A stretch of 34,504 bases of DNA from a virus (IMGVR_UViG_3300031773_000016:1-34504), one strand, 5' to 3'; positions 1-34,504 are shown, counted from the first letter of the stretch. Notes: generated by a model from the sequence alone, not told the origin. Numbers and translations: made by a program.

Positions 1-456
1 CAATCCTAGTGGTTCACTAGCAAAGTGTAAGGCTTCCTTTAAATTAGAACTAGCTTTCCTCGCTGATATACCTATCAAATTAGCGAATTGTTTAAGTGTG
101 TAACCCTCACCTACTATCTTTTGTAAGACCACTGTGTATCTATCTCCTATGACACGATGAACATAGTTTAAAGCTTGTACTGCGTCTAGTCTTGGATCGC
201 CTTGAGGTGTTGGGTTGCCATCAATCCTGACACCATATCTAATCATAGACAAGTTATCCCCAGAAGCCTTGAGTTGTGATTTCTCGAATAAACCTCTGTA
301 TTTATTAGCAACTTCTAAAAGCTCCATACTTAAAATCTTTTTAGCTCCTAAATAATCAATCTCACTTTCACGAATGTTGTATGCACGGACAAGATCCCTT
401 TTGGGGTTGCCACGATACTCAATTTCTCTTCTGTCCTCTTGTTTAAGCTCCGTCAA
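1..456 (-). CDS. Partial helix-turn-helix-like phage protein (C-terminus beyond window)
   Basis: An open frame runs leftward off the window edge. The only plausible start is TTG at 456, because an in-frame stop lies just upstream and no ATG occurs for about 45 codons. It overlaps the end of the upstream 63-residue gene by 14 bases, which supports translational coupling. The last visible part contains YTLKQFANLIGISARKASS, with the spacing of a helix-turn-helix (TLKQFA, turn at LIGIS, RKASSNL as recognition helix). The front part is charged and helical. A DNA-binding or regulatory role is inferred from that motif only. The sequence is not close enough to a named family to call a function. Confidence 0.6.
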   Translation of the reverse strand, partial: MTELKQEDRREIEYRGNPKRDLVRAYNIRESEIDYLGAKKILSMELLEVANKYRGLFEKSQLKASGDNLSMIRYGVRIDGNPTPQGDPRLDAVQALNYVHRVIGDRYTVVLQKIVGEGYTLKQFANLIGISARKASSNLKEALHFASEPLGL

Positions 457-634
457 TTTGCTTTACATACTCCTTATACCAACTTGCAAACCTGTCTTTA
501 GAAAGTTTGCGTTTCATAGTAGATATGTGTTTTTCAGTCCAATGTTTTCTGCCTAACGTATATTTAATATGTTTTTTTTGACCAACAGTTGTTAATAAAC
601 TGTTAATATCTGCGAGTTTTTTTTCTATTGACAC
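443..634 (-). CDS. Small basic protein of unknown function
   Basis: 63 residues from a GTG start. It is rich in Lys and Arg, with a helical centre containing KHWTEKHISTMKRKLSKDR and a C-terminal WYKEYVKQ segment. It is the first gene of the leftward unit that reads away from the AT-rich divergent region, and its stop codon lies inside the next frame. I do not recognise the family. The basic, helical character would suit a small nucleic-acid-binding or regulatory protein, but that is inference. Confidence 0.6.
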   Translation of the reverse strand: MSIEKKLADINSLLTTVGQKKHIKYTLGRKHWTEKHISTMKRKLSKDRFASWYKEYVKQIDGA

Positions 635-738
635 GATTTTACAAATAGCATTATATTATAATTATATTGTATTTATATAGTTTGTTTTATGATTACACAA
701 TATAGTTAAATAATATTATATTATTATAATGAGGTTAA
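635..738. promoter_or_regulatory. Divergent promoter region, extremely AT-rich
   Basis: This 104-base gap separates the leftward gene starting at 634 from the rightward exonuclease at 739. It is almost entirely A and T with several TATAAT-like hexamers on both strands. A TTTACA at 638-643 is followed at a rather long spacing by TATATT at 663-668 on the rightward strand. The GAGG at 731-734 is a ribosome binding site for the exonuclease ATG. In sequence this AT-rich, -10-like hexamers are expected by chance, so the exact promoters are not assigned. Confidence 0.5.
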
Positions 739-1512
739 ATGGAAAATACATCAGAAAAAGGTCATTGGTACACATTAGAGGGTAAACCTTTATATACCCT
801 TGTGGGTAAAAATGGAAAAGAAAGAAATACAAACCTAAGAGATGCTCGTAAATTAAATTTAGTTCCCTCCGTTACTACAATATTAGATCAGGCTGCAAAA
901 CCTGGTCTGGTAAATTGGCAAATCAATCAAGGTATCAATGCTGCTCTCACTCTTCCAAGAGAGGAAGATGAAACTGATGAACAGTTTTTATATCGTGTTA
1001 GACAAGATTCAAAAGAACAAGCAGAAAAAGCTGCTGAACAAGGAACAATAATACACGCAGATATAAATATGGGTTTTGCTGGTAAGAAAGAAAGTAAAAC
1101 ATTTTCTTGTGTGGATAAAATTGTGAATGGTCTATTTCCTAATCAGGAATGGTTATCAGAACAATCTTATACGAGTAAAGAAGAAGGTTTTGGTGGTGCA
1201 ATAGATTTACATTCCAAAACAGGCATTGTGATAGATTTTAAAACAAAAGATAATTTAGAGGGTGTAGAAGCAAAGAGTTTAGTATTTGATAATCATGGTA
1301 TGCAGTTGTCAGCTTATGGTCAATTATTAAACATTCAAGACCCTACAAGAGTTTCTATCTTTATTGATAGGAAAAACCCAGAAGTGATTGTTTCTTATGT
1401 GTGGGAGAGAGATAGTCATAAAAGACATTTACAAATGTTTAATGCGTTATTAACGTATTGGAAGTGTCTAAAAAAATATGATCCCACAGAAACACTAAAG
1501 GAGGGAAACTAA
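739..1512 (+). CDS. PD-(D/E)XK exonuclease, RecB/Cas4-like
   Basis: 257 residues. The parts of the PD-(D/E)XK nuclease core are visible in order: GTIIH near residues 102-106, GGAIDL with Asp156, IDFKTK with Asp166 and Lys168 (the D-x-K metal site), and QLSAYGQLL near 189-197 (the QxxxY element of RecB/Cas4-type nucleases). Known members degrade or process DNA ends for recombination or replication. GAGG at 731-734 supports the ATG at 739. It leads the early operon and overlaps the SSB-like gene by one base (TAATG), so exonuclease and ssDNA-binding protein are probably made together. No annealing protein of the Bet or RecT type is seen in the window. Confidence 0.85.
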   Translation: MENTSEKGHWYTLEGKPLYTLVGKNGKERNTNLRDARKLNLVPSVTTILDQAAKPGLVNWQINQGINAALTLPREEDETDEQFLYRVRQDSKEQAEKAAEQGTIIHADINMGFAGKKESKTFSCVDKIVNGLFPNQEWLSEQSYTSKEEGFGGAIDLHSKTGIVIDFKTKDNLEGVEAKSLVFDNHGMQLSAYGQLLNIQDPTRVSIFIDRKNPEVIVSYVWERDSHKRHLQMFNALLTYWKCLKKYDPTETLKEGN

Positions 1513-1976
1513 TGAGTGTTAATATAATAGGAAAAATAACAGGAAAGTATGAGCCTAAGAAACCTGGTGATAACTATACTGTTTATGTGAGTGGTAGTGA
1601 TGGCGAAGATTACCGTGTTTACTTACCACAATGCGATTATGGTAAAGATGACTTTGTTCAAATACAAGGTGCTACTGGTAAAACAAGTGGTAATGGTAAA
1701 ACGTATTATCAAGCTAACAATATTACTACTGTTGTACAAAACGAACAATCACCTGAACCAACACCACAAAGTAATGGTCAAACTACTGAACCTAAAACAA
1801 TTCCAGTAAGTAGTGGATTGTCTAAAGGTGAAGAAATGTTAATTACTGGTATATGGACTAGAGGTGTTACATCTAATAAATCTGCTAATGATTTAGAAGC
1901 GTATGCAGACAGAGCATTGCAGTATATTAGAAAACAAATAGGAGGAGATGATGAACCATTCAACGACCAATTCTAA
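1512..1976 (+). CDS. OB-fold / single-stranded DNA-binding-like protein
   Basis: 154 residues. The first 80 or so are beta-rich with GKITGKYEPKKPGDNYTVYV and a later VYLP...DDFVQIQGATGKTSGNGKTYYQAN stretch, reading like a five-strand OB fold. Residues 80-100 are a Gln/Pro/Thr linker. The protein ends GGDDEPFNDQF, an acidic tip with Pro-Phe that resembles the C-terminal partner-docking tail of SSBs. Its position right after an exonuclease gene fits a recombination or replication pair. It may instead have another ssDNA-binding role; no single diagnostic residue settles this. Confidence 0.6.
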   Translation: MSVNIIGKITGKYEPKKPGDNYTVYVSGSDGEDYRVYLPQCDYGKDDFVQIQGATGKTSGNGKTYYQANNITTVVQNEQSPEPTPQSNGQTTEPKTIPVSSGLSKGEEMLITGIWTRGVTSNKSANDLEAYADRALQYIRKQIGGDDEPFNDQF

Positions 1977-2112
1977 AACTTGGCAAGAAGAAGAAATAGA
2001 GTTGTTAGAAATTTTAGCTCAAGCATCTAAGTTAGATAACTTGTCTAAAAGATTAGATAACTTTAAGCCAAAAGAATATAGTGAAAGATACAAAGACAAA
2101 GAAAGTGAATGA
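1951..2112 (+). CDS. Small acidic helical protein, 53 residues
   Basis: Starts at the second of two adjacent ATGs (1948 and 1951). The GGAGG at 1941-1945 lies five bases before 1951, favouring that one. It begins inside the tail-coding end of the SSB-like gene and ends in an ATGA overlap with the next frame. The product is helical and charged, with EEEIELLEILAQASKLDNLSK suggesting a short amphipathic or coiled-coil helix. No family recognised. Confidence 0.65.
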   Translation: MNHSTTNSKTWQEEEIELLEILAQASKLDNLSKRLDNFKPKEYSERYKDKESE

Positions 2113-2234
2113 CTAAAAATTGCGAAAAATGTGGAGCAGAGTTTCAAGTCTTTACTAAAGTTGCATTTAAGATTAAGAAATTTTGTTCCGCCAAATGTGG
2201 TAAAGGTTACATAAAGCAAAAAGATAGAAAATGA
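2109..2234 (+). CDS. 41-residue zinc-ribbon-like protein
   Basis: Starts at the ATG of an ATGA overlap with the upstream gene and ends in an ATGA overlap with the next. The translation carries CEKC near residues 5-8 and CSAKC near 26-30, two cysteine pairs about 18 residues apart, as in a minimal zinc knuckle or ribbon. The rest is Lys-rich. A metal-stabilised nucleic-acid-binding role is inferred. Small zinc-ribbon proteins of this kind are common in phage early regions. Confidence 0.7.
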   Translation: MTKNCEKCGAEFQVFTKVAFKIKKFCSAKCGKGYIKQKDRK

Positions 2235-2758
2235 AACCAAAAGACTTTCATCTTAAATTTCCACAGTGGCAGAATGGAAATTGGATTATTGGTCTTGGAT
2301 CTTATCTTTTTAATAATACAAATATTGTTCACGTTTACTGCGATTATCGTAGAAAAAACGGAACTAAGTTATGGGAGAATTACCTCGTTTGTACTAAACA
2401 ATTTGCGAGTAAATATCCCTTAATCCCCCTAAAAAACAATCCAAATGTGAAATTGTATCGCATACCTTATCAGGAATTATTAACCTTTCAGGATAAGATA
2501 AACGAGAGTACACCGCCTTTGGAGAGGAAAAAAGAAGAACATAAGGAGAACAAAAGACTTGCGAATAAGCGTGAAGCACAATATATTGAGGTTATGAACG
2601 AAAAGAAACACAAGTGGAACGCATTTGAGTTTGCTCGTAGTTTTGCAAATCAGCCTAACGCACCAATATATATCCTTGAAGGTAAGGACAGATATGAATG
2701 TGCAGGAAGTATAATTGAGCCTTATGATAACGGAAAGCCAAGTACAAGCAGCACTTAA
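2231..2758 (+). CDS. Hypothetical early protein, 175 residues
   Basis: The N-terminal half is a compact aromatic-rich domain (FPQWQNGNWIIGLGSYLF, then VHVYCDYRRKNGTKLWENYLVC). Residues about 95-130 are a highly charged helical stretch (ERKKEEHKENKRLANKREA) likely to be a coiled coil, followed by a short hydrophobic C-terminal part. It starts in an ATGA overlap and its end overlaps the next gene by up to 44 bases. I do not recognise it. Its place in the operon suggests a DNA-metabolism or host-takeover role, as inference only. Confidence 0.75.
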   Translation: MKPKDFHLKFPQWQNGNWIIGLGSYLFNNTNIVHVYCDYRRKNGTKLWENYLVCTKQFASKYPLIPLKNNPNVKLYRIPYQELLTFQDKINESTPPLERKKEEHKENKRLANKREAQYIEVMNEKKHKWNAFEFARSFANQPNAPIYILEGKDRYECAGSIIEPYDNGKPSTSST

Positions 2759-3047
2759 TTGGATGCTTGAAAATGAGGATTCTTTAGCAGAAGCTAAAGC
2801 TGCCTACCACGATCTTGATAGATTTAGTAAAACAGTAAAAGCAGAATTGATGTCAAAGATCAGTAGTAATATGTCTGTATCTGCAAGAGAAACAGAAGCA
2901 CTAGCTAATGAAGAATATAAAACTCACCTTGATAATCTGCGACACGCAGAAGAACAATACCTAAAATTAGAATATAAGATGGATCATAACAAATTGATCT
3001 GTCAATTATGGCAAACTATATCAGCGAATAAAAGACAGTCGGTGTAG
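2715..3047 (+). CDS. Hypothetical coiled-coil early protein
   Basis: 110 residues if the TTG at 2715 is used, 107 if the in-frame ATG at 2724 is used. AGGAAG at 2704-2709 is five bases before the TTG and fourteen before the ATG, so the TTG is preferred on spacing. The protein is almost all helix: SLAEAKAAYHDLDRFSKTVKAELM, then a long region rich in Ala, Glu and Leu that looks like a coiled coil. Its stop overlaps the start of the next gene by one base. Function unknown. Confidence 0.75.
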   Translation: MSLMITESQVQAALNWMLENEDSLAEAKAAYHDLDRFSKTVKAELMSKISSNMSVSARETEALANEEYKTHLDNLRHAEEQYLKLEYKMDHNKLICQLWQTISANKRQSV

Positions 3048-3433
3048 TGAAATCGGATGTTACTGAGTTTTTTAGCCATACCGAGAGTCTAACTCCTGAG
3101 AGCTTACTATGGGTTGCAGTAATTGTTCAGGCAATCCACGATGCTCGAATAGATTTTAATGATGTAAAGATATATGAAGCTCCAAAAAGAAGGCATAAAT
3201 ATAAATTTCAAATCACTGATAGTAAGGGTCATTTGTTATCCCAACAAAGATTGAAAAGTTTTTACCAATGCTTAGAAGCTCGTTTGTGGTTTGAAAGACA
3301 ATTAGATGATTATAAAATTGTTTGTGCTTTATCAGGAATGAATGATGAATATATATACCGAATGTATATGAAGGTTATGGATGATGATGACATTGACCCA
3401 GTTGCTATGTTAAAACAATTTATGAAGTATTAA
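3047..3433 (+). CDS. Hypothetical early protein, last gene of the rightward operon
   Basis: 128 residues from a GTG whose first base is the last base of the upstream TAG. The sequence mixes helices with a short beta section (KRRHKYKFQITDSKGHL) and ends with an acidic DDDDIDP segment. No signal peptide or membrane segment. Family not recognised. Its 3' end runs 24 bases into the last gene of the long leftward operon on the other strand, so the two units converge tail to tail with no spacer. Confidence 0.75.
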   Translation: MKSDVTEFFSHTESLTPESLLWVAVIVQAIHDARIDFNDVKIYEAPKRRHKYKFQITDSKGHLLSQQRLKSFYQCLEARLWFERQLDDYKIVCALSGMNDEYIYRMYMKVMDDDDIDPVAMLKQFMKY

Positions 3434-3499
3434 CAATAAAACCAAAAGTAGAATAGCAACATCTATCTTTTCTGGTGGTGGGTTAAAATTCCAACTCAC
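3410..3499 (-). CDS. 29-residue membrane mini-protein
   Basis: Begins at GTG 3499, four bases inside the end of the upstream 21-residue gene. It ends at 3410, inside the opposite-strand early gene. The translation starts MSWNFNPPPEKID and continues with a pure hydrophobic run VAILLLVLLLIL before HKLF, the layout of a single-pass membrane peptide. The coupled start and coherent hydrophobic design support expression. It is the last gene of the leftward operon. A lysis- or membrane-modulating role is possible but not shown. Confidence 0.55.
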   Translation of the reverse strand: MSWNFNPPPEKIDVAILLLVLLLILHKLF

Positions 3500-3561
3500 A
3501 CTGAACTCCAAATAAACAGCATTACTAATACAAATAAAGCTACGTATATTTTAAGTTCCAT
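3496..3561 (-). CDS. 21-residue membrane mini-protein
   Basis: The ATG at 3561 lies within the last codons of the upstream 79-residue gene, and its stop overlaps the next GTG by four bases. The peptide MELKIYVALFVLVMLFIWSSV is nearly all hydrophobic. It looks like a bare transmembrane segment, and nested coupling on both sides argues that it is translated. At this length the call rests on composition and context only. Confidence 0.45.
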   Translation of the reverse strand: MELKIYVALFVLVMLFIWSSV

Positions 3562-3790
3562 TGTTTTTATCTGACTTAATGAAAAGTCTTATTATGAGTT
3601 TTATAAATCTTTTGACATGACCTAGTACAAATTCATTTAAGAACCATCTTATTACACGCATTACGATTAGGATTGGACTAGATAGTACATCAAAAACAAC
3701 CAGTGCTACGTCAACTCCTGTATCAACAATATTGTCTAGATTGAAATATCTCTTAATTCCCTGTTGGGTTCTCTGTGAGGATTTTGACAA
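3551..3790 (-). CDS. Small membrane-associated protein, 79 residues
   Basis: Start chosen at TTG 3790, because a strong GGAGG lies about seven bases upstream. An in-frame GTG at 3838 would add 16 residues but has no good ribosome site. Residues about 23-45 (VDVALVVFDVLSSPILIVMRVI) form one hydrophobic segment and FVLGHVKRFIKLIIRLFIK a second, amphipathic and basic one. The N-terminus is charged. Together this suggests an inner-membrane or membrane-lining protein. It overlaps the upstream secreted-protein gene by 38 bases. Family not recognised. Confidence 0.65.
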   Translation of the reverse strand: MSKSSQRTQQGIKRYFNLDNIVDTGVDVALVVFDVLSSPILIVMRVIRWFLNEFVLGHVKRFIKLIIRLFIKSDKNNGT

Positions 3791-3998
3791 TTCTCTTCCT
3801 CCCCATGTCCATCTCGACTTCAGCCTCCACCTGGACACACTGCATAAATATTCCTTCTTGATCTTCTCCTATATTCTGCATAGCTACTCGTTTGGTCTTA
3901 AGACAATCAGCCATTCCCTCAGTTGGAACTGTTTCAATTATCGAACCGTTAGTTATAAGCAATACTGCGAATAGTGTTTCAATCATGTGATATTCCAT
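3753..3998 (-). CDS. Small secreted or membrane-anchored protein with two cysteines
   Basis: 81 residues, or 77 if the second ATG at 3986 is used. The N-terminus (MIETLFAVLLITNGSI) reads as a signal peptide or anchor. The mature part contains ADCLKTKRVAMQN and FMQCVQVE, two cysteines about 24 residues apart that could form a disulfide in the periplasm. The same layout recurs in the 81-residue gene at 7078-7323 in this cluster, so the two may be distant relatives. It overlaps genes on both sides. Function unknown. Confidence 0.65.
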   Translation of the reverse strand: MEYHMIETLFAVLLITNGSIIETVPTEGMADCLKTKRVAMQNIGEDQEGIFMQCVQVEAEVEMDMGRKRIVKILTENPTGN

Positions 3999-4374
3999 TC
4001 TGTCTTATCTTATCAATTAACATTTCAACATCTATCATACGTTCTTCTATAAATTGTAATTGCATATTTAGTTTTGAAATTTCTGGAATCTCTGCATTAA
4101 CGTGAGTACGCAATTCTTCTTGTGTTTTTGAAAGCCATTCCACTAACATATAAAGCTCATTTACTTGTGGACTGACCATCGTGCCTTTAGGAACACCGTC
4201 TATAAATTCATTGGCTGCTATCATATCTTGTTGCATTAACTGTATCTCTGTTTCCACTCGATTTAATCTTTCAATTACCCCAAAATAGCTCATGGTTCCG
4301 ATTGCGACTGCTGCCAATATTGCTAAAAGATTTTTAGCTGGCATACTTATGTTAGTGGCTTCTGATAATTTCAT
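3979..4374 (-). CDS. Single-pass membrane protein with coiled coil
   Basis: 131 residues. The segment from about 14 to 33 (NLLAILAAVAIGTMSYFGVI) is a transmembrane helix. It is followed by ERLNRVETEIQLMQQDMIAANEF and later EISKLNMQLQFIEERMIDVEMLIDKI, two coiled-coil stretches, giving an N-anchored rod. The design matches the neighbour at 4389-4742, so the pair could be paralogues or a heteromer spanning the envelope. It does not show a spanin lipobox or a holin pattern. Role in lysis or membrane remodelling is inference from its place below holin and endolysin. Confidence 0.7.
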   Translation of the reverse strand: MKLSEATNISMPAKNLLAILAAVAIGTMSYFGVIERLNRVETEIQLMQQDMIAANEFIDGVPKGTMVSPQVNELYMLVEWLSKTQEELRTHVNAEIPEISKLNMQLQFIEERMIDVEMLIDKIRQNGISHD

Positions 4375-4388
4375 AGTTTAGAATGATT

Positions 4389-4742
4389 CTAATTTAGAAG
4401 TGGGTTGTCGTTGGCTGCTTTCAGTTCGTTTATTTTTGCATCAAGATATTCAATGGCTGCACCATTAATTGCAATATCTCCTTTAACAGCTTCTAATGTT
4501 GCTGCAAGAGAACGAACAGCTTCTAATGCTTCGTCATCTCCTTCATCTATACTGTAAATCAAATTGTTAATACGATTGTTTACATCGGTTAGGTCAACTG
4601 TTTGATTGACCACATAATCTTGTCCTTCAAGTGCGTTTAGTCTTGTCTGGAACTCACCCCAAGCATAAAAACCTCCACCAATGGCACATACAACGCCAAT
4701 AAGGCTCGCATAGGTGCTAAGTTTATTAATTAAGTCTGGCAT
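4389..4742 (-). CDS. Single-pass membrane protein with coiled coil
   Basis: 117 residues. A transmembrane segment lies near 12-29 (ASLIGVVCAIGGGFYAWGEF), then LNALEGQDYV and a long helical acidic region (NRINNLIYSIDEGDDEALEAVRSLAATLEAV) likely to be a coiled coil. The start overlaps the end of the acidic secreted protein by 17 bases, with AAAGGA upstream as ribosome site. Architecture is the same as the next gene downstream. Family unknown. The predicted topology puts the coiled coil on one face of the membrane, but which face cannot be told from sequence. Confidence 0.7.
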   Translation of the reverse strand: MPDLINKLSTYASLIGVVCAIGGGFYAWGEFQTRLNALEGQDYVVNQTVDLTDVNNRINNLIYSIDEGDDEALEAVRSLAATLEAVKGDIAINGAAIEYLDAKINELKAANDNPLLN

Positions 4743-6429
4743 CCATTAATCCTTTTAGTTTAATATAAGCTGCATCAGTAGCTGACTTAGCTTCGTTAAG
4801 TTTAATTTGATATTGAACAACAGGATCAGTACCTACTAGGTTAACCTGTGTTCCGTAAATAGTTTTGTCGTAACTAGCTAAACTTACTTGCATAAAGAAA
4901 TCTTGATTACCTTGTGGTAATTGTCTGGTATCAAACAATGCCTGGTTCATGTCAGCATAGCTAGACATATCAGGTTGCATAGCTATCATTTCTCTACTAA
5001 CAACTTCATTAATAACATTCAATGTAACATTTGTTTGTTGTATGCTATCTTTAATCTGAGACTTGATAACTTTCTCTAGTGTAGCTATTTTAATATCTAA
5101 TTCAGATTTTAATTCTGGTTCTGAAACATCCTCTTTGACAGCACTTGGTTCTTCAAGTGGACTTCCCTCAACATCTGCGACTTCAGTTGGCTCCTGCTTA
5201 TCTTCCTCTTGTTGGGTAGGACTTTCGGTTTCAATAGGTTCGTCTGCAACAATGCTTTCGCTATTGGGTTGTTCTTCAATTTCATTTGCTTCTTCCTTTA
5301 TTGGTTCAGCTTCAACAATTTCTTCATAGTATTCTTCTACTTCCTCTATGAACTCTTCCTGCATTTCTTCTGTAAATTCTTCTACAAACATTTCTTCATC
5401 TATAGAAACCATCTCATATACTTCTTCAATAGGTGGTGGTTCATCAAAGAACTCTACTTCTTCAAATATAATATCTTCTGGAATAAATTCTTCCATGATA
5501 GGTTCTGCGTAATAGTCATCTTCAAAGAACTGTTCTTCAAAAAAAAAATCGTCAAGTGCTAAGTATGTATCTTCTATTTCAAATTCTTCTTCTTCAAATA
5601 TCTCAGGATTGAATGAGTATTCAATATCTATGAACTCAGGTATGCCTGGTTCTTCATATAGATATATATCAGTTAGATATAGGTCATCTAAATCATCTTC
5701 AAATGTATCTATAAAGTTGGCAACTTCAGCAATCTCATCCTGTGCAGGACAAGTGGGTGGGTTCTTTTCCCAACAGTATTCAACTGTGGTAACTGTTGTT
5801 GAAGATAAAACATTATAGTTAAGTTTAAGTTCTGGGTCTCGTACATCAACGCCAGCATGACCACCGTTATAAGAGGCGTTGCCTTGTATATCAAAACTAA
5901 ATCTAGCAGTTAATGTACCATGTGTGTTCTCTGCATTAGGTGCAATAATTAATGTATTAGAATAATTATTAAACTGATAGTTATGATTGGTTGTATCTTC
6001 TAAAGTTATACTTTGTGTTGTAGTATCAATACCATTAGTTGCAGTTTGTGTCATCGTAACGGTTGATGCTTGAGGATTCCACCATCTTATATCTGCAGAT
6101 AATTCTGATGTTAGTCCTTGTTGTAATTCTTGTTCAGTTAGTATGCCTTGAGAATTAATTGTAGATTCTGCAAAAGCGTTATCCTTACCAGTCAAATATA
6201 TTGATTCATTTATATCAGAACTATCTGGGAACATAGTTCCTGTCCAACTACCATCATTCCATTGCTGAGATATTAGGTTGCCTGTAGTTACAGGATTACC
6301 AGTTGTAATAGTTGTGGTGCTTGTAGTGTCGCCTGGATTGGGAAAATTTTCAATAGTTACAGTATCAGCACTACTTGAGAATGTTAGTAGGCTCGCCATT
6401 ACTGTCAAGTATATAGCTTTCTTTATCAT
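4726..6429 (-). CDS. Secreted protein with hyper-acidic, aromatic-rich central region
   Basis: 567 residues. A clear signal peptide (KK, then AIYLTVMASLLTF, then SSSA before Asp22) directs export. Residues 22-215 are Thr/Asn/Ser-rich and beta-like, including GMFPDS-type and RWWNPQASTVTMTQTATNG stretches. Cys219 and Cys227 may pair. Residues about 229-437 are overwhelmingly Glu and Asp, interleaved with Phe, Tyr, Ile and Pro up to about 372 and with Pro, Ser and Thr afterwards. The C-terminal 130 residues are a helical domain with a coiled coil near 440-480. A T10 run in the coding strand encodes Phe295-297. The acidic belt could bind cations or basic partners, or mimic DNA or cell-wall polyanions. 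Function unknown. The first 59 bases overlap the upstream gene. Confidence 0.8.
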   Translation of the reverse strand: MIKKAIYLTVMASLLTFSSSADTVTIENFPNPGDTTSTTTITTGNPVTTGNLISQQWNDGSWTGTMFPDSSDINESIYLTGKDNAFAESTINSQGILTEQELQQGLTSELSADIRWWNPQASTVTMTQTATNGIDTTTQSITLEDTTNHNYQFNNYSNTLIIAPNAENTHGTLTARFSFDIQGNASYNGGHAGVDVRDPELKLNYNVLSSTTVTTVEYCWEKNPPTCPAQDEIAEVANFIDTFEDDLDDLYLTDIYLYEEPGIPEFIDIEYSFNPEIFEEEEFEIEDTYLALDDFFFEEQFFEDDYYAEPIMEEFIPEDIIFEEVEFFDEPPPIEEVYEMVSIDEEMFVEEFTEEMQEEFIEEVEEYYEEIVEAEPIKEEANEIEEQPNSESIVADEPIETESPTQQEEDKQEPTEVADVEGSPLEEPSAVKEDVSEPELKSELDIKIATLEKVIKSQIKDSIQQTNVTLNVINEVVSREMIAMQPDMSSYADMNQALFDTRQLPQGNQDFFMQVSLASYDKTIYGTQVNLVGTDPVVQYQIKLNEAKSATDAAYIKLKGLMDARLN

Positions 6430-7081
6430 CTAACCCCTCCAATATTTTAGCGTCTACCTTTTCCATGTATCTAAGAGCTTTTGTGTACTCCTCATAGTCT
6501 GGTCTTTGTTTGTCGTACTTGTTCCATTCCGCTAGAGCTTCACTCCCAATTTTACCATTAAATGGACAGGGAGTTCCTGCATGAGCCATGCTTTGAAATA
6601 CTCTTGCATCTTGACAGAGTATAGATACTGCTGCGACTTTCATATTAAAATCATAGAGAAGTTTAGATAGTTTCATTCTCTCACAATTCATATCACGTTT
6701 AGTAACACCAATAGATGCACCTAATCCAAACTTTTGTAATCCTCCAGAGACCCCTACAACACACAAATCCTGCGACATGGCTGATATACTAGGTGCAGAT
6801 GCAGAAGGAACTACTCTAGTATCTCCTGTATAACTATTGTTATTGGTTGTTGCATTTGTAGTAGTGTTAGAAGATGAACCACTTTGATAATTTGTTGTAT
6901 TTTCAGTTTCAGAATTGTAACCACCTGTAATTGCAGTATTTGAACCTGTGGAATTTACTTGATCGTTTGTGGTTGACCCACTTGAAGTTACATCATTGTC
7001 TGCCATAGCCTGATCCATTAAGGATCCAAAGATCCACAGCATAATTGCAGTTACGCCTACGACTATAATTGTGTTTTTCAT
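6371..7081 (-). CDS. Secreted or anchored Asn/Thr/Ser-rich protein with four cysteines
   Basis: 236 residues. The N-terminus has a hydrophobic run (IIVVGVTAIMLWIFGSL) ending AMA before Asp28, readable as a signal peptide or an uncleaved anchor. Residues about 30-90 are a low-complexity Asn/Thr/Ser/Gly linker. A folded domain follows with Cys107, Cys133, Cys156 and Cys172, including VGVSGGLQKFGLGASIGV and DMNCERMKLSKLLYDFNMKVAAVSILC. The charged C-terminus is coded in the same DNA as the next gene's signal peptide. I believe similar proteins occur in other uncultured marine phages, from memory only. Role unknown; a cell-envelope location is well supported. Confidence 0.75.
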   Translation of the reverse strand: MKNTIIVVGVTAIMLWIFGSLMDQAMADNDVTSSGSTTNDQVNSTGSNTAITGGYNSETENTTNYQSGSSSNTTTNATTNNNSYTGDTRVVPSASAPSISAMSQDLCVVGVSGGLQKFGLGASIGVTKRDMNCERMKLSKLLYDFNMKVAAVSILCQDARVFQSMAHAGTPCPFNGKIGSEALAEWNKYDKQRPDYEEYTKALRYMEKVDAKILEGLDDKESYILDSNGEPTNILK

Positions 7082-7323
7082 ATCTCTTGTCCTGGTTCTT
7101 GTTCTTGTTCAGTCGAGTATCGGCTTTCACAGAAAAACTCATACCCTTTCATATCTCCCTTTTGATTGTGGTTATCAAAAAGGTCTAATGTGAGTTGAAC
7201 TTTATTGTGAAATAAAAACTCTTGGCAAGTAGGTACGGAATCAAATGTAGCTTTATCGTATTGTGTATAAATAACTTGTTCAGAACTACTGAAAAATAGC
7301 ATTGCGGTGATTATGAAGTACAT
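7078..7323 (-). CDS. Small secreted protein with two cysteines
   Basis: 81 residues. The N-terminal MYFIITAMLFFSSSE is a short signal-peptide-like sequence. Cys33 (PTCQEF) and a later cysteine (FFCES) may pair after export. The C-terminus is Glu/Gln-rich. It overlaps the next gene by four bases (ATGA) and lies six bases after the holin gene, so it opens the envelope-directed cluster right below lysis genes. It lacks an obvious lipobox, so I do not call it a spanin. Family unknown. Confidence 0.65.
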   Translation of the reverse strand: MYFIITAMLFFSSSEQVIYTQYDKATFDSVPTCQEFLFHNKVQLTLDLFDNHNQKGDMKGYEFFCESRYSTEQEQEPGQEI

Positions 7324-7329
7324 TCACAA

Positions 7330-7722
7330 TCATTTCTTTTTTAACATCTTAGCTGCTGATCCTACGCCCTTAATGCCAAATGACGCTGAGATAGCAATGT
7401 ATAATAAATGTTGGTAGTATTCAGGAAGCTCTTGTAAAGCAACGAATCCACTTTTAACAAATTCTTGACAACCAGGAATGAAAACTAAAACTGCTGGAGC
7501 AAGTAGGACAACTAAACTGACCTCATCTTTCCAGCTATCTTTCATTTGGTCTACTGCCGATGCTTCCCACGACACTTTACCTGCGATCTGCTGCTCTTTA
7601 AGTGCAGTAGCAGCTTTAATCTCTGTAAGTTTTGCTTCTGATTTGGCTTTCTTAGTTTCTATTACGCCTTTAACCATATCACCAGCGACCCCTAGAAGGG
7701 GTTTAATCAACATCTGTAACAT
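7330..7722 (-). CDS. Holin, GTA-type three-TM family
   Basis: 130 residues. After an N-terminal amphipathic segment (MLIKPLLGVAGDMVKGVIETKK) and a charged coiled stretch comes WKDEVSLVVLLAPAVLVFIPG, a transmembrane helix near 68-85. A second hydrophobic segment is at about 100-117 (PEYYQHLLYIAISASFGIKG), followed by a Lys-rich end. The WKDE, FIPG and SFGIKG elements in this order match the holin family described from gene transfer agents (Pfam 3TM GTA holin). Such holins open the inner membrane to release endolysin. It sits directly after the lysozyme gene, as expected for a lysis pair. Confidence 0.85.
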   Translation of the reverse strand: MLQMLIKPLLGVAGDMVKGVIETKKAKSEAKLTEIKAATALKEQQIAGKVSWEASAVDQMKDSWKDEVSLVVLLAPAVLVFIPGCQEFVKSGFVALQELPEYYQHLLYIAISASFGIKGVGSAAKMLKKK

Positions 7723-7731
7723 AATATTTCC

Positions 7732-8175
7732 TTATAAGTTTTGGATAATGCCGCTTAGTTCTAAGCAACGTGCTGGAGTTTGTTTGTTCCAGCGTGAATC
7801 TCTCATCTGTGTAGCAGCTTCTTTGAAGTCGCATTTGCCAAGTGCAGTAAACATCTTCTTAAATTTGCCTACTCCTGCTTGTCCTAGCTGAAAACACATT
7901 TCCGTCAAAACGCCTGTTATAGCGTGTTTCTTGGGTTCAGGTAGCTCCGACCATTCAGTGTTCTCTAAATGTTCTCCTATAAGCGAATTTGCTCCATTAA
8001 ACGCCTTTTCAAAGTCGTTATTAAATAGGTTTTGCCACCCTTCCTCAGATTTAGGTACTTCTTCACCATCTAATATCTTATGACCCCAGCCACCAGTAAG
8101 GTGTCCTTCGGTACAATGATAAGGCTCTAACCTATAGCCTTCGTGTGCTTTTATTCTATCTTTAATATCGTTCAT
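7732..8175 (-). CDS. T4-type lysozyme endolysin (GH24)
   Basis: 147 residues from the ATG at 8175, chosen because it forms an ATGA overlap with the upstream gene; an in-frame start at 8217 would add 14 residues unlike the family. Near the N-terminus HEGYRLEPYHC then TGGWGH aligns with the T4 lysozyme active site. Glu12 is the general acid and Thr27 matches Thr26 of T4. Cys21 replaces the usual Asp20, giving an E-C-T triad, a variant known to be compatible with activity in this family. The rest (LTEMCFQLGQAGVGKFKKMF) matches the helical lobe. No signal peptide, so release needs the holin encoded next. Confidence 0.93.
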   Translation of the reverse strand: MNDIKDRIKAHEGYRLEPYHCTEGHLTGGWGHKILDGEEVPKSEEGWQNLFNNDFEKAFNGANSLIGEHLENTEWSELPEPKKHAITGVLTEMCFQLGQAGVGKFKKMFTALGKCDFKEAATQMRDSRWNKQTPARCLELSGIIQNL

Positions 8176-8552
8176 TTTATTGTATATCCAGTTGGTTGAG
8201 TAGATAAATTTGGGCATTTTTCAGGTTGATTGCCTGAAAGAATATCGTCTAAATTTTTGTTTAAATACCACACCACCGAACCAATAATGCTATCTCTTGT
8301 AAAAGTTTCTGACACTTCTTTCAAAGAACAACCATATTGTAAGAGTAAAGATACTGCTTTTCCAGAACTTCTAAGTTCTCTGTCTAGTGTAGATTCTGAT
8401 TTTTTTGTTTTTACCCATATTCCTACTGGCAAAACACCAGTATCAGATATGTCATAATCTATTGTGGAAACTATAGGCATAGTGTCAATAAGCATACGCA
8501 CATTGACGGATCTCATCCTATTTGGCACTTCCATTCTCGCCACGCTACTCAT
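8172..8552 (-). CDS. Stand-alone TSCPD-domain-like phage protein
   Basis: 126 residues. The centre reads LPVGIWVKTKKSESTLDRELRSSGKAVSLLLQYGCSL then EVSETFTRDSIIGSVVWYLN. This follows the pattern of free-standing TSCPD proteins of alphaproteobacterial phages (aspects: GIFV-K, a small helix, VSLLLQ-G-PL-x-x, ALTRD, GxxxxxLD). The N-terminal MRSVNVRM matches the RxRS-start of that group. TSCPD domains otherwise form the C-terminus of class II ribonucleotide reductases, where they bind metal. As a separate phage protein the role is unknown, perhaps in nucleotide metabolism. It overlaps DUF3310 by eight bases and endolysin by four. Confidence 0.75.
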   Translation of the reverse strand: MSSVARMEVPNRMRSVNVRMLIDTMPIVSTIDYDISDTGVLPVGIWVKTKKSESTLDRELRSSGKAVSLLLQYGCSLKEVSETFTRDSIIGSVVWYLNKNLDDILSGNQPEKCPNLSTQPTGYTIK

Positions 8553-8751
8553 AATCCCTTTCTATAATCATTTCGAGGTAATGTATAGCCTTTTTAATAT
8601 CTTCCTTTTTACCCTTAAATTTGTGCCTACACACGTACTTTATGACGTTGCCTTCAGCGTATGGAAGGTTGTTCATATTAATAAACTCTGCAGGTTGAAT
8701 AATAAACCTTTTGTAGTGATCTCCACTTTCTTGACGTTCTAGTGTTTTCAT
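8545..8751 (-). CDS. DUF3310 protein
   Basis: 68 residues from the ATG at 8751, which shares ATGA with the phosphoesterase stop; a GTG two codons upstream is less likely. The sequence DHYKRFIIQPAEFI, NLPYAEGNVIKYVCRHKFKGKKEDIKKAIHYLE is the full signature of DUF3310, a small domain common in phage genomes and sometimes labelled nucleotide kinase without firm proof. The family is usually found among phage DNA or nucleotide-metabolism genes. Its neighbour TSCPD protein supports that setting here. Confidence 0.93.
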   Translation of the reverse strand: MKTLERQESGDHYKRFIIQPAEFINMNNLPYAEGNVIKYVCRHKFKGKKEDIKKAIHYLEMIIERDYE

Positions 8752-9452
8752 GGACACACTTTATTCCATCTTCCACCTTTATTCAATACCATTGGTAAAA
8801 GTTGCGGTTGGCTATCTATAATTATTCCACAACCAATGATCGGTCTATCTTTGAATACTTTGTCATACGCAAAAGCTAATGCGTCTTTATCAATCAAACA
8901 TCCTACTTGCATCGCCCATAAAAGTGATGATGGGTTTCCCCAATAGGAAATGCCATACTTGGTATGATAGTGTCCTTGAACATAACAAGTGCCTTGCTTT
9001 TGTCCAACGGTTAATATGTTTGCTGATTTACCATGATGAAAATGTACGTCATTTCCATTAGGTAGTTTTATTGTTAGTTCGCTATGCCATCTCCAACCTC
9101 TACCCACTTCTAAGACTTCGTTGTAGTCTCTCATGTAGGCTTTGGGTAAGCCAGCTTTGAAAGCTCTTCTGTATGCAAGGCTTCCGTGATTTGAATGTAG
9201 TAAGTCTACTTTGGGAAAAAGTTTTTCAATAGCATGAATAGCTTCCCTTGCTTCGTATAACTCATCTCCTGCACTTGGTAAGTCAGGGTCTTGACCGTGA
9301 AAGTTAAGACCGTGTTTATCTGTTTCATCGCCAATGTGAACTACACGATCAGGTCTATACTTCTTTTTGATCGCAGTTAAAAAAGGAATCAAATCTTCAT
9401 GGTGATAAGGACAATGAGTATCTGAAATAATCAATATACATCTGTTTGACAT
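8748..9452 (-). CDS. Calcineurin-like metallophosphoesterase
   Basis: 234 residues. Metal-binding motifs are in the right order: DTH at 11-13, GDETD with Asp42, SNHGS with Asn88-His89 in place of the common GNHD, HFHHGKS near 137-143, and GHYHTK with His161 and His163. These build a two-metal site that cleaves phosphoesters. Phage members have been linked to nucleotide or DNA processing, but the substrate here is unknown. It is preceded by a 37-base gap with a hairpin, the largest break between fibre and lysis genes, and lacks a strong Shine-Dalgarno. Confidence 0.9.
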   Translation of the reverse strand: MSNRCILIISDTHCPYHHEDLIPFLTAIKKKYRPDRVVHIGDETDKHGLNFHGQDPDLPSAGDELYEAREAIHAIEKLFPKVDLLHSNHGSLAYRRAFKAGLPKAYMRDYNEVLEVGRGWRWHSELTIKLPNGNDVHFHHGKSANILTVGQKQGTCYVQGHYHTKYGISYWGNPSSLLWAMQVGCLIDKDALAFAYDKVFKDRPIIGCGIIIDSQPQLLPMVLNKGGRWNKVCP

Positions 9453-9470
9453 ATTTGATTTTTATTCGAT

Positions 9471-9487
9471 TTGCACTAAATGTGCAA
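9471..9487 (-). terminator. Hairpin between the small membrane gene and phosphoesterase
   Basis: A perfect 6-bp inverted repeat TTGCAC / GTGCAA with a 5-base loop lies three bases after the stop of the 65-residue gene. On the leftward strand it is followed by an A/T-rich tract rather than a clean U-run, so it is either a weak terminator or a transcript-processing or stabilising hairpin. Confidence 0.4.
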
Positions 9488-9489
9488 TA

Positions 9490-9687
9490 CTACATAATTG
9501 TCCGAATAATCAAAAATAACATCTGTGCGAAAACAGTAGTACCTATAAACCATACCAGACCTCGTAATTGTCGCATATCTCTTTCGATATGGGTAAGATG
9601 ATTGTCCTTTAAGGTATTCATCTTTTGGTCTAACAGTTCTAGCTTACCCTCTATACGGATAATAGCTTCTCTGTTTTCTTGTTCCAT
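9490..9687 (-). CDS. Coiled-coil plus C-terminal TM protein, XhlA-like layout
   Basis: 65 residues. Residues 1-42 form a heptad-like charged helix (EAIIRIEGKLELLDQKMNTLKD). The C-terminal LVWFIGTTVFAQMLFLIIR is one transmembrane helix. This is the layout of XhlA-type haemolysin or holin-accessory proteins, but similarity is one of architecture, not diagnostic residues. The start overlaps the upstream stop by one base. Its position between fibre and lysis genes supports a role in the membrane at lysis or DNA entry. Confidence 0.65.
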   Translation of the reverse strand: MEQENREAIIRIEGKLELLDQKMNTLKDNHLTHIERDMRQLRGLVWFIGTTVFAQMLFLIIRTIM

Positions 9688-9971
9688 TAACTATCGTCTC
9701 TAGCTTTTCTGTTTTTATAATCAGAACGAGCTGTTACTAACGCTACAAAGTCTGCTTGATTAGATGGAATGGAATCTGTAAATGAATCATCATCCATTAA
9801 CTTTTGAGTCCATTCTTGTCGCATACGTTTCCAACAGTTGTTGATTTTACCATCAACTGCATCTTGTATCCAAGCATCTAGACCAGCATTATCTGTGTCG
9901 TTGTATAAATCATTAGACAGAATTGTTTGTTGAAGATCTGTCAGTGTGACTTCTTTTTTATGATTAGCCAT
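9687..9971 (-). CDS. Hypothetical protein downstream of tail fibres
   Basis: 94 residues, helical, soluble: TLTDLQQTILSNDLY, then AWIQDAVDGKINNCWKRMRQEW and a final SRxDYKNRKARDDS tail. AAAGGAGG upstream of the ATG at 9971 is a strong ribosome site, indicating good expression. The position at the end of the fibre cassette would suit a fibre-assembly or virion-associated protein. I recall similar sequences in other marine phages without function. Not assigned. Confidence 0.7.
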   Translation of the reverse strand: MANHKKEVTLTDLQQTILSNDLYNDTDNAGLDAWIQDAVDGKINNCWKRMRQEWTQKLMDDDSFTDSIPSNQADFVALVTARSDYKNRKARDDS

Positions 9972-10001
9972 ATTTTACCTCCTTTAAGGTTGATTGTTTC
10001 A

Positions 10002-10586
10002 TCATGCTATCAAACATATTGATAACCAGGTTTCACCACTACCATACATGACATTCATCTGTGCTGCCCCATGAGCGGAAGTTCTTACTTTAAAGAGCAA
10101 AGTATCACTTGCATCCATATCTACTATCCCTGCACTACTAAAACTTGAATTGTTGTCTGCAGAATATTCTTTTGTTGGATCTACTAGATTCATGTAATAA
10201 GTTCTATTAGAAGTAACAAATACACCTCCATACATCCATTGAGTAGCTGTATCAATATCACTTAAATCTACATTAGCTGTTACCATATATTTTCCTGTAA
10301 CAGGAGCTGTAAAGGTGCTGGTTGAAGTATTAAAATCTGAATTAACATCATATACCTCAGAGCCAAATACGATAGTCACCCATCCTGTTGCCATATCATT
10401 TTGTGTAGCATTAGGAACAGCAAGGACGGCTGGTTGTAGTGGTTTGGTTACATGACCAGCAGAATCTATTGATAAAGCAGCACCTGCTGCACAAGATAAA
10501 CTTCCATCTTTGATTGCTAAACTATCAATAGTTACACCCGATGTGGATGTTTTCTCTGATATTGTATCTACTCTTATTTCACTCAT
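10002..10586 (-). CDS. Tail fibre protein with C1q-like C-terminal domain
   Basis: 194 residues. The N-terminal 28 residues (MSEIRVDTISEKTSTSGVTIDSLAIKDG) are nearly the same as the start of the upstream 389-residue fibre, so both probably dock to the same partner. Residues about 60-194 look like a C1q/TNF-type jelly roll: WVTIVFGSEVYDVNSDFNTST, FTAPVTGKYMVTANVDL, and a closing MYGSGETWLSICLIA. Such domains trimerise at fibre tips and bind receptors. Encoded just after the S74 fibre. Confidence 0.8.
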   Translation of the reverse strand: MSEIRVDTISEKTSTSGVTIDSLAIKDGSLSCAAGAALSIDSAGHVTKPLQPAVLAVPNATQNDMATGWVTIVFGSEVYDVNSDFNTSTSTFTAPVTGKYMVTANVDLSDIDTATQWMYGGVFVTSNRTYYMNLVDPTKEYSADNNSSFSSAGIVDMDASDTLLFKVRTSAHGAAQMNVMYGSGETWLSICLIA

Positions 10587-10587
10587 C

Positions 10588-11757
10588 TTATTCTCCTTTT
10601 AGTGCTGTTACTTCAGCTTCTAATGTTTCTATTCTAGTCATAGCTTCTTGTAATGCTTTGATAGCTTTCATGTAAAGAACAGTATATTTAATACCTTTAA
10701 CATTTTCTTTTTCTTCTTTTACATCACCTATTGCTTTACCTTCTGGTATAGTATCTCCATCTTCATAAAGAGTTCCAAATTCTGAGGAACTTAAAACGTC
10801 TGATGAATTTGGTTTAGCTTCATCAACTAATTTAGGGCAAACGGATTCTAATTCTTGAGCTACCAAACCTATTTGAACTTTTGCTTTATCCTCACCGTAT
10901 TTTCTAACATCATCTTTTCTTTTAAAGTTTCTAACTTTAAGAGATTTAATATCATTCCATTGAGAATTAGCATCGGTTATGTTTTGTTTAATTCTTTCGT
11001 CCGAATATGCTCCATAACTATTATCGTGGTTCTTAACATCTCCATCACCATAAACAACAAATCTTACATTCCAACTACTTCCATCATAGGCTTGTCCAAC
11101 AAAGAAAAAGTTATCTGATCCACTATCAGGATCATCAGCACTATATAAAACTTGCATACCATAAGGTGAGGATGCATGAGCATTTTCAACTTTAAAGCTA
11201 TAAGTATTTTCACTGCTTTTCATATGAAGTGTTGCATCAGGACTATCTTCAAGAATACCAACACGGTCAGTACCACTATTTACAAATATTGCGTGACTTT
11301 GATTATTAGACTCTACTCGGAAGTCTATGTCACCTGAATCTTCATTAAATACAGTCAAATCTTTTTTCATATAGATTCTGCTTGTACTTGTACCATTTAC
11401 CATAGTATCAAGATAGAATTTACCACTTTCATTACCATTAGATGCATCTTCAATTCTTGAATACATCATAAGATAATTTTCTTCTTCTTGGGCGTCATTA
11501 GTGTTGGCAAAATCTATTCTACCAACTAAATCTTCATCCGCTGCAGAACTAGAGTTTCTAAACATTCTAATATAAGGCCCGTGACTAGCATCAGCATCTG
11601 TTGATATTAGTGAGAGTGTCTTTTCATTACCCGATGTTGTAATTGTACTTCCAGCTGTTGCAGTAAACGCACCATCTTTCAATGTTACACTATCTATGGC
11701 TACGCCATTTGCACTAGTATTTTCACTAATAGTGTCTACTTTAATTTCACTACTCAT
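10588..11757 (-). CDS. Tail fibre with S74 auto-cleaving chaperone domain
   Basis: 389 residues. The N-terminal docking module matches that of the next gene. The middle is a beta-rich shaft. SDERIKQNI near residues 252-260 begins the S74 intramolecular chaperone, with the conserved Ser252 and Lys257 pair that cuts the chaperone off after trimer folding; QIGLVAQELE and the terminal coiled coil (IKALQEAMTRIETLEAEV) complete it. The mature fibre would therefore end near residue 252. It overlaps the DUF6447-like gene by eight bases. Confidence 0.92.
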   Translation of the reverse strand: MSSEIKVDTISENTSANGVAIDSVTLKDGAFTATAGSTITTSGNEKTLSLISTDADASHGPYIRMFRNSSSAADEDLVGRIDFANTNDAQEEENYLMMYSRIEDASNGNESGKFYLDTMVNGTSTSRIYMKKDLTVFNEDSGDIDFRVESNNQSHAIFVNSGTDRVGILEDSPDATLHMKSSENTYSFKVENAHASSPYGMQVLYSADDPDSGSDNFFFVGQAYDGSSWNVRFVVYGDGDVKNHDNSYGAYSDERIKQNITDANSQWNDIKSLKVRNFKRKDDVRKYGEDKAKVQIGLVAQELESVCPKLVDEAKPNSSDVLSSSEFGTLYEDGDTIPEGKAIGDVKEEKENVKGIKYTVLYMKAIKALQEAMTRIETLEAEVTALKGE

Positions 11758-11920
11758 CCTTAGTCTCCTTTAATTCTTCTTTTAATATGTTGGTATATCC
11801 TTGATTTGCAAATCTAAGGTCTTGCATTTGTTTAGATACACGGATTAATTCTTCCAAAGCTGCTTTAGCTTTAGGGCTTATCTTAGTTTCGTCATATTCT
11901 TTATCGTCTAGTTTAAACAT
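11750..11920 (-). CDS. 56-residue DUF6447-like protein
   Basis: Begins at ATG 11920 and ends inside the next fibre gene. The sequence has the pattern of the small phage family DUF6447: a short beta start (MFKLDDKEYD), then ISPKAKAALEELIRVSKQMQDLRFANQGYTNILKEELKE as one helix. Members often sit beside tail-fibre genes; a fibre chaperone or assembly role is inferred from that. Overlap with the downstream ATG suggests coupled translation. Confidence 0.65.
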   Translation of the reverse strand: MFKLDDKEYDETKISPKAKAALEELIRVSKQMQDLRFANQGYTNILKEELKETKDE

Positions 11921-11923
11921 AAA

Positions 11924-12940
11924 TTATCCTTCTAATGCTGCTATTCTTGCTTCTAGTTCTTGTATAGTTTTTACCATCAATGGTACAAGTTTTGATTGGT
12001 CTATACCTTGAGGTTCAATAAAAGTTTGCTCGTCTCCATCTTCATCTATTTCAGTTCTTGTTGCATCTTTTGCTCCACGCACAGCTTCAGGAACAATACT
12101 TGATACTTCGTGTGCTATAAAGCCATCCATTAAAGTATTTGTATCATCAGCAATCCAATTAAATCTAGCAGGTTTTAGTTGTTTTAATCTTGTTGTAGCA
12201 TCCCAAGTGTAATCTACATTTTCTTTTAATCTATAATCTGAGGAGGTAGCAAAAGCTGTGTTACTTCCATCATTAGTTATCCCACCTACAAGAGTTCCAC
12301 TTGCGTTTATACATCTTAAATTATGTATAGTGCCAGTATCAGAACTATTAGTATGAACCATAGCATTTAAAGCATGACTAATTGTGTAAAGATTAAATAA
12401 ACCAGCAGAAGATGTGCCACCTATTGATACATTACCAGTACTTGCAATAGACACTCTCTCAGCACCACCATTGTAAAATTTTAATGAGTTTTGATTATGA
12501 TTATAAACTATACGACCAGCATCATTGTCACCATCGTCACCCCAGTTAATACTGCCATCAGAAGTGTTGCCTGATAAAATTGTCATACCACTATCAGCAG
12601 AACCTTCTATAACTAAAGCATCTGCCCAAGCATCAATAGAACCACCACTATCTGATTCTCTAATATGTAATCCAATACCTAAATCAGGAGTGGTTATCAT
12701 TCCCACTCGGTTATTGCCACCATCAACAAATAGCATATGAGTATTACCATTAGATTCTACTCGGAAGTCTATGTCTGCTGAGCCTTCGTTTATTGCAAAC
12801 TCTCCTGCTGTAATAGATGCTATGTTTACACCGCCAGATTCTATTACTAGCGTATCATCTGTATTAGACGATATACTGGTATCTGCATCATCATCAAAGT
12901 CAATTTTATTATTAACTCCGTCTATTTGTATTCCTGCCAT
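11924..12940 (-). CDS. Tail fibre with S74 auto-cleaving chaperone domain
   Basis: 338 residues. Residues 1-230 are a beta-rich, Asp/Asn/Ser-rich shaft with repeated motifs (ADIDFRVESNGNTHMLFVDGGNNRVGM and YNGGAERVSIASTGNVSIGG). SDYRLKENV near 234-242 starts the S74 domain (Ser234, Lys239), followed by TRLKQLKPARFNWI and GFIAHEVSSIVPEAV, then an ending coiled coil (MVKTIQELEARIAALEG). The DIDFRVES block recurs in the next S74 fibre and is shared at DNA level over 20 bases (12756-12775 and 11312-11331). Confidence 0.92.
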   Translation of the reverse strand: MAGIQIDGVNNKIDFDDDADTSISSNTDDTLVIESGGVNIASITAGEFAINEGSADIDFRVESNGNTHMLFVDGGNNRVGMITTPDLGIGLHIRESDSGGSIDAWADALVIEGSADSGMTILSGNTSDGSINWGDDGDNDAGRIVYNHNQNSLKFYNGGAERVSIASTGNVSIGGTSSAGLFNLYTISHALNAMVHTNSSDTGTIHNLRCINASGTLVGGITNDGSNTAFATSSDYRLKENVDYTWDATTRLKQLKPARFNWIADDTNTLMDGFIAHEVSSIVPEAVRGAKDATRTEIDEDGDEQTFIEPQGIDQSKLVPLMVKTIQELEARIAALEG

Positions 12941-12950
12941 TTGTTTCTCC

Positions 12951-13655
12951 TTATATTACGACAACAGTAGAATTAGAACCTACTGTAATAACTCCTGTTA
13001 CACTTACTGGACCGACCATAAACATATTCTGGCTGGTCAAAGTAAATGTATTAGATATTGTGTTTGAATGTATAAATGAACCGCCAGCACTCTGCAAGGC
13101 AAACGCCCCTGCTGATGAGACCTGTAGTCTCTCTGTGCCGCCAGTATCTAATCTTATTGTGTCATCATCAGAACCTTCTTCTACTTGTATTTTAGTATCG
13201 TTGTCTGCATCTACGACTAACTCAGATGATGAACCTTGTACTCCTAATTCCACAACTAAAGGTGTACCAGTACCAGCAATGGTATTGGTTACATTTACTG
13301 TGGTTAAAGGATTAGAATAACTTGATGATGAAATAGTTCCTGTAGTTATATTTCCAGCAGAATCTTTAATTCTTATCTTACGACCTGGATCATATACACT
13401 TGTTAAGTCAGTACCACTTGCACTTATAGTAATAGTATCTGCATCAACTCTAGCTACTGTATAAGAACCATCTCCATCGCCATATTCATAATAGCCTTCT
13501 CCTAATTGGTTATAAGCTGATCTGATACTTGCAAGGGTTTCACGTGCTGCATTGTTAATGTTAGAAGGAGCCATACCTTCTGCCCAGTTAACAGTTTGTG
13601 TGTCAGTATTACTACCTGCTGTTGTACTATATTTACCTACTCCAGTACCTGCCAT
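12951..13655 (-). CDS. Tail fibre or virion-anchor protein
   Basis: 234 residues. The N-terminal VNWAEGMAPSNINNAARETLASIRSAYNQ is a motif I know from the virion-proximal end of many phage fibres, so this is probably the anchor of the fibre complex. A beta domain follows (GSYTVARVDADTITISASGTDLTSVYDPGRKIRIKD). The C-terminus (TLTSQNMFMVGPVSVTGVITVGSNSTVVVI) carries a GPV-TG-TVVV motif shared with the 59-residue gene at 23326-23505. It is the first gene of the fibre cassette. Confidence 0.8.
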   Translation of the reverse strand: MAGTGVGKYSTTAGSNTDTQTVNWAEGMAPSNINNAARETLASIRSAYNQLGEGYYEYGDGDGSYTVARVDADTITISASGTDLTSVYDPGRKIRIKDSAGNITTGTISSSSYSNPLTTVNVTNTIAGTGTPLVVELGVQGSSSELVVDADNDTKIQVEEGSDDDTIRLDTGGTERLQVSSAGAFALQSAGGSFIHSNTISNTFTLTSQNMFMVGPVSVTGVITVGSNSTVVVI

Positions 13656-13663
13656 ATTATCTC

Positions 13664-16600
13664 CTAGTTATAAAAATCTTTAAATCTTTCCGTTATTGTT
13701 TTTTGTAATACATCTTGATTTTTCATCAAAAATAAATTACGTGCAACATTTTGATCTTCTTGTATTATTTTTTTTATTAATTCACCTTTAGCAAAACGAC
13801 TTGCGTTTGCGTATTGTGGTGATTTTATTATTGTGTTAATTTTTTCATAAGTTTGTAACTGCCTCATATATTGCAATAACTCAGAATATTGAGAGCTAGT
13901 TAATTTTACGCCACGTAAATTTCGTGAAGGCATACTTACACGAATTTCTAGTTTTTCCATTTCATCAAAAACAGAATCAACAGAGGTTGTCTGTGAATAG
14001 AAAGGAGAAACAAACTTTGGTCCCAATGTGCCAGAATATACTTGAACAAAACCAAAAATGTTTCTACGAGGTGGCAATTCTTCGGATAATGTAGGAATTT
14101 GGTTCCTCATACTATCCATTAAATTTTGTGTATCTCGTCTCACTGGATCCATTTGATTTCTTACATTAGCAATAACTCTTGGTACAAAGCTAGTAGCTAA
14201 TCTACTGATAAAATAACCACCTGATCTTTCTGGATCAGCTATGGCATCAATAACATTACTTACTCCAGTTAAAAAAGTTTTATTTGTAATGTTATCTGTA
14301 AAAGATGCAATCATCATAGATGTCATTGTTGTCATCTTTTCATCAAAATCTTCTATATCATCTCTATCAGCGTATCTAATTAAATCTGCAAAGTCTGCAC
14401 CTAAACCAAACAATACACCTAAAGGTTCGACACGATTATAAGCAACCCAACGATTACCTATTCTTATAGAATACGGTTGATGATTTTCTCTCCATATTTT
14501 GTAAGCGGAAGGGTCAGTCGGTCCTCTGCCTGTAACTATTTCTTGCATACCAAGATAGGTAACGTAAGACATTACTCCTGTACCCATAATCATTTTAGCT
14601 CTAGCAATATCTGCGTCAGCACCACCTGCTTTTATAGCTTCTTTATACTTGGATAGCAAAGGAGCAGCAGGAGTTCTTTCTATAGCAAATGTTATAATGT
14701 TTGCTGGAGTGTTAATGAAAGGAACAATAAATCTAGCTGCTGGGTATTTAACTACTAAATCTTTAAATACTTTTGCAACAGGACCAGCAGTGTTTGTAAA
14801 TGTTTGATAGTTAGCTCCTTCTTTTGCTGCCCTTCTTACATTATCAACACTGTCTATTTTAATTTGTAATTCTTTTGCTAAAACGTTATCACCTTCATTA
14901 ATGGCTTTAATTCTTCTATTGCTTAAAGCTACCAAATCAGCATTTTTAATTTCATCAATTCGAGATGCAAGTTTTCTACCGCTTAAATTTTCTTTTAATC
15001 CTTGCCTCATTGCTAAAGCATTTAACTCTTGTCTATATCCAATGCCTTTAAAAAACTGATCTTCTGCAGCAAGAAAACGAAAAGGCATACGAACTGCCTT
15101 TCCTCCCACTCCTTTAATAACTCTTCTTCTATTATCTAACTTAGTAAATTGGTCAGAAAAATCTTCATTAACTAAAGCACGAGTACCTTTTCTTAAACCA
15201 TCTCCAAATCCCTCTAAGGTTCCAAATCCTTTAGCAATAGCTTCTCTTATGGTTACACCTTCTCTACCTTTACCAGTAATTTTAGATATACCAGCAGCTA
15301 AAAATCTTTCTGGTACAGTCCATACAGCAATTAACCCATTAGATGTCATATTAACTGCGTGAGTTACAGGATTTGATAATAAAGCATTTAACCAAATTTC
15401 TTGTATTTTTTCAATGCCTTTAGCATCAGGAAAAGCACGTGCATATTTATTTAATGCCCTGCTAGTAATTTCTTCTTTAGGAGTTTCTGCAATAGTTCTA
15501 GCAAATTCTGTTAAATCTTGTTTTCTTGCACCTTCCCAAAATTCATTAGTTGCAGCTTTTCTTTGTTTTGATGTAAAAGCTGAACCATCTGCCATTTCTT
15601 TAAATGCTTGTCCACCACGACCCCAAGAAGCAGAAAGACCAGTAAGTTGTTCTGTCATATTGTTGGCACGTTCTAATGATCTTTGAAATTCTATGTAATC
15701 TGCAGGAGATTTAGTGTTGTTTGCTTTTACTGCCGACATATACATATCTTCAATAGAAGCTGTTGTTAATTTTCTAGCAGCGTAAATATATTCAGGTAAG
15801 TTTTTCCAATCTATATTTCTATTTTTAATAAAATCATTAGCATCCAAACCAAGATCGTCAGCCAGTTTATACAATTCACTTTCAACATTTAATTTTGGTC
15901 CACGTGCAGCTTTAAATAAAGCAGCATCTGCTTTAACCATATCATCTAATATAGACTTAATTGGTACATCGCTATCTATTCTTCTAAGATTTATATTACC
16001 TGCGTATTTTGGTAAACCAACTTCTTCTTCTTTGGTTTTTTTTGCAATATCTTCAGCTTTTTCTTTTATTGATGCTGTATCAGCAGTTTCGCTAAAACGC
16101 ATTTTAGTTTTTTTTATAACGCCATCAGATACTTTTGATATTTCTATATCTGGAACTTTAACAGAAGCAACTACATCTTCTGGTGTTTTTTTATCTAAGA
16201 TGTCAGCAACAGAGCCTCTTTCTAATTCAGGTTTCTTTGTTTTAAATGCCCTTGCTCCTGCTAAAACTACATCAAACGCTGTAGCTAAACCAGCTCCTTC
16301 TAATGCCATTTTCATTCTTGACTGAGCTACACTATCTTCAGGGTTTGCTTTTAAATAATCAGATACTGGGTTTGCAAGATTTGGATAACTTTGAATTAAG
16401 TTGGATAATCTTTGTTCGTCAGGACTAAATGCTGCTTGTTCAGCAGCAGCACCAACAACAGTTGCTCTTGTAGCTCCACCTACATAAGTCTTTGCTGCAG
16501 GTAAAAGTTTAGTTGCCTTTAATACTTTAGATATACCTGCGTATGGAATTAAAAAACCTGCAATATCTCTTACTATTGATCCACCAAAATATTGTGGTTC

Positions 16601-16882
16601 AGGTACTTCAGGTAGCCATTCTTTTTGTTTGTCTGTAAATTTTTCATCAGTAGCATATTCGTATATATCATAACCTAATTCTACAGATGACTGAGCTACA
16701 TCTCTAGCTGCACCAACTATAGTTCTAAAAGCATTTTCACCAAATCCTATTTTTGGTTTAAGAGTATTAGGTACTTTTATTTTTTTTGATTTTAAGTTTT
16801 CTGGAATAACAATATTACCATTGTTTTGATTGGCATCTGATTTCTTTTTTAAAGATTCAGGAATTATAATCTCTTGTGCCAT
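13664..16882 (-). CDS. Large internal/ejection virion protein, LPD38-like C-terminal half
   Basis: 1072 residues. The extreme N-terminus holds three copies of a short motif I-x-(I/V)-P-x-x-L-K (residues 5-12, 24-31, 35-42). Hydrophobic helical stretches follow (GFLIPYAGISKVLKA, then VGGATRATVVGAAAEQAA), then a long helical body. The second half (AARFIVPFINTPANIITFAIERTPAAPL and PYSIRIGNRWVAYNRVEPLGVLFGLGADFADLI) matches the LPD38-type region of polyvalent phage proteins. In podoviruses such large proteins are packed in the head and ejected with DNA to form a conduit. No lytic transglycosylase or nuclease motif was noticed. Role is inferred from size, composition and neighbours. Confidence 0.75.
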   Translation of the reverse strand: MAQEIIIPESLKKKSDANQNNGNIVIPENLKSKKIKVPNTLKPKIGFGENAFRTIVGAARDVAQSSVELGYDIYEYATDEKFTDKQKEWLPEVPEPQYFGGSIVRDIAGFLIPYAGISKVLKATKLLPAAKTYVGGATRATVVGAAAEQAAFSPDEQRLSNLIQSYPNLANPVSDYLKANPEDSVAQSRMKMALEGAGLATAFDVVLAGARAFKTKKPELERGSVADILDKKTPEDVVASVKVPDIEISKVSDGVIKKTKMRFSETADTASIKEKAEDIAKKTKEEEVGLPKYAGNINLRRIDSDVPIKSILDDMVKADAALFKAARGPKLNVESELYKLADDLGLDANDFIKNRNIDWKNLPEYIYAARKLTTASIEDMYMSAVKANNTKSPADYIEFQRSLERANNMTEQLTGLSASWGRGGQAFKEMADGSAFTSKQRKAATNEFWEGARKQDLTEFARTIAETPKEEITSRALNKYARAFPDAKGIEKIQEIWLNALLSNPVTHAVNMTSNGLIAVWTVPERFLAAGISKITGKGREGVTIREAIAKGFGTLEGFGDGLRKGTRALVNEDFSDQFTKLDNRRRVIKGVGGKAVRMPFRFLAAEDQFFKGIGYRQELNALAMRQGLKENLSGRKLASRIDEIKNADLVALSNRRIKAINEGDNVLAKELQIKIDSVDNVRRAAKEGANYQTFTNTAGPVAKVFKDLVVKYPAARFIVPFINTPANIITFAIERTPAAPLLSKYKEAIKAGGADADIARAKMIMGTGVMSYVTYLGMQEIVTGRGPTDPSAYKIWRENHQPYSIRIGNRWVAYNRVEPLGVLFGLGADFADLIRYADRDDIEDFDEKMTTMTSMMIASFTDNITNKTFLTGVSNVIDAIADPERSGGYFISRLATSFVPRVIANVRNQMDPVRRDTQNLMDSMRNQIPTLSEELPPRRNIFGFVQVYSGTLGPKFVSPFYSQTTSVDSVFDEMEKLEIRVSMPSRNLRGVKLTSSQYSELLQYMRQLQTYEKINTIIKSPQYANASRFAKGELIKKIIQEDQNVARNLFLMKNQDVLQKTITERFKDFYN

Positions 16883-18268
16883 CTATCCTGAAGTAAGACC
16901 TTGTTCAATAACATATTTTTCTGCTTCTGCTCTTGTTAAACCTTGATTAGCTTCCATTAAGGTTTTTACCGCTTGAGGATCTGCTTCGCTTACTGCTCCC
17001 ATTCCTGCCATTCCACCTTCGCTATACATACTTGCCATCATTGATGCTAACGGATCCATAGGTCTAACTACATAACCTTCAGCTATTAAAGCGTCTACCG
17101 TTGGATCATCTATTCTTAAAGATTTTTGGTCTGCACCTTTTGTTAAAGTAACAAGTCTAGTAGAAGTAGTTTTATTAGCTTCTTGTAAATTTTTTAATCC
17201 GTTTAATAAACCTTCAGCAGTTCCTTCACCTTTTTCGGCTGAAGCTAACAATGATATTGCAAGAAGCATAGAATCACTATTAATAAACTCACTAAGATTT
17301 TTGCTCTTCATAGTCTTTTCTACTTGATCTTTAACTATGTTTTCGTTTTCTGTTTTTATTTCTTTGTTCTTTTTTTCCTTTTCTTCTTTAGGCAAAGTAG
17401 AAGATTCAACATCCTGTTGTTTCTTTTTGTTTTCTAAAATAGCTGAAGTAGAGTCTTGAACTTGACTTTTTATTTCTTGAATTTTTGATTCTACTGCGTC
17501 TTTAGCTTGTTTATAATTTCCACCTTTATAATTCTTACGAAATTCAGAATAGGCTTCTTTAACAGTATCTTCTCCTTGTTGTACTAATTCAGGAAAATCA
17601 TTTTTAAAATCATTAAGACTATAAGCAGTTGGATCTTTTGCCATTCTAAATCTTTCAGCTTCTCTATCCATTTTTCTTTTGTCTGCTGATTGTTGAACAT
17701 TATTTACAATATTTTCAACACCACCAACCATACTATCTATAACACCACCTTCACCTGTTAAAGATTTAGACACTCCTGACGTAGCAGCTTCTGATGCACC
17801 TTCAAAATTATAATTTGTATCTACGTTTTGAAATACAGGATCAGCACCTGCAAAATAACCAGTTACAGGATCAATTATATTTTTAGCAGCCCAGTTTGTT
17901 GCTACCTCTCCTGCCTCTGCCATAGGTCCTGTCACAGCAGCTACATCTTGTAGGAAAGGAATCCTGTCTGTTTCTGAAGCAATATGTCTATTGGGGTTTA
18001 AATAAGATCCAGGTAAGGGTTGAAAGTTATCTAGCTTTGAAGGTCTTACTCTACCAAATCTGTCTGGCGAAAGTAATCCTGCTCTTGCTGCTTTATTCAT
18101 CTCAATCCTTTGTCGTGGAGTCATTCTGTCGCCAGTAATAGGATTGACAGTCATGCCAGGTAAAAAAGGTCTACCTGTTGCAGAAGGTAAACTTCCAGCA
18201 GTTAAATAATCTGAAGCTGCTTGTGATAAAAGTCCAAATGGATTTTGATGCCACCATGTATGAGCCAT
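16883..18268 (-). CDS. Probable internal/ejection virion protein
   Basis: 461 residues, soluble and mostly helical. The start (AHTWWHQNPFGLLSQAASDYL) is aromatic, with a Pro/Arg-rich region to about 100. Residues about 240-330 are strongly charged (Lys/Glu) and likely coiled coil. The C-terminal part is Ala/Met/Gly-rich (ASMMASMYSEGGMAGMGAV) and ends in LTRAEAEKYVIEQGL. It lies between the two other candidate ejection proteins, and its ATG is spaced 9 bases from the previous stop. Function inferred from that setting. Confidence 0.65.
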   Translation of the reverse strand: MAHTWWHQNPFGLLSQAASDYLTAGSLPSATGRPFLPGMTVNPITGDRMTPRQRIEMNKAARAGLLSPDRFGRVRPSKLDNFQPLPGSYLNPNRHIASETDRIPFLQDVAAVTGPMAEAGEVATNWAAKNIIDPVTGYFAGADPVFQNVDTNYNFEGASEAATSGVSKSLTGEGGVIDSMVGGVENIVNNVQQSADKRKMDREAERFRMAKDPTAYSLNDFKNDFPELVQQGEDTVKEAYSEFRKNYKGGNYKQAKDAVESKIQEIKSQVQDSTSAILENKKKQQDVESSTLPKEEKEKKNKEIKTENENIVKDQVEKTMKSKNLSEFINSDSMLLAISLLASAEKGEGTAEGLLNGLKNLQEANKTTSTRLVTLTKGADQKSLRIDDPTVDALIAEGYVVRPMDPLASMMASMYSEGGMAGMGAVSEADPQAVKTLMEANQGLTRAEAEKYVIEQGLTSG

Positions 18269-18277
18269 ATATCCTCC

Positions 18278-19108
18278 TTATGTTCCTAAAAGTCCTGCTA
18301 ATCCACCACCTATTGCAAACAGTGGGTTAGTAGACCCTAATAAATTAGCTATATTAGCACCAGCCAATGCTCCTCCTAGTCCTCCAAGAAGAGGATTTCC
18401 TCCAGGTTCTGTTCCTGTTGAAGCTGGGAATCCACTAGCTATAGGAGTAACTAACCCAGCGTAGTTTTGAAGTTGTGACATAGGAGCTTGTTGACCAAAT
18501 TGGAATCTTGCCATTTGATCTTGTAATTGTCTTTTTGCTAAATCTTCGTAAGATGCTCCAACTCCTGCGAGGTTTCCTATTCCTCCAAAACGTCTTGCAT
18601 CCATTTGAGCTTGTAATGGTGATAGTTGTCCAGCAGCAGCTAATTGTCTTGATCTTTCTTGTTGACTAAGGTTTGCAGCTATTGGTGCGTAGGCTTGAGT
18701 TATACCTCTAGCAGCAGCTTGTTGTGCCATAGGACTTGTTCCTGTTCTTCCCATACCACCAAATTGTGTAGCGATGTTACCCATAACATCTGAAGTAATA
18801 CCAGAACGAATATCATCTAAATATTGGTTTTGTCCAGCACCTGAAGCAAAGTTACCAAAAGTCGTTGCAGCTTGTTGTTGCAAAGCCGATGGTGCAGCTT
18901 GTTCTAAGGCTGCTGCTTGTCCTAAATTTAGTGCTTGTTGAGTTTGGTCTGCAAACGGTACTACTGTACTGCCTGGATAAAACTCTCTACCTACACCACT
19001 TCTATAAATGTTTTGAGCTTCGCCTAATATATCCTGCAAAAACGGTTCCGCAGGTGCGTAAGGCTCAGTTCTTTGAGTGGTAGTTTGGTCTCCTCCGCCA
19101 CTTGACAT
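18278..19108 (-). CDS. Gln/Ala/Gly-rich virion (ejection-type) protein
   Basis: 276 residues. Gln, Ala and Gly dominate (QQQAATTFGNFASGAGQNQYL, QQERSRQLAAAGQLSPLQAQMDARRFGG). The C-terminal 45 residues are glycine-alanine-leucine-rich and hydrophobic (LLGGLGGALAGANIANLL, IGGGLAGLLG), suited to membrane insertion. This matches small ejection proteins of podoviruses that enter the cell envelope with the DNA. It starts with Ser/Gly. Position before the other internal proteins agrees. No enzymatic motif. Confidence 0.7.
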   Translation of the reverse strand: MSSGGGDQTTTQRTEPYAPAEPFLQDILGEAQNIYRSGVGREFYPGSTVVPFADQTQQALNLGQAAALEQAAPSALQQQAATTFGNFASGAGQNQYLDDIRSGITSDVMGNIATQFGGMGRTGTSPMAQQAAARGITQAYAPIAANLSQQERSRQLAAAGQLSPLQAQMDARRFGGIGNLAGVGASYEDLAKRQLQDQMARFQFGQQAPMSQLQNYAGLVTPIASGFPASTGTEPGGNPLLGGLGGALAGANIANLLGSTNPLFAIGGGLAGLLGT

Positions 19109-19110
19109 AC

Positions 19111-19536
19111 TTATTCCTCCAATTTCTTTTCTAGTAAGTAATGGGTAATTTTATACCCTTTTTGTTTTAATAATTTAGACCATCCTGGTCTGGCATAAGT
19201 TTCAAAGTGCGTACACTTATTATCTTTAGCCCATTTTTCTATATCGTGCAATCTATCTTGCCAAAGTTTTCTTTGTTTCCCTGTGCAGATAAATATATTT
19301 GCAACCTTAGAATTAGGTCTTATGATTATCTTTGTAACCACAACACCCTTTAGTTTCTGTTCGGAATCTTCATCCCAAACCAGCCATAGTTGGTTATCAC
19401 CGCTTAAACAATCCTCGTAAACATCTGAGGTTTTAAAATGATGACCTGAATACGCAAGAGCTTTTGTAATTGAATCATCTACTAAGCTCCAAACGTCTTT
19501 AATATTTTCTTTAGGTATCTGTACTACACCAATCAT
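19111..19536 (-). CDS. GNAT-like acetyltransferase encoded in virion operon
   Basis: 141 residues. The fold pattern is that of a GNAT: an N-terminal helix (ENIKDVWSLVDDSITKAL), LWLVWDEDSEQKLKGVVVTKIII as central strands, ANIFICTGKQRKLWQDRLHDIEKWAKDN with the substrate/CoA region, then HFETYARPGWSKLLKQKGYKI, the usual final motif. Similar proteins are found beside internal virion genes in podoviruses. Target unknown. It overlaps the upstream beta protein by four bases (ATGA). Confidence 0.75.
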   Translation of the reverse strand: MIGVVQIPKENIKDVWSLVDDSITKALAYSGHHFKTSDVYEDCLSGDNQLWLVWDEDSEQKLKGVVVTKIIIRPNSKVANIFICTGKQRKLWQDRLHDIEKWAKDNKCTHFETYARPGWSKLLKQKGYKITHYLLEKKLEE

Positions 19537-19859
19537 GTAATTTCTAAATAGCTAACTACAACATGAAGATCATTAGCGTTCTCTGCTTGTACTTTTAATT
19601 CTTCATCTGTGTTCATTACTAATGGATTACTTAATAGTTCTGTAGTTGTTTTAGCTGCTATATCTTTTTGCTTAAACAAACTAAACACTGTATTTGATGT
19701 ATTAAGTAAAGTTGCTGTTATCTCACAAGCATTACTTGCATCATCATTAGATACTAATATAGATTTTACAATACTTGTTGTAACCGCAGGTACTGTATAT
19801 AAAACAGTATCATTAGTTGTTGTTAAGTCTACTTTACTATTTTTATATGTGTGTGCCAT
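19533..19859 (-). CDS. Small beta-sandwich virion protein
   Basis: 108 residues, beta-rich with few charged residues: VLYTVPAVTTSIVKSILVSNDDASNACEITATLL then VFSLFKQKDIAAKTTTELLSNPLVM. The pattern is like the 108-residue gene at 23514-23840 in this window (both start MA, have a VDL/ATT start, and a tail with strand-loop-strand). Probable virion fibre or head-decoration component; function not determined. Confidence 0.65.
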   Translation of the reverse strand: MAHTYKNSKVDLTTTNDTVLYTVPAVTTSIVKSILVSNDDASNACEITATLLNTSNTVFSLFKQKDIAAKTTTELLSNPLVMNTDEELKVQAENANDLHVVVSYLEIT

Positions 19860-19998
19860 CTTCTTTAGTATGTTTCCAAAATTCGTCTAGTGCGTTATGT
19901 TCGCAATTAATACAATCGCAATCTTCTATTGAACATTGACCACTGTTTCCACAATGACATTCATGTTCACAATGTTTACAGTTCACGCTAGAAACCAT
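19843..19998 (-). CDS. 51-residue cysteine-rich metal-binding-like protein
   Basis: Starts at ATG 19998 behind AGGAGG, a near-perfect ribosome site, and overlaps genes on both sides (16 and 17 bases). Residues 5-34 contain eight cysteines and four histidines: C7-x2-C10-x3-C14-x-C16, then C22, C27-x-C29-x2-C32, with His at 9, 12, 15 and 34. The tail is plain (ALDEFWKHTKEDG). The pattern suggests a compact metal-cluster or zinc site like a tiny metallothionein, or a disulfide-knotted peptide. It has no signal peptide. Being inside the structural operon, it may be a chaperone or virion component. Novel in context. Confidence 0.75.
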   Translation of the reverse strand: MVSSVNCKHCEHECHCGNSGQCSIEDCDCINCEHNALDEFWKHTKEDGTHI

Positions 19999-20129
19999 GC
20001 TGCTACCTCCTGATTTTCATCGTTATGGTATCTTATTAATTGATTAGTTAAATCTTCTACAATACGTTGGTATTCTTCTGGGCTGTCTATAGTCTGGTAA
20101 ACATATTGTAAGTCTTGTTTACTTGCCAT
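19983..20129 (-). CDS. 48-residue small helical protein
   Basis: Starts in a TAATG overlap with the Gly-rich gene and ends inside the first codons of the cysteine-rich gene. The sequence MASKQDLQYVYQTIDSPEEY then RIVEDLTNQLIRYHNDENQEVAAWFLA is one or two amphipathic helices, acidic. Family unknown. Nested overlaps on both sides indicate that it is translated as part of the array. Confidence 0.65.
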   Translation of the reverse strand: MASKQDLQYVYQTIDSPEEYQRIVEDLTNQLIRYHNDENQEVAAWFLA

Positions 20130-20905
20130 TAGAATCTTGCAGTTCCTGAAACATGACCACCCATTCCGCCAGTTGGTCCGTGTTGTCCACCTTGCATTCC
20201 AGAACCGTGTCCACTTGGTCCACCGAAACCTTGTCCTTGTGATCCAGAATCTTTACCTAAAGCAGAATCATCTTGAGAAGGTCCTGCTGTATTATCAAGA
20301 CCACTATAATCTCCAATACCATAAGGATCTCTACCAAAAGTAACATTACCTTGTTGATCCATCGTCATAGTAGATTGGTCAACATTCCACGATTCTACAT
20401 CCTCTGGTTGGTTAACAAAGGAAACTGGTTCATATTGTTCTGTTTCAGAGTTCCACTTGAATTTAGTGCCTTGTGGCATATCCGATATTCCTTTAATTAA
20501 TCCAAGAATACCTGGAATCATATTGTAGTTAGGAAAATTATATGCAGTTGGATTTACGTCTCTATCTCTACCTCCGCCTTGACCTTGATTAATAAGTCCG
20601 TTTGGATAAGTTACTCCAACTGGAATCCCTGTTTCTGATTGATAGTGTGAACCAAATACTCCAGGAGTATAGGTTCCAGTTCCCATTCCTGTTCCTACTC
20701 CAGTTCCCATTCCAGTATATTGAGTGCCACCGTGTACGCTTTGACCCAAGTTAGGCATTTGGAATTGATTTCCAGACCATTTATTTTGAGCCACTCCTTG
20801 AATATAATCTGATTCAGTTGGTGTATAAACGCCAAAAGGTTCTACGTTTTGTATTTGTTGTCCTAGTAGTCCTGCTGATTGTTGTAATTGTTCTAAAAAT
20901 GTCAT
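20129..20905 (-). CDS. Gly-rich virion protein
   Basis: 258 residues. N-terminal helix (TFLEQLQQSAGLLGQQIQ), a GMGTGVGTGMGTGT run at 65-78, and a Gly/Gln/His-rich end (QGQGFGGPSGHGSGMQGGQHGPTGGMGGH). A 14-base DNA direct repeat at 20676-20689 and 20700-20713 lies in the first of these. The composition suits a flexible linker or internal virion protein. Its start overlaps the end of the hub gene by four bases. No family recognised. Confidence 0.65.
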   Translation of the reverse strand: MTFLEQLQQSAGLLGQQIQNVEPFGVYTPTESDYIQGVAQNKWSGNQFQMPNLGQSVHGGTQYTGMGTGVGTGMGTGTYTPGVFGSHYQSETGIPVGVTYPNGLINQGQGGGRDRDVNPTAYNFPNYNMIPGILGLIKGISDMPQGTKFKWNSETEQYEPVSFVNQPEDVESWNVDQSTMTMDQQGNVTFGRDPYGIGDYSGLDNTAGPSQDDSALGKDSGSQGQGFGGPSGHGSGMQGGQHGPTGGMGGHVSGTARF

Positions 20906-22359
20906 CTATATCCTTCTTTAATTGCTTCTACATCTACTCCTTGTGCATCACTCCATGAAGTACCTGCTGCAATTTGCATATTAAATTTAAAATATCGTGC
21001 TGACTTATGAAAAGGTATAGTACCTGTTGTGTGCATAGCGGTTACAGGGGAAGTTGTTGTTTGTGAATCAGCAACTCTATTTCTATAAGTCAATGAACCA
21101 GTAGCAGATGAAGTATCAACTATTGGTCTTACATGAGTAAGTAATGATCTGTTCTGAGGAAAGATTTCTGTTTCAGCAGTACCTACTTCAGCAGCTAAAG
21201 CTGTTCCTTCAAATGTTCCAAACTTATGTGTGTTATCAAATACACCAAATGATCTTAACCCACCTACAAATATATCACTATCAAGTGGTACGTTAATTGC
21301 ATCTAAGTTATTAGATCCAGTAGAAGGGTAATCATCTAAGTCATCAACAGAATAACCTGGTGATATGTAGTTAAATATCATCTCGTGATCTATTTCAACA
21401 ATAGACCATCTTTGGTTTTCATAATTATAAACTATAAGTTTATCAGTTGTACCTGAGTCTACTGAAGGATAAGACCAACAAACTAATTTGTTTTTATAAT
21501 CAACTGCAGCTTTAACCTTTTCTCTGTGTGCAAATCTTAAGTCTCCGTTAAAGAAACGATCTACTTTACCATTGCCAATAGGTTTAGATGTATTACCATC
21601 TGTAACTCTAAAGCCATCTTCAGATAAAAAGTAAACAAGGTTTCCAACTTTAATAACTGATTTACCTTGTACTGCTCCTATGTTATCTTCAATTCTTCTA
21701 AATGAGAATATTACATTACCACCACGATAATCCATTCGTGTGATTCTATTCTCTTGAAATATCAATCCGTACTGTCCACCAGTTACTCCAGTAACAACTC
21801 CGCCTTCAGGAAGTGTTTCTGAATCTGATTGGTTAGTACCTGCTGTCCATCCAGTTGCATCATTGACTGCAGACCATTGTACTTTGTTTCGTGCAGTTGG
21901 TTGAAACCCTGTAACAATAAAGTTATTTACAACAGCAGCGTGTCTAAATGATGGAGGTGATCCACTTAATGCTGCAAAGTCTGATGATGAATCTAGTGTC
22001 CATGCTTGAGGTGCATTAGCTCCGTTGAATGCTATTACAGTTTCACCAAACTTTAAAAAATCCCAATAGCCATTAGAGTCAACACTAAATGTAGTACCGC
22101 CACTTTCATCTACTACAGAGTTAGCAAGTATTCTATAAAGTTTACTTACATCACCTGCAAAGATACTTACATTACCACCGTCAGATGTAAAAGATGCAGC
22201 CCCCTGACATCTAGCTGTTAAAGCGTTAGCAGTTGCTTGTGTTACAGCTTTCCAGGGTCTATAACTATTAGAAGCAGGATATACATTCTTTGCTGCTGTA
22301 GCTCCAGGATTCAAATGATCTGGCAAGTCTGGCAGCCATTCTCCAAAAGGTACTTGCAT
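20902..22359 (-). CDS. Tail hub / head-stabilisation protein, P22 gp10-like
   Basis: 485 residues, nearly all beta strand. The start (MQVPFGEWLPDLPDHLNPGATAAKNVYPASNSYRPW) and repeated blades (FGETVIAFNGANAPQAW, FRHAAVVNNFIVTGF, YGLIFQENRITRMDYRGGNVIFSFRRIEDNIGAV, VGNLVYFLSEDGFRVTDG) are the layout of packaged-DNA stabilisation proteins of podoviruses, which form a beta-propeller hub under the adaptor. The role is to close the portal and carry the needle or fibres. It overlaps the adaptor gene by one base. Confidence 0.8.
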   Translation of the reverse strand: MQVPFGEWLPDLPDHLNPGATAAKNVYPASNSYRPWKAVTQATANALTARCQGAASFTSDGGNVSIFAGDVSKLYRILANSVVDESGGTTFSVDSNGYWDFLKFGETVIAFNGANAPQAWTLDSSSDFAALSGSPPSFRHAAVVNNFIVTGFQPTARNKVQWSAVNDATGWTAGTNQSDSETLPEGGVVTGVTGGQYGLIFQENRITRMDYRGGNVIFSFRRIEDNIGAVQGKSVIKVGNLVYFLSEDGFRVTDGNTSKPIGNGKVDRFFNGDLRFAHREKVKAAVDYKNKLVCWSYPSVDSGTTDKLIVYNYENQRWSIVEIDHEMIFNYISPGYSVDDLDDYPSTGSNNLDAINVPLDSDIFVGGLRSFGVFDNTHKFGTFEGTALAAEVGTAETEIFPQNRSLLTHVRPIVDTSSATGSLTYRNRVADSQTTTSPVTAMHTTGTIPFHKSARYFKFNMQIAAGTSWSDAQGVDVEAIKEGYR

Positions 22360-23009
22360 TAGTTTACGTTATCAAAGTTGTTAATATTAATTCCTGATCG
22401 TTGAACAAGAGGTGAACCGTTATATTTATCTTTTTCATCTGCATCTTCAACTTGTTTCAATGCAGCTTCGTATTGTGATTTAAACTGTGCAACAGTTCCT
22501 GCATCCATACCTCGAATAAATGTAGAGGCAAAATATAAAGCACCAAATAAATACACATCAGGATGATTAGTTAGTATGTGATTAGTCGTAGCTGAACCAC
22601 TTAATGCGTCAAATGCTTTGTAATAAGTTAGTCTTGCAGTATATGAGGAATCTGGGGTAGGGCTAAATCTAAAGTTTGATCCTTCAATAGAGTAAGCTCT
22701 TGGTTGTCCAGATTGGTCAGAACCGTTGGTATCTGCTTGATGATATGGACTCATTAAAACTAAAGCCGAATCAGGATCAGGACTTGTTAAGACTAAACTT
22801 CTTACTTGCAAAAAGCCTGAAGGTAAAGATTCAGTTGCTGCATCTATTGTAAAAGATGAATTAACTGTTTCCATTGATCTAACTCTTAGTCTGCGGTTAA
22901 AATCTGCTTCAGTTAAATCTATAAAATCATCTATCTCTGAAGATAAATCATCCCTTGCTAGAAAGTTTGCTATAGCTGTTTTTAAATTTGAGTATGAATC
23001 TAAAGCCAT
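22359..23009 (-). CDS. Head-tail adaptor, SU10/gp4-like
   Basis: 216 residues. The start (LKTAIANFLARDDLSSEIDDFIDLTEADFNRRLRVRSME) is the helical signature of SU10-type adaptor proteins, with ARDDL and the NRRLRVR motif. The middle is beta-rich (SFTIDAATESLPSGFLQVRSLVL) and the C-terminal helix (QFKSQYEAALKQVEDADEKDKY) follows. Adaptors form a ring below the portal and link head to tail. One-base overlaps on both sides show tight coupling. Confidence 0.85.
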   Translation of the reverse strand: MALDSYSNLKTAIANFLARDDLSSEIDDFIDLTEADFNRRLRVRSMETVNSSFTIDAATESLPSGFLQVRSLVLTSPDPDSALVLMSPYHQADTNGSDQSGQPRAYSIEGSNFRFSPTPDSSYTARLTYYKAFDALSGSATTNHILTNHPDVYLFGALYFASTFIRGMDAGTVAQFKSQYEAALKQVEDADEKDKYNGSPLVQRSGININNFDNVN

Positions 23010-23326
23010 TATAATCTCTTATCTCCTGTTCTAAAGTACATATACTCGTTACTATTGACCATCTCTTTAATTATGTTTGTTTGTTCTTCTTTATTAAGTT
23101 TATAATAATTAGAATGTCCAAACCGTTCTTTAGTCTTTAACTTTAAAGCAATTAAAGGTATTTGTGCAATACGTTGAAAGTTTCCTTTTTGTGCTTCAGG
23201 TATATGATTGCGAAAAATTTTGTTTTCTTTTAAAATGTTAGTTGTATCTTGTGTGTTCTTAACTACTAGCTTTCTAGTTGCTCTATCAATATGTATCTCT
23301 TGATTAGGATTATATATATCTTCCAT
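23009..23326 (-). CDS. Hypothetical protein in head-tail region
   Basis: 105 residues, basic (many Lys/Arg) and mixed. Motifs: an N-terminal IHIDRATRKLVVKN beta stretch, QKGNFQRIAQIPLIALKLKTKERFGHSNYYKL, and EEQTNIIKEMVNSNEYMYFRTG. One-base overlaps with both neighbours. The setting between the adaptor and small virion proteins suggests a head-tail or scaffold accessory, but the family is unknown to me. Confidence 0.7.
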   Translation of the reverse strand: MEDIYNPNQEIHIDRATRKLVVKNTQDTTNILKENKIFRNHIPEAQKGNFQRIAQIPLIALKLKTKERFGHSNYYKLNKEEQTNIIKEMVNSNEYMYFRTGDKRL

Positions 23327-23505
23327 TATACAACCACTACTGTTCCAGTTATTGTAACTGTAGCTGCGAATGTAATAGGTCCAGCAAATACAGCACTTGT
23401 GATGATCTGATCTAAATTAATTTCAGAATCGTGTTCGTGTATTTTTTCACCTGGGGGTGTGTCGCCAATATATTGAACGCCACCAACTGATTGTATTACT
23501 GCCAT
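23326..23505 (-). CDS. 59-residue beta protein with fibre-tip motif
   Basis: Starts at ATG 23505 with GGAGAT upstream and ends in a TAATG overlap. The protein reads MAVIQSVGGVQYIGDTPPGEK, an acidic stretch HEHDSEINLDQ, then VFAGPITFAATVTITGTVVVV. The last part shares the GP(I/V)-TG-TVVV pattern with the C-terminus of the anchor fibre protein at 12951-13655. Probably a small virion beta protein or trimeric cap. Confidence 0.65.
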   Translation of the reverse strand: MAVIQSVGGVQYIGDTPPGEKIHEHDSEINLDQIITSAVFAGPITFAATVTITGTVVVV

Positions 23506-23513
23506 GTTATCTC

Positions 23514-23840
23514 CTATGAACTAATTGTATCGACTAATGATACCCATACATCAATACTATTTGCTGTACCAGCTTGTCCTTTTAGAACGTCTGAACTTTG
23601 TAAAACAAATTTAGCTCCACCTTGTACTAATTCTACTGAACTAGCTGGCGGTATAGATAAATCTTTTACAAGGTATCTAGTTGTAGAACCGCCTTCTGAT
23701 ACCCAAACACTTACTGTAACAGTAGTTGTTAAAATATTAGCAAGTCTTAGTCCAACAACTGCATCATCACTATTTGATGTATATATTGTGGTTGCTGAGT
23801 TTGTAATCTGAGCCCCATTGGATTCGAAATCTTGAGCCAT
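23514..23840 (-). CDS. Small beta-sandwich virion protein
   Basis: 108 residues, all-beta: ATTIYTSNSDDAVVGLRLANILTTTVTVSVWVSEGG, LVKDLSIPPASSVELVQGGAKFVLQSSDVL, then a final NSIDVWVSL. It resembles 19533-19859 in size and strand order, which suggests paralogy of a fibre or decoration fold. A ribosome site (AAGGAGA) lies before the ATG. No signal peptide. Role in the virion inferred. Confidence 0.7.
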   Translation of the reverse strand: MAQDFESNGAQITNSATTIYTSNSDDAVVGLRLANILTTTVTVSVWVSEGGSTTRYLVKDLSIPPASSVELVQGGAKFVLQSSDVLKGQAGTANSIDVWVSLVDTISS

Positions 23841-23849
23841 GTTTTCTCC

Positions 23850-25325
23850 TTATAATGCGATTGCCATCGCTACCGCCAGACCTGCTGTAGCTTTTGCATC
23901 TAATTGTGTTTGTATTGCTGATGTTACGCCATTAACGTAACCAATTTCTGTTGAGGTTGTAGTTGCTGCTGATACATCACCACTACCATCTGATACTAAT
24001 GCTCTTGATGCTGTAAGATCTGCCATCTTACTAAATGCAATAGCAGCACTAGATTTAATGTCAGCATTTACAATATTAGTAATTGTATTATTATCTGAGT
24101 CTATTGATTTATTAGTTAGTGTATCTGAAGAACTAGCAGTAATACCACCAATGTCTGACAGTACTTCTGAAGTAGATCTACTCTCTAATCCATTAGCTGT
24201 GAACCTAGCATATTCATCATCTGCAACACTAGCACTATCAACCTTGACTGCGTTTGTGTTACTAATACCGAAAGTAAGTGTTGCCTGTCCACCAATATCA
24301 CTTAGTACTTCACTTGCTGATCTACCTTCAATTGATGTACCTGCGACTCTTAAGAAATCATCATCTGCTACACCAGTAGTAAAGATAGGAATATTTGTAT
24401 TTGATATACCAAAGCTTAATGCAGCTTGACCTCCTATATCACTTAGCACTTCTGAGGTGCTTCGACTTTCAAGACCGTTAGCAGTAAATCGTGCATACTC
24501 ATCGTCAGCTACACTTGCTGAATCTATCTTAACAGCATTGGTATTTGAGATACCAAAAGTAAGTGATGCTTGACCACCTATGTCAGATAGAACTTCTGCT
24601 GTACTTCTGCTTTCTAAACCAGAAGATGTAAACCTTGCGTACTCGTCATCAGCAACAGAACCACTGTCTACTTTAACAGCATTAGTATTGCTTATGCCAA
24701 ATGTTAAAGATGCTTGTCCGCCTATATCTGATAAGACTTCTGATGCAGAACGACCTTCTACAGTTGTTCCAGCTATCCTTAAAAAGTCATCATCAACTAC
24801 GCCTGTAGTAAACTTAGGTACATTAGTATTAGAAATACCGAATGTAAGTGTTGCTTGTTTTGCATCAAGTTGAGTTTGTATAGCACTTGTAACACCATCT
24901 ACATAGTTTAATTCAGTTGTAGAAAGAGTAGCTCCATCTAATATTTCTAATTCAGTTTCATCAATTGATGCACTACCAATAACAAATCCAGTTGCAGTAA
25001 CAGTAGAGTTAAATGCAGCAGCCCCTGCTTCTGACATATCTAATGTTAAAGCTGTTATATCTGATGAACCATCAGTACCTTTAAATATAATATCAGTATC
25101 GCCTGCTTGTGCATCTATAGTTATATTACCAGAGCTTGTTGCAATACTAACTGCACCGTCACCAGTTCCTATATCGTCTGCAGATACAGCAGCAGATACT
25201 GCTGAGTTAATATTTGCAAATGTTATTTTCTTTGTTTGACCTGCATCGGTATCAACAATAGCAAATACGTCATCATTTGCTGGAGATGATAATGCGGTTA
25301 ATTCACTAATCTTACTATCTGCCAT
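23850..25325 (-). CDS. Fibre protein with five 47-48-residue repeats
   Basis: 491 residues. The N-terminus (SKISELTALSSPANDDVFAIVDTDAGQTKKITF) is a fibre head motif common in marine phages. Residues about 158-394 are five tandem repeats, each LTFGISNTN, a variable 8-residue part, DD(E/D)(Y/F), then (L)ESRS and SEVLSDIGG. Order by subtype is A-B-B-A-B. YVDGVTSAIQTQLDAK before the repeats is echoed as YVNGVTSAIQTQLDAK after them. The end is hydrophobic Ala. It lies between the beta proteins and the small basic genes. Likely a trimeric fibre. Codons of identical residues differ strongly among repeats. Confidence 0.8.
   Translation of the reverse strand: MADSKISELTALSSPANDDVFAIVDTDAGQTKKITFANINSAVSAAVSADDIGTGDGAVSIATSSGNITIDAQAGDTDIIFKGTDGSSDITALTLDMSEAGAAAFNSTVTATGFVIGSASIDETELEILDGATLSTTELNYVDGVTSAIQTQLDAKQATLTFGISNTNVPKFTTGVVDDDFLRIAGTTVEGRSASEVLSDIGGQASLTFGISNTNAVKVDSGSVADDEYARFTSSGLESRSTAEVLSDIGGQASLTFGISNTNAVKIDSASVADDEYARFTANGLESRSTSEVLSDIGGQAALSFGISNTNIPIFTTGVADDDFLRVAGTSIEGRSASEVLSDIGGQATLTFGISNTNAVKVDSASVADDEYARFTANGLESRSTSEVLSDIGGITASSSDTLTNKSIDSDNNTITNIVNADIKSSAAIAFSKMADLTASRALVSDGSGDVSAATTTSTEIGYVNGVTSAIQTQLDAKATAGLAVAMAIAL
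24144..24854 (-). repeat. Five tandem protein-level repeats of about 141-144 bases
   Basis: The repeats encode nearly the same 47-48 residues, but aligned copies differ at most synonymous positions. Comparing copy 3 (residues 253-300) with copy 5 (348-394) by eye, about 44 of 46 residues agree while roughly two thirds of the codons for those residues differ. They are protein repeats, not recent DNA duplications. Confidence 0.85.
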
Positions 25326-25398
25326 TATTATTCCGTTTCTTCTTTTTAGTTTGTTTTTCTTTTTGTTTTAGAAGTTCGACAAGTTCCTTGAACGTCAT
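25315..25398 (-). CDS. 27-residue Lys-rich mini-protein
   Basis: Starts in an ATGA overlap with the 45-residue gene and ends inside the fibre gene. MTFKELVELLKQKEKQTKKK then RNNNGR: a short helix with a strongly basic end. Coupled start only; at this length its reality is uncertain. Confidence 0.4.
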   Translation of the reverse strand: MTFKELVELLKQKEKQTKKKKRNNNGR

Positions 25399-25532
25399 CT
25401 GCCTTGACCTCTATATTTTTTAAATGATCTTCTTTTATGTTTATTCATAGAACTCATCTTTGGATTTCTGCCAATAGATGTTCCATGATGAATAGCCTCA
25501 TGGTCTGTGTGAGCTTTCCACTTCTTAGCCAT
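25395..25532 (-). CDS. 45-residue basic mini-protein
   Basis: Starts in a TAATG overlap with the upstream gene and ends in an ATGA overlap. The sequence is His/Lys/Arg-rich: KKWKAHTDHEAIHHGTS, then MNKHKRRSFKKYRGQGR. The basic end could bind nucleic acid or an acidic partner such as the scaffold. I recall similar short peptides in other marine phages. Function unknown. Confidence 0.6.
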   Translation of the reverse strand: MAKKWKAHTDHEAIHHGTSIGRNPKMSSMNKHKRRSFKKYRGQGR

Positions 25533-25714
25533 TAGTTGTCTATTGGACCACCACTAAAGACTACGCCTACAGCTTGTTCTAATTTAATATTGTCTCCGCT
25601 TTCAATTAACAAGTATGTTGCATCTTGTACTTTTAAGTTATCGTTTGGAGTATCAGTTCTTCTATCTCTATACCTATCTTGTCCTCTGTGAGAAAACCTG
25701 GTAGCAATCGTCAT
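25532..25714 (-). CDS. Small basic-acidic virion-region protein, 60 residues
   Basis: ATG 25714 overlaps the upstream stop. Arg-rich start (TRFSHRGQDRYRDRRTDT) followed by a beta-like VQDATYLLIESGDNIKLEQAVGVVFSGG. Overlaps by four and one bases with neighbours. Located between the decoration-like genes and the mini-proteins. No known family. Likely translated as part of the array. Confidence 0.65.
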   Translation of the reverse strand: MTIATRFSHRGQDRYRDRRTDTPNDNLKVQDATYLLIESGDNIKLEQAVGVVFSGGPIDN

Positions 25715-26010
25715 TGTGTAAGTTCAGATATTCTTGCAGTTCCGTCAGTTGATCCGACTCTTAACACAGCCACTTTTGTTGATGGTGTGACTCTAAAATA
25801 TTCAGGAGTAAACGCTGGTACTATGGTACTACCTGAAGTTGCAGTTGGTGATGTAGCGTTCATTTCCACATAAGCATCTACTGTTGTTACAACTCTTATT
25901 TCTCTAGTTTGTCCATCAAATGCGTTTGATGTTGCAGCAGATGAGCTTCCTACAGCTACAGTTTGTGTCGTTCCTACTTTAAATGTAGTTGGTGATTTGT
26001 TGTCAGACAT
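25711..26010 (-). CDS. Small beta-rich virion protein (possible decoration/head fibre)
   Basis: 99 residues, Ser/Thr/Ala-rich beta: KVGTTQTVAVGSSSAATSNAF, TREIRVVTTVDAYVEMNATS, FRVTPSTKVAVLRVGSTDGTARISELTQ. It shares its plan and ending (ISEL) with the upstream 91-residue gene (both have RxVR-V/L, VTA/ATS, V.P...VIR), so they are tandem paralogues. Position just after the capsid terminator suggests head-decoration or tail proteins. Confidence 0.7.
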   Translation of the reverse strand: MSDNKSPTTFKVGTTQTVAVGSSSAATSNAFDGQTREIRVVTTVDAYVEMNATSPTATSGSTIVPAFTPEYFRVTPSTKVAVLRVGSTDGTARISELTQ

Positions 26011-26013
26011 AAT

Positions 26014-26289
26014 TTACTCCGATAATTCTGAAATATACAATGATCCATTACCAGAAGTTCTAATTACAGATATGATATTGCCTGGTGATACTTTAAATAT
26101 TTCTGCTTCTTTGGCTTGCAATGGTGTCATAGATGCAGTTGCAGTTACTGCTGGATTGTTTATTGATACATGACAATCAGTAGTTGCATACAACCTTACA
26201 TACCTTACTTGCCCTGATATAGCAGAACTGTTAGCAGCAGTACCTGTGTAATCTACCTTTTGGACTGTTCCTGTTAATTTGTAATACAT
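26014..26289 (-). CDS. Small beta-rich virion protein (possible decoration/head fibre)
   Basis: 91 residues: TGTVQKVDYTGTAANSSAISGQVRYVRLYATTDCHVSINNPAVTATASMTPLQAKEAEIFKVSPGNIISVIRTSGNGSLYISELSE by parts; all-beta with one Cys. Paralogue of 25711-26010 by strand order and the shared ISEL ending. It is the first gene after the capsid terminator and is three bases from its partner. A ring, decoration or fibre role is inferred. Confidence 0.7.
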   Translation of the reverse strand: MYYKLTGTVQKVDYTGTAANSSAISGQVRYVRLYATTDCHVSINNPAVTATASMTPLQAKEAEIFKVSPGNIISVIRTSGNGSLYISELSE

Positions 26290-26311
26290 AATGTTCCTTA
26301 AATGTTCTAAA

Positions 26312-26330
26312 GGGGGAGACTAGCTCCCCC
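26312..26330 (-). terminator. Intrinsic terminator after the major capsid gene
   Basis: GGGGGAG and CTCCCCC form a perfect 7-bp GC stem with a 5-base loop, seven bases after the capsid stop. On the leftward strand it is followed by CCCCCTTTAG, a short T-run. It is the most GC-rich hairpin in the array. Its location matches terminators placed after capsid genes in other phages, where partial termination favours high capsid expression. Confidence 0.75.
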
Positions 26331-26337
26331 AATTAGA

Positions 26338-27285
26338 TTATTGGTTAATGTCGAGAAGAACACCGTGTGCGGCTTCGTTTCTCATTTCAAGTGTGTACTC
26401 ACATAAAAGTTGTTTCTTCTCAGAGTCACCAGTTTTTGCTAGGTCTCCGATTTGGAAGTCTCTTAAGTAAGCAGTTGCCATCATATCTCTTTGGATAAGG
26501 AAAGCATTACTTTCACTTGTAGTTGCCATTACTCTGTTTGGTACTACTTTAAGATCACCGAAATCTGAGCTATAAACGTCAATAGCTGCAAACTCAGTTC
26601 TTTTTTCTGCTTGACCAAATCTAGTAGTGTTAGCGTTGAAACCAGATACAGTTTGTTTTATACTTGGTGGACAAACAAACATATCCATTTCTCCGCCAGA
26701 TTCGTAAACCTCTTTAACAACTGTTTTAAGAATTGTTTCAGTAAGGTCTCTATCTGTACCAGAGTTAGGTAAGTCAGTACCAGAACCAGTAGAAAGAGAG
26801 CCAGAAGTTCCTGCATCACCGTTAGTTTTTAACCATGTAGGAATAGATCCTAATGCTCTAGCAGTTGTTGCATCTCCAGCAGCTTGAACTTGACCTTTAA
26901 TAAGTGCAAATTCTATATCTTTCTTAAGCTCTTTCGATTTCTTTGCAATTTGGTATGCCATTTCATCAGCACGACCTGCTGCATCTACAGCCGATTGTGT
27001 TCCAGAAAGTGCAACCACTTTGTCAGAAATTTGGGTGTAGTTAAACGCCCTTGTTGTAGCAGTTAAAGCGTCAACAGTTGCTTCATCACCTTCGATAACT
27101 TTGTTAGCGGCAGGTGTAGCAAGACTGTCAAGTTGCCATTCGTGCTTTGTTGATTTTGCTTTTGTACGAGGTATCGCAGACAAAATTGGGGTATCTTCAG
27201 GACTAATGTTATAGATTACATCTATTAAATCCTCTCGAATACCAGTAGTGTCATACGTATCATACAAGTTAGTTGGTTGTGCCAT
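26338..27285 (-). CDS. Major capsid protein, SU10-type
   Basis: 315 residues. The N-terminus (NLYDTYDTTGIREDLIDVIYNISPEDTPILSAI) is the hallmark of the SU10 major-head-protein family, an HK97-fold capsid. Later SKELKKDIEFALIKGQ, MFVCPPSIKQTVSGF and YSSDFGDLKVVPNRVM match the family's body and beta-hinge regions. Strong ribosome site (AAGGAGG at 27291-27297) and a following terminator fit high expression. The scaffold is just upstream. No protease is recognised, so assembly may use scaffold without cleavage. Confidence 0.93.
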   Translation of the reverse strand: MAQPTNLYDTYDTTGIREDLIDVIYNISPEDTPILSAIPRTKAKSTKHEWQLDSLATPAANKVIEGDEATVDALTATTRAFNYTQISDKVVALSGTQSAVDAAGRADEMAYQIAKKSKELKKDIEFALIKGQVQAAGDATTARALGSIPTWLKTNGDAGTSGSLSTGSGTDLPNSGTDRDLTETILKTVVKEVYESGGEMDMFVCPPSIKQTVSGFNANTTRFGQAEKRTEFAAIDVYSSDFGDLKVVPNRVMATTSESNAFLIQRDMMATAYLRDFQIGDLAKTGDSEKKQLLCEYTLEMRNEAAHGVLLDINQ

Positions 27286-27301
27286 TACAGCCTCCTTCTT
27301 G

Positions 27302-28306
27302 TTATACTAAACTACGGAAAATCTTAGCAGCGTCAGTAACTTTGCCTGTTTTACGTAGTGTTGAGAGTTTTTGACGTTTCTCTTCAGCTAACTGTTGACC
27401 TTTCGTTTTAGACACACCGCCTCTTACAACTTTAGGAGCATTGACCGCTTTCTTTTTTATTTCTGGTTTAGCTTTTTGAAGATTACGATAATTCATCGCA
27501 TCTTTAACTAGCATCACATATCTGTGGTCATAAATAGAGTCAATTTCTTGACCTTTAAAGCCCATGTTAGAAAGATAATCACGCATTTGTTTTCTAAATT
27601 GCGTTCCTTGTTCAGGATGATTCATTTCTGGAACTTTTATATTTAATTGCTTTTGTTGTTCATCAAGATACTTTTGAAACTCTTCCATTTGAAGTTGGTT
27701 AGTTTGCTGTTGCACTTGTTGAAGTTGCTCGTTTTTCTTTCGCATTTTATGCTCTAGTCTTGCAGCTTCTACAGGATCTTCGTCATATAGTTTTTCGAAG
27801 TCTATTTGTGCGTATTCTTGTTGAAGTTGTACTTGTGCGGACTTGTTTAATTCGTCAAGTCTAGCTATCTTTTGTTCAACGTCTTTTTTTGATCGTTCAA
27901 CAAAGTCACTTGATTGCTGTCTTTCAGCAGCAAGTTCCTGTGTTTTACGAGTGTAATCTGCATTTCGTTGATACCCTTGAATTAACTCATCTTGGGTCAC
28001 CTCAAAGTCTGTACCATCAATGGTTACAGTATAAATAGGCTCCTCAGAGTTTTCTTGTATATCTTCCGACTCAGATGTTTCTTGGACTATTTCCTCACTT
28101 AAAGGTTCTTCACCTTGATCTTTGTAAGGAACGTCACTTGGGTTTACAGTTTCCTCGCTAGAAGTTTCTACCTCTGCTTCTTCTGTTGTTTGTGTAGATT
28201 CAGCTACTGCTGTTTCTACAGGTGTTTCTGCAGCATCATCTCCAGTCATCAGACCTTTAATAATATTTCCTGCATCAACTACGTTAGTTGGTTGGCTATC
28301 TGCCAT
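27302..28306 (-). CDS. Capsid scaffold protein
   Basis: 334 residues. N-terminal half is very acidic (many Glu, Thr, Ser; DVPYKDQGEEPLSEEIVQETSESEDIQEN). Then VDGTDFEV-like VTIDGTDFEVTQDELIQGYQRNADYTRKTQ, a motif of phage scaffolds, followed by a long Gln-rich coiled coil and a basic C-terminus (KKKAVNAPKVVRGGVSKTKG). This acidic-to-basic, coiled-coil plan and its position between portal and capsid support scaffold function. AAGGAGG precedes the start. Confidence 0.85.
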   Translation of the reverse strand: MADSQPTNVVDAGNIIKGLMTGDDAAETPVETAVAESTQTTEEAEVETSSEETVNPSDVPYKDQGEEPLSEEIVQETSESEDIQENSEEPIYTVTIDGTDFEVTQDELIQGYQRNADYTRKTQELAAERQQSSDFVERSKKDVEQKIARLDELNKSAQVQLQQEYAQIDFEKLYDEDPVEAARLEHKMRKKNEQLQQVQQQTNQLQMEEFQKYLDEQQKQLNIKVPEMNHPEQGTQFRKQMRDYLSNMGFKGQEIDSIYDHRYVMLVKDAMNYRNLQKAKPEIKKKAVNAPKVVRGGVSKTKGQQLAEEKRQKLSTLRKTGKVTDAAKIFRSLV

Positions 28307-28350
28307 AACAACCTCCTTATTAAATGTTACACTCCCTTTTGGGTTGGTGT

Positions 28351-28375
28351 ATTCGATTTAAGTCGAATTTTTTTT
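28351..28375 (+). terminator. Possible rightward-strand terminator antisense to late operon
   Basis: ATTCGA / TCGAAT are a 6-bp inverted repeat with a short loop, directly followed by TTTTTTTT on the rightward strand. It overlaps the end of the 90-residue gene. Read leftward it is only a hairpin with an A-tract before it. The polarity suggests a block to antisense transcription, or is incidental. Confidence 0.4.
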
Positions 28376-28630
28376 GAGCTGATTGATTTGAGTTGCAGCG
28401 AGCTTTCCTGTTTCCATTACGGTGCGAAAGTGATTCTCCACTTTGTCAGTAATGTGGTATGCTTGCCATAAGACTTTTCTTACTGCATCCTCATCATGTT
28501 TTGTTTGAAGTAGGGCATCTTTGTATTCTGCTTTTAGCATTTCAAATGCCTCTTTAAACAACGGTTCGTCAAGAAGTAGTTTGGCTTTCTCGCCTCTTGA
28601 AACTTCTTTACTTAGTTTGCTTTGGTTCAT
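28358..28630 (-). CDS. Small conserved phage protein beside portal
   Basis: 90 residues, all-helical: EKAKLLLDEPLFKEAFEMLKAEYKDALLQTKHDEDAVRKVLWQAYHITDKVENHFRTVMETGKLA by parts. The LL-D-PLF-EAFE start and the KVE-H-x-x-VMETGKLA end match a small protein common beside portal genes in podoviruses. Overlaps the portal by 23 bases. Function unknown; perhaps a portal or packaging accessory. Confidence 0.75.
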   Translation of the reverse strand: MNQSKLSKEVSRGEKAKLLLDEPLFKEAFEMLKAEYKDALLQTKHDEDAVRKVLWQAYHITDKVENHFRTVMETGKLAATQINQLKKNST

Positions 28631-30791
28631 TAGTTACGTTTTGCATGATTTGTTGTGCTTGGTCAAGTTGTTTATCAACACTTTTTTGTGCTTGTTCTCT
28701 TAACTTGCCTTGCTGAACTAAATCTTCTTTTGCTAAAACTGCATCCCTTCTGATTTCAGCCTCATTAATCTTGGTTCCGTATTGTAATTCTAATTCTTTA
28801 ATACGAGTTTCAAACTTCAGTATCATTTCTTGATAGCTTTTTTCTAATTCTTTTATTCTAATTTCACTATCCATTTGTTTTCTGTAGTTCTCACCTTGAA
28901 CCTGTAACTGCGATACTTTTTCAAATTCTGTTGGTTGCGGTGGTTGAGGAGGTGGCATTTGTTGCATACCTACATCTGGATCTGTAAAGAACAGACCAGT
29001 ATTTTTCAACCCTGCGTTTTCAACAATTTTTGAAAGTGTGTTGTAAATATTTCTTAGGTTAACCATTGGTCCAGCAGGAGTGCCTTGTAGCTCTAATGCT
29101 TTTAATTGAGTTTGTAAGATGTTATTTAGGATTGAAAGTTGTTGATCTCTTGATCCAGTTCCAAGTCCTACGTTAATTGAAACATTACATCTGTTTCTCC
29201 ACTCCATCGGTCTAAATGGTACGAATGAATTTCTGATTTTTATGATTCTTTCTTTGTCTTGATGTTTAACCACCAATTCAAATATTTTTCCAAACATATC
29301 TTTAACGCCTGTTTCGGCAAAGATACGTGCAATCAACTCGACTCTCATTTGAGCTTGGGTTAAAATTACATTAACACCAGTTGCTGTTTTGTTAAGAGAG
29401 TCAGCATCCATGCCTTGCGAGTATCTTGTTATTCCTGTACGTTGTTCTCTTACTGTGTCAAGATATTCAAGGAGTGGAAATGCTTGTTGATTAATAGTTT
29501 GTGTTTGCATTGGCATCATCACTTGACCTGGCGAACCTTTAGTTCTAACTACGCCACCTGGTCGGTTAGTGAGTAAGTCGTCAAGATTAACTTGACCATC
29601 CATAACTGCAACTCTGTTGTTGTTAGTTAGATACATATTATCTAACAACTGCCTCATAACTGTTGACTTAATAAGTTGTAAGTCCTCAGTCATTTCAGAA
29701 ACTGATCTACCGAAGAACCTATGAGGAACCATGATCGGTGTGATAGAAATAAATGGTATGCTATCGCATAATTCATCATCTAAAATACTATAGCCACCTG
29801 TACCAGCCATAGTTACTTTTCTTAATTTCGCAATGCCATCGCCTTCAACATCCATTTTCGCATAACATTCAAAAACTGTTATTTCATCTGTAGATGCTTC
29901 GCCTGCATTACTATCATAGTCATAATCTAAATTATTATAACGAGTAATTTTTTCTTCGTTGTATTTATCTGATATATCACTTGGTAAAGAGTTAACTAGG
30001 TCTGCATCAAACCCTGCTTCAATAAGCTGTGATCTTGTTTGTGTTGTACGGTGTGCAAGAAAGTTTGCATCTTGTAAACTCTTTGCTCTACGTTCAATTA
30101 AAAACTCTTCAGGTGGTATAGCTTCAATTTTAACTTTGCCAAATGTTTCAATTCTTGTAATAACGCAATCATGCAACATAGGAACTGGTTGATCTTCTAT
30201 TTGCTGCATCAACATAGGATCATCTGTTTGTTCCATCATTTTTTGTTTTGCAGTAATAGCATCTTCGTCAGAATATTCTGAGTGTTCTTTTACTTCAACA
30301 CCATCTTCATCAATAAGCATAGTGTATTCATCATCACTTAGTTTTTCGTAAGTTTCTTGTTCTCGTTTTTCAGATGTATTCCAATATATTTTTGCAATTC
30401 CGTTTTTTTGTATTAATGCGTCTTTGAATAATGTGTAAAGTGCAACAAACCCATCGTTATCTTTATTGAATACGTAATTCAAATAATCAGTTGCCTGTTT
30501 TGCAACTTCTTCATCTTCTGCTGTGACAGGATCACATCTAACAACATCATCACTAGCTGCAAATGTTCTAAGTAGTGTTGGTAGAATTGATTCAATTACA
30601 TCACTGACATCTGTTGAAACAACTTGTGAACGACCTTCTTGCTCGTTACCAAATGGTTCACCAAAATAATATTCTAAAGATTTTTGTCTTTGGGTTGTTA
30701 TGTCTGAACCAATGTAACCAAGTGAAGCGTTAATTTCTGATTGCAATACTGCTGTGACTTCTGGTTCTGTTAAGGGTTTTCCTTTTGCCAT
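28608..30791 (-). CDS. Portal protein, P22/SU10-type
   Basis: 727 residues. N-terminal YFGEPFGNEQEGRSQVVSTDVSDVIESILPTLLR is the portal signature. VVRCDPVTAEDEEVAKQATDYLNYVFN follows, then the RTTQTRSQLIEAGFD and IETFGKVKIEAIPPEEFL motifs. The middle is the wing/stem (MVPHRFFGRSVSEMTEDLQLIKSTVMRQLLDNMYL). A long Gln/Lys coiled coil forms the barrel-like C-terminus (residues about 630-727). It forms the 12-subunit ring through which DNA passes. It overlaps the next gene by 23 bases and lies one base from TerL. Confidence 0.92.
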   Translation of the reverse strand: MAKGKPLTEPEVTAVLQSEINASLGYIGSDITTQRQKSLEYYFGEPFGNEQEGRSQVVSTDVSDVIESILPTLLRTFAASDDVVRCDPVTAEDEEVAKQATDYLNYVFNKDNDGFVALYTLFKDALIQKNGIAKIYWNTSEKREQETYEKLSDDEYTMLIDEDGVEVKEHSEYSDEDAITAKQKMMEQTDDPMLMQQIEDQPVPMLHDCVITRIETFGKVKIEAIPPEEFLIERRAKSLQDANFLAHRTTQTRSQLIEAGFDADLVNSLPSDISDKYNEEKITRYNNLDYDYDSNAGEASTDEITVFECYAKMDVEGDGIAKLRKVTMAGTGGYSILDDELCDSIPFISITPIMVPHRFFGRSVSEMTEDLQLIKSTVMRQLLDNMYLTNNNRVAVMDGQVNLDDLLTNRPGGVVRTKGSPGQVMMPMQTQTINQQAFPLLEYLDTVREQRTGITRYSQGMDADSLNKTATGVNVILTQAQMRVELIARIFAETGVKDMFGKIFELVVKHQDKERIIKIRNSFVPFRPMEWRNRCNVSINVGLGTGSRDQQLSILNNILQTQLKALELQGTPAGPMVNLRNIYNTLSKIVENAGLKNTGLFFTDPDVGMQQMPPPQPPQPTEFEKVSQLQVQGENYRKQMDSEIRIKELEKSYQEMILKFETRIKELELQYGTKINEAEIRRDAVLAKEDLVQQGKLREQAQKSVDKQLDQAQQIMQNVTNEPKQTK

Positions 30792-30792
30792 A

Positions 30793-32052
30793 TTAAACTA
30801 TATACCTTGTATCTACGTTAATTTCTGTTTTCCATTGACTCTTTGTGTCAGGATCTATCGCACAACCATAGCGAAACGCATCAGATCCATGCGAACTCCA
30901 GTCGTGCAACGGTTTGTTTTTAAATGTCTGCATCTTATCATCATACTCTTTACGGTATTGTCGCAAACATTCAATACCAAGTTTACACCTATTACGATCA
31001 AACCAACACTTATCAAGCGTGTTTCTAACAGACTCAATACCGTGTTGTATTTCTAATTTAGGACATACATCAAAATTAACTCCAAGTTCCCTTGCAACTT
31101 CTAATCTTGATTTACCTGTACCTAATTCACGTGCCACTATATCGTGTGGTGCAATGTGTCTACCGTAATTGTATGCTTTTTCTTTTAAAACATCTGCATA
31201 ATGTGCAAGTGATTCTCCAGACGTTTCGTAATAATCTATAAGGTGAACTTCCTCACCTACTCTTTGTGCAAACCAAATTGCAGTTGAATCACCAATCCCT
31301 AAATCCCACCATGTTTCTACATCTACGTTTAGATCGTATTCAACATCTACAATTCGATTCTCTTTCTCAGCTTTTTGTATCTGCTTACCATAATAAGCAC
31401 CAGATACTGCAGCTTGGAAACTACATTCAAACTCTTGTTCGTACTGATCTTCTGGCATGGTTGCCCTAGCTTCTTCAAGCTCATCAGCATCTATAACTTC
31501 TGTTTCAGAAGCTCTATATAAAACCGCCTTCCAGTCTCCACCTCTGCGTTTTGCAAGGTCGTAGACATCCCAGAACTGATTATGACCCATTGGCGTACCA
31601 ATGAATATAACATAGCCTAGTTTGTCAGAAACTGCAGGTCTAACTACCTCAGTCCAAGTACGAGGCGACATTAAAGCGAACTCATCCATACAGACACCAT
31701 CAAACCCCAAGCCTCTAAGGGCATCTGGGTTGTCAGCACCGAATATTTGTAAACGTGAACCATTCCATAGGTCTACCTTTAATTCGGTCTCATGTCTACT
31801 CCCCCCTAATTTCATTAAGGGTTGGGTGTATTCTTTTAAATAGTCAAAAGCCACGTTCTTACCTTGTCGATAAGTGGGTGCAATGTATGCCAAGCGTTGA
31901 TTTGGTTTATTTAACGCTGTTTTTATTAAGTGGTTTATTGCAAAAACTGTTTTACCAAACCTACGATGACAACATATAACATTAAAGCGTTTTAATTGAT
32001 TATGGAGTTCTTTTTGTAAGGGTCGTGGTTTGTAAGGTATTTCAATCTTCAA
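30793..32052 (-). CDS. terL: Terminase large subunit
   Basis: 419 residues. ATPase: Walker A-like CHRRFGKT at 28-35, Walker B VCMDEF at 120-125 with the catalytic Glu124, motif III GTPMG at 152-156. Nuclease: WWDLG with Asp250, Asp255, APHD with Asp304, TGKSR at 312-316, and SHGSDAFRY with Asp391. The order and spacing are typical. It drives DNA packaging and cuts the genome at headfuls or unit ends. It is small for the family because the N-terminal arm is short. One base separates it from the small terminase. Confidence 0.96.
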   Translation of the reverse strand: MKIEIPYKPRPLQKELHNQLKRFNVICCHRRFGKTVFAINHLIKTALNKPNQRLAYIAPTYRQGKNVAFDYLKEYTQPLMKLGGSRHETELKVDLWNGSRLQIFGADNPDALRGLGFDGVCMDEFALMSPRTWTEVVRPAVSDKLGYVIFIGTPMGHNQFWDVYDLAKRRGGDWKAVLYRASETEVIDADELEEARATMPEDQYEQEFECSFQAAVSGAYYGKQIQKAEKENRIVDVEYDLNVDVETWWDLGIGDSTAIWFAQRVGEEVHLIDYYETSGESLAHYADVLKEKAYNYGRHIAPHDIVARELGTGKSRLEVARELGVNFDVCPKLEIQHGIESVRNTLDKCWFDRNRCKLGIECLRQYRKEYDDKMQTFKNKPLHDWSSHGSDAFRYGCAIDPDTKSQWKTEINVDTRYIV

Positions 32053-32053
32053 A

Positions 32054-32335
32054 CTATTCCTTCCATTTAACTTCTATTTCGACTGGCTCGTCTTTGTCTC
32101 CTTGTAGTTTTTGGTCTATTGAGGATAGTCTAGGGTGTACGAAAGGTGCAGCTTTCTCGGCAGCCCACATCTTTTTTTCAGGGGATGTTTTTTTGTCGTT
32201 CAGGATGTTCAGCATATATTGTAGGGGAGTTTTAGCTCCTTTACGTAGCATTTTTTCTAATCTTTCGTGCTTAGTGCCTGCGGTGACTCCTCTTGGTCTA
32301 CCTGCTCCTGGTCTCTTGCCTCCTCTTTGTGCCAT
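32054..32335 (-). CDS. terS: Terminase small subunit
   Basis: 93 residues. The basic N-terminus GGKRPGAGRPRG is the AT-hook-like start found in many phage small terminases. It is followed by a helical part (HERLEKMLRKGAKTPLQYMLNILNDKKTSPEKKMWAAEKAAPFVHPRL) and an acidic tail that may contact the large subunit. It recognises the packaging site. Only one base separates it from terL. Confidence 0.85.
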   Translation of the reverse strand: MAQRGGKRPGAGRPRGVTAGTKHERLEKMLRKGAKTPLQYMLNILNDKKTSPEKKMWAAEKAAPFVHPRLSSIDQKLQGDKDEPVEIEVKWKE

Positions 32336-32457
32336 TATGCTATAGATACAATGATCCCTATAACAACAATAACAACTACACCAGCTTTGATGTAATCTTT
32401 AGTTTCCCATAATCGGTAATCTTTTACCCATTCGATAATTGCGTTTATTTTGTCCAT
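32335..32457 (-). CDS. 40-residue single-pass membrane protein
   Basis: ATG 32457 follows GGAGAA; its stop is in a TAATG overlap with terS. The N-terminal 22 residues are charged and aromatic (INAIIEWVKDYRLWETKD); then a hydrophobic helix (AGVVVIVVIGIIVSIA). Role unknown; a holin-like, antiholin or anchor function is possible, but far from the lysis genes. Confidence 0.6.
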   Translation of the reverse strand: MDKINAIIEWVKDYRLWETKDYIKAGVVVIVVIGIIVSIA

Positions 32458-32506
32458 AATGTTCTCCTTAGTATGGTTTTCTCTTTTTTTTCATTGGTTA
32501 ACCTTT

Positions 32507-32665
32507 CTAGATAGCAAATTTCTTCATTAAATCTTGCCATTCTTTAAACGTCAGGCTTTTTTTTGATCTAAGCCATTCAGGCATAGTATCATCGCCAAAT
32601 TTAGATTTCTTTTTTTCCGCTATAGAACGTCTAGTTCTTGTTTCTGATGGTTTTGGTCTTGCCAT
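32507..32665 (-). CDS. 52-residue small basic protein
   Basis: AAGGAG lies before ATG 32665. MARPKPSETRTRRSIAEKKKS is basic and probably disordered; FGDDTMPEWLRSKKSLTFKEWQDLMKKFAI holds two short helices. The gap below it (32458-32506) is short and has no gene. No family recognised; a DNA-binding or packaging-associated role is guessable from neighbours only. Confidence 0.6.
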   Translation of the reverse strand: MARPKPSETRTRRSIAEKKKSKFGDDTMPEWLRSKKSLTFKEWQDLMKKFAI

Positions 32666-32674
32666 AAACTCTCC

Positions 32675-33346
32675 TTATTCTTTAGGGAACATATTAAGGT
32701 TCCCTGCTACTGTTCTGCGTTCCCCTTTACCCTCAAAAGGATAAACGGTGTGTTGACACCATGATGGAAACATTAATAATTTTCCTACTTCAGGCTTTAT
32801 AGTACGAGAAAAAGGAGGTCTAAGCTCCTCTAAACCCCTTATTCCAGTCTGTCCGAAGTGAAATTGTAAATATCCGTCAGCTAAACCACTCGAATTGTAT
32901 AATTTAGAGGCGGTATATTCCTCTCCATTAGCTATTTGAGGTGGTATTTTAGTCCATGTAGTGAAACTTATACCCATAATGGTATCAACCCCATGATCGT
33001 GTACAGGATTGTAGTCTCTTTCGTAAGAATGAACTGACCATAGGCTATGAACCTGTGGTAATCTCTTCATTGGCGATGCTCCAATGGTCTTTGTGAACTG
33101 TTCTACGTACTCTTGTGACATATTTGCCACAATTTGAACTAAAGGCTTCACCAATTCATCTTCAGAATCCATTTTAAGCTGCTCTCCATGCGATATTTGC
33201 CCTACGAGCTTATCTGCGAAAGATTCAGCGTTCTTTTTATGCCTTTTATCCAGATACGTATTGAGATCCTCAACCGCCTTTAAAGGTAGTCTAGTCTCTA
33301 AGAATAACACTGATGGTGCTACACTAAATTTTAATGTTAGTTCCAT
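32675..33346 (-). CDS. 2-oxoglutarate/Fe(II) oxygenase
   Basis: 223 residues. The C-terminal half matches the 2OG-Fe(II) oxygenase family of marine phages: NPVHDHGVD with His116 and His118, the central beta part, then GKLLMFPSWCQHTVYPFEGKGERRTVAGN with the distal metal His199 and the 2OG-binding Arg near 210. Substrate is unknown; family members hydroxylate protein or small molecules, some modify bases. It overlaps the methyltransferase by one base (TAATG), so the two enzymes are made together. The N-terminal half (about 100 residues) is helical and less familiar. Confidence 0.85.
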   Translation of the reverse strand: MELTLKFSVAPSVLFLETRLPLKAVEDLNTYLDKRHKKNAESFADKLVGQISHGEQLKMDSEDELVKPLVQIVANMSQEYVEQFTKTIGASPMKRLPQVHSLWSVHSYERDYNPVHDHGVDTIMGISFTTWTKIPPQIANGEEYTASKLYNSSGLADGYLQFHFGQTGIRGLEELRPPFSRTIKPEVGKLLMFPSWCQHTVYPFEGKGERRTVAGNLNMFPKE

Positions 33347-33882
33347 TATACTTCGTTACCCCATACATCCCAGCCAGGTGTTTTTTGTCTTGCGAATAGC
33401 TCTATGCGTGGTAAATCACCACATAATTCAACAATTCGATCTCTTACGCAGTCAGGTTTACGAGAATGTTCCCTAATACGATCATCAACGATCTGATGAA
33501 CGCTTTTAGACACTCTCTTGGGTTTGCCTTTAGTTGCTAATAGGCATATTTCGTTATTTGCCCTAGTCCAATATCCTAAACCCCAGAACCATGTGTCTGA
33601 CTTTTTATTCTTTTTAACCCAACTGAAAGCACAAGTCTTGTATGTAAAACCCCACTGGTTTATGGTTTTTAAACCATCTTCAAGCATTGGGTAAGTAACC
33701 CATAAAAACAATACACAATCAGTTTTAGAAATATTTTCCACAGGTAAATTATAAATATCTTTAACCGTCATGCAAACATAGTGATTTTCAGCAGACTTTT
33801 CTTTGCCTTTACCAGACCACGTTTTAAAAGTCCAAGCTGGATCTGCGTAAATTATATTATACCGTTTATTTGGGAGTTCCAT
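33346..33882 (-). CDS. MT-A70-type DNA N6-adenine methyltransferase
   Basis: 178 residues. Motif IV is DPAW at 14-17, the D-P-P-W-type catalytic motif. Then FLWVTYPMLEDGLKTINQWGFTYKTCAFSWVKKN, YWTRANNEICLLATKGKPKR and RIELFARQKTPGWDVWGNEV are the standard MT-A70 tail and cofactor part. Phage members methylate adenine in DNA, protecting the genome from restriction. It is the first gene of the leftward array, immediately below the divergent non-coding region. No partner restriction enzyme is present. Confidence 0.93.
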   Translation of the reverse strand: MELPNKRYNIIYADPAWTFKTWSGKGKEKSAENHYVCMTVKDIYNLPVENISKTDCVLFLWVTYPMLEDGLKTINQWGFTYKTCAFSWVKKNKKSDTWFWGLGYWTRANNEICLLATKGKPKRVSKSVHQIVDDRIREHSRKPDCVRDRIVELCGDLPRIELFARQKTPGWDVWGNEV

Positions 33883-33963
33883 TATTGCTTATAAACTGAT
33901 TTGCATAGGTTTGTAAATAAAACCCCCCTCTTTTGATTGTCTGATTGGATCAATAGATATATA

Positions 33964-34014
33964 TACGCAACCGCCCATGCGTAGATGATGGGGTGGGGTG
34001 GTGTAAAACCCACC
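33964..34014. repeat. Tandem inverted repeats around G-rich block
   Basis: Two perfect inverted repeats (6 bp and 5 bp stems), each with an 8-base spacer, flank or include GGGGTGGGGTGG. They are the only strong dyads in the region and stand out by GC content. Possible operator, packaging or origin signals; nothing further can be shown from sequence. Confidence 0.55.
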
Positions 34015-34397
34015 TAATCAGCTATTCGTATAATATATCTTATGTAAAATAAACAACGTAATAACTAAATAATTATTAATTGGTTTTTATTTTGTGTTTA
34101 ATTGTAATGATTTAACTTATTCTATTAATTTTATAATTTGTTTAACCGATTTGTCTTTTGTGGTGTAATAAAACGCTAACACAAGCAATTATCCATAACA
34201 TAATATTAAATGATCCATTCTTATTCTTATTATCTCTTATTACAGTTAGGAGAGAGTAAAGAGGGTTTGCAATAGTATTTATTGTTAGTTTGTGGCGGAA
34301 ATCTGCCAATATCCAACTCAATGTAGAACAAAGGGTGAACATAGTTCAAGTAATATATAATTAATATCACAATTTAATATATTTTATGTTGTAAATG

Positions 34398-34403
34398 TAT
34401 AAT
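34398..34403 (+). promoter_or_regulatory. Candidate -10 element of the rightward gene at 34448
   Basis: A TATAAT lies 44 bases before the ATG, which would give a plausible leader. No good -35 hexamer was found, and such hexamers are frequent in AT-rich DNA, so this is only a candidate. Confidence 0.3.
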
Positions 34404-34447
34404 GAATAGTATTAAGATGAATTAATTCAAATAAAGAAAGGTTAATT

Positions 34448-34504
34448 ATGAAAGATACAGTAACACAAAGCACATTTACAGATTGGTTTCAGGAACACAG
34501 ACCA
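34448..34504 (+). CDS. Start of a rightward gene, cut by the window end
   Basis: Only 19 codons are visible: MKDTVTQSTFTDWFQEHRP, in frame to the last base. AAAGAAAGG at 34433-34441 is a good ribosome site. Phage early proteins that begin like this, with a T-x-S/T-x-FTDWF pattern, are familiar to me, but the fragment is too short to assign. It shows that a new rightward early unit starts beyond the divergent region. Confidence 0.65.
   Translation, partial: MKDTVTQSTFTDWFQEHRP

Follow-up and report, generated by a model that had tools for sequence, protein, structure and literature searches.

Two mobile gene modules at the lysis locus of a pelagiphage-like podovirus: a candidate lipoprotein-free substitute for spanins

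Introduction

The closest described systems to the locus analyzed here are the spanins. In two-component spanins, such as lambda Rz/Rz1 and T7 gp18.5/gp18.7, an i-spanin with type II inner-membrane topology and periplasmic helices is combined with an o-spanin, an outer-membrane lipoprotein with a lipobox, and the genes are located in the lysis cassette. In T7 the holin, the small terminase, and the spanins 18.5 and 18.7 all lie between the tail fibre and TerL. The unimolecular spanin, represented by T1 gp11, has an N-terminal lipobox and a C-terminal transmembrane (TM) segment in one protein. Disruptins are cationic phage peptides that disrupt the outer membrane. HTVC023P-type pelagiphages have curli (T8SS) clusters, which are horizontally mobile multi-gene exported sets in SAR11 phages (PMC9599517). 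About 13% of surveyed phages, including many marine cyanophages, have no identifiable spanin, and how such phages breach the outer membrane has yet to be explained (PMC6139136).

The window analyzed here is a virus record of 34,504 bases; its gene content and closest matches suggest a pelagiphage-like podovirus. It contains a cluster of small genes that resembles the lambda and T7 spanins in several respects. The cluster adjoins a holin-like gene and an endolysin, its genes are at the same locus in T7-like relatives, and one of its proteins has a TM-helix-linker-helix plan and a small overlapping partner gene. Unlike those systems, the cluster has no lipoprotein partner and no detectable sequence similarity to them, and it adds a protein with a sugar-binding fold and a four-cysteine protein. 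A role in breaching the outer membrane is proposed for it, as for T1 gp11, but the window has no protein with a lipobox and a C-terminal TM segment. The cluster also shares with the curli sets its several exported proteins, its occurrence in SAR11 phages, and its mobility. The accessible (non-subscription) literature describes neither of the two modules reported below, nor either of them as a lysis system.

Results and Discussion

Comparison with relatives shows purifying selection on seven of the nine genes of the cluster. The nine open reading frames (ORFs) are all on the minus strand at positions 3410-7323 (Table 1), with the sizes given in the initial annotation, and they overlap at seven of eight junctions, as it had claimed for nearly all of them. 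The sole exception is a 14-nt gap between g117 and g131. The lysozyme and the holin-like gene are immediately upstream, and the 3' end of the cluster at 3410 meets a convergent plus-strand gene. A scan for promoters and terminators found no excess over shuffled sequences. A signal or membrane segment had been assigned to all nine proteins; hydropathy supports one at the N-terminus of seven (g236, g567, g117, g131, g79, g21, and g29) and is marginal for both 81-residue proteins. The cysteine pairs of these two proteins were confirmed (C33/C65 and C32/C54). In the first seven genes dN/dS was 0.02-0.26 in all comparisons but one, that of g79 with a very close relative (0.38, with a dS of just 0.06). 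Support for the final one or two micro-ORFs as genes is weak.

Table 1. Features of the cluster and of the adjacent lysis genes in the window
Feature	Length (aa)	Position	Strand	Module	Description
g29	29	3410..3499	-		GTG start; ORF only, unsupported as gene
g21	21	3496..3561	-		hydrophobic peptide; probable gene
g79	79	3551..3790	-		basic, single TM; TTG start
g81b	81	3753..3998	-	B	small, probably exported, Cys-pair protein; overlaps g131
g131	131	3979..4374	-	B	N-terminal TM, two helices and linker (predicted); i-spanin-like plan
g117	117	4389..4742	-	A	N-terminal TM, coiled coil (predicted); C-terminal Asn-Pro-Leu
g567	567	4726..6429	-	A	signal peptide, beta-sandwich, acidic linker, C-terminal helices (AlphaFold and PDB comparison)
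g236	236	6371..7081	-	A	N-terminal signal/anchor, Ser/Thr/Asn-rich stretch, four-Cys domain (alignments)
g81a	81	7078..7323	-		small, probably exported, Cys pair C33/C65; dN/dS about 0.2
Holin-like protein		7330..7722	-		phrog_2524 match (family without assigned function); lysis context
Endolysin, phage lysozyme		7732..8217	-		PF00959 1.7e-7; phrog_7 endolysin 9e-14

Gene order and protein distances divide the cluster into two modules. Protein profiles were built, and 239 loci were gathered from IMG/VR, GTDB genomes, and phage records. The order g236, g567, g117 (module A) is kept in all 110 unique loci that have the three genes. The order of g131 and g81b (module B) is also constant, with g81b directly behind g131 in 119 of 137 g131 copies, and the pair lies upstream or downstream of the trio, or inside it (between g236 and g567 in eight loci and between g567 and g117 in HTVC115P). 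Protein distances are correlated within the trio (r 0.87-0.93) and more weakly between the trio and the pair (r 0.60-0.83). With a trio of fixed order, a pair in varied positions, and this weaker correlation, the cluster is therefore two separate, independently moving modules that repeatedly come together, not one nine-gene system. A hotspot where unrelated small membrane morons share a late locus by chance would fit the narrow distribution of g79, g21, and g81a. However, the fixed order within each module, the repeated re-association of the two, and the correlated distances within module A make such a hotspot very unlikely.

About 40 pelagiphage records carry module B, among them HTVC010P, Skadi, and the T7-like HTVC019P group; homologues of g131 are present in 43 phage records and those of g81b in 39. 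Module A is found in Mosig (a 141-kb Kyanoviridae phage), HTVC023P, HTVC033P, Baldr, HTVC202P, HTVC115P, and S28-C10, and more distant relatives of g236 are found in Roseobacter phages and a spring-water contig. The g236 family includes at least 598 confirmed related stretches in IMG/VR, showing that module A is common in the sea yet unannotated. A cellular origin of g236 was considered and rejected. The matching genome contigs are scattered contigs of marine metagenome-assembled genomes assigned to unrelated phyla and are most likely phage, and none of them is titled as a SAR11 genome. Pfam and PHROGs searches with all cluster proteins gave only families without known function or weak matches. 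Some relatives are annotated as "transport protein tonB," "OmpA family," or "DUF2730," labels that have no Pfam support.

Module A encodes a protein whose N-terminal domain is predicted to have a sugar-binding type of fold. In the AlphaFold model of g567, about residues 20-217 form a beta-sandwich of the sugar-binding type (pLDDT mostly above 80). The best PDB match of this domain (residues about 43-207) is the sugar-binding domain of Fbs1 (Z 13.7, rmsd 3.0, 155 residues aligned) and the second is CBM16 (Z 11.3), at about 10-13% identity. The modeled domain thus has the jelly-roll fold of CBMs and lectins, which is compatible with sugar binding but not by itself proof of it. Unlike the known CBM/Fbs1-type domains, it is fused to a long acidic linker, predicted to be disordered (about residues 250-440), and to C-terminal helices; the protein has 121 Asp and Glu versus 24 Lys and Arg. 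The homologues in HTVC033P and S28-C10 are annotated as carbohydrate-binding. Alignments of g236 show a conserved low-complexity stretch (SGSNTxIxGGY...TYQSGSSS) and a domain of about 85 residues with four cysteines (107, 133, 156, and 172) that are invariant across 93 sequences; its dN/dS is 0.10-0.17. The third protein, g117, has a TM segment and a coiled coil as judged by sequence, and the motif NPL is within the last 10 residues of 114 of its 120 unique homologues. PDB sequence searches with the profiles of the three proteins found nothing credible, and the matches of g567 and g117 were low-complexity or coiled-coil artefacts. The four-cysteine domain, the lectin/CBM-like domain, and the split into two modules had been missed in the initial annotation.

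These features allow two readings unrelated to lysis. The low-complexity stretch of g236, together with the known curli clusters of pelagiphages, could point to curli-like remodelling or aggregation of the cell surface, with g236 and g567 forming a fibre or adhesin. This is quite unlikely, as no cluster protein has a Pfam match to CsgA, CsgF, or CsgG and the set has no outer-membrane pore gene. The least probable reading is that the proteins are virion-associated or function in entry. Sugar-binding beta-sandwiches also occur in tail fibres, matches of g567 in the viral structure library BFVD were mostly unnamed or tail-fibre proteins, and the genes are in a late operon. However, structural proteins rarely carry N-terminal Sec signals or membrane anchors, and the PHROG and Pfam searches gave no noteworthy match to such proteins. 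The initial annotation had named virion-protein matches and a failure to co-occur in relatives as findings that would count against its proposal, and neither was found.

Endolysin and holin-like genes recur as neighbours of module A. The comparison took in 53 unique g236 loci whose flanks extend for at least 2.5 kb upstream and 4.5 kb downstream. An endolysin is present in 24 of them (lysozyme in 12, amidase in 6, and peptidase M15 in 6), a holin-like gene in 22, and one or the other in 30; these raw counts are lower bounds. phrog_2524 and phrog_38283 are called holin-like by this analysis; of the three groups so labelled, only one has a match to a named holin family. Homologues of the phrog_2524 protein also adjoin module B in HTVC019P and HTVC010P. 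In Mosig and HTVC115P a long distance separates module A from annotated endolysins, and the module A regions examined in Baldr and HTVC202P contain no annotated endolysin.

The best argument for assigning both modules to a lysis function is their exchange of places in two phage lineages. In HTVC111P and HTVC026P, module B lies between a conserved small gene and TerL. In HTVC202P the same interval holds module A. TerL is 95% identical between HTVC202P and HTVC111P, and HTVC202P gp23 is 70% identical to its HTVC111P counterpart and 91% identical to HTVC026P gp24. Similarly, among T7-like phages, module B is just before the small-terminase gene and TerL in HTVC019P, S35-C6, and HTVC041P, and module A has this position in S28-C10. 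The modules are not shown to be equivalent, nor are they simple alternatives, because the window and many metagenomic contigs carry both.

The main rival to a lysis function is receptor masking or superinfection exclusion. Here g567, held by g117 and g236, would coat lipopolysaccharide (LPS) or another surface glycan, blocking adsorption and keeping progeny off debris. The lectin/CBM-like fold on an exported protein, the carbohydrate-binding annotations of its homologues, and the copies in Mosig, Baldr, and HTVC202P that are not adjacent to an annotated endolysin are in agreement with it. However, masking accounts neither for the recurrent endolysin and holin-like neighbours of three chemistries nor for the way in which modules A and B replace each other at the T7 spanin locus. 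The position of the genes also suggests that they are expressed late, when they could not serve for early exclusion. Overall masking appears unlikely.

The window has no canonical spanin, because no lipoprotein gene was found. A six-frame lipobox scan recovered the positive controls T7 18.7 and lambda Rz1; with strict rules its only hit in the whole window was an antisense ORF of 35 residues, and it gave no coding-strand lipoprotein, so that neither an o-spanin nor a unimolecular spanin candidate is present. Comparison with the PHROG Rz-like spanins gave no significant match for g131 (E 0.5) or g117 (E 0.11), while the control T7 18.5 matched them at 5e-64 and Pfam Phage_lysis at 6e-7. Likewise g81b has no significant spanin match in PHROG or Pfam, and hhalign found no similarity of g117 to T7 18.5 or lambda Rz. 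The initial annotation had recognised no classical spanin either. As the test for a lipoprotein was negative, we do not place the cluster among the spanins.

Two features of spanins are nevertheless present. The cluster has the location of a lysis cassette, and g131 is predicted to have the i-spanin plan. A single-sequence AlphaFold model (mean pLDDT 76) has a helix at residues 13-59, which includes a TM segment at 16-34, then a linker and a second helix at 69-127. The initial annotation had described two matched TM-plus-coiled-coil plans in the cluster; the model gives a plan of this kind for g131, and g117 resembles it by sequence only. An hhalign probability of 46% over 29 membrane-proximal columns is only suggestive of homology between the two. 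The partner protein g81b is among the most conserved of the cluster (dN/dS 0.02-0.07).

We propose, at about an even chance, that the cluster forms the part of the lysis module that breaches the envelope, as a lipoprotein-free substitute for spanins. In module B, g131 would be anchored in the inner membrane with its two helices and linker in the periplasm, as in i-spanins, and g81b would be its small cysteine-containing partner, making a spanin-like pair without a lipid anchor. In module A, g117 would add another coiled coil anchored in the inner membrane, and its near-invariant NPL tip may dock onto exported partners. The exported g567 would hold a glycan (murein or LPS core) by its sugar-binding-fold domain, and the acidic linker, some 200 residues long, could reach across the periplasm to g117, with g236 as a disulphide-bonded exported partner. 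With the wall opened by the holin and endolysin, these anchored complexes would then pull or fuse the inner and outer membranes and free the virions.

Several observations count against this substitute for spanins. No cluster protein matches any spanin family in sequence, some phages have module A at a distance from annotated endolysins, and both modules co-occur in the window and in many contigs. A sugar-binding domain is not known as a component of spanins. Also, any protein with a TM segment and a helix resembles an i-spanin, and the g131 model is built from a single sequence. The coordinated exported set first suggested is retained in part. Gene order, the recurrent endolysin neighbours of different chemistry, the T7 spanin locus, and the absence of lipoproteins support a link to the envelope and lysis, but modules A and B are separate.

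A more specific proposal, which we consider less likely than not, is that module A is a new lipoprotein-independent machinery for outer-membrane disruption. It would consist of an NPL-tipped coiled coil, a periplasm-spanning sugar-binding protein, and a four-cysteine protein, be widespread in marine phages, and be interchangeable with a second lipoprotein-free pair. The modules provide named, conserved, and cloneable candidates for outer-membrane opening in phages of the most abundant bacterium in the ocean.

The remaining small ORFs differ in their support. The 29-residue ORF was seen in near-identical contigs only. The 21-residue ORF is probably a real gene, as judged by four variants of (M/L/V)E(I/L)KIY...W behind g79. 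Profile searches found g81a in 92 loci, with no match among phage isolates, and g79 in 37 loci. Like the disruptins, g79 is small and net positive, but it has a hydrophobic TM segment. Its dN/dS is 0.04-0.09 against all relatives except the closest, and at the place of its TTG start the relatives have ATG.

The membrane-proximal helices of g117, the inner-membrane coiled-coil protein of module A, and g131, the membrane-anchored protein of module B, may be distantly related. Alignment of the two families with hhalign gave a probability of 46% over 29 columns in these helices. Another cluster member, g79, is a basic single-TM protein that is strongly conserved, with SSPILIVMRVVRWFLNEFVLGHIKRFIK in relatives. 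It is possibly a membrane-active lysis accessory.

Features of the cluster and its surroundings
Feature	Location
g79	window 3551-3790, minus strand
g117 family	L131:8233-8556
g131 family	L240:5001-5366
Small Cys-pair families near module A	L232:2455-2679; L207:4035-4304
phrog_3704 family (225 aa), neighbour of module A	L233:3996-4673 and 33 more
HTVC115P gp46	L135:11243-11692
Putative tail spikes	window 10588-11757; 11924-12940

Further small exported Cys-pair families lie near module A at the position held in the window by g81a, itself a small Cys-pair protein, and are perhaps its functional stand-ins. Module A also has a repeated neighbour across many contigs, phrog_3704 (labelled 'ferredoxin'), for which a Pfam search gave no match. 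In phage HTVC115P, gp46, annotated as a toxin-activating lysine-acyltransferase, is about 2 kb from the module and adjoins a 685-aa protein.

Two neighbouring window proteins both end in what by eye resembles an intramolecular chaperone (peptidase S74-type) domain, which suggests two tail-spike genes.
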